DNA from: Haloprofundus salilacus
GTDB taxonomy: Archaea > Halobacteriota > Halobacteria > Halobacteriales > Haloferacaceae
Assembly (NCBI RefSeq): GCF_020150815.1
Contig: NZ_CP083723.1
Location: 1,860,001 to 1,924,000, forward strand
Direction of reading: 5' to 3'
DNA: 64,000 nucleotides
In this document: in pieces, positions 1 through 64,000 of the stretch
How the letters are laid out: every line of letters begins with the position of its first letter
Position numbering within the stretch: position 1 is the stretch's first letter
Translations under genes and position numbers: made by a program
Notes under the pieces: generated by a model
What the model saw: only the letters and a program-made list of their open reading frames with translations
Database searches by the model: none
What the model was told of the DNA's origin: nothing

Positions 1-294
1 GAGCGACTCGCCGCCGACGTCGACGACGAAGAACCACGGTCTGACCACCTCCGCGAGCGCCCCTGGTCGGAGAAACAACTGCCCGTCGAGCAGCATCGCC
101 GCCTGCATGAGGTAGACGCCCTCGTCGTCGTTGACCGAGTGGTAGGCGAACAGGTCGGTCGCCAGCCAGCCGACGACGACGGCGGCGAGAGCAGAGAGGC
201 CGAGGACGCCGAGTACGAACGCCCGACTGCGGGCGGACGACGCGAGGGCGGCGAGAGAGGGTGCGTTCGCGGGGCGGCGGTCCGGCGGCGACAT
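1..294 (-). CDS. N-terminus of a polytopic membrane protein, GT-C glycosyltransferase-like (partial)
   Basis: Only the first 98 codons are present; the gene runs off the left edge. A hydrophobic helix spans residues 25-46 and is followed by NDDEGVYLMQAAMLL (55-69). An acidic cluster just after the first membrane segment, followed by a short amphipathic stretch, is typical of GT-C-fold (ArnT/PMT-like) glycosyltransferases that use polyprenyl-phosphate sugars. The ATG overlaps the stop of the upstream ABC ATPase gene as TGATG, so the two are probably translationally coupled and share the iron-transporter transcript. The GT-C assignment rests on the N-terminal pattern alone and could be wrong; another multispanning enzyme is possible. 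Confidence 0.5.
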   Translation of the reverse strand, partial: MSPPDRRPANAPSLAALASSARSRAFVLGVLGLSALAAVVVGWLATDLFAYHSVNDDEGVYLMQAAMLLDGQLFLRPGALAEVVRPWFFVVDVGGESL

Positions 295-1439
295 CAGCGG
301 TCGACGACGGTCTCGGCCCCTTCGGGGAACCACGAGAGGTCGTGCGTCGCCGCCAGCGAGAGGGCGACGCGCTCGCCCCGTTCGAGGTGAACGTCGTGGT
401 TGTGCATGCAGCTCACCGACTCGCCGGAGTCGAGTTCGATCTCGTATAGCGCCGTCGGACCGAGGTAGCGTCGGGAGGCGACGACGCCGACGCCGTCGCC
501 GTCGGAGTCCGGAGTCGCTTCGAGGTCGTCCGGGCGGACCAGAAGTTCTATCGCCGAGCCCTCGTACTCCGGCGCGAGGCCGTGAATCCGCTCGCGTGGG
601 ATGTCGCCGACGGCAGTGGAGACGACGTCCCGACCGACCGTGCCGCCCAGGAAACTCGCGTGGCCGAGGAAGCTCGCGACGAACCGCGACTCGGGGTGCT
701 GGAACACCTGCTCGGGACGACCGACCTGTTCGATGCGTCCGGCGTTGACGACGGCGACGCGGTCCGACATCGACATCGCTTCCTCCTGGTCGTGGGTGAC
801 CGAGACGGCGGTTACGCCCGCCTCCTTGAGGATGCGACGCACCTCCTCTCGCATCCGGACGCGGAGGTCGACGTCGAGGTTCGAGAACGGTTCGTCGAGC
901 AGTAACACCGCCGGCTCGGGCGCGAGCGAGCGCGCCAGTGCGACGCGTTGCTGCTGCCCTCCGGAGAGTTCGTCGGGATACGAGTCGCGCTGAGCGTCGA
1001 GACCGACGAGGTCCAGCAGTTCGCTCACGCGCGCCTCGCGTTCGGCCTCGTCCCACTCCTTCAGCCCGAAGGCGACGTTCTCGCCCGCAGTGAGGTGCGG
1101 AAACAGCGCGAACTCCTGGAAGACGACGCCGACGCCGCGCCGCTCGGGCGCGCGGAACGACCCGTTTCCGGAGACGACGTCGCCGTCGAGGCGAATCTCG
1201 CCCGCGTCCGGCCGTTCCAGTCCGGCAACGAGCCTGAGCGTCGTCGTCTTCCCGCAACCCGAGGGACCGAGCAGCGTCAGTATCTCGCCTTCTTCGACGG
1301 AGAGCGAGAGGTTCCGGATGACCGTCTCGTCGCCGAAGCGCTTGGAGACGCCGTCGAGTTCCAGCACCGATTCGTCCGAGCGAGTCGACTCCGCCGTCGA
1401 GCGCACCGTCGTCTCGTTGACCATCGTGTTATCGACCAT
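294..1439 (-). CDS. Iron(III)-type ABC transporter ATP-binding protein
   Basis: This 381-residue ATPase should power import through the adjacent permease. Walker A is GPSGCGKT (58-65), the Q-loop is FQEF around 107-110, the signature is LSGGQQQ (158-164) and Walker B is VLLLDEP (178-184). A C-terminal region of about 140 residues resembles the TOBE regulatory domain of the FbpC/PotA group. It is third in a leftward operon after the binding protein and the double permease, the standard order of Fbp/Sfu iron(III) importers. The iron operator in front of the operon supports iron as the substrate. FbpC-like ATPases for thiamine or spermidine are alternatives by sequence alone. Confidence 0.88.
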   Translation of the reverse strand: MVDNTMVNETTVRSTAESTRSDESVLELDGVSKRFGDETVIRNLSLSVEEGEILTLLGPSGCGKTTTLRLVAGLERPDAGEIRLDGDVVSGNGSFRAPERRGVGVVFQEFALFPHLTAGENVAFGLKEWDEAEREARVSELLDLVGLDAQRDSYPDELSGGQQQRVALARSLAPEPAVLLLDEPFSNLDVDLRVRMREEVRRILKEAGVTAVSVTHDQEEAMSMSDRVAVVNAGRIEQVGRPEQVFQHPESRFVASFLGHASFLGGTVGRDVVSTAVGDIPRERIHGLAPEYEGSAIELLVRPDDLEATPDSDGDGVGVVASRRYLGPTALYEIELDSGESVSCMHNHDVHLERGERVALSLAATHDLSWFPEGAETVVDR

Positions 1440-1540
1440 CGTCTATCACCAGTGTCGAACCGCAGTCGTTCGTGCCATCGTTGTTCGAATCATCGTTCTT
1501 CGAATCGGTGTCGCCGTTTTCCGTGTGTTCGTTCAGTCCA

Positions 1541-3175
1541 TCACTTGACATCGTACCCCTCCTGCGAGACGATGACGAGCATCGAGAGCCCGGAGACGGC
1601 GAGAAGGATGAGCGCCGGCACCGCGGCGCGGCCGAAGTAACCCTGACTGTACGCCGACCAGACGCGCGTGACGAGCGTCTCGAACCCCGTCGGCGCGAGA
1701 AACAGCGTCGCCGGGAGCTCCTTCATCGTCGTGAGAAAGACGAGCGCCATCCCGCCAAGCAGCCCCGGTGCGACGAGCGGGAGCGTGACACTCCGAAACG
1801 CGCCGCTCGGGGTTCGCCCGAGCGTCCGCGCCGCCTCTGGCAGTTTGGGGTCGACCCGGAGGAACGACGCCCGGAGCGACCCGACCGCCTGCGGGAGAAA
1901 GCGGACAACGTAGGCGAACACCAGCAGGTAGAGCGTCTGGTAGACGGGGCGCGCGTAGGAGGTACCTAGATAGACGAGCGCCAGTCCGATGACCACGCCG
2001 GGAACGGCGTAGCCGACGTACGTCGCGCGCTCGGCGAGCGTCGCCACCGTCCCGCGGTGATGAGCGGCGACGTAGGCGACGGGGAGCGCGAACACCGCGG
2101 CGACGGCGGCGGTGGCGGCTGCGACACCGACGGAGTTGAGAACGTACGAGACGTCGAACGCCAGCGTCTCGCTGCCCACGTTGCTCGCTCCGCGGACGAA
2201 CCACGTTCCGAGAATCGCCAGCGGGACGACGAGCGCCAACCCGGCGACCGAGCCACAGAACCCGAGCGCCGGGAGTTTCCACCGACCGAGTCGAACCCGG
2301 TCTGTCGCTCTGCCGCCGCCGTATACCTGTTCGTCGCCGCGGATGCGCGACTCGGCGGCCAGAATCAGAAGCGTCACCGCGACCAGTTGCAGCGACAGCA
2401 GCGCGGCGAAGTCGCGGCCGAAGGAGTTGAACTCGACGAAGATGACCCGCGTGAACGCGTCGAAGCGCATGATGGCGGGCGTCCCGAAGTCCGAGAGCGT
2501 GTACAGTGCCACGAACAGCGACCCGGCGGCCACCGCCGGGCGAATCTGCGGCACCGTCACGCGGCGGAACGCCTCCCACCGGGAGTGGCGGAGCGTCCGC
2601 GCCGCCTCGACGAGCGTCGTGTCCATCGACTTTAGCGCCGCCCGCGTCGTGATGTAGACGTACGGGTAGGTGTACAGCGTGAGCACGAGCGTCGCCCCGA
2701 CGAAGCCGTACAGTCGCGGCAGCGACTCGACGCCGAGCGGCGCGAGTAAGCGCTGGAGCGCCCCCCGCGGCCCGAACGCCGTGACGAACGCGAACGCGCC
2801 GATGTAGCTCGGGATGACCAGCGGCAGCGACACCGCGACGGTCCAGAACTGACGCAGCGGGAGGTCGGTCCGGACGGTCAGGTACGCCAGCGGGACGCCG
2901 ACGAGAATCGACGCCGCGGTGACAGCGACAACCAGCGCGGCGCTGTTGGCGAACACTTCGAGCGTCTCTGGGCGCGTCGAGAGCGCCACCGCCTCCGCTA
3001 CCCCCACGTCGAAGGCGAGTCGGACTAGCCAGACCAGCGGGAGGAGGACGAGAGCGGCTACCGTCGCCGACGCGAGCGACAGACCGAGCGGCGGCGGCGA
3101 CCCGCCAAATGGCGAACTCGAGTCGTCGGCGTCGCTGGCGGCGTCGTCTGTTCCGGGAGCGTGTTCGGCGTCCAT
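1541..3175 (-). CDS. Iron(III)-type ABC transporter permease, fused double-domain
   Basis: The 544-residue integral membrane protein holds two permease halves in one chain, about twelve hydrophobic segments in all. Each half carries an EAA loop that contacts the ATPase: EAARTLRHSRWEAFRR in the first half and EAARTLGRTPSGAFRS in the second. Fused halves are characteristic of FbpB/SfuB/CysW-like iron(III) permeases. An acidic hydrophilic N-terminus of about 25 residues precedes the first helix. It lies 45 bases after the binding-protein gene and 101 bases before the ATPase gene in the same direction, so the three form one transporter. Confidence 0.9.
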   Translation of the reverse strand: MDAEHAPGTDDAASDADDSSSPFGGSPPPLGLSLASATVAALVLLPLVWLVRLAFDVGVAEAVALSTRPETLEVFANSAALVVAVTAASILVGVPLAYLTVRTDLPLRQFWTVAVSLPLVIPSYIGAFAFVTAFGPRGALQRLLAPLGVESLPRLYGFVGATLVLTLYTYPYVYITTRAALKSMDTTLVEAARTLRHSRWEAFRRVTVPQIRPAVAAGSLFVALYTLSDFGTPAIMRFDAFTRVIFVEFNSFGRDFAALLSLQLVAVTLLILAAESRIRGDEQVYGGGRATDRVRLGRWKLPALGFCGSVAGLALVVPLAILGTWFVRGASNVGSETLAFDVSYVLNSVGVAAATAAVAAVFALPVAYVAAHHRGTVATLAERATYVGYAVPGVVIGLALVYLGTSYARPVYQTLYLLVFAYVVRFLPQAVGSLRASFLRVDPKLPEAARTLGRTPSGAFRSVTLPLVAPGLLGGMALVFLTTMKELPATLFLAPTGFETLVTRVWSAYSQGYFGRAAVPALILLAVSGLSMLVIVSQEGYDVK

Positions 3176-3220
3176 CTGTGAGTTCGGTGTGCGGCGACGA
3201 GTCGGCGGAAGCGTCCGGTC

Positions 3221-4381
3221 TCAGAGCACGCCGACGTCGCGCATGAGGTCGACGGTGCCTTCGAGGTCGGCCAGTTGTGTCAGGTCTACCCCCTCAGGCG
3301 GGTTCAACTCGTCGATACGTGGGAGGTCGCCGACGGGGTCGACGCCGGAGACGAGCGGGTACTCGAACGTCTCGCGGGCGAAGTAGTCCTGCGCCTCCGC
3401 CGACAGCAGGTGGCGGACGAAGTTCGCCGCGAGTTCCCGGTTGTCGGTAGTGTCGAGCGTACAGGCCCCGGCGACGTTGAAGATGCTCCCGGCGTCGCCG
3501 TTCGTGAACGCCGTCGTAAGCGGCGCCTCGCCGCGGCCCGCGAGGACGCGCTGGATGTAGTAGTGGTTCGCGAAGCCGACCGATATCTCGCCGTCGGCGA
3601 TGGCCTGACAGACGAGGAACTCGTCGGTGTACTCCTGGACGCCGAGGTCCAGCATCCCCTGCAACCACTCGCGAGTGCGCTGGTCGCCCTTCAGTACGCG
3701 CATCGCGGTGACGAACGCCTGGAACGAGCCGTAGGTGGGTGCCCAGCCGACCTGGTCGGCGAACCGCTCGGCGTCGGGGAAGGCGTAGATATCTCCGGGA
3801 ATGTCCGACGCGGACCACTGGTCGGTGTTGTACGGAACCGTCCGGGCACGGCCGGAGGTGCCAGTCCACTGACCGTCGGGGTCACGGAACTCCTCGCGGA
3901 CGAGTTCGAGCACCTCGTCGGGGAGCGCGACCGTTCGGCCTTCTTCGGCGAGCGTGCCGAGCGACCCGGCGTTGACCGAGTAGAACACGTCCGCGGGGCT
4001 CCCGTCGCCCTCGGTGAGAATCTGGTTGACGAGGTCCGACGAGCCCGCGTAGCGAACCTGCACGGAGAAATCGTCGTAGAGGTCGTCGATGAACTGGACG
4101 AGTTCGCCGACGAGCGCCTCGCCGCGGCCGGAGTAGACGGTGAGTTCACCGGAGAGATCGGGCATCTCCGTCATCGAGGTGCCGCCCTCGATGGACCGCT
4201 CGCCGAACGGCGACCGGCCCGACCCGATCTGGCCGATGGCCTGCGATCCGTTCTCGCTGTCACCGCCACTGCTCTCGCCGTCGAGTAGACCGTTACAGCC
4301 TGCGAGGGCTGCGATACCGGCCGTAACGCCCGTCGCGACGAGGCGACGACGGGTGGGCCGTCCGAAGTCGTTTCGCTCCAT
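3221..4381 (-). CDS. Iron(III)-type ABC transporter substrate-binding lipoprotein
   Basis: The 386-residue protein starts with a twin-arginine signal (TRRRLVATG, 10-18) and a lipobox LAGC with the lipidated cysteine at 29, followed by a Ser/Gly/Glu-rich linker, as in haloarchaeal Tat lipoproteins. The mature part (ELTVYSGRGEALVGELVQ and later ANHYYIQRVLAGRGEAP) matches the family 1 fold of FbpA-like ferric-binding proteins, which deliver iron from outside the cell to the permease. The start is well supported: a TATA-like tatatg lies about 26 bases upstream, with an iron-type operator between it and the ATG. It is the first gene of the leftward operon. Confidence 0.9.
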   Translation of the reverse strand: MERNDFGRPTRRRLVATGVTAGIAALAGCNGLLDGESSGGDSENGSQAIGQIGSGRSPFGERSIEGGTSMTEMPDLSGELTVYSGRGEALVGELVQFIDDLYDDFSVQVRYAGSSDLVNQILTEGDGSPADVFYSVNAGSLGTLAEEGRTVALPDEVLELVREEFRDPDGQWTGTSGRARTVPYNTDQWSASDIPGDIYAFPDAERFADQVGWAPTYGSFQAFVTAMRVLKGDQRTREWLQGMLDLGVQEYTDEFLVCQAIADGEISVGFANHYYIQRVLAGRGEAPLTTAFTNGDAGSIFNVAGACTLDTTDNRELAANFVRHLLSAEAQDYFARETFEYPLVSGVDPVGDLPRIDELNPPEGVDLTQLADLEGTVDLMRDVGVL

Positions 4382-4386
4382 GTGTT

Positions 4387-4402
4387 TTTAGGTATGCCTA
4401 AA
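4387..4402. promoter_or_regulatory. Iron-type operator (DtxR/SirR-like palindrome) of the iron(III) importer
   Basis: Perfect palindrome TTTAGG-tatg-CCTAAA, centred about 13 bases upstream of the binding-protein ATG, between the start and a TATA-like element (about 4405-4411 on the minus strand). A repressor bound here would block initiation. The half-site resembles DtxR-family iron-repressor sites. Identity of the regulator is inferred, not shown. Confidence 0.78.
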
Positions 4403-4404
4403 AT

Positions 4405-4411
4405 CATATAG
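4405..4411 (-). promoter_or_regulatory. TATA-like element of the iron(III) importer operon
   Basis: The minus strand reads ctatatga, about 26 bases upstream of the ATG at 4381. This implies a leaderless transcript, common in haloarchaea, and places the iron operator between TATA and start. Confidence 0.55.
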
Positions 4412-4429
4412 AGCTACCGATTCGGACGC

Positions 4430-5602
4430 TCAGTCGTCACTCGGTATCGGTCGTTCTGCGGTCCGAGGCGCGTTGAGGGCGTCGAGTGCGTTCAGGCAGT
4501 CGAGCCACTCGCGCATCCGCTCGCCGACGAAGGTGAAGAACGCACCGTTGTTGTATTCGTCCCAGTCGCCGTCGGCGAGTTCGTCCGCGATGGAACCGAA
4601 GACGCCTGCGTACGTCTCACAGCCGTCGCCTACCTCGTCGACGATTTCCCAGAGGTATTCGTTCAGTTCGAGACCCGGAACCTCGTTGTTGAGGTCGTCG
4701 AACGTCGGGCGCGGGGCTTTGTTGTGTTCGCAGAGGGGTCGGCCGTTCACCACGTCCTTGTCGAGCACGTCGGCGGCGCGCTTGAGGAACACGCCCGACC
4801 AGATGTCGTCGAATCGGCCGACGTCCCACTCGTTGTCGTCCATCGGGAGTTGGTAGAACGCCGGGATTATCTCGCGGCGGAAGGCGAGATTCATCGAGCA
4901 GACAGTGAGATACTGGCCCCGGTCGGCGACGAACTCGTCGTCGAAGTCCTCGGCGGCGGTTCGGGTCTGCGCCTGTCCACGGAGGTCGCCGTCCATCAGG
5001 ATGCGCACTGCGTCGAGGTCCGGGACGTTCGTCCACAGCCCCTGGGAGGCGACCACGTCGTCGACGTGGCGGGTGTCGGTCTCGACCGTCTCGTCCATCG
5101 CCGCGTACGGGTAACCGCGGGGGTAGAGTCCGTGTTCGTCGAAGTTCTGGTAGAGGACGTTCACCCACCGCTCGTCGGAGCGGACGCACTCTATCTCGCC
5201 TTCGTACGCCAGATTTTCGAAATGGCGACCGAAGAAGTCCGCTTCGGGATGCGGGAGCGTGTCGTCGTCGATGAAGAAGCCGTACTCGAACTCGTTGGCC
5301 CACAGATAGAGGAGACCGAAGGAGGTCTGGGCGTGACTGGCGGCCGGAATCAGGTGGGCGTACTCGGAGAGACCACGCGCCTCGAACCACGCCTCCCGCC
5401 GACTCCCGTCGAACACCTCGCCGGAGACGCCCTCCTCGTCGAGCATCGTGCGCATCGCCGCCGTGTCGCAGAAATCCTCGGTGACGAGCACGACGTGCAG
5501 TCGGTCGAGGTCGAACCCGTGTTCGCGGGCGTTCTCGAAGTACGCCCGCATGCACTCGTACGCTCGTATCGTCGGGACGATGACGCAGGTGTCGGCTGCC
5601 AT
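4430..5602 (-). CDS. Reversibly-glycosylated-polypeptide-like glycosyltransferase (GT75-like), iron-operator controlled
   Basis: The protein is 390 residues from ATG 5602. It opens with CVIVPTIRAYECMRAYFEN and carries an acidic FFIDDDTLPHPEADF motif near residue 115, typical of nucleotide-sugar binding. A second conserved zone reads NLAFRREIIPAFYQ. This layout resembles reversibly glycosylated polypeptides (UDP-arabinopyranose mutase family, GT75), often named alpha-1,4-glucan-protein synthase in haloarchaea. No signal or membrane segment is seen, so it should be cytosolic. Two iron-type operators occupy its promoter, which is unexpected for this family. A GTG at 5617 is an alternative start; it would put the nearer operator at the same distance from the start as in the other iron promoters. 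The sugar and acceptor are unknown. Confidence 0.68.
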   Translation of the reverse strand: MAADTCVIVPTIRAYECMRAYFENAREHGFDLDRLHVVLVTEDFCDTAAMRTMLDEEGVSGEVFDGSRREAWFEARGLSEYAHLIPAASHAQTSFGLLYLWANEFEYGFFIDDDTLPHPEADFFGRHFENLAYEGEIECVRSDERWVNVLYQNFDEHGLYPRGYPYAAMDETVETDTRHVDDVVASQGLWTNVPDLDAVRILMDGDLRGQAQTRTAAEDFDDEFVADRGQYLTVCSMNLAFRREIIPAFYQLPMDDNEWDVGRFDDIWSGVFLKRAADVLDKDVVNGRPLCEHNKAPRPTFDDLNNEVPGLELNEYLWEIVDEVGDGCETYAGVFGSIADELADGDWDEYNNGAFFTFVGERMREWLDCLNALDALNAPRTAERPIPSDD

Positions 5603-5620
5603 GGTCGTTGCCAGCACGTT

Positions 5621-5636
5621 TTTAGGATAACCTAAA
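5621..5636. promoter_or_regulatory. Iron-type operator, proximal copy, glycosyltransferase promoter
   Basis: Perfect TTTAGG-ataa-CCTAAA palindrome inside a longer A/T-flanked context (ttttt...aaaaa). It is centred 26 bases upstream of ATG 5602, or 11 bases upstream of the alternative GTG 5617. Same consensus as the operators at 4387 and 21843. Confidence 0.75.
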
Positions 5637-5649
5637 AAGACTGCCGGTT

Positions 5650-5665
5650 TTTAGGACAGCCTAAA
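5650..5665. promoter_or_regulatory. Iron-type operator, distal copy, glycosyltransferase promoter
   Basis: TTTAGG-acag-CCTAAA palindrome, centre to centre 29 bases from the proximal copy. It lies in the 102-base gap between the glycosyltransferase and purL. Both genes run leftward, so this site serves the glycosyltransferase, not purL. Confidence 0.73.
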
Positions 5666-5704
5666 TCATCGGCGACCCGACGGTCGACCGCGCCGCCGAC
5701 GGTC

Positions 5705-7813
5705 TCAGTCCAACTCGCGGGCGAGCACGCCGCGCAACTCGCGGATCTCGTCGACCGAGTAGTCGAGCGAGTCGTCGCCGGCGGTGAGCGAGAGCGTCCC
5801 GTCGTCGGTGGCGTCGCCGAGTTCGACGACAGGCGCGACGCCGTCGAACGCTTCCCACACGGCCTCTGGGTCCGTGGTCTCGACGACGGCGCGGCCGGGC
5901 GTCTCGTCGAACAGCGCGAGCGCGCCGTCGAGGGCGACGTCCGCACCCGCGTCCGTGGTGACCATCTCCGCCAGCGAGACGGCGAGGCCGCCGTGGCTCA
6001 CGTCGTGGACCGCGAGCGTCGCGTCGTCGTTGGCGACGGCGGCGAGCACCGAGACGACCTCGCCCGGATTCTCGGGCAGTTCGGGGAAACGGTCGGTGCC
6101 ACCTGCGTACGCGAGGTACTCCGACCCGCCGAGCGCCGCGCCCGCCTCGCCGACGAGGAGCAGCGTTCCCTCTCCCGCGAACGCCGCGGACGGCGCGTCG
6201 TAGCCGTCCTTCGTGCCGACGACGGCGAGCGTCGGCGTCGGCGGAATCGGTCCCGTGACTGAGTCGTTGTACAGCGAGACGTTACCGCCGACGACCGGCG
6301 TCGAGAGTTCGCGGCACATGTCGGCGAGACCGTCGACGATCCCTTTGAAACCGCCGTAAACCTCGGGTTTCTCGGGGTTGCCACCGTTGAGACAGTCGAC
6401 CGCCGCCAGTGGCGTCGCGCCCTTCGCGGCGAGGTTGGTGACGTTTTCGAGCGCGATAGCCCGCGCGCCGTCGTAGGGGGCGGCGCTCGTCCACTTCGGG
6501 TTCGCGCCCGAGGAGAACGCTAACCCAGTCTCTGCTTCTCGTATCGCCATCACCGCGGCGTCGTCTCCGGGTTTAACCGCCGTCCTGAGTCCGACTTCGT
6601 GATCGTACTGCCGGTAGACCCAGCGCTTGCTCGCCGTCGTGGGATTGCCGACGACCGCCTCGAACACTTCGGTGAGGTCCGCGTCGGAAAGGTCGCGCTC
6701 GGGTTGGTTGGGCGCGACCGAGTCGAGGTCGTTCATCGGCGCGCCGTCAGCGAGGTACTCCGCAGGCACGTCGACGGCGACTTCCCCACCGAAGGTGCAG
6801 ACGTAGTTGCCCTCGGCCACTTCGCCGATGACCGAACAGCCGAGGTCGTACTTTTCGGCGATTCTCTCGACGCCGGCGACGTCCTCGGGGCGGACTTCGT
6901 AGCACATCCGCTCCTGGGACTCTGCGAGCAGAATCTCCATCGCGTTCATGTTCGGTTCGCGCTGGTGGACGGCGTCGAGGTCGATGCGCGCGCCGAAGCC
7001 GCCCTTGGCGACGAGTTCGGAAGAGGCGCCGCCGAGACCCGCCGCGCCGAGGTCACGCGCCGACTGGACGAGGCCGGCGTCGACGAGTTCCTCGTTGGCT
7101 TCGATGAGCAGTTTTTCAGTATATGGGTCGCCGACCTGCACGGCGGGTCGGTCCTCGGTTTCGGCGTCCTCGGCGAGGTCCTCGCTGGCGAACGACGCGC
7201 CGCCGAGGCCGTCGCGGCCGGTGCCGTTGCCGACGAGGACGAGTTTGTTTCCGGCCTTTTGGGCCTCTGCGGTGACGAGGCGGTCGGCGGAGAGGAGGCC
7301 GACGCATGCGACGTTCACGAGCGGGTTCCCCTCGTAGTCGGGGTGGAAGTCGACGCTGCCCGTGACGGTGGGCACGCCGATGGCGTTACCGTAGTCGGCG
7401 ATGCCCTCGACGACGCCCTCGAACAGGTAACGGGAGTGCTCGTCGTCAAACTCGCCGAAGTACAGCGAGTCGGCGAGTGCAATGGGGTACGCGCCCATCG
7501 AGAGCGTGTCGCGGACGATGCCGCCGACGCCCGTCGCCGCGCCGTCGTAGGGGTCGACGTAGGAGGGGTGGTTGTGGCTCTCGATGCCGAGCGTGACGTA
7601 CGTGTCGTCGGAGATAGCGACGACCGCTGCGTCGTCACCGGGGCCGACTACCACGTCCTCGCCTTCACTGTCGAATGCCGACAGCAACGGTCGAGACGAA
7701 CGGTACGCGCAGTGTTCGCTCCAGAGGTTTTCGAACAGCGCCGCCTCGGCCGTCGTGGGTTCGCGACCGAGTTCGGCGACGACGAGTTCGCGGTCGGCGT
7801 CGGAGAGACTCAT
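5705..7813 (-). CDS. purL: Phosphoribosylformylglycinamidine synthase subunit PurL
   Basis: The 702-residue length fits the small PurL of archaea and Gram-positive bacteria, which works with separate PurS and PurQ subunits. It converts FGAR, glutamine-derived ammonia and ATP to FGAM in purine synthesis. Recognisable stretches are [17 protein letters not shown] near the N-terminus, [20 protein letters not shown] with the conserved histidines, and paired AIRS-like ATP-binding halves ([20 protein letters not shown]). No purS or purQ is next to it. The start ATG directly precedes the usual [20 protein letters not shown]-type N-terminus. Confidence 0.96.
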
Positions 7814-7969
7814 TCACTTCCCTGTTCAGAAAGCGTCGGTAAATCCCTTTTCATGTGCACGTACGTGTGTATCACTCGGGGAGAACGGGGGGCGAAACCA
7901 GTGTCGACTCTCACCGCGAGCGTGAGATTCCGGTAGTTCTATCATTACACGTGGTCACATCGGCGACTA

Positions 7970-8179
7970 ATGGACGAATCTCGCCTTTGGGGAGGAATCG
8001 GCATCCTCATCGCGCTTGGAGGCATCGCCATCGTACTGTTCTATCCGGACTCGGAGTTCCTCAGCCAGCTCGCCGGAGGGCACGTCACCGAACTGACGTT
8101 CCTCTACGGCGTCGGGGTTATCCTCGCCGTGCTGTTCACCGCGCTCGTCATCGGCCCGAGCATGCTCCGCAGCAGGTGA
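7970..8179 (+). CDS. Small two-helix membrane protein, unknown function
   Basis: The 69-residue protein has two hydrophobic segments, about residues 6-25 and 43-63, joined by a short polar loop (YPDSEFLSQLAGGHVTE). A TATA-like tatcatta about 26 bases upstream of the ATG supports the start and a leaderless transcript. I do not recognise the family. It is separated from the PHP gene by 49 bases that contain that gene's own promoter. Confidence 0.62.
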   Translation: MDESRLWGGIGILIALGGIAIVLFYPDSEFLSQLAGGHVTELTFLYGVGVILAVLFTALVIGPSMLRSR

Positions 8180-8198
8180 CGTAGTCGGGACCGGCGAG

Positions 8199-8210
8199 TT
8201 TTTTTAGATA
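8199..8210 (+). promoter_or_regulatory. T-run and TATA-like element before the PHP gene
   Basis: Seven Ts followed by agatac, centred about 26 bases before the GTG start at 8229, fits a TATA element with leaderless start. The same T-run, 20 bases after the stop of the small membrane protein gene, could also end its transcript. Confidence 0.45.
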
Positions 8211-8228
8211 CCCTTCCAAAGGCTGTTC

Positions 8229-8912
8229 GTGTTATCGGTCGAACTGCACGCGCACTCCGCGCTGTCGTACGACGGCCGCGACCCCGTAGAGTTACTGCTC
8301 GAACAAGCCGCGGCCGTCGGTCTCGACGCGCTGGCAATTACCGACCACGACGAACTCGACGCCAGCATCGAGGCCGCCGAACGCGCCGCCGACTACGGAC
8401 TCGTCGGTATCGTCGGCATGGAGGTGACGAGTTCCGCGGGACACGTTCTGGCGTTCGACATCGACGAACCAATTCCCGCCGGCCTCTCCTACGAGGAGAC
8501 GCTCGACCGAATCCGGGAGCAGGACGGTCTCGCCGTCGTCCCCCACCCGTTCCAGAAATCCCGCCACGGCGTCGCCCCGCACATCTCGCGCGAACAACTG
8601 GCGAGCGCCGACGCCGTTGAGGTGTACAACTCCCGGCTCCTGACCGGCCTCGCCAACCGGAAAGCCGAGAAGTTCGCGCTCGCGAACGATCTCCCGATGA
8701 CCGCCGGCAGCGACGCCCACATCAGCGAGATGGTCGGGCAAGCCGTGACCGAAGTCGGGACGAACGAGCGACGCGCCGATGCCATCCTCGACGCCATCGC
8801 CGAGGGGCGGACGGGCGTCGTCGGCACCCGGACGCCGTGGCACATTAGCTTCCGACAGGCCGCCGGCGGCGCGAAACGGCGCATGAAACACACGGTGGCC
8901 GACTTTCTGTGA
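8229..8912 (+). CDS. PHP-domain metal-dependent phosphoesterase
   Basis: The 227-residue protein starts at GTG. The PHP fold shows its metal ligands: HAHS (residues 7-10), ITDHDELDAS (about 37-46), GMEVTSS, VVPHPF and TAGSDAH near residue 159. PHP proteins hydrolyse phosphoesters of nucleotides, histidinol phosphate or nucleic acids with a trinuclear metal centre. Without a fused domain the substrate cannot be deduced. The stop overlaps the start of the next gene (GTGA), so the two are translationally coupled and probably act in one process. Confidence 0.85.
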   Translation: MLSVELHAHSALSYDGRDPVELLLEQAAAVGLDALAITDHDELDASIEAAERAADYGLVGIVGMEVTSSAGHVLAFDIDEPIPAGLSYEETLDRIREQDGLAVVPHPFQKSRHGVAPHISREQLASADAVEVYNSRLLTGLANRKAEKFALANDLPMTAGSDAHISEMVGQAVTEVGTNERRADAILDAIAEGRTGVVGTRTPWHISFRQAAGGAKRRMKHTVADFL

Positions 8913-10096
8913 TTCGCGGTAGCTCGCCCGAACGCGTCGTCGACGCGCTCGACGAGGGCGACCCGCTTCCGGGGACCGGCGGATTCGCGGGTCGTCTCGA
9001 CGCCAACGCCGTCGACCCCGGAGACGGCGGTAACGGCTCACTTCTCGTCCGCGACGTGCTCGGCCGACAGCCCCTTTTCTTCTCGGCAATCGACCCGGCG
9101 ACGTGGAGTTTCGACCCAACCGACCTCGACGACCCGAAGGTGCTTCCGGCGGGCCATGTTCGGCGACTTACGCCGACCGACGCGTCCGCGAGTTCGGCCG
9201 AGCTCGACGTGGACAAAAACGAGAGTAAGCGAGCGTGGACGCTCCCCGAACCGCCGATTGCCGACGACGCGGCCGCGCTCGACGCCGTGCGAGATGCAGT
9301 GCTGGGTAGCGTTCGCACCATCGATACGTCGAACACCGCCGTCGCTTTCTCCGGCGGCGTCGACTCCGCACTCGTCGCGGCGGGGATCTCCGACGCGCCC
9401 TGCTACGTCGCCGGATTCGAGGGATCGCACGACGTCGCGGCCGCCCGCGACGCCGCTGAGGCGATGGACCGCGACCTGCGGGTCGTCGAGTTCACCCACG
9501 ACGATCTCACGCGCGCGGTCCCCGAAATCGTCCGCGCGACGGGACGAACGAACGCGATGGACGTGCAAATCGCGCTGCCGCTGTATCTCGCGGCCGAACG
9601 CGTCGCCGCCGACGGCTACGAGCGACTGGCCGTCGGCCAGGGCGCGGACGAACTGTTCGGCGGCTACGCGAAGGTGGCGAACGCGCCCGACGACCACCGC
9701 GTCAACGCGGAGACGGTCCGCGGTGCGACGCGGGAAGTCGTCGCGACGCTCCCCGAGCAGCTCGAACGCGACGTGCTGACGCTCCGGGCCGCCGGCGTCG
9801 AACCGGTCGCGCCGCTGCTGCACGACGACGTGGTCGCGGCGGCGCTCGGCCTGCCGGGACATCTCCTGACCGACGGCGAGGAGCGCAAAATCGCGCTTCG
9901 GCGCGCCGCCGAGGGCGTCATCCCCGACGACATCGCCGCCGCCGACAAGAAGGCCGTCCAGTACGGCAGTCTGGCGGCGCGCGAACTCGACCGGTTGGCT
10001 CGCCGAGCAGGGTTCAAACGGCGGATGGACGACCACGTCGGACAGTACGTCTGCTCGTTGGTGGACAGTCGGTACTCCTGGGCGGACAGTCGATAG
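8909..10096 (+). CDS. Asparagine-synthase-like PP-loop protein with degenerate glutaminase half
   Basis: The 395-residue protein starts with GTG overlapping the PHP stop. The C-terminal two thirds is an asparagine synthase domain with the PP-loop FSGGVDSA (147-154) and GQGADELFGGYAK further on. The first 110 residues retain a trace of the Ntn glutaminase domain (RDVLGRQPLFF, compare RDxLGxxPLYY in AsnB). However, the N-terminus is MIRGSSPER, without the catalytic Cys2, and the domain is much shorter than the roughly 200 residues of AsnB. It should therefore use ammonia or another nucleophile. True asparagine synthesis is not certain; a beta-lactam-synthetase-like role is possible. Confidence 0.8.
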   Translation: MIRGSSPERVVDALDEGDPLPGTGGFAGRLDANAVDPGDGGNGSLLVRDVLGRQPLFFSAIDPATWSFDPTDLDDPKVLPAGHVRRLTPTDASASSAELDVDKNESKRAWTLPEPPIADDAAALDAVRDAVLGSVRTIDTSNTAVAFSGGVDSALVAAGISDAPCYVAGFEGSHDVAAARDAAEAMDRDLRVVEFTHDDLTRAVPEIVRATGRTNAMDVQIALPLYLAAERVAADGYERLAVGQGADELFGGYAKVANAPDDHRVNAETVRGATREVVATLPEQLERDVLTLRAAGVEPVAPLLHDDVVAAALGLPGHLLTDGEERKIALRRAAEGVIPDDIAAADKKAVQYGSLAARELDRLARRAGFKRRMDDHVGQYVCSLVDSRYSWADSR

Positions 10097-10140
10097 CCAA
10101 CGAGAACGAAAGGCCGCGTCACGCGTCGCCCCGAGACCGG

Positions 10141-10791
10141 TTACGAGGTGGCGGGCGAGAACGATGCGTCGAGCAGTGCCGAGTTGGCGCGAAGCGACAC
10201 CGTCGACCGGTTCACGTCGTAGTCGACGACGCCTGCGGCGTCGAGCTTCGGGAGGTGGTAGTGGCGTAGTCGGGCGGCGTGCGTCTTCCGCGGTCCGCCG
10301 ACGTGAGCGACGAGTTGCGCCGTGACCGTCGAGACGGGGAGCTCTACACCGCTTGTGTCGACGAGGACGGCGAGCGTCGCTCGCATCGGGGCGGTCGAGA
10401 ACAGGTGGAACTCCGACTCGGCGAGCGTCTCGACGAGAGTTAACAGGTCGGTCGCGTTCTCGTCGTCGATGCGGGGACCGGGAACGACGGTCCGTCGGAC
10501 GGGGTCGTACTCCGCGAATCCGCCGTCCGAAAGCATCGGAAGGTGGACGTGGTGCAGTGTGATCGCCAGCGAGTCGGTGTCGGCTTCCGTCTCGCCGTCG
10601 GCACCGTTCGGCCCTCCTGTGAGGTCGTCATCGGCGGCGAGGAGGGACGTGAGCTCCGAGAGCGAGATCGACGCTCGACGCTCCGAAAGCAGCGCGACGA
10701 TCCGACGGCGGCACGGGTTCGAGAGGACAGCCAGCGCTCGCGAAAGTTCACTCGCGTCGCCGGTCCCGGTGGGGGGCTGCTGGTCGGTCAT
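10141..10791 (-). CDS. Winged-helix regulator with two DUF7344-like repeats
   Basis: The 216-residue acidic protein has two similar halves. The first (ALAVLSNPCRRRIVALL...HHVHLPMLSDGGFAEYD) looks like a winged-helix unit that ends in the xHHxHLPxLxxxGxxxYD pattern. The second ends in RHYHLPKLDAAGVVDYD. This pattern is typical of the haloarchaeal DUF7344 group of predicted DNA-binding proteins. A linker rich in Asp/Gly/Glu sits between helix and wing of repeat one. It is a single gene, convergent with the asparagine-synthase-like gene. Target genes are unknown. Confidence 0.68.
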   Translation of the reverse strand: MTDQQPPTGTGDASELSRALAVLSNPCRRRIVALLSERRASISLSELTSLLAADDDLTGGPNGADGETEADTDSLAITLHHVHLPMLSDGGFAEYDPVRRTVVPGPRIDDENATDLLTLVETLAESEFHLFSTAPMRATLAVLVDTSGVELPVSTVTAQLVAHVGGPRKTHAARLRHYHLPKLDAAGVVDYDVNRSTVSLRANSALLDASFSPATS

Positions 10792-11133
10792 TAAGTGATT
10801 CCACTTTTGCGTTGGTTCCTATCAGTATGAAGCCTAACCTGTTAGTGTATATTCGGTGTTACGAAGCAGTTCACGTTCAATATTTTCGTGAATTTGAGAG
10901 CTTCGTGATCGAATGGTAGTCGTCGTCAGGAACTGTCCGTCCCGCGAGGACGTAACCGTCGGGCGGTGTCGGATGGCGAGCAGGCGGCGCGAGCGCTCGA
11001 ACGGGTGAACGCTGCGCAACCGCCTCGGCACCCGCTCGGTGACTGGTCAACGCCCGCGGAGGAGTGGTCCCGTTCTCGCTGATAAACTCTCGTGACGAGC
11101 GACACCGGATGAACTCGACTCGTTTCAACGTTC
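10792..11133. other. Intergenic region without a convincing gene
   Basis: 342 bases between two leftward genes. Its left third is relatively A/T-rich and includes an inverted repeat, ttcacg (10870-10875) and cgtgaa (10887-10892), with an 11-base loop. The open frames here are arginine-rich and lack haloarchaeal acidity, so I regard them as noncoding. The promoter of the DUF7344-like gene must lie at the left end. Confidence 0.4.
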
Positions 11134-11604
11134 TCAGCGCCGGTTCGTCGCGCACTCGATGGCGTCCAGTCCGAGTTCGACTACGTCGAGGTCGAGGTCG
11201 CTCGTGTGGAGGTCGTCGGGTCCGTACCAGTCCCACGCGTCGGCGCCTTCTTCGCCGTCGTCAGGGTCGATGGCGCGACTCTCGACCGTCGCGTAGTAGA
11301 TGTGGTCGATGTGTTGGTGACCGACCTCGCCGTCGTGAACGTCGATATCTTCGAGCAGCAGATGCCGCGGGCGAGGAATCGTTCGCGCCGTCTCGGAGGC
11401 GACGTCGCGCTGGTCGATGAGGAGCGTCGGTGCGAGACCCGTCTCCTCGCGTGCCTCCCGGAGAGCGGCTTCGTGGGGGAGTTCGTCCCTGTCGACGTGG
11501 CCGCCAGGTGGGAGCCGCAGGCCGAGACGCTTGTGCTCGTGAAGCGCCGTCGCTCCGTCGTTGACGATGTACACTGTCGCCGTGAAGTGCCGCGTCGTCT
11601 CCAT
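11134..11604 (-). CDS. NUDIX hydrolase
   Basis: The 156-residue protein contains a complete Nudix box, GGHVDRDELPHEAALREAREETGL in pattern terms GX5EX7REUXEEXGL, spanning about residues 34-56. This motif binds divalent metal and cleaves nucleoside diphosphate-X compounds. The sequence begins METTRHFTATVYIVNDGATALHE, a usual first strand of the fold, which supports the start. The substrate cannot be told from the sequence; housekeeping cleanup or a nucleotide-sugar role are both possible. It is a single leftward gene. Confidence 0.88.
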   Translation of the reverse strand: METTRHFTATVYIVNDGATALHEHKRLGLRLPPGGHVDRDELPHEAALREAREETGLAPTLLIDQRDVASETARTIPRPRHLLLEDIDVHDGEVGHQHIDHIYYATVESRAIDPDDGEEGADAWDWYGPDDLHTSDLDLDVVELGLDAIECATNRR

Positions 11605-11764
11605 GTCTCTTCGTCGATTCGGTCGCGTTTCACCGTTTTGACTTCTCGATAGACGGTGCGAGGGCGATGGTTCCGACGGTAGAGACGGGTCTACTGCTCT
11701 CAGGGCGGCGGCGACCGAAATCCAGTCGGAGTCTCGAACGGGCTCTGTCGAAGACTGAAGCCGA

Positions 11765-12745
11765 CTACGGCAGGTGGACCTGCTCTTCGGCTTCGAGCAG
11801 TTCGTGGTAGCGGTTGCGGATGGTGACTTCGCTGATGTTGGCGACGTCCGAGACCTCGCTCTGGGTCACCTTCTCGTTGGTGAGCAGTGAGGCGGCGTAG
11901 ACGGCGGCGGCGGCGAGTCCAACCGGCGATTTACCGGAGTGGACGCCCTGTTCTTTGGCGTTCTTCAGCAGTTGGCGAGCGCGGCGCTCGGCCTCGTCGG
12001 AGAGGTCGAGCGCCGAGGCGAACCGCGGGACGTAGCTCTCGGGGTCGGCGGGCTGGATTTCGAGCTTCAGTTCGCGGACGACGTAGCGGTACGTCCGCGC
12101 GATTTCGTCCTTCTCGACGCGGGAGACGCTCGCAATCTCGTCGAGGCTGCGCGGCGTCCCCGCCTGTCGGGCGGCGGCGTAGAGGCTGGCCGTGGCGACG
12201 CCCTCGATGGAGCGGCCAGGAAGCAGGTCCTCGTTGAGCGCGCGGCGGTAGATGACCGAGGCGGTTTCGCGGACGTTCTCGGGAAGCCCGAGCGCCGACG
12301 CCATGCGGTCGATCTCGCCGAGCGCCTGCTTGAGGTTGCGCTCTTTCGAGTCGCGAGTGCGGAACCGCTCGTTCCATGTGCGGAGCCGTTGCATCTTCTC
12401 TCGCTGTCGCGAGGACAGTGAGTTGCCGTAGGCGTCTTTGTTCTGCCAGCCGATGTTCGTCGACAACCCCTTGTCGTGCATCATGTTCGTCGTCGGCGCG
12501 CCGACGCGGGACTTCTGGTCTTTCTCCTTGGAGTCGAACGCGCGCCACTCGGGACCGCGGTCGATACCGTCCTCCTCGACGACGAGACCGCAGTCTCGAC
12601 AGACCGTCTCGCCGTGCTCGGTGTCGCTCGCCAACTGTCCGCCGCACTCCGGGCAGCGCAGCGTTTCGTCGGTCTCTTGTTCACTCTCTTCTTCGTCTCT
12701 CTGTCGGGTGCGCTCGCCCGTGTACCGTCGGACACTATCAGTCAT
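11765..12745 (-). CDS. tfb: Transcription initiation factor TFB
   Basis: The 326-residue protein matches archaeal TFB, the TFIIB homologue that bridges TBP-bound promoters and RNA polymerase. An N-terminal zinc ribbon reads CPECG...CRDCG (about 32-54). The B-finger region follows (GPEWRAFDSKEKDQKSRVG), then two cyclin-fold repeats, marked by AARQAGTPRSLDEIASVSRVEKDEI and AAVYAASLLTNEKVTQSEVSDVANISEVTIRNRYHEL. The first 25 residues are Arg/Glu-rich. Haloarchaea carry several tfb genes with different regulons; which paralogue this is cannot be settled here. Confidence 0.95.
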   Translation of the reverse strand: MTDSVRRYTGERTRQRDEEESEQETDETLRCPECGGQLASDTEHGETVCRDCGLVVEEDGIDRGPEWRAFDSKEKDQKSRVGAPTTNMMHDKGLSTNIGWQNKDAYGNSLSSRQREKMQRLRTWNERFRTRDSKERNLKQALGEIDRMASALGLPENVRETASVIYRRALNEDLLPGRSIEGVATASLYAAARQAGTPRSLDEIASVSRVEKDEIARTYRYVVRELKLEIQPADPESYVPRFASALDLSDEAERRARQLLKNAKEQGVHSGKSPVGLAAAAVYAASLLTNEKVTQSEVSDVANISEVTIRNRYHELLEAEEQVHLP

Positions 12746-12746
12746 T

Positions 12747-12769
12747 GTTGGGGTGGGGTGGGGTGGTGG
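12747..12769. other. G-run tract just upstream of the tfb start codon
   Basis: Immediately before the tfb ATG (12745-12743) the plus strand has three GGGG runs separated by single T, then two GG runs. For the leftward tfb gene this is the template strand, and the mRNA leader would be C-rich. The pattern could fold into a G-quadruplex. A TATA-like ttaagtta near 12822-12830 would put this tract inside a leader of about 50 bases. Confidence 0.4.
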
Positions 12770-13036
12770 AGAGACGCCTCTCTCGTAGACTGTTCTCCAG
12801 TTCGGGATTCGGAAGCGAGTAACTTAAGTCTGGTGGCGAAATTCAGCGGCGAGACGCCTCGAAAACTGCGTTCCGTCGGAGGGACCGACGCAGTTGGTGC
12901 CTCCTCGCCGAGTCGTCCGCATCGGTAGGGTTTCGTGATGGCAGGAGATATTTGCCGCTTTCGGTGCGAACCCTTCGAAGTCGGCGTCTCGCGGCGCATC
13001 GAAACCCTTACTCCCGGTCCCCGACACCGACGAGAC

Positions 13037-13315
13037 ATGAGCGACACGTCCGTCGACGCCGACGAAGTGCGTCACGTCGCGACACTCGCGCGAGTCGACC
13101 TCGACGACGAGGAATTCGAGGAGTTCGCCGGGCAGTTCGCCGACATCCTCACCTACTTCGACGCGCTCGACGAGGTACCCGAAGTCGACGCGGAGACGGA
13201 ACTGGTGAACGTGATGCGTCCCGACGAGGTTCGCGAGAGCCTCGCGCAGGAGGAGGCGCTCGCGAACGCCGCCGAGACCGAAGACGGCTTCTTCAAAGGA
13301 CCGAAGGTGTCGTAG
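13037..13315 (+). CDS. gatC: Aspartyl/glutamyl-tRNA amidotransferase subunit C
   Basis: The 92-residue protein matches GatC: DEVRHVATLARVDLDDEEFEEF near the N-terminus, LTYFDALDEVPEVD in the middle and FFKGPKVS at the C-terminus. GatC wraps around GatA and stabilises the GatCAB complex that amidates Glu-tRNA(Gln) or Asp-tRNA(Asn). The ATG at 13037 gives the usual family length; an in-frame upstream extension to 12935 is unlikely. The stop abuts the gatA start with no gap, so the two are co-translated. gatB is not in the window. Confidence 0.94.
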   Translation: MSDTSVDADEVRHVATLARVDLDDEEFEEFAGQFADILTYFDALDEVPEVDAETELVNVMRPDEVRESLAQEEALANAAETEDGFFKGPKVS

Positions 13316-14596
13316 ATGGCCACCGACCTCAACATCTTCGTTACCGAGGAGTCGGTCGCCGACGCCGACGCCGACGGCCCGCTGAGCGGGAAAACCGTCG
13401 CCGTCAAGGACAACATCAGCACCGAGGGGCTGCGCACGACCTGCGGCTCCGCGATGCTCAACGACTACGTCCCGCCGTACGACGCGACGGTCGTGGAGTG
13501 CCTGAAGGACGCCGGCGCGACCATCGTCGGCAAGGCGAACATGGACGAGTTCGGGATGGGGTCGACCACCGAGACGTCGGCGTTCGGTCCGACGAGAAAC
13601 CCCGTCGACCCCGAACGCGCTCCCGGCGGCTCCTCGGGTGGATCGGCGGCTGCGGTCGCGGCGGGTGAAGCCGACCTCGCGCTCGGCACCGACACCGGTG
13701 GGTCGGTCCGCAACCCCGCAGCGTTCTGCGGCGTCGTCGGCATCAAACCCACCTACGGGCTGGTCTCGCGGTACGGGCTCGTCGCCTACGCGAACTCGCT
13801 GGAGCAGATCGGTCCCTTTGCCGAGACCGTCGAAGAGGCGGCGGAACTGCTCGACGTGATTTCGGGACCGGACGCCAAGGACGCGACGACCCGGGACGAG
13901 GCCATCGATTCGGATTACGCCGGCGCCGCCGACGGCGACGTCGACGGTCTCACAGTCGGCGTCCCCACCGAACTGGTCGAGGGCGCGGACGAACGCGTCG
14001 TCGAGACGTTCGAGGGCGCGCTCGCAGAGTTAGAGGCGCAGGGCGCGGAGACGACCGAAGTGAGCCTCGAATCGGTCGGCCACGCGGTGCAGGCGTACTA
14101 CGTCATCGCGATGTCGGAAGCCTCCTCGAACCTCGCGCGGTTCGACGGGGTTCGGTACGGTCAGTCGGGCGGCTACGAGGGCAACTGGAACGAGTCGTTC
14201 GCCCGCGCCCGCGAGGAAGGCTTCGGCTCCGAGGTCAAGCGCCGCATCCTCCTCGGCACCTACGCCCTGTCGGCGGGCTACCACGACAAGTACTACAAGA
14301 AAGCCCAGGACGCCCGCGCGTGGGTGGCACAAGACTTCGACGCGGCCTTCGAGAAGGTGGACGTGCTCGCGTCGCCGACGATGCCGATTCTCCCGCCGAA
14401 ACTGGGTGAGAGCCTCGACGACCCGCTCCAACTCTACCTCACCGACGCCAACACGGTGCCGGTGAACCTCGCGAACCTCCCCGCCATCTCGGTCCCGGCG
14501 GGCGAGTCGGAGGGGCTGCCGGTCGGACTCCAACTCATCGGCCCGAAGTTCGGCGAAGAGACGATCATCCGGGCGGCCAGTGCCGTCGAAGAGTAA
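13316..14596 (+). CDS. gatA: Aspartyl/glutamyl-tRNA amidotransferase subunit A
   Basis: This 426-residue amidase-signature enzyme hydrolyses glutamine and sends ammonia to GatB, which modifies the mischarged tRNA. The catalytic Lys is in TVAVKDN (K31). The cis-Ser/Ser pair lies in the Gly/Ser-rich PGGSSGGSAAA and GTDTGGSVR motifs, about residues 102-126. Length and motifs are normal for the family. It directly follows gatC, and the stop is followed by a T-rich stretch (catttttag) that could end transcription. Confidence 0.96.
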   Translation: MATDLNIFVTEESVADADADGPLSGKTVAVKDNISTEGLRTTCGSAMLNDYVPPYDATVVECLKDAGATIVGKANMDEFGMGSTTETSAFGPTRNPVDPERAPGGSSGGSAAAVAAGEADLALGTDTGGSVRNPAAFCGVVGIKPTYGLVSRYGLVAYANSLEQIGPFAETVEEAAELLDVISGPDAKDATTRDEAIDSDYAGAADGDVDGLTVGVPTELVEGADERVVETFEGALAELEAQGAETTEVSLESVGHAVQAYYVIAMSEASSNLARFDGVRYGQSGGYEGNWNESFARAREEGFGSEVKRRILLGTYALSAGYHDKYYKKAQDARAWVAQDFDAAFEKVDVLASPTMPILPPKLGESLDDPLQLYLTDANTVPVNLANLPAISVPAGESEGLPVGLQLIGPKFGEETIIRAASAVEE

Positions 14597-14673
14597 ATTC
14601 GGCATTTTTAGTCCGGATTTTCCGAGGCGAACGCCCGAGCGGAGCGAGGGCCGACGGCGAAAAAGGTGGGTGT

Positions 14674-15015
14674 TCAGCGGTCGCGCTCGGCGTACTTCGC
14701 CTCGAACTCCTCGCGACTCTTCGAGAGGTAGAGCGCGCCCTCAACGATGCCGACGAGGCCGGGAAGTCCGGTCCAGAAGAATAGGAGGTAGAGGATACCC
14801 ACCTTCGTCCGGCCGAGGTAGAACTTGTGCGCGCCGAACGACCCGAGCAGGATGGCGAGCAGCGCGGCGACCAGTCGCTTGTCGTCGACGGCCGAGGGCG
14901 GCGGGCGCTGACGTACGCCGCAGTGCGGACAGAGTTCGGCCGCTGCGTCTATCTGTTCGCCGCAGTTGTGACAGTAGACGGTCTCGGTCTTCGTCGTATC
15001 GGTATCACTCGCCAT
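14674..15015 (-). CDS. Zinc-ribbon plus TM2-domain membrane protein
   Basis: The 113-residue protein joins an N-terminal zinc ribbon (CHNCGEQIDAAAELCPHCG, about 13-31) to a TM2 domain. The TM2 part shows two hydrophobic helices with the hallmark GSFGAHKFYLGRTKVGILYL and a short GLPGLVGIVEG turn. TM2 proteins are widespread small membrane proteins without a fixed function. I chose ATG 15015 because it gives a polar leader (MASDTDTTKTETVYC) directly before the ribbon. The next in-frame ATG upstream adds an arginine-containing stretch that looks non-coding. Confidence 0.8.
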   Translation of the reverse strand: MASDTDTTKTETVYCHNCGEQIDAAAELCPHCGVRQRPPPSAVDDKRLVAALLAILLGSFGAHKFYLGRTKVGILYLLFFWTGLPGLVGIVEGALYLSKSREEFEAKYAERDR

Positions 15016-15106
15016 GTAGCGGTGGTCGTCGAGCGACGACAAAAACGTCGGGGTAGTCGACACCTCTGCCGACGGACACTTATTGGTCGGAGTCGTATCG
15101 TAGCGT

Positions 15107-15304
15107 ATGAGAGAACGAATCGGGAGGGTGGGGACGATTCTGCTCGTCGCGCTCTTCGCGTTCCTCTTCGTCGAAGACCTCTACATCTGGTTCGTATCCG
15201 GGACTGTGCCGGGTGTGGAGTTCTTCGCCGGCACTCTCGTGGTGGTCGCCATCTGGTACGTCGCCATCCGTATCGCGCGGAGTAACCAGCCACCGATGCG
15301 TTGA
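15107..15304 (+). CDS. Small two-helix membrane protein, unknown function
   Basis: The 65-residue protein has hydrophobic segments at about 10-30 and 37-57, divided by a short loop (SGTVPGV), with a basic C-terminus (RIARSNQPPMR). No motif hints at a role. It is divergent from the TM2 gene and lies 81 bases before trkA in the same direction, so it could share an operon with the potassium system. I do not recognise a family. Confidence 0.6.
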   Translation: MRERIGRVGTILLVALFAFLFVEDLYIWFVSGTVPGVEFFAGTLVVVAIWYVAIRIARSNQPPMR

Positions 15305-15385
15305 GCGTTATACGGACGACTGGGTTCGATATTTACTCTCGAAAGCGGTAGTTTTTCGGTATTTCGCCGACCACCACCCGCAACA

Positions 15386-16081
15386 ATGTACATCGTCATC
15401 GTCGGGGCGGGCAACATCGGCGGGCCACTCATCGAGATCGCGACGATGGGCGGTAACGAGGTCGTCGTCGTCGAGCGAAACGAGCGGAAGGCCGAGCACG
15501 CCGCCACCGAGTACGACTGCCTCGTGCTCAACGACGACGCGACAATCAAGGAGACGCTCCTGGATGCCGGTGCCAACCACGCGGACGCGCTCATCTCGAC
15601 GACCGACGAGGACGCGACCAACATCATGGTCAGTCTGCTCGGCAAGGAACTCGAAGTTCCCCACATCGTCTCGGTTGTCCACAATCCCGAGCACATGAGC
15701 ATCTTCCGACGCATCGGCGTCAACACGATGGAGAACCCCCAGCGCCTCATCGCCGAGTACCTCTACCGGGCGGTCAAGCGCCCGACTATCGTCGACTACA
15801 TGCGCATCGGCGAAGATGCGGAAGTGTTCGAAATTCGCGTCGGCGAAGACGCTCCTATCAACGGTATGGCGGTTCAGGAGGCGGCGAGCGCCGGCTATCT
15901 CGATGCTGATATGCTGCTAGTCGCTATCGAACGCAACGGCGAGATTAACCCCATCACACCGCGCGGGGACACCGAGATACACGCCGGTGACTTGCTCACC
16001 GTCTACTCCGGAAAGGGTGCGACACCCGACGTGACCGACGTGTTCGGCCACTTCGAAGACCACGACGGGGACGACGCGTAA
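15386..16081 (+). CDS. trkA: TrkA-type potassium channel regulatory subunit (single RCK unit)
   Basis: The 231-residue protein has one RCK_N Rossmann domain starting MYIVIVGAGNIGG with the nucleotide-binding glycine motif at 7-12. DDATIKETLLDAGANHADALIS follows, and a C-terminal RCK_C domain (about 145-220). It should bind NAD(H) or adenine nucleotides on the cytoplasmic side of TrkH and gate potassium entry. One base separates its stop from the next gene, a TrkH subunit, so the pair is an operon. It is half the length of the tandem TrkA encoded at 19614-20951. Confidence 0.9.
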   Translation: MYIVIVGAGNIGGPLIEIATMGGNEVVVVERNERKAEHAATEYDCLVLNDDATIKETLLDAGANHADALISTTDEDATNIMVSLLGKELEVPHIVSVVHNPEHMSIFRRIGVNTMENPQRLIAEYLYRAVKRPTIVDYMRIGEDAEVFEIRVGEDAPINGMAVQEAASAGYLDADMLLVAIERNGEINPITPRGDTEIHAGDLLTVYSGKGATPDVTDVFGHFEDHDGDDA

Positions 16082-16082
16082 G

Positions 16083-17774
16083 ATGCCTCGGCGGCAGACG
16101 GTCGCCGGTCTCCCGGCGGACCTCGCGACCATCGCGCGAGATATCGGTTCACTGCTCGTGATGCAGTCGGTGCTGATGACGTTCACGACAGCTGTCGCGC
16201 TCGGGTTCCGGGAGTTCTATCCGGCGCTCGCGTTCTTTATCGCGGGCGGCGTCACGGCCGCCGTCGGTCTCGGCGCGCGCCGCCGGTTCGCGGACGCACC
16301 GGTGCCGGTGATGAAACACGGGATGATCATCGCCGCGGGAGGATGGCTCACCACGGCCGTCTTCGGCGCGATTCCGTTTCTGCTCGCCGCGTATCTGACA
16401 CCTGTTTCGGTAATGGACACGTACGTTGCCGGACTCGACACAAGCGGGTGGACCGCCATTCCCGTCGGCGGGGCGAGTACCTACTCCAGCCTCGCGTACT
16501 TTCGGAGCCCGCTCCACGCCCTGTTCGAGAGTATGAGCGGTTGGACCGGCAGCGGACTGACGATGGCGATTCACGAACCGTCGCTGCCGCGATCTATCCA
16601 GTGGTGGCGCTCGCTCATCCAGTGGGTCGGCGGCGTGGGCGTCATCGTTCTCACCGTCTCCATCCTCGCCCGGCCGGGCAGCGGGAGCTACGCGCTCTAC
16701 CAGGGAGAGACCCGCGAGGATCGCATCCACCCAAGCATCATCTCGACGGTGCGGACGGTCTGGCGCATCTTTCTGCTCTACACCGTGCTCTCGATCGTCG
16801 TGCTCTTCGCCGCCATCCGTCTGAGCGACTACGGCTCGCAGCTCCCGCTGTGGGAGGCCGCCTGGCAGGCGCTGAACCACGCGATGACCGGCCTCGCGAC
16901 CGGCGGTTTCAGCGTCACCGACAACTCCATCGCGACGTACGACTCGCCGCTCATCGAGACGGTGCTGCTGCCCATCATGACACTCGGTGCCATCGCGTTC
17001 CCCATCCACTACGCGGTGCTACACGACCGCGACTTAGGGACGCTCGTCTCCGACCTTCAGACCCGGTGGCTCTTCATCCTCTTTTTCGTGGGAACGGCGG
17101 CGCTGGCGCTCCAGAACGCCGCCGTCGTCACCGACGCCTTCGAGTGGACGACCGGTTACTTCGGGCTGACGGCGCTCGGACTCTCGGGCGCGCAGACTAC
17201 GGCCATCCGCGACTCGGTGTTCCAGTTCATCTCGGCGCTCACCTGCACTGGCTTCCAATCCTCGGATATCGGTGACTGGGCGGCGGGCGGCAAACTCATC
17301 GTCTCCGGCGCGATGGTACTCGGTGGTGCGGCCGGTTCGACCGTCGGCGGTATCAAGATTATCCGCGGGTACACCATCGGTCGTGGCATCAAGTGGCAGT
17401 TCTCGCGCGTCTTCCTCCCGGCGAGCGCCGTCGTGAGCCTGAAGATCGACGGCCGAAAACTCAGTCGCGGCGAGATGGAACGCGAGTTTAGCGAGGCAGC
17501 TATCGTCAGCCTCCTGTGGCTCATCGTCCTCGTCGCCAGTTCGGTCGTGCTCGTGAACCTCACCGGCCCCGGATTCGACTTCGCCGACGCCGTCTTCGAG
17601 GTCGCCTCGGCGCAGGGGAACGTTGGGCTCTCGACGGGTATCACCGGACCGACGATGAATCCGCTCGCTGAATCGATGTTCGTGCTCAACATGTGGGTCG
17701 GCCGCCTCGAAATCATCCCGGTGCTCGTCTTCCTGCGCAGCGTGCTGTACGGTCTCGAACCGCGCGGCGTCTGA
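16083..17774 (+). CDS. trkH: TrkH-type potassium uptake transmembrane subunit
   Basis: The 563-residue polytopic protein has the four-repeat M1-P-M2 layout of TrkH/KtrB, with pore loops such as SGWTGSGLTMA, TGLATGGFSVTD, CTGFQSSDIGDW and QGNVGLSTG. The glycines of these loops line the K+ filter. About ten to twelve hydrophobic helices are visible. It follows the single-RCK trkA after one base and therefore probably works with it. It faces a second trkH gene convergently, with 54 bases between the stops. Confidence 0.92.
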   Translation: MPRRQTVAGLPADLATIARDIGSLLVMQSVLMTFTTAVALGFREFYPALAFFIAGGVTAAVGLGARRRFADAPVPVMKHGMIIAAGGWLTTAVFGAIPFLLAAYLTPVSVMDTYVAGLDTSGWTAIPVGGASTYSSLAYFRSPLHALFESMSGWTGSGLTMAIHEPSLPRSIQWWRSLIQWVGGVGVIVLTVSILARPGSGSYALYQGETREDRIHPSIISTVRTVWRIFLLYTVLSIVVLFAAIRLSDYGSQLPLWEAAWQALNHAMTGLATGGFSVTDNSIATYDSPLIETVLLPIMTLGAIAFPIHYAVLHDRDLGTLVSDLQTRWLFILFFVGTAALALQNAAVVTDAFEWTTGYFGLTALGLSGAQTTAIRDSVFQFISALTCTGFQSSDIGDWAAGGKLIVSGAMVLGGAAGSTVGGIKIIRGYTIGRGIKWQFSRVFLPASAVVSLKIDGRKLSRGEMEREFSEAAIVSLLWLIVLVASSVVLVNLTGPGFDFADAVFEVASAQGNVGLSTGITGPTMNPLAESMFVLNMWVGRLEIIPVLVFLRSVLYGLEPRGV

Positions 17775-17828
17775 ACGACGGAACGCCGCCGCGGGGACGA
17801 AGACAGACGAGGGTGCGGACGACGTCCG

Positions 17829-19469
17829 CTATCGACGCCAGTACTCCGGCGTCAGTAGAACGAGGACTGGAAGAATCTCCAATCGACCGATCCACATCAG
17901 AAACACCATGAACAGTTTGCCGACGTTCGAGAAGTCGATGTAGCTGCCCATCGGCCCGACTGCACCGAACCCCGGACCGACGTTGCCGAGCGTCGCCGCT
18001 ACGGCACTCATCGTCTCCAACACCGAGATGTCGAAGCCGATGCGGGTGGTGTCGAGAAACAGCAGGAACGTCGCGACGAAGAATAACACGAGATACAGCA
18101 GCGTGAAGGCGTAGATGCCGCGAATCGCACGCTCGTCGAGGGCGCGTCCACCGAGTCGAACGGGGCGAATGGCCTCGGGATGCGCCGTCGTAAACAGCTC
18201 GCGGCGGACGGATTTGAGGATGACGTACCAGCGGACGATTTTCACCGCCCCGCCGGTCGACCCCGCGCTGCCCCCGATGAACATCGCCAACAGGAGCACG
18301 TACTGCGCGGGCGCGCTCCACGCGTCGAAATCCATGCTCGCGTATCCCGTCGTCGTCACGATGGAGACGACCTGGAACAGCGATTGGCGGAGCGACGGTT
18401 CGACGTTGCCGACGAGTATCCCAACGTACTCGGTGACGTACGCGGCGTCGTAGGTGCGACCGGCCGGAACCGTCTCGGGGGCGACGAGTCCGTTTCCGGT
18501 GAAGAGGAAACCGGTGAGAACAGCGGTCAACGTAGCCATAACGCCGACGTAGAACCGAAACTCCGAATCGCGGATGAATCGAACCGGACTGCCGCTGATA
18601 CCCCGCCAGATGAGTGCGAAGTTCGTCCCGGCGACGACCATGAACGGGATGATGATCCACTGGGCGGCAGCCGAGAACGCCTCAATGCTCCGCGCCTCCG
18701 GCGAGAACCCGCCCGTGGGGAGCGTCGTCAACCCGTGGGCAACGGCGTTGTAGAAATCCATCGACGGGGCCAACCCGCCGAGGTGAAGCCCGTAGAGCAG
18801 CAGAATTTCGAGGACGGTGAAGCCAAGGTACGCGCCCCACAGCACGCGGGCCGTCTCGGCGATTCGGGGGGTCAGTTTCTCAATACCCGGTCCAGGGGCC
18901 TCGGCGTCCATCAACTGCGCGCCGCCAACCGACAGCTCCGGGAGGATGGCGACGGCGAGGACGACGATACCCATCCCGCCGAGCCACTGGGTGAGCTGTC
19001 GCCACATCATGACGCCGCGGGTGTGACCCTCGAAGGAGATGTCGCCGAGGACGGTCGCCCCGGTCGTCGTGAAGCCGCTCATGCTCTCGAACAGCGCGTT
19101 CGCGGGATTGCCGAGCGTCGACGCAGGACGAAGCGCCGGAGCGAGAAATGGGACACCGTGGGCTTCGACGAGGTACGGAATCGCGCCGAAGACGGCGACG
19201 GCCAGCCACGTCACTCCGACCATCAGGAATCCTTCCCGCGCTCGGAGATCCGGTTCGGGGTCGAGTCGCTCCAGCCACGTGCCGACCGCCGCGGTGACGA
19301 GCATCGTCACGAGAAACGGCAGTATCGACTCACCGTAGTAGAGTGCGACGACGACCGGCAGCGCGAGCGGAACGACGAGATACTTCAGCACCGTCCCGAC
19401 GAGGCTGAGACTGGCGCGGTAGTCGACGCGGAGGTTCGTCGGACGCCAGCGGTTCCGCAGAGATGTCAC
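17829..19469 (-). CDS. trkH: TrkH-type potassium uptake transmembrane subunit (second copy)
   Basis: This second TrkH shows the same pore-loop series: GFTTTGATVLG, TTLPTGGFSPEA, TTTGYASMDFDAW and GNVGPGFGAVG. It is 546 residues if begun at GTG 19469. A longer version from a TTG at 19550 would add an arginine-rich stretch that looks non-coding; a GTG slightly upstream of 19469 is also possible. It differs clearly from the first TrkH, so it is a paralogue and not a recent duplicate. The upstream tandem-RCK trkA (19614-20951), in the same direction, is its likely partner. Confidence 0.9.
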   Translation of the reverse strand: MTSLRNRWRPTNLRVDYRASLSLVGTVLKYLVVPLALPVVVALYYGESILPFLVTMLVTAAVGTWLERLDPEPDLRAREGFLMVGVTWLAVAVFGAIPYLVEAHGVPFLAPALRPASTLGNPANALFESMSGFTTTGATVLGDISFEGHTRGVMMWRQLTQWLGGMGIVVLAVAILPELSVGGAQLMDAEAPGPGIEKLTPRIAETARVLWGAYLGFTVLEILLLYGLHLGGLAPSMDFYNAVAHGLTTLPTGGFSPEARSIEAFSAAAQWIIIPFMVVAGTNFALIWRGISGSPVRFIRDSEFRFYVGVMATLTAVLTGFLFTGNGLVAPETVPAGRTYDAAYVTEYVGILVGNVEPSLRQSLFQVVSIVTTTGYASMDFDAWSAPAQYVLLLAMFIGGSAGSTGGAVKIVRWYVILKSVRRELFTTAHPEAIRPVRLGGRALDERAIRGIYAFTLLYLVLFFVATFLLFLDTTRIGFDISVLETMSAVAATLGNVGPGFGAVGPMGSYIDFSNVGKLFMVFLMWIGRLEILPVLVLLTPEYWRR

Positions 19470-19613
19470 GAGTGGCACCCAGTTTCGGCGGCGGAAGTAT
19501 GAACGTAGTGGAACGCAAACGTGTCTCGTCGACGGAACGAACCCCGGCAAGAGAACGAAACTGACGGACGCGAACGAACGCTGACGCGCGAATCGGAAGT
19601 GACGGTGAGGGCG

Positions 19614-20951
19614 TCAGAGTTTCGGCGTCACGTCGTCGACGACTGCGATGTCGACGAAGACGACGACGTGGTCGCCCTGTTGGACGACGGTATCGCCGCG
19701 CGGGGTGACGAATTCGCCGCCGCGGGTGATAGCGCCGACGACGACGCCGGCCGGGAGATCCGCTATCGACTCCCTGATAGGCCGTCCTGCGAGAGCGCTC
19801 TCGGCGTCTATTTCGACCTCCAGCACCTCGGCCTTGTCGCTCTCGATGAGCGCGACGTTCTCCGCGCCGCCCTCGTGGGTGAAGCGCGTTATCTCCTCGG
19901 CGACGACTTCGCGGGGGTTCAGTCCAACGTCGACGCCGACTGCCTCAAACAGTTCGACGTAGGCGGGAGTGTCGATGACCGCGACCGTCCGGTTCGCGCC
20001 GAGACGGGTCGCCAGAAGTGAGACGAGGAGGTTCTTCTCGTCGGAGTCGAGCGCGGAGACGACGACGTCGGCGTCGCCGACGTGTTCGCGCTCAAGGAAG
20101 TCGGCTTTCGTCGCGTCGCTCTCCATCACTATCGTCCCGGGGAGTTCCTCGGCGAGGCGGCGCGCCCGGTCGTGGTCGTACTCAATGAGTCGGGGGCGAA
20201 GCCCCCGTTCTTCGAGCAAACGGGCGACGTGATAGCCGATTTCGCTCCCGCCGACGATGACGACTTCTTCGGGCGCACCCGGCGAGTCCGCGGGGGTGAG
20301 CGCGTCGGAAAACGCCTGCACGCTCTCGGGGCTACCGATGACGACGACGCGGTCGCCGGCGTTGATGACCGACTCGCCGCCCGGGATGACGATGGAGCCG
20401 TTTCGGAGGATGGCCGCGAAGGTGAGCGAGTCGAAGCGATCGGCCTCGCGGACCGTCTGGTCGGCGACCGGACTGTCGGCGCCCACCTCGAACTCGGCCA
20501 TCTGGACGCGACCCTCCGCGAACGGGTCGACGTCGCGGGCGGCGGGGAGACCGATGATTCGGACGATGGCTTCGGCGGCCAGCAGGTTCGTACAGACCAT
20601 GAAGTCGATGCCGAACGCGTCGCCGGACTGCTGCCAAGTGCGGAGGTGTTCGGTGTTCTTCACGCGAGCGACCGTGAACGGGTCGCTGACGGCTTTCGCC
20701 GTCGCGCAGGCGACGATGTTCGTCTCGTCGTTGTCGGTCGTCGCGATGAACATGTCCGCTTCCTCGATGCCGGCCTCCCGGAGCACTGAGAGCGACGTAC
20801 CGTCGCCCCGGATGGCGAGCACGTCCAGCGAGTACGTCAGGTCCTCGACCCGGTCGGCGTCCCGTTCGACGACGACGACTTCGTGGTTCCCGTCAAGGTC
20901 GGCGGCGATGCTCTCGCCGACCTGACCGGCCCCGATAATGATCACGCGCAC
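19614..20951 (-). CDS. trkA: TrkA with two tandem RCK units
   Basis: The 445-residue protein carries two full RCK_N/RCK_C units in one chain. The first Rossmann motif is IIIGAGQVGES (4-14); the second is VVIVGGSEIGYHVARLL near residue 232. RCK_C-like parts around 145-215 and 355-440 end with GDRVVVIGSPE and GDHVVVFVD. This is the classical length of bacterial TrkA. It would form a cytoplasmic ring under TrkH and respond to nucleotide state. It lies upstream of the second trkH, in the same direction. Confidence 0.93.
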   Translation of the reverse strand: MRVIIIGAGQVGESIAADLDGNHEVVVVERDADRVEDLTYSLDVLAIRGDGTSLSVLREAGIEEADMFIATTDNDETNIVACATAKAVSDPFTVARVKNTEHLRTWQQSGDAFGIDFMVCTNLLAAEAIVRIIGLPAARDVDPFAEGRVQMAEFEVGADSPVADQTVREADRFDSLTFAAILRNGSIVIPGGESVINAGDRVVVIGSPESVQAFSDALTPADSPGAPEEVVIVGGSEIGYHVARLLEERGLRPRLIEYDHDRARRLAEELPGTIVMESDATKADFLEREHVGDADVVVSALDSDEKNLLVSLLATRLGANRTVAVIDTPAYVELFEAVGVDVGLNPREVVAEEITRFTHEGGAENVALIESDKAEVLEVEIDAESALAGRPIRESIADLPAGVVVGAITRGGEFVTPRGDTVVQQGDHVVVFVDIAVVDDVTPKL

Positions 20952-21048
20952 GGCGCAGCCTCACCTCTGTTCATATCTTTCGGGTGTCGCCCGCCTACAT
21001 TTGTCTTTTCCTCTCTGAGGTCGGACGCGGGTGTGTCCGGCCGCCGAA

Positions 21049-21585
21049 TCACAGGTCGGCCGGCCCTTCCCGGACAGTGATCGTCACCGACCGCTCGCGG
21101 CCTTCGATGTCGGCGACGACGCGTTCGACGACGCGCTCGGCCTCCTTGACGACGAGCGGTTTTATCTTCTGAATCACCCAGTCGAAGGAGACGAACCTCG
21201 GCAGGTCGATCGCCCCGTGGGCGCTGTCGGCGTCGAACTCCACCTCGAAGACGACGCGACAGGCGGTGTCGGCGTCCGGGGGCGCGTCCGCGGGAAGTTC
21301 CTCGAGCGGTTCGACGACCCACCGACCCTTCGCGTCGAGCTTTCGGGTGAGTCGCCACTCGATGCGCGTCGGCGGGTGCAGTTCCGTCACCTCCGAGTGG
21401 GCGGTGTACTCCAGTTTCCACCACTCGAACCGAAGCGCGTACTCCGTTCCTGGTGACCCGTCGCCGTCGGCGCGCACGTCGGTGAGATACTTGGAGTAGT
21501 TCGCGTATCGAGGGAAATCGACGAGGAACTCGTACACCTCCTCGGGCGGGAGGTAAACGACCGTCGAGACGGCAATCTCGTCCAC
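21049..21585 (-). CDS. SRPBCC-fold (polyketide cyclase/START-like) protein
   Basis: The 178-residue protein reads VSTVVYLPPEEVYEFLVDFPRYANYSKYL at the N-terminus, the first strand and helices of the SRPBCC/ribosome-association-toxin-like fold, which builds a hydrophobic pocket. The C-terminal helix is [28 protein letters not shown] chose GTG 21585; an ATG at 21636 would add an implausible leader. Members bind lipids, quinones or other hydrophobic ligands, but the ligand here is unknown. The gene lies alone, 97 bases upstream of trkA in the same direction. Confidence 0.75.
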   Translation of the reverse strand: MDEIAVSTVVYLPPEEVYEFLVDFPRYANYSKYLTDVRADGDGSPGTEYALRFEWWKLEYTAHSEVTELHPPTRIEWRLTRKLDAKGRWVVEPLEELPADAPPDADTACRVVFEVEFDADSAHGAIDLPRFVSFDWVIQKIKPLVVKEAERVVERVVADIEGRERSVTITVREGPADL

Positions 21586-21807
21586 GGCGGAAGATGTAGA
21601 GCAGAGAGCGTAAGCGTTGCGGACCTGACGGCTCACGGCGACGCTTTCGTCTTAGAGCATCGACTCGAGCGCTCACACGTTCGTTGTCGTACTATGGCCC
21701 TGTGCAGTGTCGACAGGTCGTACTACGGTCCGTGTATCGTATCAGCAGGTCGTGCGACAGATTTGTGTATCGTGTATACCGGTTATGTGTCGTGGTACCA
21801 CCCAACG

Positions 21808-21823
21808 TTTAGGTGGGCCTAAC
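21808..21823. promoter_or_regulatory. Iron-type operator, distal copy, first siderophore-type binding protein
   Basis: TTTAGG-tggg-CCTAAC palindrome with one mismatch at the outer position, centred about 48 bases upstream of the ATG at 21864. It lies just upstream of the TATA-like tttattg (about 21833-21840). Confidence 0.68.
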
Positions 21824-21832
21824 AATCGACGG

Positions 21833-21840
21833 TTTTATTG
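21833..21840 (+). promoter_or_regulatory. TATA-like element between two iron operators
   Basis: ttttattg centred about 27 bases before the ATG at 21864, consistent with a leaderless transcript. It is flanked on both sides by iron-type palindromes. Confidence 0.55.
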
Positions 21841-21842
21841 GA

Positions 21843-21858
21843 TTTAGGCGAACCTAAA
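21843..21858. promoter_or_regulatory. Iron-type operator, proximal copy, first siderophore-type binding protein
   Basis: Perfect TTTAGG-cgaa-CCTAAA palindrome ending five bases before the ATG at 21864. It would cover the transcription start. The position relative to the start matches the operator of the iron(III) importer (4387-4402). Confidence 0.77.
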
Positions 21859-21863
21859 CGGGT

Positions 21864-23045
21864 ATGCGACGACGAAAGTATCTAGGGATCGGCGCAGGTG
21901 CGCTCGTAACGGCGCTCGCGGGCTGTTCGAACACGTCCGGCGAGTCTGACGAGTCGGGCAAGTCGAACGATTCGCAGACGGAGGGGTCGACGGGAACCGA
22001 CTCGGAAACGGGAACCGCCCAGAGCGAGTCGTACACCGTCTCCATGGCCCCTGTCGGTGACGTGACGTTCGATTCGGTGCCGCAGACGTGGCTCGTCTAC
22101 GAGTCGGGCTACGCAGATATGGGCGTCGCCCTCGGGCAGGCCGACGGTCTGCTCGCCGTCGGTAATAAAGCGCGGTACTACACGCGGTACTACGACGAAC
22201 TTGACGGCGTGAGCGTCGACATGTCGTCCGTCACTCAACTGCTTGGCGAGAGCGCCCAGATAGACAAGGAGCTGTTCTACGAATTGAACGTCGACGTGCA
22301 CCTCATCGACCCGAACTGGCTGGTCAGCGGCTCGGGCTTCGGCTTGGAGCAGTCCGACGTCGACGAACTTCGGACGAACGTCGCGCCCTTTATCGGTAAC
22401 ACCATCTTCCGCCGGACGGACACCTCGTGGCACGATTACCAGTACTACACGCTGTACGAGGCGTTCGAGAAGGTGGCGCAGGTGTTCCAACAAGAGGAGC
22501 GCTACCAGCAGTTCAAATCGCTGCACGACGACTACGTCTCGTCGCTGCAGTCGGAGCTTCCGGCGGAGTCCGAGCGGCCGAACGCACTTCTGACGTTTCC
22601 GGCGGGCAGCAACCTCGACCAGCCTGAGGAGTTCTACCCGTACCGTCTGAGCGACCAGGGGACGAATAAGAAGCAGTTCCACGACCTCGGCATCGGTGAC
22701 GCCCTCGATGGCACCGGCGTCGGCGGGCTCTCGACGAGCGACCGCGGCACCATCGACTACGAGACGATGCTCGAAGTCGACCCCGACGCGATACTCGTGC
22801 GCGGCCACGAGGACAAATCCGCCGACGAGTTCGCCAACACGGTACTCTCGTTCATGCAGCAACACAGCGTGGCGAGCCAACTGACCGCCGTCCAAAACGA
22901 GATGGTGTTCCGCGGCGGCCCCATCTACCAAGGTCCAATCCAGCACCTGTTCACGCTCGAACGCGCCGCGAAGGACTTCTTCCCCGACACCTTCGAGGGC
23001 AATCTGTTCGACAGGAGCGCGGTGTCGGACGTCGTCACCGAGTAG
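21864..23045 (+). CDS. Siderophore/iron ABC transporter substrate-binding lipoprotein (first copy)
   Basis: The 393-residue protein has a short basic N-region (MRRRKYLG), a hydrophobic core and the lipobox LAGC with the cysteine at 21, then a Ser/Asp/Glu/Thr-rich linker. The mature part starts YTVSMAPVGDVTFDSVPQTW, typical of periplasmic-binding folds of the BtuF/FecB cluster that bind ferric siderophores. It would sit on the outer face of the membrane and pass its ligand to the FecCD-type permease at 24487. Two iron-type operators flank its TATA element. It is clearly paralogous to the lipoprotein at 26688, sharing LYEAFEKVAQVFQ and TDYETMLEVDP-like stretches. Confidence 0.88.
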   Translation: MRRRKYLGIGAGALVTALAGCSNTSGESDESGKSNDSQTEGSTGTDSETGTAQSESYTVSMAPVGDVTFDSVPQTWLVYESGYADMGVALGQADGLLAVGNKARYYTRYYDELDGVSVDMSSVTQLLGESAQIDKELFYELNVDVHLIDPNWLVSGSGFGLEQSDVDELRTNVAPFIGNTIFRRTDTSWHDYQYYTLYEAFEKVAQVFQQEERYQQFKSLHDDYVSSLQSELPAESERPNALLTFPAGSNLDQPEEFYPYRLSDQGTNKKQFHDLGIGDALDGTGVGGLSTSDRGTIDYETMLEVDPDAILVRGHEDKSADEFANTVLSFMQQHSVASQLTAVQNEMVFRGGPIYQGPIQHLFTLERAAKDFFPDTFEGNLFDRSAVSDVVTE

Positions 23046-23190
23046 ACGCAGCGAAACGGAGCCATTTCGAAAAGACTGTCCTATCTCGTTCGATTCGTCT
23101 TCGCCGTTCTCGCCGTTTCTCAGCGGTGTGCGACGTTGCTCGGGAGTGCCTGCTCACACTCTCGGGGACGCCGCTCACTCGCCGTCCTCC

Positions 23191-23634
23191 TTACTCGCCG
23201 TCATCAGACGACACGTCGGAGTCAGACAATGCGTCGGAGTCAGACGACGCGTCCGAGAGCGTGTCGACGTTCCGAGAAGCGTCAGGAGCGTCGTTCTCTC
23301 CGGTGGTTCCGTCGCGTTCAGCTTCGCTCGGTTCGAAGACGCTGACGTCCCCGTCGCCGGTGACGACGAGATCGTAATCGAGGTAGGAGAATCCGATGCG
23401 AACCGTCGGCCGCTCGTCCTGATGACGCGGCGCGAGTATCCTGTCGAGCGCATCGGCGTCGAGAAACGTCCGAAGCGGCGGGAGTTCTCGGGGGTCGATC
23501 CCCTCTATCGCCGAAACGACGGTGACTACCGCTTCCGTCGCCGTTCCGTACTCGTCGAGACAGGCCGCGGAAATCGGGCGTCTCGCTTCGGTACCGTCGC
23601 CACCGTCTGTACTGACGCCACCGTCGTTGCTCAT
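23191..23634 (-). CDS. HalOD1-like output-domain protein
   Basis: The 147-residue acidic protein contains AVVTVVSAIEGIDPRELPPLRTFLDADALDRIL, followed by strands VRIGFSYLDYDLVVTGDGDVSVF. This resembles the halobacterial output domain 1 (HalOD1) found at the end of haloarchaeal signal-transduction proteins. A Ser/Asp-rich tail follows. I chose ATG 23634 because the frame upstream of it looks non-coding. It is oriented against its neighbours, between the first binding protein and the permease of the iron locus. No iron operator lies in front, so a part in iron sensing is speculation. Confidence 0.65.
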   Translation of the reverse strand: MSNDGGVSTDGGDGTEARRPISAACLDEYGTATEAVVTVVSAIEGIDPRELPPLRTFLDADALDRILAPRHQDERPTVRIGFSYLDYDLVVTGDGDVSVFEPSEAERDGTTGENDAPDASRNVDTLSDASSDSDALSDSDVSSDDGE

Positions 23635-23879
23635 CTCCGGCCCCCTACCGTGAGACGATCGCTCGCGAGAGGGTAGTGATGTCGAGACCCTTGGCAGCTG
23701 CGTGTCACAGGTGAATCGTCCGTACGTCTCTGGATACTTATATTGAATAGAATGAGCGTCAGAAAAACCGGCAATAACTTCCCCTACAGGCCTATATTCA
23801 CTATCTGTAGTATTTAAGCACTCTGCGAATTTCTGTATTTCTGGTATTCGTCGGACATTCTGTTCAGTCGTGGGAATAG

Positions 23880-23885
23880 TTTTAC
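23880..23885 (+). promoter_or_regulatory. TATA-like element of the DUF7344-like gene
   Basis: ttttac centred about 28 bases before ATG 23911. It supports that start over the in-frame ATG at 23887. Confidence 0.4.
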
Positions 23886-23910
23886 GATGGAAGGCGTAGA
23901 GTGTCATAAT

Positions 23911-24312
23911 ATGATCAAGAACCTCGGTTCACCCACCGAGGAGACGATCGCGTCGGGGATTCGCGACGCACGCGCGGTCGAGCTATTTGACGCGCTGAGC
24001 GATCAGTGTCGTCTTCGGATGGTCGACCATCTCGCCGAGTCGAACGGTCCCGTCGCCCTCGCCGATCTCGCTCAGATCGTCGCTGCGATGGAGACGGGGA
24101 CGCCCGTCGAAGGCCAGTCGGAGGACAGCTACCGGACGACGTATCTCAATCTCTATCACAACCACGTCCCAAAACTTGTTCACGCCGATGTCGTCGACTA
24201 CGACGAGAACCGAAAGACGATCGAACTCGTCGACAGCGCCGAACTCTCGACGCTGCTTCAGTTCGTCGTCGTGGAACGCGGACCGAACGAGGCGTCGAAG
24301 TGCTCGCCGTGA
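23911..24312 (+). CDS. DUF7344-like winged-helix regulator in the iron locus
   Basis: The 133-residue protein reads AVELFDALSDQCRLRMVDHLAESNGPVALADLAQ, a helix-turn-helix-like start, then YRTTYLNLYHNHVPKLVHADVVDYDENRKTIEL. That last stretch carries the HxHxPKLxxxxVVDYD pattern of DUF7344-type predicted DNA-binding proteins. An in-frame ATG at 23887 would add eight residues. It directly precedes the iron operator and permease gene, and it has half the length of the two-repeat protein at 10141-10791. Regulation of the iron genes is possible but unproven. Confidence 0.68.
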   Translation: MIKNLGSPTEETIASGIRDARAVELFDALSDQCRLRMVDHLAESNGPVALADLAQIVAAMETGTPVEGQSEDSYRTTYLNLYHNHVPKLVHADVVDYDENRKTIELVDSAELSTLLQFVVVERGPNEASKCSP

Positions 24313-24317
24313 ATCCT

Positions 24318-24333
24318 TTTAGGCAATCCTAAA
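24318..24333. promoter_or_regulatory. Iron-type operator of the siderophore permease-ATPase operon
   Basis: Palindrome TTTAGG-caat-CCTAAA, five bases after the stop of the DUF7344-like gene and about 161 bases upstream of the permease ATG. The distance suggests a long leader. It lies 49 bases upstream of a small open frame beginning at 24375. Confidence 0.73.
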
Positions 24334-24486
24334 AATCGAAGTTCTTTTGAACTGGCGAGACGCCACTGTGAGACATGACACGTCCGAGAGAGACCGGTAG
24401 GCGAGACCGGAGACGGTGGGCAGGCCGCGGACGGATGTCCCCCGGAACGCTGGTTTCCAGCGGACACCAGAAGGGGTGTTCGACAG
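24334..24486 (+). promoter_or_regulatory. Long structured leader of the iron permease, with a 40-codon upstream frame
   Basis: About 150 bases separate the operator from the permease ATG. A weak TATA-like tcttttga (24343-24350) lies about 27 bases before ATG 24375. From there a 40-codon frame (MTRPRETGRRDRRRWAGRGR...) runs to TGA 24495-24497, overlapping the permease start by 11 bases. It is very arginine-rich and may be untranslated. The leader also has short inverted repeats (ctgg-ttt-ccag and ggcgagacgcc). An attenuator or leader peptide is possible; so is plain noncoding leader. Confidence 0.35.
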
Positions 24487-25644
24487 ATGGCGAGTGACAC
24501 GCGGAGCGGCGAGTACGCTGGCACGGCGACGCAGAGGCGATTCGGATGGGTGAACGCGTCGCTTGTCACGCTCGCGGTCGGGAGTCTCGTCGTCGTCGTG
24601 CTCGGCGCGCTCGTACAGGTGAGTTTCGGCGCGTACTCGATGAGCATCGGGCAGGCGTGGCGGGCGGTGTTCGACCCCGCCGTGTTGACGAACCCCTACA
24701 TGCTCTTGCAGTTCTTCTTCGGCGACGGCGTCGCCGAGGCGGTCGCTGGCGCGTTCGGCTTGAGTACCGCCGCGCCGGAACTGTCCAGAGAGACGCTCAT
24801 CGTCTGGAACATCCGACTGCCGCGCGTCGTCGTCGGCGCGCTCGTCGGCATGAATCTCGCCATCTCGGGGGCGATATTTCAGGCCGTGACCCGAAACGAA
24901 CTCGCTTCCCCGTACATCCTCGGCGTCAGTTCGGGCGCGGGACTAGTGATTCTGCTCACGCTCGTCTTCTTCACGGGACTTGCCGTTTACCTCCCGATTC
25001 TCGCCGCGCTCGGGGGTACAATCGCCTTCATCATCGTCTACGGTATCGCCTGGAAGAACGGGACGAGTCCGGTCAGACTAGTCCTCGCGGGCGTCATCGT
25101 CTCGACCATCTTCGGGTCGATGCAGACGGCCATCTTCTTCTTCGCCAACGACATCGGCATCGTCCAGAGCGCCATCGCGTGGACGACGGGGTCGTTGACG
25201 GGGACCGACTGGGAGCAGGTCCGAATGGCGCTGCCGTGGACGGTGCTGTCGGTGGTGCTGGCCGTCGCCGGGGCACGTCAGTTGAACGTCCTTCTGCTCG
25301 GCGAGAAGACCGCACAGGCGCTCGGGATGTCCGTCGAGCGCGTCCGGTTCGCGCTGTCGGGCGTCGCGATTCTCGCCGCGAGCGCGGCCATCGCCGTCGC
25401 CGGAATCGTCGGCTTCGTCGGCCTCGTCGTCCCGCACATCGTGCGCAACATCGTCGGCAGCGACTACCGGCGGTTGGTCGTCGGCTGCGCATTCGCCGGT
25501 CCCGCGCTGATGGTCGGCGCGGACGTGGGCGCGCGCCTCGCGCTCAGTCCGGCCCAGATTCCGGTCGGTATCGTCACCGGACTCGTCGGCGGGCCGTACT
25601 TCCTCTACCTCATGCGCAAGAAACAGCAGTTGGGTGAAATCTGA
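24487..25644 (+). CDS. FecCD-family iron-siderophore ABC transporter permease
   Basis: The 385-residue protein has about nine to ten hydrophobic helices and the FecCD/BtuC signatures NIRLPRVVVGALVGMNLAISG, GVSSGAGLVIL and GFVGLVVPHIVRNIVGSDYR near the C-terminus, where the ATPase docks. It would homodimerise in the membrane to move ferric siderophores or a similar chelate. The stop overlaps the ATPase start (TGATG), so the pair is co-translated. Its promoter region holds one iron-type operator. Confidence 0.93.
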   Translation: MASDTRSGEYAGTATQRRFGWVNASLVTLAVGSLVVVVLGALVQVSFGAYSMSIGQAWRAVFDPAVLTNPYMLLQFFFGDGVAEAVAGAFGLSTAAPELSRETLIVWNIRLPRVVVGALVGMNLAISGAIFQAVTRNELASPYILGVSSGAGLVILLTLVFFTGLAVYLPILAALGGTIAFIIVYGIAWKNGTSPVRLVLAGVIVSTIFGSMQTAIFFFANDIGIVQSAIAWTTGSLTGTDWEQVRMALPWTVLSVVLAVAGARQLNVLLLGEKTAQALGMSVERVRFALSGVAILAASAAIAVAGIVGFVGLVVPHIVRNIVGSDYRRLVVGCAFAGPALMVGADVGARLALSPAQIPVGIVTGLVGGPYFLYLMRKKQQLGEI

Positions 25645-26576
25645 TGGTGGATACGAACATCTCGGCGGATTCGGAGACGTCGAATCGATCGAACGGATCA
25701 GAGGCGTCCAGCGTGGAAAGCGGGATGGGTGCGGTCGACGCCGCCGCTACCGACGACGCCGCCGACGCGGCTAGCACGACCGATGCGACCGAACTCGTCG
25801 GCGAGGACCTCGCCATCGGCTACCCGACGACGCCGGAACCGGTTGTCGAGTGCGAGTCGGTCGTCGTCCCCGCCGGCGAGGTGACCGCGCTCGTCGGCCC
25901 GAACGGGTCCGGCAAGAGCACGCTCCTCCGGTCGCTCTCGAACCAACTCGAACCCGAGCGCGGTAGCATCCTCCTGGACGGCCACGAACTCCAGACGTTC
26001 GGAACGAAGGAACTTGCACAGAAACTCGGCTTGCTCTCGCAGGAGAACGAAGCGCCTGGCAGCCTCACGGTCGAGGAACTCGTCTACCACGGCCGGTATC
26101 CGCACCGGGGCTTCTTCGAGACGGTCAACGAGGAGGACGAGGCCGCCGTCGCCGAGGCTATCTCGCTTGCAGGCGTCGATCACCTCCGCGACACCCAGGT
26201 CGGCAACCTCAGCGGCGGGCAGAAGCAGTTGGCGTGGATCGCGATGGTGTTGGCTCAGGACACCGACGTCTTGCTGCTGGACGAACCGACGACGTACCTG
26301 GACCTCCACCACCAGTTGCGCGTGATGGAGGTCGTCCGGACGCTCAACCGCGAGCGGGACGTCACCGTCGCCGTCGTCCTCCACGACATCGGGCAGGCGG
26401 CGCGCTTCGCGGACAACCTCGTCGCCATGCGCGACGGCGAACTGTACGACTGGGGACCGCCACGGAAAGTCGTCACCGAGGAACTGCTCCGCGACGTGTT
26501 CCGCGTCGAAGCCACGGTCGACGCCGACCACCCGACTGGACCACACATCTCGCCGCACCAGGCGATGAACGAGTAA
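25644..26576 (+). CDS. FecE/FhuC-type iron-siderophore ABC transporter ATPase
   Basis: The 310-residue ATPase shows GPNGSGKST (Walker A, about residue 84-92), LLSQENEAPGSLTVEELV (Q-loop), LSGGQKQ (signature) and VLLLDEPTTYLD (Walker B). A non-conserved acidic N-terminus of about 50 residues precedes the ATPase core, longer than in most FecE proteins. It is translationally coupled to the permease and probably serves both binding lipoproteins in this locus. Confidence 0.94.
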   Translation: MVDTNISADSETSNRSNGSEASSVESGMGAVDAAATDDAADAASTTDATELVGEDLAIGYPTTPEPVVECESVVVPAGEVTALVGPNGSGKSTLLRSLSNQLEPERGSILLDGHELQTFGTKELAQKLGLLSQENEAPGSLTVEELVYHGRYPHRGFFETVNEEDEAAVAEAISLAGVDHLRDTQVGNLSGGQKQLAWIAMVLAQDTDVLLLDEPTTYLDLHHQLRVMEVVRTLNRERDVTVAVVLHDIGQAARFADNLVAMRDGELYDWGPPRKVVTEELLRDVFRVEATVDADHPTGPHISPHQAMNE

Positions 26577-26632
26577 CGTCACCAGCGTCGAACGAAAGCG
26601 GGCGGTGTAAGATTCTCACTGCACTCCGTGCT

Positions 26633-26648
26633 TTTAGGCGCGCCTAAA
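26633..26648. promoter_or_regulatory. Iron-type operator, distal copy, second siderophore-type binding protein
   Basis: Perfect TTTAGG-cgcg-CCTAAA palindrome centred about 47 bases upstream of ATG 26688, upstream of a TATA-like ttacgtaat. It mirrors the arrangement at 21808. Confidence 0.77.
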
Positions 26649-26658
26649 ATTCGGTGCA

Positions 26659-26667
26659 CTTACGTAA
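26659..26667 (+). promoter_or_regulatory. TATA-like element between two iron operators
   Basis: ttacgtaat lies about 25 bases before ATG 26688, with an iron-type palindrome on each side, as at the paralogous promoter at 21808-21858. Confidence 0.5.
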
Positions 26668-26668
26668 T

Positions 26669-26684
26669 ATTAGGCGGGCCTAAA
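26669..26684. promoter_or_regulatory. Iron-type operator, proximal copy, second siderophore-type binding protein
   Basis: ATTAGG-cggg-CCTAAA palindrome with one outer mismatch, ending three bases before ATG 26688. It would overlap the transcription start. Confidence 0.68.
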
Positions 26685-26687
26685 AAT

Positions 26688-27911
26688 ATGGACAGTAACG
26701 ACGAGAGTCGACGAAGGCGAACAGTTCTGCAGGCAGGGGCAGCGATGACGGTCGGCGCACTCGCCGGATGTCTCAGTGGCGATGCTCCCAGCGGCGCAGA
26801 AGACGCCGCGAGCAGAACGTCGGAGGACGGAGATACCGAGGGAGCCACGGACGAGAGTGCGTCGGAGCGGTCGTACCAGGTAACGATGGCCCCCATGGGA
26901 ACCGTCGAGTTCGACAGTGTGCCGGAGACGTGGGTCCCGTACAAGTCCGGCTACGGCGACATGGGGTTCGCGCTCGGCATCGCCGATGGGATGGTCGGCA
27001 TCGACGACCCCGAGGGGTCACTCCAGTTGCTCCAAGAGCGGTTGTACAGCCAGATACCCGGCTTTTCGGTCGACACCGAAGGGCTGACCGACATCCGATC
27101 GGCCGACGACGCGATAGACAAAGAGGTGTTCTACGAGATAGACGCCGACCTCCACCTGATGGACCCGAACCTCCCGAGAGTGTACTTCGAGTGGGACGAC
27201 GGCGACGTACAGGAGATCTCCGACAACGTCGCGCCGTTCTTCGGGAACTTCATCCGGCGAGCGCGCGACGAAAGTTGGGGCGAACCGTACGAGTCGTACA
27301 GACTGTACGAAGCGTTCGAGAAGGTAGCGCAGGTGTTCCAGCGTGAGGAACGCTACGAGGCGTTCGCATCGTTGCACGACGAGGTACAGGCGAGCGTCGC
27401 GGAAGCGCTTCCGCCCGCCGAGGAGCGGCCGACAATCGCGCTGCTTAACGGTGGCTCTGACCCGGCGAACGGCGTGTTCTACGCGATGGACCCCACCGCC
27501 GAGGGATACGAGATGAAACAGTACCGCGACCTCGGGATTCGAAACGCGTTCGAGGGCGTCGAGACCGGTCAGTACGGCGAGACCGACTACGAAACGATGC
27601 TGGAGGTCGACCCCGAAATCATCGTCTTCCACTGGGGCATCACCTACGAGGCAGAGGCGTTCCGCAGTCGGTTCGTCGACCCGCTGGAGAACGACACCGT
27701 CGGCAAGGAACTGACCGCGGTGAAAGAGGGCAACCTCTACCCCGGTGGGACCGCCGAGCAAGGACCGATCATCAACCTGTTCCAGACGGAGATGCTCGCC
27801 CAACAGCAGTATCCGGACGACTTCGGCGAGTTCCCCGGACTCGGCGAGGTGCCAGAGGAGACGCTGTTCGACCGCCAGCGCGTCGCCGACATCGTCGCCG
27901 GGAAGTTCTAA
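26688..27911 (+). CDS. Siderophore/iron ABC transporter substrate-binding lipoprotein (second copy)
   Basis: The 407-residue lipoprotein has a Tat-type signal (SRRRRTVLQAG, 7-17) and a lipobox LAGC with cysteine at 28. The mature part (YQVTMAPMGTVEFDSVPETW) and internal stretches such as LYEAFEKVAQVFQREERYEAF make it a paralogue of the protein at 21864. Both would feed the single permease-ATPase pair between them, perhaps with different chelates. ATG 26688 is favoured over an upstream frame because it puts the operators in the promoter. The flavoprotein gene follows after 45 bases. Confidence 0.88.
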   Translation: MDSNDESRRRRTVLQAGAAMTVGALAGCLSGDAPSGAEDAASRTSEDGDTEGATDESASERSYQVTMAPMGTVEFDSVPETWVPYKSGYGDMGFALGIADGMVGIDDPEGSLQLLQERLYSQIPGFSVDTEGLTDIRSADDAIDKEVFYEIDADLHLMDPNLPRVYFEWDDGDVQEISDNVAPFFGNFIRRARDESWGEPYESYRLYEAFEKVAQVFQREERYEAFASLHDEVQASVAEALPPAEERPTIALLNGGSDPANGVFYAMDPTAEGYEMKQYRDLGIRNAFEGVETGQYGETDYETMLEVDPEIIVFHWGITYEAEAFRSRFVDPLENDTVGKELTAVKEGNLYPGGTAEQGPIINLFQTEMLAQQQYPDDFGEFPGLGEVPEETLFDRQRVADIVAGKF

Positions 27912-27956
27912 ATCGAAACCGATGACGATTCACGGCGGACCGAACTACGAGAGGAC

Positions 27957-28808
27957 ATGACCGAAACATCGGAGACGGAAACGACAGCCGAGGCTAGCCG
28001 AACAGTCGACGCGTCGGCGACGAACGGCGGCGACCGATACGACGTGCTCGTCGTCGGCGGCGGCGTCGCGGGACTGTGCGCGGCGACGTTCACCGCGCGC
28101 GCCGGACTCGACACCGTCGTCGTCGACGACGGCGGCTCTATCGTCAAGCGGAACGCGCATCTGGAGAACGTCCCCGGCTTCCCGGCAGGCGTCAACTCCC
28201 GCCTGTTCTGCGAGATGCAGCGCGAGCAAGCACGGCGGAGCGGCTGCGAGTTCGTCGACGGTCGAGTGACCGGACTTCGACGCGTCGACGACGGCGGATT
28301 CCGAGCAGAAATCGGCAGCGGTGGAGACGATAGTAAGGATGGCAAAGCCGACAGTGTGGACGCCGATTCGGAACTCGAAGCGACGTACGTCGTCGCCGCG
28401 TCGTGGAGCGACACCTCGTACCTCGATGGAGTCGGTGTCGACCTCCGAGTCGCCGGAAGCAAGACGTACGTCGGCGACGACGGGCTCGGCCGGACGAACG
28501 TCGACGGGCTCTACGCGGCTGGTCGACTGACCGAGCGGTACCATCAGGCAGTCGTCGCCGCCGGACACGGCGCACAGACCGCGATCACGCTCGTCCACGA
28601 CTCGGAGACGCCGTTCTACAACGACTGGATCGCCCCGGAGGGCTACTTCACCGACCGCGGTCGGGAGGTGCCGCCGGGCTGCGAGGAGATAGACGAAACC
28701 GAACGAAAGCGTCGCGAACGGGAGTCGCTGGAGACGATGCGCTCGTTCTTCACCGAACCGCATCCGGATCCGCAGCCGACGCACCCGAGCCTCGTTGACG
28801 ACGAGTGA
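27957..28808 (+). CDS. Thioredoxin-reductase-like flavoprotein without redox CXXC
   Basis: The 283-residue protein begins with a polar leader and then YDVLVVGGGVAGLCAATFTARAG, the FAD-binding Rossmann motif (about residues 29-50). The second FAD stretch, TNVDGLYAAGRLTERYHQAVVAAGHGA, matches the C-terminal TrxB motif. The NADPH-binding domain and the CXXC dithiol normally found between them are missing: about 80 residues rich in Asp/Gly replace about 120. Its place after the second iron-controlled lipoprotein suggests ferric-chelate reduction or ligand release, but this is inference. The C-terminus is long and rich in His/Pro. Confidence 0.78.
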   Translation: MTETSETETTAEASRTVDASATNGGDRYDVLVVGGGVAGLCAATFTARAGLDTVVVDDGGSIVKRNAHLENVPGFPAGVNSRLFCEMQREQARRSGCEFVDGRVTGLRRVDDGGFRAEIGSGGDDSKDGKADSVDADSELEATYVVAASWSDTSYLDGVGVDLRVAGSKTYVGDDGLGRTNVDGLYAAGRLTERYHQAVVAAGHGAQTAITLVHDSETPFYNDWIAPEGYFTDRGREVPPGCEEIDETERKRRERESLETMRSFFTEPHPDPQPTHPSLVDDE

Positions 28809-28841
28809 ACGACAAAGTCGGGGACGAATCCTCGACTCTCA

Positions 28842-28862
28842 CACACCAGTTTTCAAATGTTC
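28842..28862 (-). repeat. ORB-like initiator-binding element 1
   Basis: Read on the minus strand: gaacatttgaaaactggtgtg. It shares the core CATTTGnAAACYGGTGTG with the other five copies in this region and continues with the same tgagag tail as element 3. Confidence 0.75.
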
Positions 28863-28948
28863 ACGATGACGAACGAGGGGGTGGTCTCGGCGGCCGACGA
28901 GTTACCGACCCGCGTTAGTATATAAACGGGCGATAACTCCCCGGACAC

Positions 28949-28968
28949 CACACCGGTTTTCAAATGTT
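28949..28968 (-). repeat. ORB-like initiator-binding element 2
   Basis: Minus strand: aacatttgaaaaccggtgtg. Same orientation as element 1, 107 bases away, on the left of the A/T-rich tract. Confidence 0.75.
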
Positions 28969-28994
28969 AGAGGTCGCCTCAGTCTGCCGTTTCT

Positions 28995-29060
28995 GAGAAG
29001 AAACGATACACTACACTACACTAGTTTAGAAAGTTATAATCATAATAAAGGCTCTCCGAG
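28995..29060. other. A/T-rich putative duplex-unwinding element
   Basis: In a GC-rich genome this 66-base stretch (containing actacactacactag, agttataatcataataaag) stands out as A/T-rich. It lies between oppositely oriented ORB-like elements, which is where unwinding is expected. Confidence 0.6.
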
Positions 29061-29180
29061 AAGCAAACAAGAAAGTGGCGCTTGCTAACTTATATCGTGG
29101 TGCTTCGTTTCCCGTCACTGCGTCTCGCACACAGTCCCGATTGACTTGTTTCGCCACTCCCAACCCCTCCCTCTCGCGAC

Positions 29181-29201
29181 GAACATTTGCAAACTGGTGT
29201 G
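29181..29201 (+). repeat. ORB-like initiator-binding element 3
   Basis: gaacatttgcaaactggtgtg on the plus strand, inverted relative to elements 1 and 2 and on the other side of the A/T-rich tract. Confidence 0.75.
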
Positions 29202-29365
29202 AGAGAGTGTCGATTCCACGACCGTGACGAACTGCCGACGGTACCGCCGCCGTGCGTCTTCAACTCCAGTAGACAGTGGCCTGCCGAGAGACGACCGTAC
29301 GGAACAGCGGGGTGGGGTTCACGGCGGGAATCCGAAACCCGTCTCCCGCTCGTCCACGCCGAGCG

Positions 29366-29385
29366 GAACATTTGCAAACCGCTCT
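29366..29385 (+). repeat. ORB-like initiator-binding element 4 (degenerate)
   Basis: gaacatttgcaaaccgctct: the left half of the ORB-like core is intact but the GGTGTG half has diverged. Confidence 0.6.
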
Positions 29386-29635
29386 CCCAGAATCCGGCAC
29401 CGACCGACCTCGCCGCCAGTCGAGAGCAGCTGTATGCCGGCCGTCGCTGTCAAATTACATCCCAACAAACCGACTATCGCTGTCATTCGACCGTCGCAAC
29501 AAACAGATTACCACTGTCAACTCGCACGTCGCCGCCGTTTCCGCCGTAGCTCTCGCCCCGGCGCGACCGTAGCACTTGAAACACGTGAAGCATTTGAAAA
29601 GCACTAAGTGGCGGCACACGGCAGGCACGTACACT

Positions 29636-31009
29636 ATGGCTCCCGACTCTATTTTCGAAGACGAGGCCGAGGTGTTTCGCGACATCGAGGTGCTCGAAGA
29701 GGACTACACTCCCGAGACCATCCTCTGTCGCGACGAGGTGATGACGGAGTACATCAACGTCCTCAAGCCCATCTACAAAGGTCGGCCGCCGCAAAACGCG
29801 TTCCTCTACGGCGACACCGGCGTCGGCAAAACCGCCGTGACGAACCACCTGACGACCCAGTTGGAGGCCGACATCCGGCAGAAGAACGAGGATATCGAGC
29901 GCAAAAGCGAGCAGACCGACGGAGAGAGCCACGTCGACGAAGCGAACCCGTCGGTCGACGCCGACGCTGCGGATACCGACGCCGACCCTGACGCTGCGGC
30001 CTCCACCAGCTCAGCCGCCCCCGTCGACCTCACCATTGTCAAGGTGAACTGTCAGAACCTCACCTCCACCGGCGAGCGGACCTCCTCCTACCAGGTCGCC
30101 ATCGCGCTCGTCAACGAACTCCGCCCTCCGAAGGATATGATCGCCTCGACAGGCTACGCCCCACAGGCCGTCTACTCGATGCTGTACGAGGAGATGGACG
30201 CCCTCGGCGGGACGGTGTTGGTCATCCTCGACGAGGTCGACCGAATCGGCGCCGACGACACCATCCTCTACGAACTCCCCCGCGCACGGGCGAACGAGAA
30301 GGTGGAAAACGCCCGCATCGGTCTCATCGGCATCTCCAACGACTACACGTTCCGGTCAAACCTCTCGCCGAAGGTCAAAGACACGCTCTGCGAGACCGAG
30401 ATCAAGTTCCCCGCCTACAACGCGATGCAACTGCGCGAGATTCTGCGCGACCGTGCCTCCCGCGCGCTCTACGACGAGACGTACGGCGACGACGTCATCG
30501 CGCTCTGTGCGGCGCTCGCGACCCGCGAATCCTCCGGGAGCGCGCGAAAAGCCATCAACCTGCTCCGCCGGGCGGGCGAAATCGCCGAGAACGACGGCCG
30601 GACGACCATCCTCGAGGGCGACGTCCACGAGGCGAAAGACGACCTCGAGTACGGCGACATGGTCGACTCCATTACCGACCAGGACGCGCACAAGCGCTAT
30701 GTGCTCGCCGCCGTCGCCCACCTCTCGAAGGCCGATGCGACGCCCGCGCGCGTGAAGGAAGTTCACCGAGCGTACCGTGCCGTCGCCGAGAGCTATGCCG
30801 CGGACCCGCTGAGCCAACGCGGGATGTACAACCACCTGACAAAACTGGCGATGCTCGGCTTTCTCACCTCTCACGACAACAACGAGGGCATCAAAGGCGG
30901 CCAGTACTACGAATTCGAGTTCTCCGACGAGGTCGACCGCTCGAAAGTCCGCGAGGCGTTCGAGTCGATGGGGCGCTCCTGGCACGATATCCGAATTCAC
31001 GGTTCGTAG
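29636..31009 (+). CDS. orc1/cdc6: Orc1/Cdc6 replication initiator
   Basis: The 457-residue AAA+ protein has Walker A GDTGVGKT (about 59-66) and Walker B LVILDEVDRI, sensor-1-like GLIGISNDYTF, and a C-terminal winged helix (LAAVAHLSKADATPARVKEVHRAY onward) that would bind the ORB elements. A highly acidic insertion rich in Asp, Ala and Ser follows the first helix after Walker A, around residues 78-128. ATG 29636 gives the normal MAPDSIFEDEAEVFRDIEVL start; an in-frame ATG at 29576 would add a basic extension. Six ORB-like elements surround the gene, so it most likely fires its own origin. Confidence 0.95.
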   Translation: MAPDSIFEDEAEVFRDIEVLEEDYTPETILCRDEVMTEYINVLKPIYKGRPPQNAFLYGDTGVGKTAVTNHLTTQLEADIRQKNEDIERKSEQTDGESHVDEANPSVDADAADTDADPDAAASTSSAAPVDLTIVKVNCQNLTSTGERTSSYQVAIALVNELRPPKDMIASTGYAPQAVYSMLYEEMDALGGTVLVILDEVDRIGADDTILYELPRARANEKVENARIGLIGISNDYTFRSNLSPKVKDTLCETEIKFPAYNAMQLREILRDRASRALYDETYGDDVIALCAALATRESSGSARKAINLLRRAGEIAENDGRTTILEGDVHEAKDDLEYGDMVDSITDQDAHKRYVLAAVAHLSKADATPARVKEVHRAYRAVAESYAADPLSQRGMYNHLTKLAMLGFLTSHDNNEGIKGGQYYEFEFSDEVDRSKVREAFESMGRSWHDIRIHGS

Positions 31010-31024
31010 CCCCTGAAACCTCGG

Positions 31025-31045
31025 AGCATTTGCAAACCGGTGTCT
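31025..31045 (+). repeat. ORB-like initiator-binding element 5
   Basis: gagcatttgcaaaccggtgtc, starting 16 bases after the orc1/cdc6 stop. It shows the same core as elements 1-4. Confidence 0.73.
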
Positions 31046-31120
31046 CTCGCCCACCGAAACGTCTTTATGCGGTTCCGTAACCAGCCGTCTCTCCCGTTCG
31101 TACGCCGCTCTTCGGGGTAA

Positions 31121-31140
31121 AGCATTTGCAAACCGGTGTG
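31121..31140 (+). repeat. ORB-like initiator-binding element 6
   Basis: agcatttgcaaaccggtgtg, 96 bases after element 5 in the same orientation. Confidence 0.73.
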
Positions 31141-31331
31141 GTTCGAAGGTCACGAGCTGACGACATTTGCGTACTATCTTCTCCACTCTCGAACCGCACG
31201 GTGTTCGACTGACGCAACCGATCGTCCACTTTGCGCTACCGACCACCCGCCTCGCCCTGCCGACCATCCACCTTGCCCTACCGAACGCCTCTCTCGCCAT
31301 ACCGGCCCACCTGTTGCAAACCGCACAGAAC

Positions 31332-31337
31332 TATTTA
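31332..31337 (+). promoter_or_regulatory. TATA-like element of coaBC
   Basis: tattta about 27 bases upstream of ATG 31362, supporting that start and a leaderless transcript. Confidence 0.5.
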
Positions 31338-31361
31338 CCGCCGCCACCCACTCCACACGAG

Positions 31362-32525
31362 ATGCTTGAGGGAGTCAACGTCGCGCTGGGGGTGTCAGGC
31401 AGCATCGCCGCCGTCAAAGTAGTCGAACTCGCGCACGAACTCCGACGGCAAGGCGCGAGCGTTCGCGCCGTGATGACCGACAGCGCCCGCGGCATCCTCC
31501 ACCCGTGGGCCGTCGAGTTCGCCACCGAGAACCCCGTCGTCACCGAAATCACGGGTCGCGTCGAACACGTCGAACTCTGCGGCCGCGAGGGGTGGGCAGA
31601 CGTGCTGCTCGTCGCGCCCGCGACGGCCAACACCGTCGGGAAAATCGCCGCCGCCGTCGACGACACACCCGTGACGACCTGCGCGACCACCGCGCTTGGT
31701 GCGGGCCTCCCGGTCGTCGTCGCGCCCGCGATGCACGAACCGATGTACGACCACCCGGGAGTGCTCGACGCCATCGACCGCGTTGAGTCGTGGGGCGTCT
31801 CCTTCGTCGACCCGCGAATCGAGGAGGGTAAGGCGAAAATCGCCACCGAGGAGGCAATCGTCACCGACGTGGCACGCGCGACGACCGGGCAGTCGCTCGC
31901 TGGAAGACACGTCGTCGTCACCAGCGGCGCGACAAGCGAACGAATCGACCCGATTCGCGTGCTGACCAACCGCGCGTCGGGACGCACCGGCCGCGAAGTC
32001 ACCCGCGCCTGCTACGTTCGCGGCGCCGACGTGACGCTCGTCCACGACGGTCCGGACGTGCCCTACGCAACTGTCGAACCCGTCGAGAGCGCCGCCGAGA
32101 TGCTCGCCGCCGTCGAGGACGCCTGCGCCGACGCCGACGCGCTCATCTCCGCCGCCGCCATCTCCGATTTCACCGTCGACGCCGCCGCCGAGAAGATTCG
32201 CTCCGGCGAGAAGCGAACGCTCGAGCTACAGCCGACGCCGAAGCTCGTCGACGCCGTCCGCGACGTCAATCCCGACCTCCCCATCGTCGGATTCAAAGCC
32301 GAGACGAGCGGCGACGACGACGCGATGGTCGCCGAGGCGAGGCGCATCCTCGACCGGGCGTCGCTGTCGTTCGTCGTCGCCAACGACGCGAGCGTGATGG
32401 GCGAAGACGCGACGAGAGCGCTGTTCGTCCGCGAGAGCAGCGTCGTCAGCGAGTACGAGGGCGACAAGAGGGATCTCGGCGGGCGGGTCGCCGACGAACT
32501 CGCCGCAGAGCTCGGCGGGAACTGA
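31362..32525 (+). CDS. coaBC: Bifunctional phosphopantothenoylcysteine decarboxylase / phosphopantothenate-cysteine ligase
   Basis: The 387-residue protein (Dfp) makes 4'-phosphopantetheine in CoA synthesis. The CoaC flavoprotein half starts GVNVALGVSGSIAAVKVVELAHELR and includes APAMHEPMYDHP. The CoaB half holds HVVVTSGATSERIDPIRVLTNRASGRTG, then SAAAISDFTV and PKLVDAVRDVNPDLPIVGFKAET. ATG 31362 gives the usual N-terminus; the preceding in-frame stretch has a Pro/His-rich composition that is not haloarchaeal-like. Both halves appear complete. Confidence 0.95.
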   Translation: MLEGVNVALGVSGSIAAVKVVELAHELRRQGASVRAVMTDSARGILHPWAVEFATENPVVTEITGRVEHVELCGREGWADVLLVAPATANTVGKIAAAVDDTPVTTCATTALGAGLPVVVAPAMHEPMYDHPGVLDAIDRVESWGVSFVDPRIEEGKAKIATEEAIVTDVARATTGQSLAGRHVVVTSGATSERIDPIRVLTNRASGRTGREVTRACYVRGADVTLVHDGPDVPYATVEPVESAAEMLAAVEDACADADALISAAAISDFTVDAAAEKIRSGEKRTLELQPTPKLVDAVRDVNPDLPIVGFKAETSGDDDAMVAEARRILDRASLSFVVANDASVMGEDATRALFVRESSVVSEYEGDKRDLGGRVADELAAELGGN

Positions 32526-32738
32526 ACTCTCTCTTGACGGAACTCCGAGGAACCGAACTCTCTCAGCGAAACGCTAGCCGCCGTCTCCGACGATGGGAGA
32601 GCTCTCCGAAACGAGGATGAGATAAGAATAGTTTTGCGTTAACAGCTACTCGCTTCATACGATTAGCTAGCATGACGGGTCGAACACGCTTGAGCGACTG
32701 TTGGCCTGCCGACCGTCGCCGAACGGAGTGGAGAGACA

Positions 32739-33857
32739 GTGGCGGCTGAGGAAGATATCGGCGCGCGAGTGCTCGTTCCGGTCGGCGAGTCGCCGACGCT
32801 CCGCAACACCGTCGCGTACGCAGTGCGGACCGCCCGCGAACGCGCCGTCGACGCCGGCGGTGACGAGTCCGCGACCGTCCACTTCGTCTATCCGGCGCTG
32901 TGGCGAGCGGTGGAACCGACGCGCGCGGGAAAGTTCGAACAGGCCGAAGAGCTGCTCGACCGCGTCGAACTGTGGGCCAACGAGGACCTCGGCGAGGACG
33001 AAACGGAGTCGGAACCGCCCGTCGAGATCGAGACGGCCGTCGTCGGCGCGGACGAGTATCTGTTCAGTCCGGCGGACTTCGCCCGCGTTCTTGTTTCGTA
33101 CGCCAGAGAACACGACCTCGACCGCGTCGTCGTCGACCCGGAGTACCAACCGGGCGGTAACGCGCCGATGCTGCGGCCGCTGGAGTACGAACTGACGCAG
33201 TCGGAACTGAGCGTTGAGGAAGCGCCGGTCGAACGGCCCACGCGCCGCGGCATGCTCGTCGGCCGCGAGAGCCTGACGCAGTATCTGCTCGTCTTCGGGG
33301 CGTCGTACCTCTTCTATCTCACCCTCGGCGGGTTCAGCGGCGCGTTCGACGTCGTGACCGGCGCGATAAGCGCCGGCGTCGTCACGGCGGTCCTCGGCAA
33401 AATCGCGCTGAAAGGTAAACCCAACCTCCGCCGACTCCCCGGCGAACTCGGCCGACTGCTGCTCTACACGCCGTACCTCCTCTGGGAGATAGCAAAGGCG
33501 AACGTCGCGCTGGCGTACGTCATCCTCCACCCGCGACTGCCCATCGACCCGAAGATGGTGCAGTTCGAGGCTGCGGTCTGGAACGATCTTCCGGCGACGA
33601 CGCTCGCGAACAGCATCACGCTCACGCCGGGGACGCTCACCGTCGAAGTCAGCGAACGCGAGTTCTACATCCACTCGCTCACGGAATCCGCCCGCGAGGA
33701 CCTCTTCGACGGCGCGCTCGAACGCGCCGTTCGGTTCGTCTACTACGGTCGGGCGGCCGCGCGAATCCCGAGTCCGAAAGAACGGGGCGCGACGAGCGAA
33801 GACATATCAGAGGCATCGAACGACTCGGTGGTCGCAGACGGAGGGATCGACCGATGA
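32739..33857 (+). CDS. mnhE: Mrp antiporter subunit E with N-terminal USP-like domain
   Basis: The 372-residue protein begins at GTG. The C-terminal part (about 185-345) is MnhE: LLVFGASYLFYLTLGGFSG, LLYTPYLLWEIAKANVALAYVILHPRLPIDP and LANSITLTPGTLTVEV. The first 165 residues resemble a universal-stress-protein-like alpha/beta domain (RVLVPVGESPTLRNTVAYAVRTAR ... YAREHDLDRVVVDPEY). Bacterial MrpE is about 160 residues and lacks this domain. It is the first gene of a tightly overlapping operon of nine antiporter genes and may link complex assembly to a cytoplasmic signal. Confidence 0.88.
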   Translation: MAAEEDIGARVLVPVGESPTLRNTVAYAVRTARERAVDAGGDESATVHFVYPALWRAVEPTRAGKFEQAEELLDRVELWANEDLGEDETESEPPVEIETAVVGADEYLFSPADFARVLVSYAREHDLDRVVVDPEYQPGGNAPMLRPLEYELTQSELSVEEAPVERPTRRGMLVGRESLTQYLLVFGASYLFYLTLGGFSGAFDVVTGAISAGVVTAVLGKIALKGKPNLRRLPGELGRLLLYTPYLLWEIAKANVALAYVILHPRLPIDPKMVQFEAAVWNDLPATTLANSITLTPGTLTVEVSEREFYIHSLTESAREDLFDGALERAVRFVYYGRAAARIPSPKERGATSEDISEASNDSVVADGGIDR

Positions 33858-34183
33858 CTGCGGTTCCCCTCGCCGCCTCGGGCGGCGTCGCCGACCCGGC
33901 GAACCTTACTCCGTTCATCGCCGACGCGATGCTCGGCGCAGCGGCGGCGTTCGTCGTCTTCGCCATCGTCGTCCTCTACCGCGTCGTCAAGGGACCGACG
34001 ATGCAGGACCGCGTCATCGCCGTCAACGTCATCGGTTCGAACACGGTGGTCATCCTCGCGCTCTTGGCCGCGGCGTTCGGCGAACCGGGCTTTCTCGACG
34101 TAGCGCTCGTCTACGCGCTGTTGAACTTCCTGATGAGCATCGCCATCTCGAAGTTCACCGTCGAGCGGGGTGGTGTCATATGA
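33854..34183 (+). CDS. mnhF: Mrp antiporter subunit F
   Basis: The 109-residue membrane protein has three hydrophobic helices and the MrpF signature YRVVKGPTMQDRVIAVNVIGSNTVVIL. It overlaps the mnhE stop and the mnhG start by four bases each (ATGA type), so translation is coupled. MrpF is a small accessory subunit needed for assembly of the multisubunit sodium/proton antiporter. Confidence 0.92.
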   Translation: MTAVPLAASGGVADPANLTPFIADAMLGAAAAFVVFAIVVLYRVVKGPTMQDRVIAVNVIGSNTVVILALLAAAFGEPGFLDVALVYALLNFLMSIAISKFTVERGGVI

Positions 34184-34635
34184 CGCCGATCGAGATCGCC
34201 ATCGTCGTCCTCCTCGTGGGCGGCGTCTTCTTCGGTCTCGTCGCCGCCGTCGGCGTGCTCCGCCTCCCCGACCTCTACACGCGGGCGCACGCCGCCTCGA
34301 AGAGCGACACACTCGGCGCGGTGCTGAGTCTCGGAGCCGTCGTAATCGTCTTCGGCGCGGGTCTCCCCACGGTGAAGACGGTGTTCCTGCTCGTGTTCAT
34401 GTTCGTGACGAACCCGACGGCGGCGCACGCCATCGCGCGCGCGGCCTTCGACCAGGACATCGAACCGTGGACGAAAGGAGACACCGACCGGACCGATCGC
34501 GGGGCCCCTGGAACCGACCGTTCGCCGGACGACGCCGACGGCTCCGAGTCGCTGGCGACCGACGGCGGTCCCGATTCGGAGACGAGCGGCGCGGCGTCTG
34601 CCGACCACGGCGCCGACGCCGGGGGTGACCGATGA
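34180..34635 (+). CDS. mnhG: Mrp antiporter subunit G
   Basis: The 151-residue protein has three helices with the MrpG motif VLRLPDLYTRAHAASKSDTLGAVLSLGAV and then a C-terminal tail of about 55 residues rich in Asp/Gly/Ser. The tail is longer than in bacterial MrpG (about 110 residues) and fits halophilic acidic extensions. It is coupled by overlaps to both neighbours. Confidence 0.92.
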   Translation: MTPIEIAIVVLLVGGVFFGLVAAVGVLRLPDLYTRAHAASKSDTLGAVLSLGAVVIVFGAGLPTVKTVFLLVFMFVTNPTAAHAIARAAFDQDIEPWTKGDTDRTDRGAPGTDRSPDDADGSESLATDGGPDSETSGAASADHGADAGGDR

Positions 34636-35171
34636 CGTTCACCCTCATCGAGGCGGCGACGCTCGTGTTCGTCATCGGCTGTGCGCTCACGGCGGCGTTG
34701 CTTCGAGACGTGCTCGCGGCCATCATCGCCTCTGCGGCCTACAGCCTCGGTATCGCCATCCTCTGGGTCGTGTTGCAAGCACCCGACGTGGCGCTCACCG
34801 AGGCCGCGGTCGGCGCGGGCGTGATGACGCTTCTCCTCCTCTTGACCATCGCGAAGACGGTCCGAACCGAGAACGAGAACCGCTTCGAGCGCGTCCGACC
34901 CCGGTCACTCGTCGTCCTCGTCGCGTTCGCGGCCGTACTACTGGCGACGGTTCCGGCGCTTCCCGCCATCGGTGCGCCGGACGCGCCCGTCGCCGGCGGC
35001 GAGGTCACCCAGTACTACCTCGACAACGCGTACGAGGAGACCGAGGTCGGAAACGCGGTGACGGCCGTGTTGGCCGCCTACCGTGGGTTCGACACCCTCG
35101 GCGAGGCGGTGGTGGTGTTCACCGCCGGGGTCGCGGTTCTGCTCGTGCTGCGCCGGGAGGTGTTCGTATGA
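34632..35171 (+). CDS. Mrp antiporter DUF4040-type subunit (MrpA C-terminal/MbhD-like)
   Basis: The 179-residue protein has about five hydrophobic helices. The first half (CALTAALLRDVLAAIIASAAYSLGIAILWVVLQAPDVALTEAAVGAGV) matches the DUF4040/MbhD domain found at the end of MrpA in bacteria. The second half (AYRGFDTLGEAVVVFTAGVAVLLVL) matches the MbhE-like segment. So a domain that is fused in bacterial MrpA stands alone here, as in archaeal membrane-bound hydrogenase-type operons. Confidence 0.88.
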   Translation: MTFTLIEAATLVFVIGCALTAALLRDVLAAIIASAAYSLGIAILWVVLQAPDVALTEAAVGAGVMTLLLLLTIAKTVRTENENRFERVRPRSLVVLVAFAAVLLATVPALPAIGAPDAPVAGGEVTQYYLDNAYEETEVGNAVTAVLAAYRGFDTLGEAVVVFTAGVAVLLVLRREVFV

Positions 35172-35659
35172 GCGCCGACGACGCCACCGACCGCATCGTA
35201 CACAACGACGAACAGACGCCGTACGTCGAGAGCACCATCATCATGACGACCGTCCGGGTCGTCGTGCCGTTCATCCTCACGCTCGGCCTGTTCGTGATGT
35301 TCCACGGCGCGGACTCGGCGGGCGGCGGCTTCCAGGGCGGCGCGATCGCCGGAACCGTCGTCCTGCTGCTCGCGTTCGCGTTCGGTATCGGACCGGTTCG
35401 CGACTGGCTGAACCCGGCGGTCGTGCTGGGTCTCGTCGTCGTCGGCGTCGGGACATTCCTCGCCGTCGCGCTCGGCTCGATGCTGCTCGGCGGAGAGTTC
35501 CTCCAGTACTCCGCCTACCCCGTCTACCACGCGAGCAAGTACGGCATCGAACTCGTCGAACTCGGCATCGGGGCGGTCGTCGCCGGCATCATCACCGGTC
35601 TGTTCTTCCTCATCGCCGCCGGGTTCGAGACGGGAGAGCCGATGGAGGACGAACCATGA
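35168..35659 (+). CDS. mnhB: Mrp antiporter subunit B
   Basis: The 163-residue protein has four helices and the MnhB motif VPFILTLGLFVMFHGADSAGGGFQGGAI, followed by a second conserved zone YPVYHASKYGIELVELGIGAVV. The ATG at 35168 overlaps the previous stop by four bases. Its length is slightly above the typical 140 residues because of a polar N-terminus. Confidence 0.93.
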   Translation: MSADDATDRIVHNDEQTPYVESTIIMTTVRVVVPFILTLGLFVMFHGADSAGGGFQGGAIAGTVVLLLAFAFGIGPVRDWLNPAVVLGLVVVGVGTFLAVALGSMLLGGEFLQYSAYPVYHASKYGIELVELGIGAVVAGIITGLFFLIAAGFETGEPMEDEP

Positions 35660-36024
35660 TCTGGGAGATTCTACTCACACGCTACAACTACGTCGTCGTC
35701 GCGCTGCTGCTGCCTATCGGTGCGTACATGATGATAGAGAACCGGAACCTCGTCAAGAAGGTCATCGGCATGAACATCTTCCAGACGGGTATCTTCCTGT
35801 TCTTCATCACCTCGGCGTTCCGCGAGGGCGGGTCGCCGCCGCTCGTCGGGTCTGGCGGCGAGGGTGCGACGTACGTCAGCCCGCTGCCTCACGTGCTCAT
35901 CCTCACGGCCATCGTCGTTGGCGTAAGCCTCACGGCGGTGGCGCTGGCGCTCATCGTCCGCATCTACACCGAGTACGGCACGCTCGACGAGGTCCACCTC
36001 CGGGAGGTCCGCGCCGATGAGTGA
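35656..36024 (+). CDS. mnhC: Mrp antiporter subunit C (NuoK-like)
   Basis: The 122-residue protein has three helices with the NuoK/MrpC pattern IGAYMMIENRNLVKKVIGMNIFQTGIFLFFI and PLPHVLILTAIVVGVSLTAVALALIVRIY. It is homologous to complex I NuoK. The start overlaps the mnhB stop by four bases, and the stop overlaps the next start by eight bases. Confidence 0.93.
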   Translation: MIWEILLTRYNYVVVALLLPIGAYMMIENRNLVKKVIGMNIFQTGIFLFFITSAFREGGSPPLVGSGGEGATYVSPLPHVLILTAIVVGVSLTAVALALIVRIYTEYGTLDEVHLREVRADE

Positions 36025-37588
36025 GCTACTACCGCTGCTCGTCGCGGTGCCGATTCTGGGCGCACTCGTCGCGCTGGCGGTCGGCTACAAGTTCGACCGC
36101 CTCGCCTGGCCGCTGACGTTCGCCACCTCGCTAGCGCACACCGCGCTCGCGACTCTCGTCGCCGTACAAGTGTACTCGCGCGGCGATCCGCTTAGCTACG
36201 CGGTCGGCGGCTTCCGACCACCGTTCGGCATCGAACTCGTCGTCGACGGTCTCAACGCCGCCATCGTCGCGCTCGTCGCGCTCGTCGCGCTCGGCGTGCT
36301 CGTCTACGCGCGACGCGCCGGACCGCACTCGGTTGCCTTCTACACGGGCTACCTGCTGCTCGTCGCCGGGCTCTCGGGGATGAGCGTCACGGGGGACATG
36401 TTCAACCTCTACGTCTTCCTCGAAATCACCGGTCTCGCCGCCTACGCGCTCGTAGCGACCGGCGACGACGGCCGCTCGGCAGTCGGCGCGCTGAAGTACC
36501 TCCTGATAGGGACCGTCGGCGCGTCGCTGTTCCTCATCGGCGTCGGCTACGCCTTCGTCGCGACGGGGACGCTCAACATGGCCGACCTCGCCGAGAAACT
36601 CGCCGCGACCGGCTACGGCTCGACGCTCGTCCGGGCGTCGTTCGCGTTCGTCGTAACCGGATTGGCCGTCAAGACGGCGCTGTACCCGCTGCACACGTGG
36701 CAGCCGGAGGCGTACGCGAGTGCCCCCGACAGCGTCAGCGCGCTCATCTCAGCACTCGTCTCGACGGTGTCGGCGTACGCGCTCGCGCGCGTCGTCTACA
36801 GCGTCTACACCGTCGACTTCCTCGCCTCCGTCACCCTCGCACGCGAGTTCGTCCTCGTACTGGCGGGCGTCAGTATCGTCGCCGGGAGCGTCCTCGCGGT
36901 GATGCAGAGTGAACTGAAGCGGATGCTCGCGTACTCGTCGGTGTCGCAGTTCGGCCTCGTCGTCGCCGCCTTCGCCGTTGCCAACGAGGCGGCGGTGACG
37001 GGCGGCCTCGTCCACCTCGTCGGCCACGCGGTGATGAAGGGCGGGCTGTTCCTCGCGGCGGGTGCCATCGCGGCGCGAACGGGTGCGCGGTACGTCGAGC
37101 AGTTCGACGGGCTCGCCGCCCGCGCGCCGCTTCTCAGCGCTGCGCTCGCGGTGCTGTCGCTGTCGATGGTGGGCGTTCCGCCAGCGGTCGGCTTCGTCGG
37201 CAAGTGGTACATCGCCCTCGGCGCGATTCAAGCCCAGTCGTGGCCCATCGCGGTCATCATCCTCCTGAGCACGCTCCTGACGCTGGCGTACTTCCTGCGG
37301 CTCGTCGAGCGGATGTACTTCCGCTCGGCCGCGCCGACGGAGACGCCCGCCGACTCGCCGACCGGAACCGGCGCGGCCGCCGTCGCGGACGGTGGTGAGG
37401 CGAATGGCGTGACTGACGACGACCGACCCATCCTCGGACGCGGCGACGACGCCGCCTTCGGCGGTCACTCCGTCAGCATGGTCGCCGTCGTCGTCGTCGC
37501 GGCGGTGCTCGCCGTCGCGCTCGGCCCACTCGTCTCCGTTTTCGAACCGCTCCTCGAACCGACCCTCGAACTTCTACTCCAGCAATGA
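36017..37588 (+). CDS. mnhD: Mrp antiporter subunit D (NuoN/NuoM-like)
   Basis: The 523-residue membrane protein has the antiporter-like subunit fold of complex I. Proton-path residues appear in MFNLYVFLEITGLAAYAL (conserved Glu), VKTALYPLHTWQPEAYASAPDSVSALIS and LKRMLAYSSVSQFGLV. Near the C-terminus an Asp/Gly/Thr-rich hydrophilic stretch of about 50 residues separates the last helix. It is one of three such large subunits in the operon. Confidence 0.93.
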   Translation: MSELLPLLVAVPILGALVALAVGYKFDRLAWPLTFATSLAHTALATLVAVQVYSRGDPLSYAVGGFRPPFGIELVVDGLNAAIVALVALVALGVLVYARRAGPHSVAFYTGYLLLVAGLSGMSVTGDMFNLYVFLEITGLAAYALVATGDDGRSAVGALKYLLIGTVGASLFLIGVGYAFVATGTLNMADLAEKLAATGYGSTLVRASFAFVVTGLAVKTALYPLHTWQPEAYASAPDSVSALISALVSTVSAYALARVVYSVYTVDFLASVTLAREFVLVLAGVSIVAGSVLAVMQSELKRMLAYSSVSQFGLVVAAFAVANEAAVTGGLVHLVGHAVMKGGLFLAAGAIAARTGARYVEQFDGLAARAPLLSAALAVLSLSMVGVPPAVGFVGKWYIALGAIQAQSWPIAVIILLSTLLTLAYFLRLVERMYFRSAAPTETPADSPTGTGAAAVADGGEANGVTDDDRPILGRGDDAAFGGHSVSMVAVVVVAAVLAVALGPLVSVFEPLLEPTLELLLQQ

Positions 37589-39450
37589 CAGAGATCCCAT
37601 CACTCAGACCGCTCGCGGCGGTCGCCGTTCCGGCGGTCGCTATCGTCGCCATCTACGCGTCGAACCGCCGGCCGAACGTGAGGGAGGCGTGGACGCTCGT
37701 CGCCGCCGCGACGACGTTCCTCGTCGTGGCGAGCATGGTGCCGCGAACGATCGCGGGCGACGCCTACGTCACCAGCCTCGGCGGTTTCGTCCCCGGCATC
37801 GACTTCGCCCTCCGGGCTGACGCGCTCGGGATGCTGTTCGGCCTGCTCGCGAGCCTACTGTGGCTAGTCACGAGTTTCTACAGCATCGGCTACATGCGCG
37901 GCCTGCACGAACACGCCCAGACTCGGTACTTCGCCGCCTTCGCCGCCAGCGTCAGCGCCGCCGTCGGCGTCGCGTTCGCGTCGAACCTGCTCGTGCTGTT
38001 CGTCTTCTACGAACTCCTAACCGTGGCGACGTACCCACTCGTCACCCACGACGAGACGGCCGAGGCGCGCGCTGCTGGTCGAAAGTACATCGCCTACACC
38101 TTCGGCGGCGGCGTCGCCGTTCTCGCGGGGACGGTCCTCGTCTACGTGCTCGCCGGGACGGTGGCGTTCGCCCCCGGCGGCATCGAGGGCCTCGCCTCCG
38201 CCGACCCGACGCTCGGCCGCGCGGCATTCGCACTGTTGGCGCTCGGCTTCGGCGTCAAGGCGGCGCTGATGCCGGTTCACTCGTGGCTCCCGGACGCGAT
38301 GGTCGCACCGACGCCCGTCTCTGGGCTGCTGCACGCCGTGGCCGTCGTCAAGTCCGGCGTCTTCGGCATCGCCCGCGTCGTCCTCGAAGTGTTCGGTCCC
38401 GACACCGTTGCGAACCTCGGCGTCGGCGTCCCGCTGGCGGCCGTCGCGGCGTTCACGCTCCTGATGGCGAGCGTCATCGCGCTCCGACAGGACAACCTCA
38501 AGCGCCGCCTCGCGTACTCGACGGTGAGCCAACTGTCGTACATCGTCCTCGGCCTCGGCATCGGTGCCTCGCTCGGCGGTGACGCAGCCAGATACGCACT
38601 CATCGGCGGACTGCTGCACATCCCTGCCCACGCGTTCATGAAGCTCACGCTGTTCTTCTGCGCGGGCATCATCCACGTCGAGACCCACACCGACGATATC
38701 AGCGACATGGCCGGCATCGGCAAGCGGATGCCGCTGACGATGGCCGCGTTCGCCGTCGCGGCCGCCGGGATGGCCGGAATCCCGCTCGTCGCGGGGTTCG
38801 TCAGCAAGTTCTACCTGCTCATCGGCACCGCCTCCGGCGGCGAGGTGGTGTTCACCGTCGCGCTGCTGGTCTCCGGAGTGCTGAACATCGGCTACTTCTG
38901 GCCGGTCGTCTACCAGGCGTTCTTCGAGAGCGAGGTGCCCGGCGGTCACGACCGGAAACCGCTCGTCGAGCACCGTTACGGCGGCCGTGCGGACGTTGCC
39001 GCCGACGGGGGCAGCCGTGACGAGAGCGGCGCCGACCTCGGCGAGGGCTCCGCGCTGAGTGGCGGCGACGCCGGCGCCCATGCGGGCGGAGTACAGAGAC
39101 CAGCGGACCCGAACGGTGATTACGCGGTCGACCGCTACCCGAGCGACCACACGAAACAGGGCGGCGCACTCGGTGACGGAACCGCGGAGATGGCCGAGAA
39201 CGACGCACAGGGCGATGCCGACCACGACCACCACCACGAGGGCGGTCCGCCGACCGGCGGCTGGGAGCGCCGCAGTTGGCTCGGCGCCGAGAGTACGTGG
39301 TTCATGCTCGGCCCGATTCTGACCGCCGCCGTCGGCTCTGTCGTCATCGGTATCGTCCCCGGTCGGGCGGTGTTCCTCCGCATCGTCGAACAGGTGGTCA
39401 CGGCGGCGACGGCTGCGACTGCCGCCGCGACGACGGGGGTGTTGTTCTGA
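37585..39450 (+). CDS. Mrp antiporter large subunit (NuoL/NuoM-like), with long acidic His-rich insert
   Basis: The 621-residue protein has the antiporter-like fold: NLLVLFVFYELLTVATYPLV, KAALMPVHSWLPDAMVAPTPVSGLLHAVAVVKSG and LKRRLAYSTVSQLSYIVLG. Residues about 455-575 form an unusual hydrophilic insert rich in Asp, Gly, His and Glu (with DADHDHHHEGG) before the final helix, facing one side of the membrane. It corresponds to MrpA or a second MrpD by sequence. It overlaps its neighbours by four bases at the start and one at the stop. Confidence 0.9.
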   Translation: MTEIPSLRPLAAVAVPAVAIVAIYASNRRPNVREAWTLVAAATTFLVVASMVPRTIAGDAYVTSLGGFVPGIDFALRADALGMLFGLLASLLWLVTSFYSIGYMRGLHEHAQTRYFAAFAASVSAAVGVAFASNLLVLFVFYELLTVATYPLVTHDETAEARAAGRKYIAYTFGGGVAVLAGTVLVYVLAGTVAFAPGGIEGLASADPTLGRAAFALLALGFGVKAALMPVHSWLPDAMVAPTPVSGLLHAVAVVKSGVFGIARVVLEVFGPDTVANLGVGVPLAAVAAFTLLMASVIALRQDNLKRRLAYSTVSQLSYIVLGLGIGASLGGDAARYALIGGLLHIPAHAFMKLTLFFCAGIIHVETHTDDISDMAGIGKRMPLTMAAFAVAAAGMAGIPLVAGFVSKFYLLIGTASGGEVVFTVALLVSGVLNIGYFWPVVYQAFFESEVPGGHDRKPLVEHRYGGRADVAADGGSRDESGADLGEGSALSGGDAGAHAGGVQRPADPNGDYAVDRYPSDHTKQGGALGDGTAEMAENDAQGDADHDHHHEGGPPTGGWERRSWLGAESTWFMLGPILTAAVGSVVIGIVPGRAVFLRIVEQVVTAATAATAAATTGVLF

Positions 39451-41210
39451 TGGACGCCCTGACCGCGGTACCGCCGTTCGTCTACGTGCTCGTCGCCGCG
39501 CTGCTGCTGCCGTTCGTCCCCCGACGCGTCGGCCACGGCCTCGGTGTCGTGGCGACGGCCGTCGTCGTTCCCATCGCGTTCTTCGCACCCGAAGGCGTCT
39601 ACTGGGCGGTCCAACTGTTCGGCTTCGACGTCGTACTGTTCAACATCGACGCGTTCTCCCGGCTGATGGGCATTATCTTCGGCTTTATCGGCGCGATTGC
39701 GGTGCTGTACTCGTACGCGAGCGACGCGTCGAACAAGCAGACCGCCTACGCGCTGTCGTACGCCGGAACCAGTATCGGCGCAGTGTTCGCCGGTGACTGG
39801 CTCACGCTCGTCTTCTTCTGGGAGCTGATGGCCGTGACGAGCACGCTTCTCGTCTGGGACTACGGCGGCAAGGCCGTCCGCGCGGGCTTCCGCTACGCCG
39901 TGCTGCACGGCATCGGCGGCAGTCTCGTCCTCGCGGCCATCGTCTGGCACTACGCCGAAGTCGGGTCGTTCCTCTTCAGCGCCTCGACGGGCATCGTCGC
40001 CGGGACACCCGCGATTCTGGCGCTCGCCGCAATCGGTATCGGCGTCAACGTTGGCTTCGTCGGTCTGCACGCGTGGCTCCCGGACACCTACCCGCGTCCG
40101 CACGTCGCCGCCAGCGTTTTCCTCTGCGTTTACACGACGAAAACCGGTGTTTACGCGATGTACCGCGCGTTCCCAGAGGGCCACCTCTGGCTGGCCTACA
40201 TGGGCGCGGCGATGGCCGTCTTCGGCGCGACGATGGCGGTGCTGCAGAAGGACATGCGCCGCCTCCTCTCCTATCACATCCAGTCGCAGGTCGGCTACAT
40301 GGTCGCGGGCGTCGGCATCGGGACGACGCTGGCGACAGCGGGCGCGTTCGGCCACGTGTTTAACCACATCCTCTACAAGAGCCTGCTGTTCATGACCGTC
40401 GGCGTGATCATCTACCGGACCGGCGAGGAGAGCCTGAAGTACGTCGGCGGACTCGGCCGGAAGATGCCCGTCACGGCGGCGGCGTTCGTCATCGCTGCGC
40501 TCTCGATTGCGGGCTTCCCCGGCTTCAACGGCTTCGTCAGCAAGGGGATGATCATCGCCGAGGCGCACTACAAGCATCTCGACCTCGTCTGGTATCTGCT
40601 GCTCGCGGGTGGCGTCGGAACGTTCCTCTCGTTCATCAAACTCGGCTACTACGCCTTCTACGAGGGGAGCTACGACGGTCCGGTCCGCGACGCGAACCGA
40701 CTCCAGATGGTCGGAATGGTGAGCGTCGCCGTGCTCTGCGTCGTCTACGGTCTCTTCCCGGACGCGCTGTTCGCCATCCTTCCCGGCAACGAGGGCGGCT
40801 TCGACTACACGACGTACACGGTCGGCCACGTACAGGAAGGACTGATTCTGGCCGTCCTCGGCGTCGTCGGCTTCGCCCTCCTCAAAAAGCCGCTTGACCG
40901 TATCGGGCGCGTCCCAGATATCGACGCCATCTACAATCCGCTCGCCTTCTACGGGACGCGTGGGTTGGTCCGTGGCGTCACCGAGACGTACGCCGCCGTC
41001 GACCGTGCGACCGTCGCCACCGCCTCGGGCGTCACGTGGACGGTCAGTCACCCCGAGGAAGCGCTCCGGCGCGCGTCAGGTCGGACCGACGCCGTCGACG
41101 ACGACGGCACCCCGACGTGGCCGGTGTCGCTTCGGGCGGGTATCGGAACGAGCATCCTGCTTCTGACCGCCGTCGCGACGGTCGGGATCGCGCTGCTCGT
41201 CGTCGCGTAA
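39450..41210 (+). CDS. Mrp antiporter large subunit (third NuoL/NuoM-like protein)
   Basis: The 586-residue protein starts at ATG 39450, overlapping the previous stop (TGATG). Antiporter-like motifs include DWLTLVFFWELMAVTSTLLVW, GLHAWLPDTYPRPHVAASVFL and MRRLLSYHIQSQVGYMVAG. A C-terminal extension with a short helix closes the protein. In bacteria one MrpA and one MrpD occur; here three large subunits are encoded in series, as in other haloarchaeal Mrp operons. It ends the operon. Confidence 0.9.
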   Translation: MDALTAVPPFVYVLVAALLLPFVPRRVGHGLGVVATAVVVPIAFFAPEGVYWAVQLFGFDVVLFNIDAFSRLMGIIFGFIGAIAVLYSYASDASNKQTAYALSYAGTSIGAVFAGDWLTLVFFWELMAVTSTLLVWDYGGKAVRAGFRYAVLHGIGGSLVLAAIVWHYAEVGSFLFSASTGIVAGTPAILALAAIGIGVNVGFVGLHAWLPDTYPRPHVAASVFLCVYTTKTGVYAMYRAFPEGHLWLAYMGAAMAVFGATMAVLQKDMRRLLSYHIQSQVGYMVAGVGIGTTLATAGAFGHVFNHILYKSLLFMTVGVIIYRTGEESLKYVGGLGRKMPVTAAAFVIAALSIAGFPGFNGFVSKGMIIAEAHYKHLDLVWYLLLAGGVGTFLSFIKLGYYAFYEGSYDGPVRDANRLQMVGMVSVAVLCVVYGLFPDALFAILPGNEGGFDYTTYTVGHVQEGLILAVLGVVGFALLKKPLDRIGRVPDIDAIYNPLAFYGTRGLVRGVTETYAAVDRATVATASGVTWTVSHPEEALRRASGRTDAVDDDGTPTWPVSLRAGIGTSILLLTAVATVGIALLVVA

Positions 41211-41333
41211 TCCGGCGAATTCGGCCTAAAACCGCTTTCTGTGGCGTCTCGGTTTTCGAGACCACCCGTGCCACCGACCCACGAACGAGCGCCGAATCAC
41301 CAGCATTTATCCCCACCCACGGAAACTGTCGGC

Positions 41334-41903
41334 ATGGACCAGTTGCGGCAGTCGCTGTGCGACGCGCCCATAATCGAGAAAGGCGACTACGAGTACTTCG
41401 TACATCCAATCAGCGACGGCGTGCCGATGCTCGAACCGAGTCTTCTCCGCGAGATCGTCATCAAGATCATCCGCAAGGCGGAACTGGAGAACGTCGACAA
41501 GATCGTGACGCCCGCGGCGATGGGCATCCACATCTCGACGGCCGTCTCGCTGATGACTGACATCCCGCTCGTCGTCATCCGCAAGCGCCAGTACGGTCTC
41601 GATGGCGAAGTGCCGCTGTTTCAGGAGACGGGCTACTCCGAGAGCGAGATGTACATCAACGACGTGGAGGCGGGCGACCGGGTGCTCGTCCTCGACGACG
41701 TGCTGTCGACGGGCGGCACGATGAAGGCGATTCTCGACGCGCTCACGAACGACGTCGGCGCGAACGTCGTTGACGTGGTCGCCGTCATCAAGAAGGCTGG
41801 ACCGAACGAACTCGACAACACCGACTACGACGTGAAGACGCTCATCAACGTCACCGTCGAAGACGGCGAAGTCGTCATCGTCGACGAGAACGGCGACGGG
41901 TAG
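41334..41903 (+). CDS. hpt: Hypoxanthine/guanine phosphoribosyltransferase, archaeal type
   Basis: The 189-residue enzyme salvages purine bases with PRPP. The PRPP loop is [14 protein letters not shown] (about 117-130), and the N-terminal [29 protein letters not shown] is typical of the archaeal Hpt group, related to adenine PRTases. ATG 41334 is supported by the TATA-like catttatcc about 27 bases upstream and by family length. The GfcR regulator encoded at 59900 has the same fold with an added HTH. Confidence 0.93.
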
Positions 41904-42003
41904 ACGGCGAAGAGACGACGAAACGCGAAGCGTTCGACCGCCGCGACGAACGGCGAAACCCGGAGCGTCCGACCCTCCATTCGCCGCGGCGGCCGAAGAC
42001 TGC

Positions 42004-42010
42004 TTTTTTA
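42004..42010 (+). promoter_or_regulatory. TATA-like element of the 159-residue membrane protein
   Basis: A ctttttta tract centred about 27 bases before ATG 42034 suggests a leaderless transcript and supports that start. Confidence 0.45.
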
Positions 42011-42033
42011 TCCGGGCGGCAGCGAGTGGCGGT

Positions 42034-42513
42034 ATGGCGCATGCGAACCCGTGGAACCTCCTCAGTACGGTCCTTCTCGTCACCGGCGCGCTCGTCTTCG
42101 GCGAGGCGCTCCACCAGTCAATCGTCACCGGCGAGGTGTCACTGTTCTCCCAGTCGATTCTGCTCGCGTTGGCGCTCGGAACGGCGCTGATCGCGCTCGG
42201 CTACCGCGTTCGGGTTCCCGCCGAAGTGCTGCGAAACAGGAGGTCGAAGGACGGCGGTTCCGATGCGACAGACGCCGCCGCCCTCGCCGACGCATCCGTC
42301 GATGGAGCGCCCGCCGACGGAGCGCCTGCCGACGCCGATTATGACCCGCGGATGAGTCCGCTCGGCAACACGCCGTCAGACGCCCGCAACCGGTCGTTCG
42401 CCGAGAACGCCCAGGCCGAGGCGCGCCGGGTCGACGAGGAGAACGCCGGTGAGCAGCGGTCCGGCGGCAGAGGCGAGACGAGCGCCGACGGCGGTGACGA
42501 CGACCGAAACTGA
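42034..42513 (+). CDS. Two-helix membrane protein with long acidic tail, unknown
   Basis: The 159-residue protein has two hydrophobic helices (about 7-30 and 38-58) and then a basic patch (RNRRSKDGG). A tail of about 95 residues rich in Asp, Ala, Gly and Glu follows, containing a repeat-like GAPADGAPADA. The tail is presumably cytoplasmic and disordered. I do not recognise a family; by arrangement it could anchor or recruit a soluble partner. Confidence 0.7.
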   Translation: MAHANPWNLLSTVLLVTGALVFGEALHQSIVTGEVSLFSQSILLALALGTALIALGYRVRVPAEVLRNRRSKDGGSDATDAAALADASVDGAPADGAPADADYDPRMSPLGNTPSDARNRSFAENAQAEARRVDEENAGEQRSGGRGETSADGGDDDRN

Positions 42514-42641
42514 CGGGTTCAGACGGCAGTGGTGACAAGCGAAACCGGCAGATTCCGACGGCCGCAGCTCTCGTGGTGTCGGCCATGTGAACTCATAGCG
42601 CGGGATATATATGACACCACTACAATCAACGGATAGCCACC

Positions 42642-42890
42642 ATGTCGCTCAAACATCGGGTCCCGCCGAAGATGCAGCAACCGCTGGGATTCGCGTCGCT
42701 GGGGCTGACGCTCGTCGGGGCGGTCGTCGGCTACGTGTTCACGATACTCGGCATCACGCTGTACTTCGGACTCAACAACCTCGGTGACGCCATCACGACG
42801 GTCGACTCGTTCATCGTCATCGCAACTGGTCTCGTCTGCCTCGTCGCCGGCTACGCCGGCTGGCGTGGCTTCATGACGTTCGCCTACTGA
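42642..42890 (+). CDS. Small two-to-three-helix membrane protein, unknown
   Basis: The 82-residue protein has hydrophobic segments at about 15-40 and 52-78, with N-terminal MSLKHRVPPKMQQPLGFAS. A TATA-like atatatat (about 42605-42612) lies 30 bases before the ATG. It heads a three-gene run (42642-43665) with gaps of only 12 and 16 bases, so the three probably form an operon. Function unknown. Confidence 0.7.
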   Translation: MSLKHRVPPKMQQPLGFASLGLTLVGAVVGYVFTILGITLYFGLNNLGDAITTVDSFIVIATGLVCLVAGYAGWRGFMTFAY

Positions 42891-42902
42891 ACCCTCCCGA
42901 CC

Positions 42903-43433
42903 ATGCCTGTCGATATCCGCGATCACCCCGACGCGCCGGACCTTGAAACGCTGGGCGATCTGACGCTCGAACCGGTACCCGACGACGAGATTCGTCGTCG
43001 CCTCGACGAGGAAGACGAACTGCTGGAGGACCAACTCCGCGAGCGCGACGACGTCGACGCGTACGTCGAACTGAACCGTCGCGCCGAGGGCGGCGAGTAC
43101 GGCGACATCGGAACGGCGCTCTACCGCCTCGTCCAACTGTTCGGAACGCCGCAGGTGCCCGGCTACGAGGCCGGCGGCGACTTGCGCGACCGGACCGACG
43201 AGACGTTCAAATACCTCTTCCGCGTCGGCGCCGACTCCGAGGAACTGCCCGAGTCGTGGCTCGTCACCGTCCACGACTGGCACGTCGACCTCGGCGTCGG
43301 TCTCGCCGCATGGAAGTCGGACGGAACAGACCCCGCCGAGATGGGAGCCGGCGTCGGTCTCGTCTCGTTGGCGCTCGTGACGAACGTCGTCACCGAACCC
43401 GTCGAGTGCGAATACAAAGACATCTGGTTCTGA
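42903..43433 (+). CDS. Acidic haloarchaeal protein of unknown function
   Basis: The 176-residue soluble protein starts with MPVDIRDHPDAPDLETLGD and a highly charged helix (DDEIRRRLDEEDELLEDQLRE). A more hydrophobic C-terminal part follows with LFRVGADSEELPESWLVTVHDWHVDLG. No known motif was seen. Its position between two tiny membrane proteins in a tight operon suggests a complex of the three at the membrane. Confidence 0.68.
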   Translation: MPVDIRDHPDAPDLETLGDLTLEPVPDDEIRRRLDEEDELLEDQLRERDDVDAYVELNRRAEGGEYGDIGTALYRLVQLFGTPQVPGYEAGGDLRDRTDETFKYLFRVGADSEELPESWLVTVHDWHVDLGVGLAAWKSDGTDPAEMGAGVGLVSLALVTNVVTEPVECEYKDIWF

Positions 43434-43449
43434 TGCCGACCGACCACGC

Positions 43450-43665
43450 GTGAGGCTTGACCGACTCGAAGACCGCGCATATCGGTGGTACACCAATGGC
43501 GTCAACCGAATCCTTCTCATCTTCGGCCTCGCGGTGGCGCTGGCGCTCGTCAGTCTCGTGAGCTTCTTCGTCACCGACGACGGCGTCTCGCGGTTCGAGA
43601 TCTCGCTCGTCCTCTTGTCGACGGGGCTGCTCGTCTACGGCAGCATCGAGAGCGGCTTCGAGTGA
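43450..43665 (+). CDS. Small two-helix membrane protein, unknown
   Basis: The 71-residue protein starts at GTG. The N-terminus (MRLDRLEDRAYRWYTNGVNR) is amphipathic and is followed by helices at about 20-42 and 49-66. It ends the three-gene run that starts at 42642. Function unknown. Confidence 0.62.
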   Translation: MRLDRLEDRAYRWYTNGVNRILLIFGLAVALALVSLVSFFVTDDGVSRFEISLVLLSTGLLVYGSIESGFE

Positions 43666-43696
43666 CCTCGCCGGTGAGTCGCGTCGCTTCCGCCGC

Positions 43697-43951
43697 TCAC
43701 CGCTTGTAGTGCATCGCCGCGAAGGCGATACAGATGGCGACGACGAGTAAGCCGCCGAAGACTGGGACGATGGCCGCCTCGCCGTAGTAGCCCGCGTAGA
43801 ATCCGCCGTACGCGAGGGCGACGAACGTCGGAACCGACAGCAGGAAAAACAGCGACGAGAGGTAGCTCGCCAGCGTCGGGTCCTCGTTGTGACCCGCGTA
43901 CGTCCCGCGTTCGCGCGTCGAGCGCTCGCGAGTCGGGATATCCTTCGACAT
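43697..43951 (-). CDS. Small two-helix membrane protein, unknown
   Basis: The 84-residue protein begins MSKDIPTRERSTRERGTYAGHNEDPTLASYL, then has two helices (about 30-52 and 57-78) and a basic end (MHYKR). It runs leftward, facing the previous operon. ATG 43951 gives a sensible polar leader, and the frame upstream looks non-coding. No family recognised. Confidence 0.65.
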   Translation of the reverse strand: MSKDIPTRERSTRERGTYAGHNEDPTLASYLSSLFFLLSVPTFVALAYGGFYAGYYGEAAIVPVFGGLLVVAICIAFAAMHYKR

Positions 43952-44032
43952 GGTCGCCTCTTCCGGCCGGTCGGTCAAATGTTCGTCGCTCCGGCGTTCG
44001 CCGCCGCGGTCGACGGCTAGGACTGAGACAGG

Positions 44033-44572
44033 TCACGACCGAAAGGTCCCGTCGACGACGACGGCGGCGAGGTAGCCGACGAACAGTTGCGGAATCAGGC
44101 TGGCGAACACCAGATTCGCGATCTCCTCGCGGAGGATCGACCGGATCAGCAGGTCGCGAACCGTCGGTTCATACGGGAGTATCCACAGCGGGGCCAGCGC
44201 CGCGACGAGGTAACACGCCGTCCCGACGACGAGCGCAACGAGGAAGGCGCGAACGCTCTCGCCGAGGTCGCGGCTCAACACCTGCACGTACGCGCCGCCG
44301 AGAAACCCGACGGCGAACGGCAGCCACGACGGCACCGCCGAAACCATCTGCGCACGGTTGGTGACGTACGCCGCCAGCGCGACGAGGACTCCGGTGGCGA
44401 CGCCGATGCCGACGAAGCGCACGATATCGGCGGACATCGGGACGCGCGTCGAGTGCCGCGTCGTCTGCGCCGTCTGTGTCGTCCGCGTCGTCCGCGTCGT
44501 TCCCGCCACGTCGCCGTCGTCGGAGTCGGAGCCGTCGGGGCCGGACGTGGCGTTCGAGGTGCCGTTACCCAT
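44033..44572 (-). CDS. Four-helix membrane protein, unknown
   Basis: The 179-residue protein has a low-complexity Asp/Ser/Thr N-terminus (with RTTRTTQTAQTT) of about 50 residues. Then come four hydrophobic segments: IVRFVGIGVATGVLVALAAYV, LPFAVGFLGGAYVQVL, FLVALVVGTACYLVAALAPL and ANLVFASLIPQLFVGYLAAVV. It overlaps the stop of the upstream gene by eight bases, so the two are coupled. No catalytic motif is visible; assignment to a known family is not possible from sequence alone. Confidence 0.65.
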   Translation of the reverse strand: MGNGTSNATSGPDGSDSDDGDVAGTTRTTRTTQTAQTTRHSTRVPMSADIVRFVGIGVATGVLVALAAYVTNRAQMVSAVPSWLPFAVGFLGGAYVQVLSRDLGESVRAFLVALVVGTACYLVAALAPLWILPYEPTVRDLLIRSILREEIANLVFASLIPQLFVGYLAAVVVDGTFRS

Positions 44573-45047
44573 CGTCGGACACTCCGAGCGTGATGCGAAC
44601 GTCTTCGATGTGTCCGACGAGTTCGCCGCCGACGCGGACGCGACCCTCTTCGACGGCCGCTCTCGCCGCTTCGGTCTCGCCGTCGACGAGTTCGACGGCA
44701 ACCGTGAACTTCGTTGTCTCGCCCGGCGCAAGCGCGACGTCGTCGAGTGACCGCGTCCCGTAGTGGGTGAGCTCCTCGCCGTCGACGCGGCCGACCAGGT
44801 GGGCGCCCGACAGCGTCAGCGTCTTGCTCGTCGGATTGCGCGCTCGGACGGTGATTTCGAGCGACTCGCCGTCGTCGGAGACGGCGAGCGTCGTCGCCGA
44901 GGCCTCGATGGAGTCGCTTCGCGCGATCGCTAGCTGCGTCTGAAACGCCGCACCGAACAGCCCCGCCGTCAGCGCAAACAGCGCGACGAAGACGACGACG
45001 GCCGGGGAGCGCAGGATGGTGCGGAGGCGGGACCGCAGGGCGGCCAC
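44565..45047 (-). CDS. Membrane-anchored LEA14-like beta-domain protein
   Basis: The 160-residue protein starts at GTG. One hydrophobic helix (about 13-36: SPAVVVFVALFALTAGLFGAAFQ) anchors a domain in which LEITVRARNPTSKTLTLSGAHLVGRVDGEEL and APGETTKFTVAVEL look like a beta-sandwich of the LEA14/WHy type. It follows the oligopeptide transporter ATPase gene by six bases, so it could be the last but one gene of that leftward operon. Function unknown. Confidence 0.65.
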   Translation of the reverse strand: MAALRSRLRTILRSPAVVVFVALFALTAGLFGAAFQTQLAIARSDSIEASATTLAVSDDGESLEITVRARNPTSKTLTLSGAHLVGRVDGEELTHYGTRSLDDVALAPGETTKFTVAVELVDGETEAARAAVEEGRVRVGGELVGHIEDVRITLGVSDDG

Positions 45048-45053
45048 GTCAAG

Positions 45054-46418
45054 TCACTCCGCGTGCGGCGACGCGGGCGTCCGCTCGGCGTCGCTGCCTC
45101 CCTCGTAGAGGTGACAGGCGACCTGTTGCTCGTCGAGCGGCCGCGGGAGCGGAACCTCGCGCTCGCAGACGGTGGTGAGCGCCTCCAACTCCGCGAGCGC
45201 ACCCTCGCGATCGCCGCCGAGATACGCCCGCGTCGCTGCCCGGAGCGACGACTCCGTCTCTCGCGGGAGGTTGATCTCCGCCACGTCGACGCCGATACCG
45301 GTGGAACGCACCTCGGAGGGGTGACGGTACTCTTCGGGAACGTCGAGGGCGAGTCCCTGACTGAGCATCCGTTCGACGGCGTCGTCGTCGGCGTCGAACT
45401 CCTCGTGCTCGAAGTCGTCCCTGCGCAGGCGTATCTTGTATTGGAAGGCACGCCGGAAGGCGTCCTGACTCCCCTGCCAGTCGTCCGGCGGGATGATGTG
45501 CGCACAGCGCGGGTGGTACCGACAGCCCGACGGCGGATTGCGCGGACTCGGCACCTCACCGGTAGCGTTGGCACGGCGTCGCTCCTCGGCGATCTCCACG
45601 TCGGGAACGGCGTCGAACAGCGCCTCTGTGTATGGGTGTTTCGGGTCCTCGATGAGGTCGTCGGTCGGCCCGTGTTCGATGACGTTTCCGAGGTACATGA
45701 TGGCCGTCCGGTCGCACATGTAGCGGATGAGCGAGAGGTCGTGGCTGATGAACACGTACGTCAGGTCGTACTTGTCCTGCAGTTCCTTCATTAGGTTCAA
45801 CACGCCGGCGCGGATGGAGACGTCGAGCATCGACACCGGTTCGTCGGCGACGACGAAGTCGGGGTCGACAACGAGTGCTCGCGCGATGGCGACGCGCTGG
45901 CGCTCGCCGCCGGAGAGTTCGTCCGGGAACGCGTCGAGATACACTTCGGCTGGACCGAGACCCACGTCGTTGAGCACCGTCTTGACGCGCTCGCGTCGGT
46001 CGTCGTAGGAGTCGGCCATCCCGTTTATCTGCAACGGCTCCGCGATGGCGTCGAACACTGTCATCCGGGGGTTGAGACTCTCGAAGGGGTCCTGAAAGAT
46101 CATCTGGACGCGCTGTCGGAACTCACGCTCCTCCTCGCGCGTCATGTTCGAGATGTCGGTGCCGTCGAAATGAATCTCGCCCTCGGTCGGTTCGTAGAGC
46201 TTGACGAGCAGTTTTCCGAGCGTCGTCTTCCCGCAACCGGACTCGCCGGCGATGCCGAGGATGTCGCCCTTCTCGATGGAGAGATTCACACCCTCGACGG
46301 CGCGGACCGGTTGCGGTTCGCGGCCGAGAATCGTGTCGACGATTCCCCGGCTCATGTCGAACCACTTGTGGACGTTCTCGATTTCGACTAGCGACTCTGC
46401 GTTGCGGTCTCTTTCCAT
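45054..46418 (-). CDS. oppF: Oligopeptide ABC transporter ATPase, OppF type
   Basis: The 454-residue ATPase contains GESGCGKTT (Walker A), LSGGERQR (signature) and FVVADEPVSMLDVS (Walker B). The oligopeptide/dipeptide C-terminal motif SGCRYHPRCAHI follows, then about 120 more residues with a charged composition that are not part of standard OppF. Start ATG 46418 overlaps oppD by 31 bases. The extra C-terminus may be regulatory. It pairs with OppD as the heterodimeric motor of the importer. Confidence 0.9.
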   Translation of the reverse strand: MERDRNAESLVEIENVHKWFDMSRGIVDTILGREPQPVRAVEGVNLSIEKGDILGIAGESGCGKTTLGKLLVKLYEPTEGEIHFDGTDISNMTREEEREFRQRVQMIFQDPFESLNPRMTVFDAIAEPLQINGMADSYDDRRERVKTVLNDVGLGPAEVYLDAFPDELSGGERQRVAIARALVVDPDFVVADEPVSMLDVSIRAGVLNLMKELQDKYDLTYVFISHDLSLIRYMCDRTAIMYLGNVIEHGPTDDLIEDPKHPYTEALFDAVPDVEIAEERRRANATGEVPSPRNPPSGCRYHPRCAHIIPPDDWQGSQDAFRRAFQYKIRLRRDDFEHEEFDADDDAVERMLSQGLALDVPEEYRHPSEVRSTGIGVDVAEINLPRETESSLRAATRAYLGGDREGALAELEALTTVCEREVPLPRPLDEQQVACHLYEGGSDAERTPASPHAE

Positions 46419-47542
46419 GTTTCCTCCTTTATCGCCTTCGTTCGTATCTCGTCCAGTTCGTCGCTCCGGTAGCAGGCGGAGCCGTGGCGGCGATCGTCCA
46501 TCGCCTCCTGCAGCCGTCCGGTCTCCTCGACGGCCGCGACGTCGTACATCGGCGGGTGGCTCCGCTCGCAGTCGTCGACGGCGAACGGACATCGCTTGCG
46601 GAACCGACAGCCGGGGTCGGGGTCGCGCAGGTGCGGCGGCGATCCGGGGATGGAGACGAGCTGCTGCTGTTTCTGCGTGATGGTCGGAAAGGAGTTCTTC
46701 AGCCCGAGCGTGTAGGGGTTCGCCGTCTCTCTGAAGATGTCGTCGCGCGTGCCGCGCTCCATGATCTTCCCGCCGTACATGACGGCCATCCGGTCGCAGA
46801 TCTCGGCCATGACGCTGATGTCGTGGCTGATGACGAGGATGGAGACGCCGAACTCCTCCTGAATCATCTCCAGTTCCTCCAGGATTCGGTCCTGGATGAT
46901 GACGTCGAGCGCCGTCGTCGGCTCGTCGGCGATGAGCAGACTCGGGTTGCACGCCATCGCCATGGCGATGACCGCGCGCTGTTTCATCCCGCCGGAGAAC
47001 TCGTGGGCGTAGTCGTCGGCACGCTCGGGGTCGATGCCGACGCGTTCGAGCAGGTCGCGGGCGCGCTCGTCGGCCTCAGCTTTGGTCGTTCGCGGTTCGT
47101 GGCGAAGGATGGCCTCGACGATCTGGTCGCCCACCTTGTAGACGGGGTTGAGCGCGTTCATCGCGCTCTGGGGGATGAGCGCCACCTCGCGCCAGCGGAT
47201 GTCCCGAATCTGGGAGTCGTTCAACTGCGCGAGGTCGGTCATCCCGTCGGCGCGGACCGGGTAGCGCTCGTCGTCGATTATCTCGCGTCTCGGATTTCCG
47301 TTCCCGTCTTCCCACTGCGGGAGCGTTCCGTCGAACCACACTTCGCCGCTTTCGATGTAGCCGTTCGAGTCCAGGAGGTGGAGGAGGCTCTTCGCAAGCG
47401 TCGTCTTCCCACACCCGGACTCGCCGACGAGTCCGTACGTTTCGCCCGCGTCGACGGTGAAGCTCGCACCGTCGACGGCGTGGACGTCGGCGTCTTCGAC
47501 TGCGTATCGTATCGAGAGGTCGTTTACTTCCAGTAGCGTCAT
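46388..47542 (-). CDS. oppD: Oligopeptide ABC transporter ATPase, OppD type
   Basis: The 384-residue ATPase shows GESGCGKTT (Walker A, about residues 38-46), FSGGMKQR (signature) and [13 protein letters not shown] (Walker B). The C-terminal oligopeptide motif is [13 protein letters not shown], whose cysteines may bind a metal cluster in this family. The start is three bases after the stop of the upstream permease, and the gene overlaps oppF downstream. Confidence 0.92.
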
Positions 47543-47545
47543 TGA

Positions 47546-48499
47546 TTATCTCTGCGGGTTGGTCACGTCCTCCATCGAGAAGCCGATGAAGTAGAACGCC
47601 GTTGCGAGCAGCATGATGGCCAGTCCGGGCGGAATCAGCCACCACCACGCGGTGAAGATGTACCCCTGCGACTTGATGCTCTCAAGCATAATACCCCACG
47701 AGAGCGATGCGAAGTCCGCCAGTCCGAGATACGCCAGCGCCGCTTGCGTCAGGATGGCCGCCGCGGCGTCCTGTGCGAGGTAGACGAACGACAGCGGGAG
47801 CACGTGCGGCATGATGTGCCGGAAGACGATGCGGAGGTCGCTCGCCCCGGCGACTCTTGCCGACTCGACGTACGCCCGCGTCCGCAGCGAGAGCGTCTCG
47901 CCGCGGATGACGATGCAGTTGTTGAGCCACGAGGTGACGGCGATGCCGATGATGATGTTCGTCGTCGTCTGCCCGCGAATCGCCACGAGGACGATGAGAA
48001 GCGGCAGGAACGGCAGGCCGTACATCACGTCGACGAAACGCTGGATGGTCTCGTCTATCCACGTGTCGCCGTAGAACCCGCTGATGAGGCCGAGCGGGAC
48101 GCCGACGAGACTAGAGAGCAACCCGGCTGCGAGACCGATGTACATTGCCGTCGACGCCGAGTACACCAGCAGTGTCGCGATATCGCGGCCGTAGGAGTCG
48201 GTTCCGAGGGGTGCGAAGAACGGATCGCCGAACGCGGGGGGGTGCGGCAGCGATCGGACCTGTTCGCCGGTCAGTCGGGCGTTCTCGTAGCCGATGTATG
48301 CAACCCAGTCGGGCGTGTGCGGCGCGAACCAACTGGGAACGACGGCCCACAGCGAGAACATCGTCAGGATGACGAGTCCGATGACGCCCATCCGGTGTTC
48401 GGTGAACCGGTCCCAGCCGCGGCGGATGCGCTCGATGCGGGGCGCCCACTGCTTTCGGTACGATTCGAGTCCGGTCGTGGATTCTCCTTCGGTTGCCAT
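47546..48499 (-). CDS. oppC: Oligopeptide ABC transporter permease, OppC type
   Basis: The 317-residue protein has six hydrophobic segments with an N-terminal polar part. The EAA-like loop near the C-terminus is YVESARVAGASDLRIVFRHIMPHVLP. It also shows FAPLGTDSYGRDIATLLVYSAS, a hallmark of DppC/OppC. The start ATG abuts the stop of the oppB gene. It forms the membrane channel with OppB. Confidence 0.93.
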   Translation of the reverse strand: MATEGESTTGLESYRKQWAPRIERIRRGWDRFTEHRMGVIGLVILTMFSLWAVVPSWFAPHTPDWVAYIGYENARLTGEQVRSLPHPPAFGDPFFAPLGTDSYGRDIATLLVYSASTAMYIGLAAGLLSSLVGVPLGLISGFYGDTWIDETIQRFVDVMYGLPFLPLLIVLVAIRGQTTTNIIIGIAVTSWLNNCIVIRGETLSLRTRAYVESARVAGASDLRIVFRHIMPHVLPLSFVYLAQDAAAAILTQAALAYLGLADFASLSWGIMLESIKSQGYIFTAWWWLIPPGLAIMLLATAFYFIGFSMEDVTNPQR

Positions 48500-49489
48500 C
48501 TAGTTCTCCTCCCCGAACTTGATTCGCGGGTCGAGGTACGTGTACGCGATGTCGGTGATGAGACGCATGACGACGACGAGGACGGCGAGCATGAAGAACG
48601 CCGCCTGCGTCACCGGGTAGTCGTTGTTCAGCACCGCCTCGACGAGCACTTGTCCCATTCCCGGCCACGTGAAGACGGCTTCCGTGATGACCGCGCCGTC
48701 GATGAGGAAGGCCAGTCCGACGATTGCGCCGGTCGCGACGGGAATGAGCGCGTTCCGCGCCGCGTGTTTGATCATCACCGTTCGTTCGTCGAGTCCTTTC
48801 GCGCGGGCCAAGAAGACGTAGCCCTCGTCGACGACGTTGTTCATCGACGGGCGCATGATGAGCATCGCACCGACCCAGCCGATACACGAGAGGCTGACGA
48901 GCGGGAGCGTGATGTGGACGAGCACGTCGGCCATCACGGTGAACGCGTTCCACTCGAATTCGGGGAACTGCGTCAGCATGTAGGCGCTCGGGAGCAGTTC
49001 CATCTCGTAGTCGAAGAACCAGATAAATAGCCACGCCAGCCAGAACGCGGGCATTGAGTAGACCATCAGCGAGGTGCTGAAGATAGCCTTGTCCTTCTGG
49101 GTGCCGCGCCACCAGCCGAGATACATCCCGACGAGCGGCCCGACGAGATACGCGACGATGTAGCTCGCACCGAAGAGGATGAGCGTCCGTGGCATCCGCC
49201 GGAGGATGAGGTCCCAGACGGGCACGTTCCACGTCGGCGACCGGCCGAAGTTACCCGTCTGGTAGTTGATCATGAAGTTGAGATACTGTTTCCACAGCGG
49301 TTCGTTGAGTCCCCAGACCTCCTGGATACGCTCGACCTGCTCTCTGGTCATCTCCGGGGAGATCATGCTGTCGATGAACGTCCCGGGAGCGCTGCGGATG
49401 AGCGCGAACAGCAGGGTCATGATGAGCAGGAGGGTCAGGTAGGAGACCACGAGCCGCTTTGCGAGGTACTTTCCACTGATTCTGGTCAT
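48500..49489 (-). CDS. oppB: Oligopeptide ABC transporter permease, OppB type
   Basis: The 329-residue protein begins MTRISGKYLAKRLVVSYLTLLLIMTLLF and includes the EAA-like loop DEGYVFLARAKGLDERTVMIKHAARNALIPV and TEAVFTWPGMGQVLVEAV of the DppB/OppB family. ATG 49489 gives the canonical start; a longer in-frame extension upstream is non-coding. It is separated by 176 bases from the broken binding-protein gene upstream. Confidence 0.93.
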   Translation of the reverse strand: MTRISGKYLAKRLVVSYLTLLLIMTLLFALIRSAPGTFIDSMISPEMTREQVERIQEVWGLNEPLWKQYLNFMINYQTGNFGRSPTWNVPVWDLILRRMPRTLILFGASYIVAYLVGPLVGMYLGWWRGTQKDKAIFSTSLMVYSMPAFWLAWLFIWFFDYEMELLPSAYMLTQFPEFEWNAFTVMADVLVHITLPLVSLSCIGWVGAMLIMRPSMNNVVDEGYVFLARAKGLDERTVMIKHAARNALIPVATGAIVGLAFLIDGAVITEAVFTWPGMGQVLVEAVLNNDYPVTQAAFFMLAVLVVVMRLITDIAYTYLDPRIKFGEEN

Positions 49490-49665
49490 TGTTTCGAAGT
49501 CACGGGTTTTTGTACGCGTACTGTTTGCGTTTCTGTCGCACGATTGGGGAGCGTCGTTATGAATGTGTTGGATTACTACGTTTTCTCGGAAAGAAAAGGT
49601 CGAAGAACCGGCTATAGAGGCGGCTAGAGGGGGAAAAAGAAAGTCGACGGCGTCGGCCGTCGGCG

Positions 49666-51724
49666 TTAGTTGTCCGTCTGGTGGATCTGCATGATGTTCG
49701 TCCCGAGGTAGCCGTCGCCGGGGCCCGGGATGTTGCCGACGAAGCCGGTCCAGTCGGCGGAGTTGACGGGCCACTGCACCTTCGCGTAGGAGAGGACCAT
49801 TGTCGGGAAGTCGAGGTAGATCTGCTCGACCGCCTGCTTGGCGAGGTCGTTTCGGGTCTCGGTGTCCATCTCGGTGCGGCACTGCGTGATGAGGTCGTTG
49901 GCTGTCGCGTCGTCGAAGAGGCCGTAGCCCATCGGGTTGTTGAGCAGCGTGTCCGTGTTCTCGTCGCTGTGGTCGTCGGCGTTGGCGCCGTGGAAAAGGC
50001 TGTAGAGCGAACTCGCGCCGAACGGCGAGAGGCTGCTCCACGACATCGGGAAGATGTCGAAGTCCTCGTCGGCGTAGACGCTGTTGAGCATCGTGTTGAA
50101 CGTCATCACCTTCCGCTCGATGGGGATGCCGATCGAGCGGAGGTTGCCGACGTAGCGCTCGACCATCTGGGCCGTCTTCGGCGAGTCCTTCGCCGGGTAG
50201 ACGAGCATCTGGAGCGGTCCGTCGTTGATGTCGGTGATGGTCTCGCCGTTGACGCGAATCTCCTGGTCGACGTCGGCGTCCTGCAGCACGCTCGACTGAA
50301 CGTCGCCGAAGCTGTAGTCGTGTTTCGCCTCGCTCTGCCCCGCGCTCACGTCGGTGAGGCTGCCGGGGTAGTCGATGCCGATGAACGTACCACTCTCGCC
50401 GGTGATGACCTGGCCGTCGGTGAGGAACTGACGGATGCCCTCGACGTCGACTTCGGAACTGGTCGCGTCGACGCCGCGGAAGGTGAACGCCTGCGTCGCC
50501 GGGCCGGTGAGGAGTTCGCCGTCGCCACCAGCGTCAGGGCGTACCGCCGAGTAACCGGGCGGCATCACGAAGTCGCCCTCCTGTTCGTAGCCGCGGTTGA
50601 GCTCCTGCGTCCAGTAGATGTCGTCGTACGCGAAGCCGAGCACCTGCCGGAACGCGAGGTCGTCGAGCGGCGTCCGACGGAGGTTGAACGAGTAGTGACC
50701 GTAGCCGGTGTCGTAGCCGGTGACGATGGATTTCCCGTCGGCGTCCTCAACCTGCTGGACCTTCGCGGTGTCAATCTGCTCGTACACCGTGTCGACGTCG
50801 CCGTTGAAGAACGCCTGCGTGAGCGCCGACTGGCTGCCGTAGATTTTGAACCGGACGGAGTCGATGAACGGGCCGCCGGCCAGCAGATTCTCGTGGTCCT
50901 TTTTCCACTGGAGGTTCTCCAGCGGTGCCTCGTCGCGGAACGTCACCTCGATCGCGGTGTCCGGGCTGTACGTCGTGACTTCGCCCGGCCCCGCGCCGAT
51001 GGGACCGCCGTTCTCTTCGGGCTGGTAGGCCTGGTAGTCGTCGACCTCCTCCCAGATGTGCTTCGGCAGCAGCGGAACCTGCAACTGCGTGGAGTCGTAG
51101 GTGCCGATGGCCTGCGTGAGCTTCATGTGGACGTCCCAGTCGTTGTCGGCCTCCTCGACCGACTCGATGGGGTCGACCGTCGAGACGTAGCGCCCCGGCT
51201 TCTTCTCCATCAGGTAGTTGTAGGTGAAGATGACGTCCTCGACGGTCAGCTCCTCGCCGTCGCTGAAGGTGAGCCCCTCGCGGACGTTGAAGTAGACGTC
51301 GGGTTTCGGCTCCTCACCACCGGTGTTCTCGACGGTCCACTCAGTGTAGGCGCTCGGCTGAACCTCGAAGTTGACGGGGTCGATCGTCGTACCCCAGCAG
51401 TAGACGAAGTCGAGGGTCGATCGTCGTACCCCAGCAGTAGACGAAGTCGAGGATACTCCACGAGTACGCGGAAGAGGTCGAAAGCGGGTTGATCCCTTTC
51501 GGCTGCTGGTCCATCCCGACGGTGAACGTCCCGCCGCGGGTGATCTCGTTCGGATCTGTCGTATTCTGCTGGGGCGTATCCTCGGTATCCTCGGTCCCGT
51601 TTCCGTCCCCGTCGTTCCCGGCGTTTCCGCCGTCGCTGCACCCGGCGAGTGTGAGGGCAACGGCGCCTGCACCGGAGGCTTTCAGGAACCGCCGGCGGCT
51701 ATCGTTCATCGAATCGTCAGACAT
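49666..51724 (-). pseudogene. oppA: Oligopeptide-binding lipoprotein gene, frameshifted by 37-bp duplication
   Basis: The intact protein would be a Tat lipoprotein of about 673 residues: N-terminus MSDDSMNDSRRRFLKASGAG with lipobox LAGC, then GGTFTVGMDQQPKGINPLST, a typical family 5 solute-binding start. A perfect tandem duplication of 37 bases (51379-51415 and 51416-51452) shifts the frame. Reading from ATG 51724 gives ILDFVYCWGTTIDP and then a wrong frame ending after 127 residues. The correct continuation (VNFEVQPSAYTEW...) stands in another frame down to 49666. Removing one copy restores a single frame (2022 bases). It is upstream of oppB-C-D-F, so the importer may lack its receptor. A sequencing or assembly error is the main alternative. 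Confidence 0.88.
51379..51452. repeat. Perfect 37-bp tandem duplication inside oppA
   Basis: Two identical 37-base units, 51379-51415 and 51416-51452, stand head to tail with no spacer. The unit length is not a multiple of three, so it breaks the reading frame. Loss of one unit by slippage would repair the gene. Confidence 0.95.
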
Positions 51725-51833
51725 GCAGCACCACGTTGACTCATACCATACTTATATTTGATGGTATTCTCACCGAGCTTCAGTTTACAGTTCGTTCTCA
51801 TTTAACGAGAGATATTCATCTAACACTGACAGT

Positions 51834-52106
51834 TCAACGGCCCCGAAGCATGGAGTTGCCTTCGAGGAAGAAGTACATGCTCATCACGACGGCCGACCCG
51901 GACATCGCGAGGTAGATGTCACCGGGAACCTGCGTCGGTTCCGTTCGCGACAGCGCCATGCCCAACAGGCCCCAGAACGCCGACAGCGCGAACCCGCCGC
52001 CGAGCAGAAAGAACGACTCCACCTCCCGCCCGCGGCGATAGTAAATCATGCCTGCGAGGAGGGTGAGACCAGCGAGAATCGCCAAGACACTTCGAGTATC
52101 GAGCAT
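51834..52106 (-). CDS. Small three-helix membrane protein, unknown
   Basis: The 90-residue protein has hydrophobic segments at about 5-21, 32-50 and 64-82, with YYRRGREVE as a basic/acidic loop after the first. A strong TATA-like ttatata on the minus strand (about 52127-52136), 26 bases upstream, selects ATG 52106 and implies a leaderless transcript. No family recognised. Confidence 0.7.
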   Translation of the reverse strand: MLDTRSVLAILAGLTLLAGMIYYRRGREVESFFLLGGGFALSAFWGLLGMALSRTEPTQVPGDIYLAMSGSAVVMSMYFFLEGNSMLRGR

Positions 52107-52126
52107 GTCGGTTCCGTACGACCGCG

Positions 52127-52136
52127 CATATATAAG
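52127..52136 (-). promoter_or_regulatory. TATA element of the 90-residue membrane protein
   Basis: cttatatatg on the minus strand, centred about 25 bases upstream of ATG 52106. One of the clearest TATA boxes in the window. Confidence 0.65.
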
Positions 52137-52319
52137 ACCACCGTGCTCGCGCACGTGTCGTTTATTAGCATCCTGTTGGCTGTTTGAGCCGGCATCCACC
52201 CAGTATCCGTACCGTCGCCGCTGTCGGTCGGCCTACCGTCTATTCGGGACGTTTCCGATCTCTCCTGGAGAGTCGTTTCGCCCCATCGCTTTTGCGCGTC
52301 AGGCACGTAGCTTCGAACG

Positions 52320-53015
52320 ATGGTATCCGCACTGTTCATCGTCAGCGAGGAGGGGTACTGGGCCGAGGAGTGTACCGAACCGCTCACCACGCTCTCGGAC
52401 GCGGGCGTCGACGTCACCGTCGCCACGCCGAGCGGGTCGCCGCCGGTGGTCGACGAGCGCTCCGTCGACCCGGAGACGGTCGGCGAGGAGACGGCCGAAC
52501 GCGCCCGAGAGATTCACGAGAACGACGAGCGACTCAACGACCCCGAACCCATCGCGGCCGTGTCGGCGTCGGAGTACGACGTCGTCGTCTTCCCCGGCGG
52601 TCACGGCACCGAGTGGGACATCAACCAGGACCGTCACGCGCGACGGCTCCTGCGCGACGCCGTCGCGGGCGACGACGGAAAGGCGCTCGTCGTCTGTCAC
52701 GCCGTCGGTATCCTCGGCTTCACGCACACCGAGGAGGGGAAGTACGTCGTCAACGAGCGCGACGTGACCGGCTTCCCCAACGAGTGGGAAGAGGAGATCG
52801 TCGACGAGCACGACCGGATGCCCGACGGTCGGAAGCTTCCCTACTGGGTCGAAGACGAGGTGAAGGCGGCAGGCGCGAACTGGGACGCCGAACTCGACGC
52901 CGACACGAGTGTCACCGTCGACGGCGACCTCATCACCGCCCGCGGTCCTGAGTCCTCGCACACGGCGGCGACGACGCTGCTCGACGAGTTGGGTGTCGAA
53001 GCGAAGAGCGCCTAA
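52320..53015 (+). CDS. DJ-1/PfpI-family protein (Hsp31-like)
   Basis: The 231-residue protein has the DJ-1/PfpI fold: an N-terminal strand MVSALFIVSEEGYWAEE, then VVFPGGHGTEWDIN with the nucleophile-elbow acid loop, and the catalytic cysteine in LVVCHAVGILGF. The larger insert and GHGTEWD motif resemble Hsp31/YhbO-like glyoxalase III or chaperone members. Its role may be protection from reactive carbonyls. It is a single gene; no partner is evident. Confidence 0.88.
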   Translation: MVSALFIVSEEGYWAEECTEPLTTLSDAGVDVTVATPSGSPPVVDERSVDPETVGEETAERAREIHENDERLNDPEPIAAVSASEYDVVVFPGGHGTEWDINQDRHARRLLRDAVAGDDGKALVVCHAVGILGFTHTEEGKYVVNERDVTGFPNEWEEEIVDEHDRMPDGRKLPYWVEDEVKAAGANWDAELDADTSVTVDGDLITARGPESSHTAATTLLDELGVEAKSA

Positions 53016-53052
53016 AAGGCGAAAACGACGCAGCGATCGAGACCCGCCGTCG

Positions 53053-53340
53053 TCACTCGATTTTGAAGACGGCTTCCTCGATGCTCTCGCTGCGACAGTC
53101 GGGACACCGCGAGGGGTAGTTCACCGGGTCGTCGTAGTTCGAGAAGCCGCAGTTGCGGCACTCCGGCGGCGCGACGAGGAACTGCTCGTCCGTGCCGTCG
53201 AGCGACTGCGCGACGTGTCGAAGGTGGTCGTAGACGACCGATCGGGGAGCGTCGACCGTCGCCGAGAGACCGCTCGCGGTCGACGGTTCCGCTCTGAGCA
53301 CGTCGGCGATTCGCTGACGCGTCGTCTCCGTCTCGTCCAT
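53053..53340 (-). CDS. HTH and zinc-ribbon transcriptional regulator
   Basis: The 95-residue protein combines a helix-turn-helix (RQRIADVLRAEPSTASGLSATVDAPRSVVYDHLRHV) with a C-terminal zinc ribbon (CRNCGFSNYDDPVNYPSRCPDC). This architecture is common in archaeal predicted regulators. ATG 53340 is chosen because it starts directly before the HTH. It is convergent with the DJ-1 gene and divergent from the nucleotidyltransferase gene, so it could control the latter. Confidence 0.82.
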   Translation of the reverse strand: MDETETTRQRIADVLRAEPSTASGLSATVDAPRSVVYDHLRHVAQSLDGTDEQFLVAPPECRNCGFSNYDDPVNYPSRCPDCRSESIEEAVFKIE

Positions 53341-53439
53341 AGCACCGAGTACGAGCGAGCGGCCAAATTCTTTTGCTTCGTTCGCTTCTTCCCCACTTTG
53401 AGCAAAACAGTCATGACGCCTGCCATTGTTGGGACGTGT

Positions 53440-54408
53440 ATGAAAGCAGTCGTCCTTGCCGGAGGCTACGCCACGCGTCTTTGGCCGATTACCAAGCACC
53501 GTCCGAAGATGTTCCTTCCGGTGGGGAAGTCGACGGTCATCGACACGATATTCGCCGACCTCGAAGCCGACGATCGAATCTCGGAGGTGTTCGTGAGCAC
53601 CAACGAGTACTTCGCCGACGAGTTCGAGAGCTACCTCGCCGACTCCGAGTTCGAGAAACCGACGCTGTCGATCGAGGAGACGAGAGCCGAAGACGAGAAG
53701 TTCGGCGTCGTCGGCGCACTCGCCGAGTTGGTCGACCGCGAGGGCGTCGAGGAGGACCTCGTCGTCATCGCCGGGGACAACCTCATCAGCTTCGACGTCG
53801 CGGAGTTCGTCGACTTCTTCGAGGAGAAGGAGTCGCCGATTCTGGCCGCCTACGACGTCGGGTCGCGCGAACGGGCGAAGTCGTACGGTCTCGTTCGACT
53901 CGATGGCGACCAAGTCGTCGAGTTTCAGGAGAAGCCGAAGGACCCCAAGAGTACGCTCGTCTCTATCGCCTGCTACGCGTTCACCGCCGAGACGCTGCCG
54001 AAACTCGACGAGTATCTCGCTTCCGACAACAATCCGGACGAACCCGGTTGGTTCCTCCAGTGGTTGCAGTCCCGTGACTCCGTCTACGCGTTCAGCTTCG
54101 ACGACGCGTGGTACGACATCGGGACGGCCGAAAGCTACCTCGAAGCGGTCGCGTGGAAACTCGACGGGCAGAACTTCGTCCACGACGACGCGACGGTCGA
54201 AAACAGTGAACTCGGCGACAACGTGCAGGTGATGGCCGACGCCGAGGTTCGAAACTCGACGCTCGAACGCTGCGTCGTCTTCTCGGACGCGACTGTCGAA
54301 AATTCGACGCTTCGAGAGACCATCGCCGACCAGCAGACGCACATCGAGGGGTTGCAGTTGACGGACACGCTGATCGGCGAACATTCGAAACTCGTCGGTG
54401 ACGAGTAG
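53440..54408 (+). CDS. Sugar-1-phosphate nucleotidyltransferase
   Basis: The 322-residue protein begins MKAVVLAGGYATRLWPITKHRPKMFLPV, the activating nucleotide and sugar-phosphate site of the RmlA/GalU family. EKPKDPKST follows in the middle, and a hexapeptide-like left-handed beta helix near the C-terminus (VENSELGDNVQVMADAEVRNSTLERCVVFSDATVENSTLRET). It makes a nucleotide-sugar for cell-surface polysaccharide or S-layer glycan. ATG 53440 is chosen because longer versions have no conserved sequence. The exact sugar is not determinable. Confidence 0.88.
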   Translation: MKAVVLAGGYATRLWPITKHRPKMFLPVGKSTVIDTIFADLEADDRISEVFVSTNEYFADEFESYLADSEFEKPTLSIEETRAEDEKFGVVGALAELVDREGVEEDLVVIAGDNLISFDVAEFVDFFEEKESPILAAYDVGSRERAKSYGLVRLDGDQVVEFQEKPKDPKSTLVSIACYAFTAETLPKLDEYLASDNNPDEPGWFLQWLQSRDSVYAFSFDDAWYDIGTAESYLEAVAWKLDGQNFVHDDATVENSELGDNVQVMADAEVRNSTLERCVVFSDATVENSTLRETIADQQTHIEGLQLTDTLIGEHSKLVGDE

Positions 54409-54606
54409 CTTCACACCGTTTACGCTGCGAGCTGGCTTCGACAGGCCTCGGCAAACGGTGTCTTCGCGACAAAGCCGGAAGACGTAGAAGTCGCTCCACG
54501 TCTTCTTTTGCACCAACTGTCTACGACCCTCCCGTCGGGCGCCTCGCGATCTCTAGTCGGTCCTCGGCCGCTCGCGCCGTCGGCGCTCGCGGAACGACCT
54601 CGCCGC

Positions 54607-55323
54607 TCAGCGCTCCCCGAGTCGAGCGTCGGTCACCCGAATCCGCCCTCTCGTCCCCTCCCACTTTGTCTCGTATTCCAACTCGATGGGTCGGGACATG
54701 TGCGGCCCGTCGGTCACCAGCGTCTCGAACTCGCCGCCCTCGCCGAGGATGTGGACGCCGTACTCGTCGTTGAGTTCCTCTAACTCCGTGAGCGCGTCGG
54801 CGTCGAGCGTTCGCCCGAGCCACGACTCGTCGAGTCCGTGGGCCGCGACTTGGATAATGCGAATCTCGAAGCCGGCGTCGAGCATCGCATCGGCGAGTTC
54901 TCGGGGGTCTTCCTGCCACAGCGGTGCGAACAGGTCGATGCCGAGTCGGTCGCACATCTGCTGAATCCGATTCGTCTGGAACTCGCTTTCTACCGCTCCT
55001 GCAGTGACGCCCGCCAATTCGAGTTCCGCCTGCAACTCCCGGAGCGCCGCCTCCATCGGTTCGAGTTCGGCGTCGCCCTGCTCGCCGGAGTCGACAGCGT
55101 CGTCGGCGTCGAAGGATTCGGGTTCGACTTCGACGAGTTCGATACCGACGCTCTCGGCGGCGAGGCGCGCCAGTCGCGTCTCGGGGACGTGGTACATGTA
55201 CGAGTCACCGTCGGGGTGGACGGTGAGCAGTCTGCTCACGTTCAATCCTTCTTCGAGTGCCCGGTAGAGCGCCCACGAGGAGTCCTTACCGCCCGAAAAG
55301 AGGCTCACCCAGTCGTCGGTCAT
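54607..55323 (-). CDS. dph6: Diphthine-ammonia ligase (Dph6)
   Basis: The 238-residue PP-loop protein opens MTDDWVSLFSGGKDSSWALYRALEEG (PP-loop FSGGKDS, about residues 9-15) and contains EFQTNRIQQMCDRLGI, LFAPLW and VHILGEGGEFETLVTDGPHM, hallmarks of Dph6. It amidates diphthine on elongation factor 2, the last step of diphthamide formation. It is a single leftward gene of normal archaeal length. Confidence 0.93.
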   Translation of the reverse strand: MTDDWVSLFSGGKDSSWALYRALEEGLNVSRLLTVHPDGDSYMYHVPETRLARLAAESVGIELVEVEPESFDADDAVDSGEQGDAELEPMEAALRELQAELELAGVTAGAVESEFQTNRIQQMCDRLGIDLFAPLWQEDPRELADAMLDAGFEIRIIQVAAHGLDESWLGRTLDADALTELEELNDEYGVHILGEGGEFETLVTDGPHMSRPIELEYETKWEGTRGRIRVTDARLGER

Positions 55324-55414
55324 TGACCGATGTACTGACGACCGGGGTTTACAGGCACCGGTTCGGTCCGTTCCCAGCGGGGGCGCAACTCCAAACGGAG
55401 AGACAGCCCGCCCG

Positions 55415-55681
55415 TCAGAGCTCGTCGAGTTCGGTTTCGAACGACTTCCACCAGAGGTGGCCTCGGTTGCGAACCTCCATATGTTCGAGCACGCCGGCTT
55501 CGGTCAGCGATTCGAGTCGTGCGTACATCGCCCAAATCGGAACCCCGAATCGCTCGGCGAGATACCCCGTGTTGACGACCGGTTGCGGTGCGCAGCGAAT
55601 CACCTCGAGGATGTCTCGCGTCGGGATGCTCGCTTCGGAGACGCAGTCGGGTACCGAATCGGAGTCGTCGCTCGCGTCCAT
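55415..55681 (-). CDS. Small winged-helix regulator
   Basis: The 88-residue acidic protein contains PTRDILEVIRCAPQPVVNTGYLAERFGVPIWAMYARLESLTEAGVLEHMEV, a clear winged-helix turn with the recognition helix around residues 45-58. The C-terminus (RGHLWWKSFETELDEL) resembles short haloarchaeal DNA-binding regulators. Its gene precedes dph6 in the same direction; its target is unknown. Confidence 0.7.
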   Translation of the reverse strand: MDASDDSDSVPDCVSEASIPTRDILEVIRCAPQPVVNTGYLAERFGVPIWAMYARLESLTEAGVLEHMEVRNRGHLWWKSFETELDEL

Positions 55682-55806
55682 AAGTCGGTGTACTCGCTAT
55701 GGGGTCAAATCGGTCTAGCGAGGTGAGGGGGACAGTGTTCGGAATCGAACGGTTTCCGTCGACCGGGGAGTTGTCCGCCGCCGCCGCATCCCCCGCGGAG
55801 CGAGTC

Positions 55807-56133
55807 TCACCGATACTCCTCCCGCGGCGGGGAGAACACGTCGATGACGGTGCCGGATTCGAGAACTTCGTAGCTGTGCTCAACCCCTCCCGGTATCGAG
55901 TAGCTGTCGCCGGTTTCGAGGATCTCGTCGCGGTCGCCGAACCGAAGGCGGTAGCGACCCGAGACGACGTAGCCGCTCTGCTCGCTCTCGTGACTGTGAG
56001 GCGGCACGTCGTTTCCCTTCTCGAAGTGCATCTTCGTCACCATCGACTCCTCGCCGACCGCGAGCACGTCGAAGTTGACGCCCTGAAACTCGTTTCGCTC
56101 GGCATCTGCTGCTTTGACTATCGACCCGTTCAT
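55807..56133 (-). CDS. Small cupin-domain protein
   Basis: The 108-residue protein is a single cupin. Motif 1 is HSHESEQSGYVVSGRYRLRF-like (PPHSHESEQSGYVVSG, about residues 40-55) and motif 2 includes GDSYSIPGGVEHSYEVLE with the metal-binding histidine. Such proteins bind a metal and a small ligand or act as sugar isomerases. A clear TATA-like ttatata 25-30 bases upstream and a palindrome next to it suggest regulated expression. It is a single gene. Confidence 0.87.
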   Translation of the reverse strand: MNGSIVKAADAERNEFQGVNFDVLAVGEESMVTKMHFEKGNDVPPHSHESEQSGYVVSGRYRLRFGDRDEILETGDSYSIPGGVEHSYEVLESGTVIDVFSPPREEYR

Positions 56134-56145
56134 ACGAGTATTCGA

Positions 56146-56159
56146 AACGAACGTTCGTT
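56146..56159. promoter_or_regulatory. Perfect 14-bp palindrome in the cupin promoter
   Basis: aacgaac-gttcgtt is an exact palindrome that overlaps the edge of the TATA-like ttatataa and lies 13-26 bases upstream of the cupin ATG. A protein bound here would block initiation. No other copy was noticed. Confidence 0.5.
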
Positions 56160-56165
56160 ATATAA
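56158..56165 (-). promoter_or_regulatory. TATA element of the cupin gene
   Basis: Minus strand ttatataa, centred about 28 bases before ATG 56133, compatible with a leaderless transcript. Confidence 0.6.
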
Positions 56166-56197
56166 GCGTATCTGCCGGCCATGTATCCGATTTTCTC

Positions 56198-56216
56198 ACA
56201 GAAATGTCGTTTCTGT
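56198..56216. repeat. Inverted repeat ACAGAAA-N5-TTTCTGT
   Basis: Perfect 7-base arms around tgtcg, about 65-83 bases upstream of the cupin start. It could be a second operator or a hairpin past the end of the CysD-like gene. Confidence 0.45.
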
Positions 56217-56453
56217 ACTATTCGATCCTAGTCGACCGTTCGTAACCGGTCCGAACGATCCATCACGACGATTCACCCACCGAACGGGCGATTCCACAAT
56301 CTCAGAGGATGGGGACGATGCGTGCCGTCGTTTCAGCGTATATCTACCCGATGGTCTACGAACAGACCGCCTTCCGAGGGTGTGCGATCCGAACAGCACA
56401 TCATTCCGTATCGTGTAAAAGCGTTTATCGAAGCGGCTTGCTCCGCCGAGCGC

Positions 56454-57407
56454 TCACATGTACCCCAAATCACGCAGGCGACCCATGATGTTCTCTTTGT
56501 CCTGCGCGCGGCCCTCTCGCTCGGTCGTCGCGTCTAGATCCTGCATCCACGCCGGGCGCTCGTCGGACTTCGCCGACCCCGACTCGGTGCCGAGCGAGCG
56601 GAACCCCTCGAAGTACTTCGGCGAGACGGGGAGATCCTCGGCGATCAAATCGCCGGGGAGGTCGTCGCGCGACTCGGGGACGTGTCCGGCCGGGTAGCCC
56701 TCGACGGTGTCGGGGACGACGAACTGCCAGAACGCCTCCCAGACGTCGGCCTCGTCGAACTGGAGGATGGTGTGGATGCGGTCGTGCGGCGGGTACTTCT
56801 CGGAGTCGTGACGCGGACTGAAGAACGTCTCGTCGGCGCGCGACTCCTGTTCGTCCCAGCGGACGCCCGAGAAGATGCCGTCGTACCCCCGCTGGGTGAG
56901 CGTCTCGTTCAGCGCGATGGTTTTCAGAAGGTGGTTGCCGACGAACGTGTCGGCGTCGAGGACGAGCGTCTCCTCGTCGTACTCCAGTCGAGCGAGTTCC
57001 CGCCGCGTCGCCTCGCCGAGTTCGCTCACGGCGAACTCGTCGCCGGGTTCGGCGCCGAGGCGGGCGAACGCCTCGTTTCGCGCGACGACGAGTTCGAGGC
57101 CCCACTCGTCGGCCCACTTCTCGACGAACGCGGTCACCTCGGGGAAGTGCTCGAAGTGGTCGATGAAGACGACCGGCGGTACGTCGTGGCCGTGCTCGCG
57201 GGCGACCTCCATCACGACGTAGAGGACGAGCGTCGAGTCCTTTCCGCCGGTCCACATCACCGCCGGGTTTCGGTACTGGTCAAGCGCCCGCGCGGTGAGT
57301 TCGGCGGCCTTCTCGACTTTCTCGCCGAGGGAGGGGTAGTCGGCGGCGGTCTGGGCGGTTCCGGCTTCGTAGTCCACGTCGAGGTAGTCGGGAAACTGCT
57401 CGGTCAT
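56454..57407 (-). CDS. CysD-like PP-loop protein (PAPS-reductase/sulfurylase fold), copy 1
   Basis: The 317-residue protein has a PP-loop WTGGKDSTLVLY (about 49-60). Then come VFIDHFEHFPEVTAFVEKWADEW and IFSGVRWDEQESRADETFFSPRH, and a tail FRSLGTESGSAKS...TTEREGRAQDKENIMGRLRDLGYM. The tail resembles the C-terminus of CysD, subunit 2 of sulfate adenylyltransferase (compare LGCxPxTG, SERxGRxxD and a final KKxGYF). The family is often named PAPS reductase in haloarchaea. CysN is not in the window. The substrate may be sulfate or something else. ATG 57407 is chosen because the upstream part is non-coding. Its paralogue lies 188 bases upstream. Confidence 0.82.
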   Translation of the reverse strand: MTEQFPDYLDVDYEAGTAQTAADYPSLGEKVEKAAELTARALDQYRNPAVMWTGGKDSTLVLYVVMEVAREHGHDVPPVVFIDHFEHFPEVTAFVEKWADEWGLELVVARNEAFARLGAEPGDEFAVSELGEATRRELARLEYDEETLVLDADTFVGNHLLKTIALNETLTQRGYDGIFSGVRWDEQESRADETFFSPRHDSEKYPPHDRIHTILQFDEADVWEAFWQFVVPDTVEGYPAGHVPESRDDLPGDLIAEDLPVSPKYFEGFRSLGTESGSAKSDERPAWMQDLDATTEREGRAQDKENIMGRLRDLGYM

Positions 57408-57595
57408 CGACGATACACTCCACCGCTGAGGATATTTACGTTTCCGCGGCGAGTGGTTGACACGGAACACGGTCGCTGTGACGTTTCCGCGGATATTCGC
57501 CGTCGCTCGGCCACGAGTCGCAAATAACGGAAAATCGACGCGTCCGCCGGGAGGTGGCAGCCCCGAGAGAGGGTGTGGCAGTTACCTGCGGAACT

Positions 57596-58567
57596 TTACA
57601 TGTAGCCGAGGTCGCGCAGGCGCTCCATCAGGTCCTCTTTGTCCTGGGCGCGGCCCGCGCGTTCGGTCGTGTTGTCGAGGTCCTGCAGCCATGCGGGCTC
57701 CTCGTCGGCTTTCGTCGTGCTCACTTCGCTGCCGAGCGAGCGGAACCCCTCGAAGTACTTCGGCGAGACGGGGATGTCCTCGTGGGTGAGTCCGTTCGGC
57801 AGGTCGTCGTAGTCCTGCGGGACGTAGCCTTCGTCGGGGTACTCCTCGACGGTCTCCGGCACGACGAAGTGCCAGAACGCCTCCCAGACGTCGGCCTCGT
57901 CGAACTGGAGAATCGGCTGAATGCGGTCGTGCGGCGGGTAGATCTCGGGGTCGTGACGGGGACTGAAGAACGTCTCGTCGGCGCGCGCCTCCTGCTCGTC
58001 CCAGCGGATGCCGGAGATGACGCCGTCGATGTCGTACTCCTCGAGCGCGTTGTTGAGCGCGACGGTCTTCAGCAGGTGGTTGCCGACGTACGTGTCGAGC
58101 AGGAACGGGAAGTCGTCCTCCTCGTACTCCAAGATGTCGCGGATGTGGTGCTGGTTCTGCTCGTTGAGTCCGTCGACTGGGATGTCATCGCCCGGTTCGA
58201 GACCGTTCTCGTCGACGTACTCGCCGACGTTATCGTTACGCGCGTAGATGACCTCGAGGTCCCACTCGTCGGCCCAGCGCTCGACGAACTCCATCAATTC
58301 GTCGAAGTGCTGGTAGTGGTCGATGAACACCGCGGGCGGCTTTTCGAGGTCGAACCGCTCCGCAACCTCGTTGACGAAGTACAGCGTCAGCGTCGAGTCC
58401 TTCCCGCCGGTCCACATCACCGCGGGGTTCTCGTACTGTTCGAGGCCGGTCTTCGTCACCTCGATAGCTTTCTCTAGCTTGTGCTGGATGCTCGGATAGT
58501 CGGCCGCGGATTCACCTTCGCCGTCGGAGTAGTCTACGTCGAGGTACTCTGGGAAGCCTTCGGGCAT
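57596..58567 (-). CDS. CysD-like PP-loop protein (PAPS-reductase/sulfurylase fold), copy 2
   Basis: The 323-residue protein is a close tandem paralogue of copy 1. It shows the same PP-loop WTGGKDSTLTLY, VFIDHYQHFDELMEFVERWADEW, VISGIRWDEQEARADETFFSPRH and tail TTERAGRAQDKEDLMERLRDLGYM. The two differ most between residues 100 and 160. It has FRSLGSEVSTTKADEEP in place of the CysD LGCxPxTG loop, so the CysD-type cysteine is gone in both copies. ATG 58567 fits the shared N-terminus (PEGFPEYLDVDY). The gene is upstream of copy 1 and in the same direction. Confidence 0.83.
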   Translation of the reverse strand: MPEGFPEYLDVDYSDGEGESAADYPSIQHKLEKAIEVTKTGLEQYENPAVMWTGGKDSTLTLYFVNEVAERFDLEKPPAVFIDHYQHFDELMEFVERWADEWDLEVIYARNDNVGEYVDENGLEPGDDIPVDGLNEQNQHHIRDILEYEEDDFPFLLDTYVGNHLLKTVALNNALEEYDIDGVISGIRWDEQEARADETFFSPRHDPEIYPPHDRIQPILQFDEADVWEAFWHFVVPETVEEYPDEGYVPQDYDDLPNGLTHEDIPVSPKYFEGFRSLGSEVSTTKADEEPAWLQDLDNTTERAGRAQDKEDLMERLRDLGYM

Positions 58568-58729
58568 CTCGTAATGAGATATAATTAGCGGAGTAAAGTG
58601 TCTTATGGCTCGTCGCAACGCGTGAGTGACGCTGTGTGTTATTCACACGCTCGGCCCATCGAACGCGCCGAAAGGCCGCGTATCCGCTCGGGTCGTCGTG
58701 TCGTCGGAGAAACTGCCGCGCGCCGCCGC

Positions 58730-59296
58730 TCAGTTGATGAACTTGTTGTCGCGCCAGTTGATGCCGTTGCCGCCAGAGTTGTTCTGCTGTGGGTTCTCGA
58801 CGACTTCGACGCTCGCCGGTCGGATGTCACCCTCGACGATGCGGGTCGCACGGAGATCGCCGTCTTCCTCCGTAATCGCCGTGAGCGTCCCTTTTTCGGC
58901 GAGTTTCGCTATCTCGCACAACACCTGGAACATCGGGAACTGCAGCGCCGTGTTCTGCAACACCGTCTCGCGGTCGCCTTTGAAACAGGCGAACTCGACG
59001 AGTTCGGAGGGGATCTCCTCCTCTTCGTCCTGCGCCCACTGCGGGCCGCCGGCCCGCGGCGGCTCCTCCTCGTATACGCGCGTCTCCGTGACGCTGGCTT
59101 TGAGTTGCGCCGTCGGCGTGTACTTGCTCAGGCTCTCGTCGTCGGAGATCGCCTTGATGATGAGCGTGTTGTTTCGTCGGGTGATGTCGATATCGGCGAT
59201 TTCTGTCGGAAGGTCGGGATTACCGTCGAAGTAATCCTCGACATCTTCGAGAGGCAGTTCCAGCGTCGAGTGAAGTCTATATACGCGGCCTGACAT
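58730..59296 (-). CDS. Conserved haloarchaeal protein of unknown function
   Basis: The 188-residue protein begins MSGRVYRLHSTLELPLEDVEDYFDGNPDLP and continues with ITRRNNTLIIKAISDDESLSKYTPTAQLKASVTETRVYEE. A C-terminal half around EFACFKGDRETVLQNTALQFPMFQVLCEIAKLAEKGTL looks like a small helical module. A low-complexity end (ENPQQNNSGGNGINWRDNKFIN) follows. I recognise the pattern from haloarchaeal genomes, possibly DUF7110, but assign no function. It lies 162 bases upstream of the CysD-like pair in the same direction and may belong with it. ATG 59296 was chosen to begin at the conserved start. Confidence 0.72.
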   Translation of the reverse strand: MSGRVYRLHSTLELPLEDVEDYFDGNPDLPTEIADIDITRRNNTLIIKAISDDESLSKYTPTAQLKASVTETRVYEEEPPRAGGPQWAQDEEEEIPSELVEFACFKGDRETVLQNTALQFPMFQVLCEIAKLAEKGTLTAITEEDGDLRATRIVEGDIRPASVEVVENPQQNNSGGNGINWRDNKFIN

Positions 59297-59427
59297 TTTT
59301 TGTGCTTCTGATGGGGGGATGGGTTGGTACTGCGCGCTACTGCGCAAATGCCGGTACGTGCGTCCACTAAGTGCGGTGGGCATATAGGGGCTACCCTTCT
59401 ATTCAGAAATAATCCAGTTCGAACGAA

Positions 59428-59772
59428 TTACGAACTTCCGAGCGTTGCCTCGAGTTCGCCGCGTTCGTCGAGTTCGGCGAGGATGTCGCTGCCGCCGACG
59501 AACTCGCCGTTGACGTACGTCTGGGGAATCGTCTCCCATCCGCTGTGCTCCGACAGTGCGGCGCGGTACTGGTCGAGCGCGGGGAGCACGTCCACCGTCT
59601 CGAACGCCTCTCGGTGCTGGCTGATGAGTTCGACCGCTCGCATCGAGTAGCCGCATTGCGGCATCAGCCGGTTACCCTTCATGAACAGGACGACGTCGTT
59701 CTCCTCGATGGTTTCGTCGACGCGCTGTTGGACCTCGTCGGCGCTGAGGTCGCTTCCCGGTTGGAAGGTCAT
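59428..59772 (-). CDS. Monothiol glutaredoxin
   Basis: The 114-residue protein has the Grx4/PICOT-type layout: VVLFMKGNRLMPQCGYSMRAVELI with the single-cysteine CGYS active site (a variant of CGFS), then WETIPQTYVNGEFVGGSDILAELDERGEL, the glutathione-binding TVP-like turn and GG loop. Monothiol glutaredoxins bind [2Fe-2S] clusters with glutathione and transfer them; haloarchaea use gamma-glutamylcysteine or other thiols. ATG 59772 is chosen because a longer frame adds arginine-rich sequence. Confidence 0.92.
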   Translation of the reverse strand: MTFQPGSDLSADEVQQRVDETIEENDVVLFMKGNRLMPQCGYSMRAVELISQHREAFETVDVLPALDQYRAALSEHSGWETIPQTYVNGEFVGGSDILAELDERGELEATLGSS

Positions 59773-59899
59773 GTGAGGAGGTACGATACCACGCCTGATA
59801 GGGGTTGCGCCCGAGTCGTCGTCCGGAGCGGGCGCTAACGCGCTCGTTCGAACATCCGTCGAGCGCCTCGCCGAGCGACAGTTTCCGGGGGCTTCGCGC

Positions 59900-60547
59900 T
59901 CACTCCTCGCCAACGCTGACGACGTTGATGAGCGAGTGGACGGGGACGCCGTCTATCTCCTCGATGCCTTGCTTGTCGACGATGACGACGGCCGCTTCCA
60001 CCTTCCCGCCGTGGTCGCGGACCGCCTCGATAGTCTGACGCATCGTCGTGCCGCTCGTGATGATGTCGTCGACGACGTAGCAACTGCGGTCGCGGATCTG
60101 GGCGAAGTTCCGCGAGAAACTGCCGCCGAGATCCTCGATGTCCCCCTCCTCCCACTGGTGTTTCGCGGGTGCGAACGTCCCGAGGTCGGTGTCGAGTTCC
60201 CGGGCGACCACCGTCGCCAGCGGTGCGCCCGCCTTCTCGATGCCGATGGTGAGGTCCACGTCGTCGCCCTCCGTGCCGAGCAGGTCGGCCATCGCCCACG
60301 CGAGGTAACTGAGTCGGGCGCTGTCGCGGCCGACGGCGCTCCAGTCGATGTGGATGTCGTCGGGACCGGTGCCGCCGGACGGTGCGTCGCTCGTCGTCTC
60401 GGGCGCGGCGCTCGTCGCCCCGCTGCGCTCGACGAGCCAACTCGCCGTCTCGCGGGAGACGTTCAGTTCGTCGGCGATTTCGCCCTTCGAGAGGCCGCGC
60501 TCGGCCAACTCCGCTGCGCTGGAGATGAGGTCATCGACGTTCTTCAT
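59900..60547 (-). CDS. gfcR: GfcR transcriptional regulator (PRTase-fold, HTH)
   Basis: The 215-residue protein has an N-terminal HTH (LISSAAELAERGLSKGEIADELNVSRETASWLVERS, about 7-42) and a phosphoribosyltransferase-like domain with the PRPP loop CYVVDDIITSGTTMRQTIEAV. It corresponds to GfcR of Haloferax, a transcriptional regulator of glucose degradation genes that was long annotated as an orotate PRTase-like protein. It overlaps the end of gdh by 17 bases in the same direction, so both are on one transcript, as in other haloarchaea. Binding of a phosphorylated sugar to the PRTase domain is suspected in the family. Confidence 0.92.
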   Translation of the reverse strand: MKNVDDLISSAAELAERGLSKGEIADELNVSRETASWLVERSGATSAAPETTSDAPSGGTGPDDIHIDWSAVGRDSARLSYLAWAMADLLGTEGDDVDLTIGIEKAGAPLATVVARELDTDLGTFAPAKHQWEEGDIEDLGGSFSRNFAQIRDRSCYVVDDIITSGTTMRQTIEAVRDHGGKVEAAVVIVDKQGIEEIDGVPVHSLINVVSVGEE

Positions 60548-61616
60548 ACGTACTGAATTGGATGGCGGTTTTTATAGTGGTGTCGTCGTCGTCGAATGCC
60601 CGCTCGAACTCGTCCAGTCCGTAGATTCCGGAGACGAGCGAGTCGAGCAGCCACTGCGGCATCGACGCCAGCGACTCCGTCGCCGCCTCGAAATGTTTGA
60701 CGTGGGAGTTGACGCTCCCGACGAGCGCCTTGTTGTGGAGGACGAGTTCGCTGTGGAACGCCCCGCCGTCGACTTCGAACTCCCAGTCGCTCGGGACGCC
60801 CAGAAGCGCCGCGACGCCGTTAGGCGCGAGCGCGTGAACCGTCTCGAAGACGTGCTTCGGGTAGCCGGTCGCCTCGTAGACGAAATCCATCGGCTCGTGA
60901 ACCTCGGGAATCTCGTCAACAGGCGTCTCCCGGGAGTCGACGTACGTCGCCCCGAGTTCCTCGATAACGTCGATGGTCGGGTCGGGTCTGTCGCGGCGGC
61001 CGAGACAGTAGAGATGGTCGGCGTCGTAGCCGTATTCGAGACCGAGCATCGCCAGGGTCAAAAGCCCTAGACTGCCGTTGCCGAGGACGAGCGCCGACTC
61101 GGGGTTCCACTCGAACGCCGACCGGGAGGCGTAGGCGTGCTCGATGGCTTTCTCGGAGATAGAGATAGGTTCGACGAGGAAGCCGACCGAAGCGAGCTCG
61201 TCGGGGATCGGCACGAGATACTCCTCGGGGCTGGTGAAGTACTCGGCCATGAAGCCGTGCGCGCCGTCGATACCGCGTTCGTGGTACTCGCCCGCCGGCG
61301 CCATGTCGGGTTCGCCCCGCTCGAAGTACTCGTTCATCCCGTTCGGCGGGCGGCGAACCGTCGGCACGACGACGTCGCCGCGTTCGAGGTCGGTCCCGTT
61401 GGGGTCTTCGACGACGCCGACGGCCTCGTGGCCGAGGACCAGGAACTCCTCGCCCTCGGGGAAGCCGCCGTGGCCCCCGTTCAACACCTCGTGGTCGGTT
61501 CCGTCGACGCCGACTCGAAGCGTTCGCACGAGCGCTTCACCCGCCGGCGGGTCCGGTTTCGGCACGTCGACGACGCTCGGTCGGCCGTCTCCCTCGTACA
61601 CCGCTATCGCCTTCAT
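60531..61616 (-). CDS. gdh: Glucose 1-dehydrogenase
   Basis: The 361-residue medium-chain dehydrogenase matches haloarchaeal glucose dehydrogenase, the first step of the semi-phosphorylative Entner-Doudoroff pathway. The zinc ligands of the Haloferax enzyme are conserved: D38 (VGVDGTDHE), H63 and E64 (LVLGHEAVGVV). The nucleotide fold has LVLGNGSLGLLTLAML and LYCLGRRDRPD. The C-terminus overlaps the gfcR start by 17 bases. ATG 61616 is selected by the family N-terminus MKAIAVYEG. Confidence 0.96.
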   Translation of the reverse strand: MKAIAVYEGDGRPSVVDVPKPDPPAGEALVRTLRVGVDGTDHEVLNGGHGGFPEGEEFLVLGHEAVGVVEDPNGTDLERGDVVVPTVRRPPNGMNEYFERGEPDMAPAGEYHERGIDGAHGFMAEYFTSPEEYLVPIPDELASVGFLVEPISISEKAIEHAYASRSAFEWNPESALVLGNGSLGLLTLAMLGLEYGYDADHLYCLGRRDRPDPTIDVIEELGATYVDSRETPVDEIPEVHEPMDFVYEATGYPKHVFETVHALAPNGVAALLGVPSDWEFEVDGGAFHSELVLHNKALVGSVNSHVKHFEAATESLASMPQWLLDSLVSGIYGLDEFERAFDDDDTTIKTAIQFSTYEERR

Positions 61617-61655
61617 GCCCGGCGGTAGGAGCCTGACCACCAAAACATTTATTCT

Positions 61656-61663
61656 CTCGCGAG
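61656..61663. promoter_or_regulatory. Candidate regulatory palindrome upstream of gdh
   Basis: ctcgcgag within ttctctcgcgagtaa, just upstream of the likely TATA element of gdh. GfcR, encoded in the same operon, is the natural candidate regulator; this assignment is inference. Confidence 0.35.
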
Positions 61664-61888
61664 TAAACACTATGTCTGTCGGTGAGCGCCGTACGCGACG
61701 CTTCAGCCCCGTCGCGTGACTCGCACCCGCGAACGTCATCCAGCCGGCCAGCCAGCCACGTGAGCGCTCACCGCACCCGTGCGTCTTTCCCGACCTCTCT
61801 TCACCGCTGAGCGCCGGTCTCTCCCGTTGTTCGACGGTCTCTCACCGTCGCTCGACGCTACGTCTCCTCCCTCAACGCGCGCAACGGA

Positions 61889-61895
61889 CTTTATC
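61889..61895 (+). promoter_or_regulatory. TATA-like element of the NRDE gene
   Basis: ctttatc about 27 bases upstream of GTG 61920, supporting that start. Confidence 0.45.
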
Positions 61896-61919
61896 CTCCT
61901 CGATACCCTACAGAGAGTC

Positions 61920-62660
61920 GTGTGCACACTCACCCTCGCGTGGCAGGTGTTCCCCGATGCCCCCGTCGTCGTCGCGGCCAACCGCGACGAGGCGTACGGA
62001 CGGCCCTCCCAACCCCCGGCGCGCATCGAGGACGACCCGGCCGTCGTCGCTCCCCGCGACGCCGAAGCGGGCGGCACGTGGGTCGGCTACAACGAGCACG
62101 GCCTGTTCATCGGCATCACGAACCGCTGGACCGACGCCGACCCGGCCGCCGACCGGTCTCGCGGGCTGCTCGTCCGCGAGGCGCTCCGGCACGAAAGCGC
62201 CGAGGAGGCCGCCCGGTTCGTCGAACGCGAACTTGACGAGCGAAGCTACGATGGGTTCAACCTCGTCGTCGCCGACGCGATGGCGGCGTTTTGTTTCGAG
62301 TGGGACGGTCGCCTCCACGTCTCGCAGTTCGACCCCGGCGTCCACGTCGTCGTCAACGTCGGATTCGACGACTCCTTTACGATTCCCTCGTTCCGCTCGG
62401 AGGTCGGCGAACAGCAGGCCGAGAACGCCCGCCGCGTCCGCGAGGCACTCCAACCGGAACCTGGCGAATCTTCGGCGGCGTGGCACGACAGAGCGGCGTC
62501 CGTCCTCGCCGACCACGAGTACGGCGTCTGTATTCACGGGGACTCGTTCGGCACCCGCTCGTCGTCACTCATCGCCATCGGCGAGGGCGGCGCGAGCTAT
62601 CGGTTCGCGGACGGCCCGCCCTGCGAGACGGCCTACGTACGGGTCGAAAGCCACATTTAA
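61920..62660 (+). CDS. NRDE-family (TANGO2-like) protein
   Basis: The 246-residue protein starts at GTG, giving MCTLTLAWQ with a cysteine at position 2, then VVVAANRDEAYGRPSQPPAR (the NRDE signature), GGTWVGYNEHGLFIGITNR and a typical C-terminal YGVCIHGDSFGTRSSSL. The fold is Ntn-hydrolase-like and Cys2 would be the nucleophile after Met removal. TANGO2 homologues are linked to heme or lipid handling, but the archaeal reaction is unknown. The upstream in-frame extension from 61779 is non-coding. Confidence 0.88.
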   Translation: MCTLTLAWQVFPDAPVVVAANRDEAYGRPSQPPARIEDDPAVVAPRDAEAGGTWVGYNEHGLFIGITNRWTDADPAADRSRGLLVREALRHESAEEAARFVERELDERSYDGFNLVVADAMAAFCFEWDGRLHVSQFDPGVHVVVNVGFDDSFTIPSFRSEVGEQQAENARRVREALQPEPGESSAAWHDRAASVLADHEYGVCIHGDSFGTRSSSLIAIGEGGASYRFADGPPCETAYVRVESHI

Positions 62661-62678
62661 GCGGGTCGCGCGACGTGT

Positions 62679-63074
62679 ATGGTGTATGAACCTGAGCACG
62701 CCCCAGACGGAGGTGTCCGCGTGAGCACCACGGACCTCGAATCCGACCTCACGGCGGACGAGCGCCGCGGACTTGAACTCATCCGCGAGACTCGGGGCAT
62801 CCACCAGAGCGACTTCTGGAAGGAACTCGACATCGGCTCCCGGAAGGGAAGTCGCATCGCTGAGCGACTCGCCGAAACGGGTCTCATCAAGCGCTCGGAG
62901 ACCGTCTACGATGGACACAACACCTACTTCCTCGAACCGGCGGCGCGCGACCTGAACTTCTCGCTGCTCATGGCCGGCGACATGCTCTCGCCGTATATCG
63001 GCGAGGAGGAGATAGACCCCAAGAGCGACGCGTTCTCGCAGTGGCTGATGAACCTCGCGTACGACGAGTACTGA
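62679..63074 (+). CDS. Winged-helix transcriptional regulator
   Basis: The 131-residue protein has ERRGLELIRETRGIHQSDFWKELDIGSRKGSRIAERLAETGLIKRSE, a winged-helix DNA-binding core (about residues 28-74) of the MarR/Lrp-like type, and a C-terminal helical region that may dimerise (NFSLLMAGDMLSPYI). A TATA-like tttaag (about 62655) lies 24 bases before the ATG at 62679; GTG at 62682 is an alternative. It begins 18 bases after the NRDE gene, so the two may also be co-transcribed. Confidence 0.82.
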   Translation: MVYEPEHAPDGGVRVSTTDLESDLTADERRGLELIRETRGIHQSDFWKELDIGSRKGSRIAERLAETGLIKRSETVYDGHNTYFLEPAARDLNFSLLMAGDMLSPYIGEEEIDPKSDAFSQWLMNLAYDEY

Positions 63075-63107
63075 ACGCTCGCTCGGTTCGTGTTTTCGCC
63101 GCGGTCG

Positions 63108-63524
63108 CTACTGGGTTCTGAGATACATCGCCTTCGACGCTGGTCTGGTCTCCTCGAAACCGAAGCGCTCGTAGAAGCCGTCCACGTCGGCGACGAGGTT
63201 GACGTACGCGTTCGGCGGCGCGTCCTCGTCGAGGAACGCGACGAGTTCCTCCATGATCTTCGTTCCGAGGCCCTCACCCTGATGGTCGGGGTGGACGGCC
63301 ATATCCACTATCTGGTAAACGGTGCCCCCGTCTCCGACGACGCGCCCCATCCCGACGGCCGTCTCAGTTCCGCCCGTCTCCACGGCGAACGCGGTCGCTG
63401 CGAATAGCGTGTTCGGCAGGCCGCGCTCGGCACCTTCCGGTGACCGTGACGACATGCCGGCGGCCTCGCGAAGCGAGAGATACGTCTCGACCGACGGTAG
63501 CGTCGGTCGAACGTCGTAGTGCAT
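63108..63524 (-). CDS. GNAT-family N-acetyltransferase
   Basis: The 138-residue protein has the GNAT acetyl-CoA site VDMAVHPDHQGEGLGTKIMEEL (pyrophosphate loop Q-x-x-G-x-G, around residues 90-97) and NLVADVDGFYERFGFEET, the fourth motif. The N-terminus is MHYDVRPTLPSVETYLSLREAAG. ATG 63524 is favoured; an upstream frame is non-coding. The acceptor substrate is not deducible. The gene lies 79 bases downstream of the proteasome gene, in the same direction. Confidence 0.88.
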   Translation of the reverse strand: MHYDVRPTLPSVETYLSLREAAGMSSRSPEGAERGLPNTLFAATAFAVETGGTETAVGMGRVVGDGGTVYQIVDMAVHPDHQGEGLGTKIMEELVAFLDEDAPPNAYVNLVADVDGFYERFGFEETRPASKAMYLRTQ

Positions 63525-63603
63525 GCCAGAGAAACACCGCGAAAGGGGAGTTCGGTTTCGGTTCACCGCGGGAGGCGGGACGTCGATTACTCGACTTACT
63601 CGC

Positions 63604-64000
63604 TTACTCGGCTTCCTCGTCGTCGCTCGCCAGCAGGTCGTGTTCGGAGAGGTACGACTCGATCTCCTCGTTCGAGCGCTCGGTGTACTGCTCGGTCTCG
63701 ACGTCGATGGTCGCGAGACCGACGCCTTCGGGTTCGAGCCCCTCGTCGTTCGACTCGGCCAACGCCGACAGCGCGAGACCGATGCCGCCGTCGAGGTCGG
63801 TGTCCTCGGTGTAGTGCTCTTCGAGGTAGTCGCGGATGTCAGCGCGGTCCGCGCCGACCGAGAGCGCCTTCCACTCGTACGGCGTCCCCGAGGGGTCCGT
63901 CTCGAAGAGGCGGGGTTCGCCCTTCTCGATGCCGCCGACGATGAGCGCGACGCCGAACGGCCGCGCGCCGCCGACCTGCGTGTACTGTTGGATGTGGTCG
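63604..64000 (-). CDS. psmA: Proteasome alpha subunit, C-terminal part (partial)
   Basis: The last 132 codons of a 20S proteasome alpha subunit are present; the start lies beyond the right edge. Recognisable parts are QVGGARPFGVALIVGG (central strands of the Ntn fold), FETDPSGTPYEWKALSVGADRADIRDYLEEHY (alpha-subunit signature) and a C-terminal acidic tail (SDDEEAE). Alpha rings gate the proteolytic chamber and dock the PAN ATPases. The tail is typical of haloarchaeal PsmA. Confidence 0.93.
   Translation of the reverse strand, partial: DHIQQYTQVGGARPFGVALIVGGIEKGEPRLFETDPSGTPYEWKALSVGADRADIRDYLEEHYTEDTDLDGGIGLALSALAESNDEGLEPEGVGLATIDVETEQYTERSNEEIESYLSEHDLLASDDEEAE

Follow-up and report, generated by a model that had tools for sequence, protein, structure and literature searches.

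Several described systems share parts with the locus analysed here. Mycobacteria deliver a furanose via polyprenyl phosphate in their decaprenyl-phosphate-arabinofuranose pathway; to our knowledge this arabinofuranose does not come from a GT75 enzyme, and we know of no iron operator there. In enterobacteria the PmrAB-ArnT system modifies lipid A, and its PmrB component senses iron(III). Dolichyl-phosphate and GT-C enzymes act on acceptors that are membrane-bound or exported. The AglD/AglR/AglS branch of Haloferax volcanii places mannose on dolichyl phosphate, flips it and uses AglS for transfer on the outside, and the environmental factor reported for it in the available part of PMC5744192 is salt, not iron. 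All fhu genes or operons of H. volcanii bear a ferR signal, according to the available part of Sailer et al. (PMC11349517). Among GT75 proteins, MtdL interconverts GDP-L-fucopyranose and GDP-L-fucofuranose with Mn2+; its Arg159 is the proposed attacker of the anomeric carbon and Asp260 the proposed base, and the characterised members named in the accessible part of that paper (PMC9937993) come from bacteria and plants only.

The stretch of DNA analysed (the window) comprises 64,000 nucleotides of the Haloprofundus salilacus genome and contains a GT75/RGP gene in an operon in which every gene lies on the minus strand (Table 1). The order is two operators, GT75, a further operator, the FbpA-type lipoprotein, permease, ATPase and GT-C. 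The GT75 reading frame begins at a conserved ATG at 5602, with a GTG at 5617 as a possible alternative start, ends at 4430, and contains the residues FFIDDDTLPHPEADF. The proximity to an iron(III) importer claimed in the first-pass annotation was borne out, the binding protein, permease and ATPase all belonging to the same operon. The claimed orientation away from purL also agrees with the map: GT75 lies downstream of purL in tandem on the same strand, and the gap of about 100 bp between them holds both operators. The ATPase stop and the GT-C start overlap as ATGA, and the GT-C gene extends past the left window edge (L095:8124-10295, 723 aa in all). Beyond it, on the same strand, follow a perfect operator, a gene for a Gluconate_2-dh3-like protein, whose N-terminus reads to us as Tat-like, and a GMC oxidoreductase gene; a dolichyl-phosphate hexose transferase gene (DPH, matching NCBIfam NF041391) lies beyond the latter in convergent orientation. 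The GMC and Gluconate_2-dh3-like genes occupy L095:5625-7855, with their perfect operator at L095:7866. GMC genes near the module recur in other genomes in differing orientation, and the substrate of the oxidoreductase may bear on the module glycan.

Table 1. Features of the GT75 operon, with positions in the window.
Feature	Position	Strand	Basis
GT75/RGP-family protein, predicted NDP-pyranose mutase, 390 aa	4430..5602	-	PF03214, MtdL homology, model fold, active-site residues
FbpA-type iron(III)-binding lipoprotein	3221..4381	-	PDB 7w3w, E 1.8e-65; NHYY motif
ABC permease, fused double type	1541..3175	-	PF00528, two stretches
ABC ATPase	294..1439	-	PF00005 and TOBE_2; stop overlaps GT-C start
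GT-C membrane glycosyltransferase with DUF7846 (PMT/ArnT/AglS-like), N-terminal part	1..294	-	Profile match; model of orthologue
Iron-type operator TTAGGATAACCTAA, nearer GT75 ATG	5622..5635		Perfect TTAGGNNNNCCTAA palindrome
Second iron-type operator TTAGGACAGCCTAA	5651..5664		Perfect TTAGGNNNNCCTAA palindrome
Iron-type operator TTAGGTATGCCTAA before iron-binding protein gene	4388..4401		Perfect TTAGGNNNNCCTAA palindrome

The GT75 product had been described as a nucleotide-sugar enzyme of the reversibly glycosylated polypeptide type, and this assignment held. The Pfam RGP profile PF03214 matched with an E value of 2.3e-16 (60.4 bits, cut-off 23.8), and the closest solved relatives were MtdL (chains at E about 2e-21) and rice UAM2, with about 25% identity to MtdL and the plant relatives. 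An AlphaFold model (57 sequences, pLDDT 85.8) matched MtdL (7yua) with a Z score of 38.6 and an rmsd of 2.8 over 356 residues and rice UAM2 (8cid) with a Z score of 27.9, the next structure scoring 14.6. In all 57 orthologues the autoglycosylated Arg159 of MtdL corresponds to R162 in a PRGYPY motif, Asp109-111 (DXD) and His287 to D112-D114 and H293, and Asp195 and Asp260 to D195 and D266; substrate-binding Arg257 corresponds to R263 in 56/57, the remaining sequence reading X. Two MtdL positions are replaced throughout the 57, Asp87 by His90 and Gln229 by Met237. Rice UAM2 has Ile at the Gln229 position in the alignment, and Ser replaces Asp87 in the active plant proteins AtRGP1-3, as stated in the available part of PMC9937993. 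Judged from these replacements, Asp87 and Gln229 do not define the GT75 family and the protein is not assignable to the MtdL subtype; because both residues differ, the sugar and nucleotide cannot be read off from MtdL, nor is furanose formation assured.

Since the closest characterised relatives, MtdL and plant UAM, are NDP-pyranose mutases, we regard the protein as more likely to be an NDP-sugar mutase than a sugar-transferring glycosyltransferase. The earlier label of glycosyltransferase should probably be corrected in this sense. Homology and model likewise make a cytosolic mutase or a self-glycosylating protein more likely than a polymerising glycosyltransferase, and we consider it probable that the enzyme forms an NDP-furanose. 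As a separate observation, one haloarchaeal genome encodes a second PF03214 protein (L118, G010:C2:1525556-1526527; 451.9 bits, E 1.1e-135) that fits the Pfam RGP profile far better than GT75 of the operon does; no perfect box was found in the 12 kb fetched around its gene.

Both operators that the first-pass annotation had placed before GT75 proved to be perfect palindromes. The palindrome is common to iron-uptake genes, as in a DtxR-type iron regulon. The complete genome (3.73 Mb) contains 13 perfect TTAGGNNNNCCTAA sites, compared with 0 for the reversed control pattern, and 8/13 lie in the window. Five of the latter sit in a second iron cluster at 21.8-26.7 kb, where fhu-type genes carry the operator box; this cluster (window 21809-28808) encodes siderophore-type binding proteins, a FecCD/FhuB-like permease, an ATPase and an FAD-dependent oxidoreductase. 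Further perfect operators were seen at G000:C1:684487-684535 and at C1:1788978, the latter about 380 bp downstream of an open reading frame that to us has a Dps-like look. The DPH gene is preceded by a one-mismatch operator, TTTGGCAAGCCTAA, and the DPH-type variant TTTGGNNNNCCTAA has only two copies in the genome, one of them before DPH. Two proteins of the genome contain a strong, nearly full DtxR-family domain, and we infer that a regulator of this family binds the operator.

Conservation was followed in two samples, a named-genome scan that used the best 80 of 119 GT75 orthologue loci and a class-wide draw of 145 haloarchaeal genomes searched with the profiles PF03214, PF25230 and NF041391 (matches over cut-off). 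Some genomes occur in both samples, as with G081 and L015, so the counts are not independent, and all genome counts are unweighted by phylogeny. Among the best 80 of 119 loci the operator upstream of GT75 was perfect in 74 and carried one mismatch in five and two mismatches in one. The 1.01 Mb covered by the same 80 loci contained 222 perfect boxes, compared with 0 for four permuted palindromes. A script assigned 80 of these boxes to GT75, 72 to the iron-binding protein gene, 31 to DPH and 18 to a gene of the LPG_synthase_TM family; the 21 left unplaced include some at siderophore-type binding proteins.

The class-wide sample gave the same picture. The operator was perfect in 19/19 of the lowest-scoring or divergent GT75 copies, and before 96 further copies (95 genomes) it was perfect in 87, had one mismatch in 8 and was missing in 1. 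Over the same 96 upstream stretches, 29 permuted palindromes yielded 0 perfect sites, and an average of 0.28 stretches held a site that deviated in no more than one position. Relative to the GT75 start codon, the median start of the nearest operator was -31. The double operator of the window is uncommon, 9/96 stretches having two sites when one mismatch is allowed; one site is usual. Proximity of orthologues to such operators was a check set in advance, and its outcome was strongly positive: at least one GT75 gene with an operator (at most one mismatch) was present in 115/115 GT75-positive genomes. In one draft genome, G021, there are two GT75 copies (C38 and C62), and the C38 copy lacks an operator in the stretch examined.

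Operators also precede partner genes. Among 40 of the 115 available DPH genes, 26 of which were chosen because they lie on a different contig from GT75 or at some distance from it, the operator was perfect in 17 and had a single mismatch in 23. In most of the 40 the distance from the operator start to the probable start codon was 41 to 48 nt; the DPH gene of L157 has a perfect box farther upstream. The LPG_synthase_TM gene carried an operator in 27/29 cases (18 perfect, 9 with one mismatch) within the best 80 of 119 loci. Of the two further glycosylation genes with the distribution of GT75, GT-C and DPH, the latter has its own operator. Perfect boxes (3 to 23 each) were also found in the 12 module-negative genomes examined, which indicates that the box marks a regulon wider than the module alone; the reversed control pattern gave 0 to 4 sites in the 18 genomes scanned for boxes.

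PF03214, PF25230 and NF041391 over cut-off were each found in 115/145 genomes, and the three genome sets were identical. Matches to the NF041391 glycosyltransferase family below the cut-off occurred in 145/145. The 30/145 genomes without the module are scattered within genera, and G022, of the window's own genus, is without GT75, GT-C and DPH. Because the sets are identical and the absences fall inside genera, the three genes are gained or lost jointly. No more than 12 kb separates GT75 from GT-C in 113/115 genomes; in the other two they are on separate contigs of draft assemblies. In a phylum-wide draw GT75 was present in 34/246 genomes, every one in the window's own order. H. volcanii has all three families.

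Gene order was compared over the best 80 of the 119 loci. An iron-binding protein gene lies downstream of GT75 in 79/80; the exception, L051, is also the locus whose GT75 box has two mismatches. GT-C lies downstream in 78/80, and in L026 and L090 the clusters are shifted such that it would fall outside the fetched flank. The permease (46/80) and ATPase (34/80) were found less often in these clusters, so GT75, the iron-binding protein and GT-C form the constant core. Within the fetched flanks DPH was seen in 32/80, and an LPG_synthase_TM gene (PF03706) stands just upstream of GT75 in 29/80. A gluconate-dehydrogenase-like subunit was encoded by 104/115 module-positive and 5/30 module-negative genomes and is a frequent, not an obligate, companion of the module. 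FbpA-like proteins were present in 11/12 module-negative genomes examined; since they occur without it, the module is dispensable for the importer as such.

The partner proteins point to the cell exterior. GT-C matches PF25230 (DUF7846) and weakly PMT_2. A model of its orthologue from L021 (38 sequences, pLDDT 85.7) gave Z scores of 22-26 with OST subunits, Pmt4, AglB and ArnT, and of 14-18 with the mycobacterial arabinosyltransferases AftA/AftB/AftD/Emb. Its first outer loop carries the acidic motif N-(D/H)-D-E, presumably catalytic, in 78/79 cluster members from the best 80 of 119 loci. DPH scored 405.1 bits against NF041391 (cut-off 375) and, by its family name, would load a hexose on dolichyl phosphate. 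The iron-binding protein is of the FbpA type; its NHYY motif, the paired tyrosines of which we take to bind iron, is present in 80/80 cluster members (best 80 of 119 loci). As a heavily N-glycosylated acceptor this protein is disfavoured, sequons being few (median 1, best 80 of 119 loci), and this scarcity leaves an acceptor role for it unsupported. Heavy O-glycosylation is likewise disfavoured, since Thr and Ser are in general not enriched in the linkers (together a median fraction of 0.16 in the 49/80 proteins where a script could define a linker). In the N-terminal part of these proteins (window 3221-4381 and orthologues), many have in common a recurring segment between lipobox and FbpA fold that resembles IGSGR...GGTSM-EMPDL and was present in most of 15 linkers inspected.

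Taken together, GT75, GT-C and DPH very likely act in one pathway, all within the iron regulon, and the locus probably encodes an iron-repressed, dolichol-phosphate-dependent module for extracytoplasmic glycosylation. When iron is plentiful, a DtxR-family repressor would occupy the palindrome, at around -27 to -31 relative to the start codon. Leaderless haloarchaeal promoters have their TATA/BRE elements near -31, and because the operator sits where these would be, blocked access of TBP/TFB is the simplest reading of repression. The repressor would silence GT75, GT-C, the ABC importer with its iron(III)-binding protein, and also DPH, which lies elsewhere; all module genes would be expressed together once iron is scarce. 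GT75, with Mn2+ and with nucleophilic attack by its invariant arginine, would then convert an NDP-hexopyranose to the furanose form, and DPH would move the furanose hexose onto dolichyl phosphate. The LPG_synthase_TM-family transmembrane protein may help to turn the dolichyl-phosphate sugar across the membrane, where GT-C would pass the sugar to an outside acceptor; the S-layer protein, a lipid or the importer's lipoprotein are candidates.

This reading suggests that haloarchaea with the module respond to iron exhaustion by altering the sugars on their surface. The idea that a glycan is made or modified at low iron, raised in the first-pass annotation, is thus supported in essence through the operator and the partner genes. 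A more specific version, which we put forward tentatively and hold to be rather doubtful, is that in iron starvation most haloarchaea remodel the outer glycan with hexofuranose via dolichyl-phosphate-hexofuranose and that the co-transcribed FbpA importer depends on this change to capture iron(III); such a system would be a low-iron archaeal counterpart of metal-controlled ArnT modification, with a mutase (GT75) and a transferase (GT-C) as its enzymes. As a point against the module reading, in the part of the H. volcanii iron-starvation proteome available, Table 1 has no recognisable GT75, GT-C or DPH, and it reports HVO_1859 (UPF0104) up 11.6-fold and HVO_0655 (GalE) up 12.7-fold (PMC11349517). 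Their induction is a tempting link to the module, to which either may or may not belong.

Other explanations were weighed against this glycosylation module. GT75 might make no furanose; it could be a protein that glycosylates itself on arginine, or a conventional glycosyltransferase of the cytosol that feeds DPH and GT-C. Both activities exist among GT75 members, according to the accessible part of PMC9937993, and an invariant R162 together with the replaced Asp87 and Gln229 would suit such a protein, yet D195, D266 and the metal ligands needed for MtdL mutase activity are all present and the fold follows MtdL along the whole chain, so that we consider this explanation unlikely. An iron-sparing swap, in which the Mn2+-dependent GT75 replaces a nucleotide-sugar enzyme that fails at low iron, would fit the requirement of GT75 enzymes for a divalent cation and not FAD (available part of PMC9937993). 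It leaves the shared distribution and operators of GT-C and DPH unexplained, however, and no iron-dependent counterpart of GT75 was identified; we regard it as very improbable.

A chance association, in which housekeeping glycosylation genes happen to lie in the operon of the iron importer and under its operator but have no iron role, would be in keeping with the capacity of conserved operons to carry genes along and with the FbpA-like proteins that occur without the module. Against it, GT75 stands first in the operon behind its own operator, DPH keeps an operator even at distances of tens of kb or on a different contig, the LPG_synthase_TM gene has one in nearly every locus that carries it, and in the best 80 of 119 loci 34 clusters in which no permease was found retain GT75 and GT-C. 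Coincidence is for these reasons a poor explanation. Slightly less probable still is a soluble or excreted sugar chelator, such as a glyco-siderophore or sugar acid, made with the help of the GMC oxidoreductase and the gluconate-dehydrogenase-like subunit. The perfect operator before this pair in the window's own genome, the tracking of the subunit with the module and the service of the GT75 enzymes MtdL and Hyg20 in antibiotic biosynthesis (accessible part of PMC9937993) would all be consistent with it. No scaffold-building enzyme was found among the module genes annotated, however, and the acceptors of dolichyl-phosphate and GT-C enzymes are membrane-bound or exported. The glycosylated siderophore-like chelator that had been suggested earlier is not favoured, the obligate partners being membrane glycosylation enzymes, which suggest dolichyl phosphate as the carrier and the outside of the cell as the site of action.

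If the glycosylation module works as proposed, an iron-linked dolichol-phosphate pathway kept or lost as a block, and present in 115/145 haloarchaea, would tie the archaeal envelope to metal acquisition. DUF7846 and archaeal GT75 would both gain a function, and the module suggests an archaeal route to NDP-furanose via a metal-dependent mutase. All parts belong to known families. Our search of the open-licence literature, mostly by titles and abstract starts, returned no published iron-regulated haloarchaeal glycosylation, and by title and abstract start no haloarchaeal galactofuranose pathway; the combination of a dolichol-phosphate route and GT75 in an iron regulon and importer operon was not found in the literature searched.

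The locus resembles each of the described systems in part. With MtdL, Hyg20 and plant UAM/RGP the GT75 protein shares the whole-chain fold, the DXD motif, the Mn-binding His, the autoglycosylated Arg and the catalytic Asp (compared with the available part of PMC9937993). It differs in its low identity and the Asp87 to His and Gln229 to Met exchanges, and its gene stands in the operon of an iron importer and has membrane glycosylation genes as partners, whereas its kin work in plant cell-wall formation or come from an antibiotic cluster. The module would follow the same logic as AglD/AglR/AglS, yet consists of different genes, with a GT75, iron-type operators and a GT-C that carries DUF7846. 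Its GT-C fold is like that of mycobacterial AftA/B/D and Emb. With PmrAB-ArnT it would share an ArnT-type GT-C (Z 22) under metal-responsive control; in contrast to that system, the sign is opposite, expression being expected at low iron, and the module has a DtxR-type operator and dolichyl phosphate and involves no lipid A. The FerR/Idr/TroR regulons of haloarchaea place a similar palindrome before fhu-type importers, and to these the module would add a glycosylation route.

Follow-up and report, generated by a model that had tools for sequence, protein, structure and literature searches.

A 37-bp tandem duplication shifts the reading frame of a predicted solute-binding lipoprotein gene in the genome sequence of Haloprofundus salilacus

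Introduction

In Escherichia coli, RecA-independent rearrangements between nearby repeats are explained by slipped misalignment as the standard model (as discussed in PMC4627823). Among haloarchaea, virus-escape mutants of Haloferax gibbonsii LR2-5 have been found to carry spontaneous in-frame tandem duplications of 15 bp and 48 bp in an S-layer gene (PMC9973310). In fission yeast, a review describes microhomology-mediated tandem duplications in the ssp1 gene that are reversible (PMC13207564). Haloarchaea examined to date have proved to be polyploid, and in Haloferax volcanii gene conversion equalises the chromosome copies even without selection (PMC4056108); a single allele would therefore be the normal outcome of an assembly. 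In this study we describe an exact 37-bp tandem duplication within a predicted binding-protein gene of H. salilacus, which lies in a stretch of 64,000 nucleotides, here called the window, and we compare this locus with its relatives and with the systems above.

Results

Structure and rarity of the repeat

Tandem Repeats Finder reports an array at 51377-51452 with a period of 37, 2.1 copies, 100% matches and no indels. An exact scan agrees, showing that this 76-bp array consists of two identical 37-bp units and matches itself over 39 bp at offset 37. In the register of Tandem Repeats Finder, its parts are as follows.

51377..51413, minus strand: 37-bp unit, the second of the two when the coding strand is read
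51414..51450, minus strand: 37-bp unit, the first of the two when the coding strand is read, with the same sequence as the second
51451..51452, minus strand: 2 bp common to the junction (GG on the plus strand, CC on the coding strand)

The 2-bp overlap at the junction allows three equivalent registers of the unit, one of which gives the coordinates 51379-51452 under which the first-pass annotation had correctly described a perfect 37-bp tandem duplication. The 35-mer core of the array has two copies in the window, whereas 100 shuffles of the window that preserve dinucleotides contain none at up to 3 mismatches, and a chance origin of the 37-bp repeat is excluded. In 464 kb sampled from this genome, comprising the window and twenty 20-kb stretches, no other exact tandem repeat has a unit of 20 bp or longer, the remaining ones having units of 12-16 bp. 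Small exact tandem repeats were also observed nearby in other genomes of the genus, such as a 20-bp unit present twice in G001 (L026, 9818-9857) and 18/36-bp units in G002 (L023, 13480-13597).

The interrupted binding-protein gene

The array divides the gene into two frames that are out of phase with each other.

51341..51724, minus strand: solute-binding lipoprotein gene, truncated product of 127 aa, with Tat motif RRRFL, lipobox LAGC and the first copy of the unit
49666..51375, minus strand: solute-binding protein body (PF00496), open over 569 codons in a phase other than that of the gene start

The gene starts at 51724 on the minus strand with MSDDSMNDSRRRFLKASGAGAVALTLAGC, in which a Tat motif is followed by a lipobox, the form reported for haloarchaeal lipoproteins (PMC2945643). 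Because 37 cannot be divided by three, the native frame is lost beyond residue 104, so that the 127-aa frame contains 104 native residues (90 before the duplicated segment and 14 in the first copy) and 23 residues out of frame, and the frame opened at the natural start ends with a stop at codon 128. Without the extra unit, the frame would be 270 + 42 + 1710 = 2022 bases long and encode 673 residues (90 + 14 + 570 codons including the stop). Both earlier statements, that a 673-residue lipoprotein is cut to 127 residues and that removal of one unit gives a single 2022-base frame, are thus borne out by the frame from the natural start and by codon arithmetic. The SBP_bac_5 model (PF00496) scores 125.7 bits on the frame-shifted body against a curated cut-off of 32.4, while the 127-aa frame contains the Tat motif and the lipobox; signal and body do not form one open frame here. 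At the family level, the product is predicted to be a Tat-exported, lipobox-bearing family-5 solute-binding protein, and the duplication very probably knocks the gene out, with apparent loss of the exported lipoprotein. An internal translation start would yield a protein without a signal peptide. Such a start, or a ribosomal +1 shift, is a formal possibility that counts against this reading. Elsewhere in the genome, we found only distant homologues with 31% and 24% identity, which may or may not share the substrates of the importer.

The importer operon

An Opp/Dpp-type ABC importer is encoded here by five genes, of which the binding-protein gene comes first, followed downstream by two permease and two ATPase genes.

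48500..49489, minus strand: importer permease 1 (OppB/DppB/NikB type), intact
47546..48499, minus strand: importer permease 2 (OppC/DppC type), intact
46388..47542, minus strand: importer ATPase 1 (OppD/DppD type), intact
45054..46412, minus strand: importer ATPase 2 (OppF/DppF type), 452 aa, the length seen in relatives, intact

All four of these genes are open and of full length by comparison with relatives, in agreement with the earlier description of them as intact. As for the label of an oligopeptide-binding protein, it fits at the family level, but the peptide specificity it implies finds no equivalog support, as no NCBIfam equivalog reaches its cut-off. The solved relatives include peptide-, chitin-oligosaccharide- and mannoside-binding proteins. 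The importer is accordingly called peptide-type here at the family level only. A small hydrophobic protein of 90 aa (51834-52106) is encoded in the interval that separates the importer from a DJ-1/PfpI-type gene (52320-53015); it has neither a Pfam match (searched as a long frame of 121 aa) nor an NCBIfam match.

Copy number and reading frame in relatives

The four remaining genomes of the genus (G001-G004) all have the operon, with an intact binding-protein gene of 678-682 residues and a single copy of the segment that is duplicated here. Among 170 genomes of the family, 22 carry a close homologue, giving 24 frames in total, and in the 23 frames from other genomes, the four congeners included, the lipobox is in frame with the body. 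Only the genome studied here has a long frame without a lipobox. The single copy in the congeners and the in-frame lipobox in the 23 other frames therefore indicate that the duplication is a derived state, confined to this genome within the sample. Neither a duplication common to the genus nor a recurrent frame break in the family was seen in these four congeners and 23 family frames.

The same comparison bears on the suggestion of a reversible on/off switch, by which gain and loss of the 37-bp unit in an evolved phase-variable (contingency) locus would turn the binding protein off and on. As a rule, contingency loci are built of numerous short units and are found again in related strains, which counts against such a locus here. 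It is true that a two-copy repeat that is out of frame can collapse by slippage and so restore the frame, and the ssp1 duplications, as reviewed in PMC13207564, offer a precedent for reversibility. However, the four congeners show neither a repeat tract nor a second copy, body and lipobox share one frame in all 23 other family frames, and polyploidy with gene conversion, as inferred from PMC4056108, would slow switching. An evolved switch is unsupported because no relative has the second copy and the ancestral sequence has nothing that would favour repeated switching; without copy-number variation in the four congeners and 23 family frames, we reject a phase-variable repeat tract as a demonstrated system and consider an evolved switch highly improbable. 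We give equally little credence to the idea of a heterogeneous population in which polyploid cells or clones carry both one-copy and two-copy alleles, and in which collapse and re-formation of the repeat would act as a crude on/off switch of a surface binding protein. What stands of the suggestion is chance collapse, which can befall any tandem repeat: occasional reversal is possible in principle, as a by-product rather than an evolved switch.

Age of the duplication

The two 37-bp copies are identical, and the same segment differs at several positions between congeners. Downstream, the 569 codons of the body contain no stop and no indel that changes the frame. Pairwise dN/dS of the body is 0.22-0.27 against the congeners and 0.14-0.22 among the congeners themselves, and changes found in one lineage only amount to 22 nonsynonymous and 18 synonymous here, similar to the 20 and 17 in G001. 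The pairwise dN/dS is slightly high in this lineage, and some relaxation of constraint before the duplication would also fit. With zero differences at 37 aligned sites, we took 74 t < 3 as a bound on age, under the assumption that change is neutral and that the copies do not convert each other. By this estimate the duplication is roughly 0.04 substitutions per site old or less, which is at most about a quarter of the lineage branch (pairwise dS of 0.31-0.38, halved), and it may be far younger.

The identical copies, the undecayed body, the intact genes of relatives and the lack of any other clearly broken gene in the window therefore indicate that the duplication is young, and an old pseudogene is rejected on the first two of these. 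The reading of a very recent mutation, one of those put forward before, is the one favoured by the single-copy intact orthologues, the undiverged copies and the undecayed body.

Could the duplication be an artefact?

A living strain with one copy and an intact gene, to whose sequence a second copy was added by read correction, overlap or gap joining, would also be expected to show an undecayed downstream frame, one copy in every relative and a lone event in the 464 kb sampled. Against this, the 464 kb contain no second duplication of this kind, and comparison with two congeners revealed no other clearly broken gene in the whole window, so that nothing points to a systematic error. An insertion of 37 bp that is not a homopolymer is also atypical of base-calling errors. 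The other hits in the window that span several frames or contain stops look, from their coordinates, like upstream extensions, antisense frames or the paralogues at 56454-58618. We thus reject a systematic assembly fault, while a single error is still possible; on balance an assembly or consensus artefact is unlikely, and less likely than a recent, ordinary mutation.

The paralogues just mentioned are neighbouring genes on the minus strand (56454-57470 and 57596-58618), which share a WTGGKDSTL motif and, by eye, have the look of PAPS-reductase-type enzymes. Two congeners have retained the pair, and there each of the homologues matches both genes.

Discussion

Our results make it probable that a recent and spontaneous 37-bp tandem duplication has inactivated the binding protein of this importer. 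We propose that, in the course of replication or repair, the nascent strand would have moved back by 37 bp through slippage or a template switch, a step that homology of at most 2 bp could have aided, and that gene conversion would then have made all chromosome copies of the presumably polyploid cell alike. Ribosomes would leave the native frame and stop early as described above, so that no lipoprotein would be made, and the permeases and ATPases would remain without a binding protein of their own, with a probable loss of transport. Slippage or template switching within one replication fork would be the simplest path to the duplication. The ancestral segment has no repeat beyond a 2-bp match, and since the array repeats over 39 bp at offset 37, the ancestral breakpoints had only 2 bp in common. 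Such a match of at least 2 bp is reached by 17% of random 37-bp junctions and is not beyond chance; because of this, junction homology does not identify the mechanism. A 16-nt inverted repeat with 14 of 16 positions paired was also observed, which connects the unit (51429-51444, also 51392-51407) with the upstream variable linker (51559-51574) 114 nt apart. An inverted repeat as good occurs in about 1% of random segments, with the 14/16 case chosen after the fact, and it might be relevant to fork stalling as a weak lead.

Why such an allele would become established can be considered within this explanation. The loss of the binding protein may have been beneficial, for example in a rich laboratory medium, in the presence of a toxic peptide-like compound or under attack by a virus that uses the lipoprotein. 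In favour of this, the affected protein would be exposed at the surface, its gene is intact in all relatives, and small tandem duplications have been recorded among virus-escape mutations of a haloarchaeal surface gene (PMC9973310). However, the same picture would result from a loss that was neutral or due to hitch-hiking, and selection adds only a cause to the explanation above; we regard a selected loss as rather doubtful.

If the duplication is real in living cells, as we infer, it provides a further clean case of a haloarchaeal gene broken by a short tandem duplication, and the genome of this strain may overstate or understate its ability for transport. It would have little bearing on open questions unless the rate of reversion is high. 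We regard the duplication as an ordinary mutation of a type already known, rather than as a demonstrated genetic switch.

The locus can be compared with known systems. In bacterial phase-variable repeat tracts, a change in repeat copy number would alter the reading frame as it does here, but this locus differs in that it has no multi-unit tract, no variation in copy number among relatives and no support for switching. In the fission yeast ssp1 gene, as described in the review cited above, one segment in a coding region likewise becomes two tandem copies in a manner that is reversible in principle, whereas those duplications rest on short flanking homologies and the homology here is 2 bp, within chance expectation. 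With other Opp/Dpp/Nik-type importers the locus shares the common gene order of a binding protein, two permeases and two ATPases, as well as a family-5 (PF00496) binding protein, and differs from them in that the gene for this protein is broken here alone. The duplications in Haloferax gibbonsii LR2-5 are in frame, lie in an S-layer gene and were selected by a virus, in contrast to the out-of-frame duplication in a solute-binding lipoprotein gene described here, for which no selection is known; like them, however, it is short and exact, appears to have arisen spontaneously and lies inside a gene for a predicted haloarchaeal cell-surface protein.
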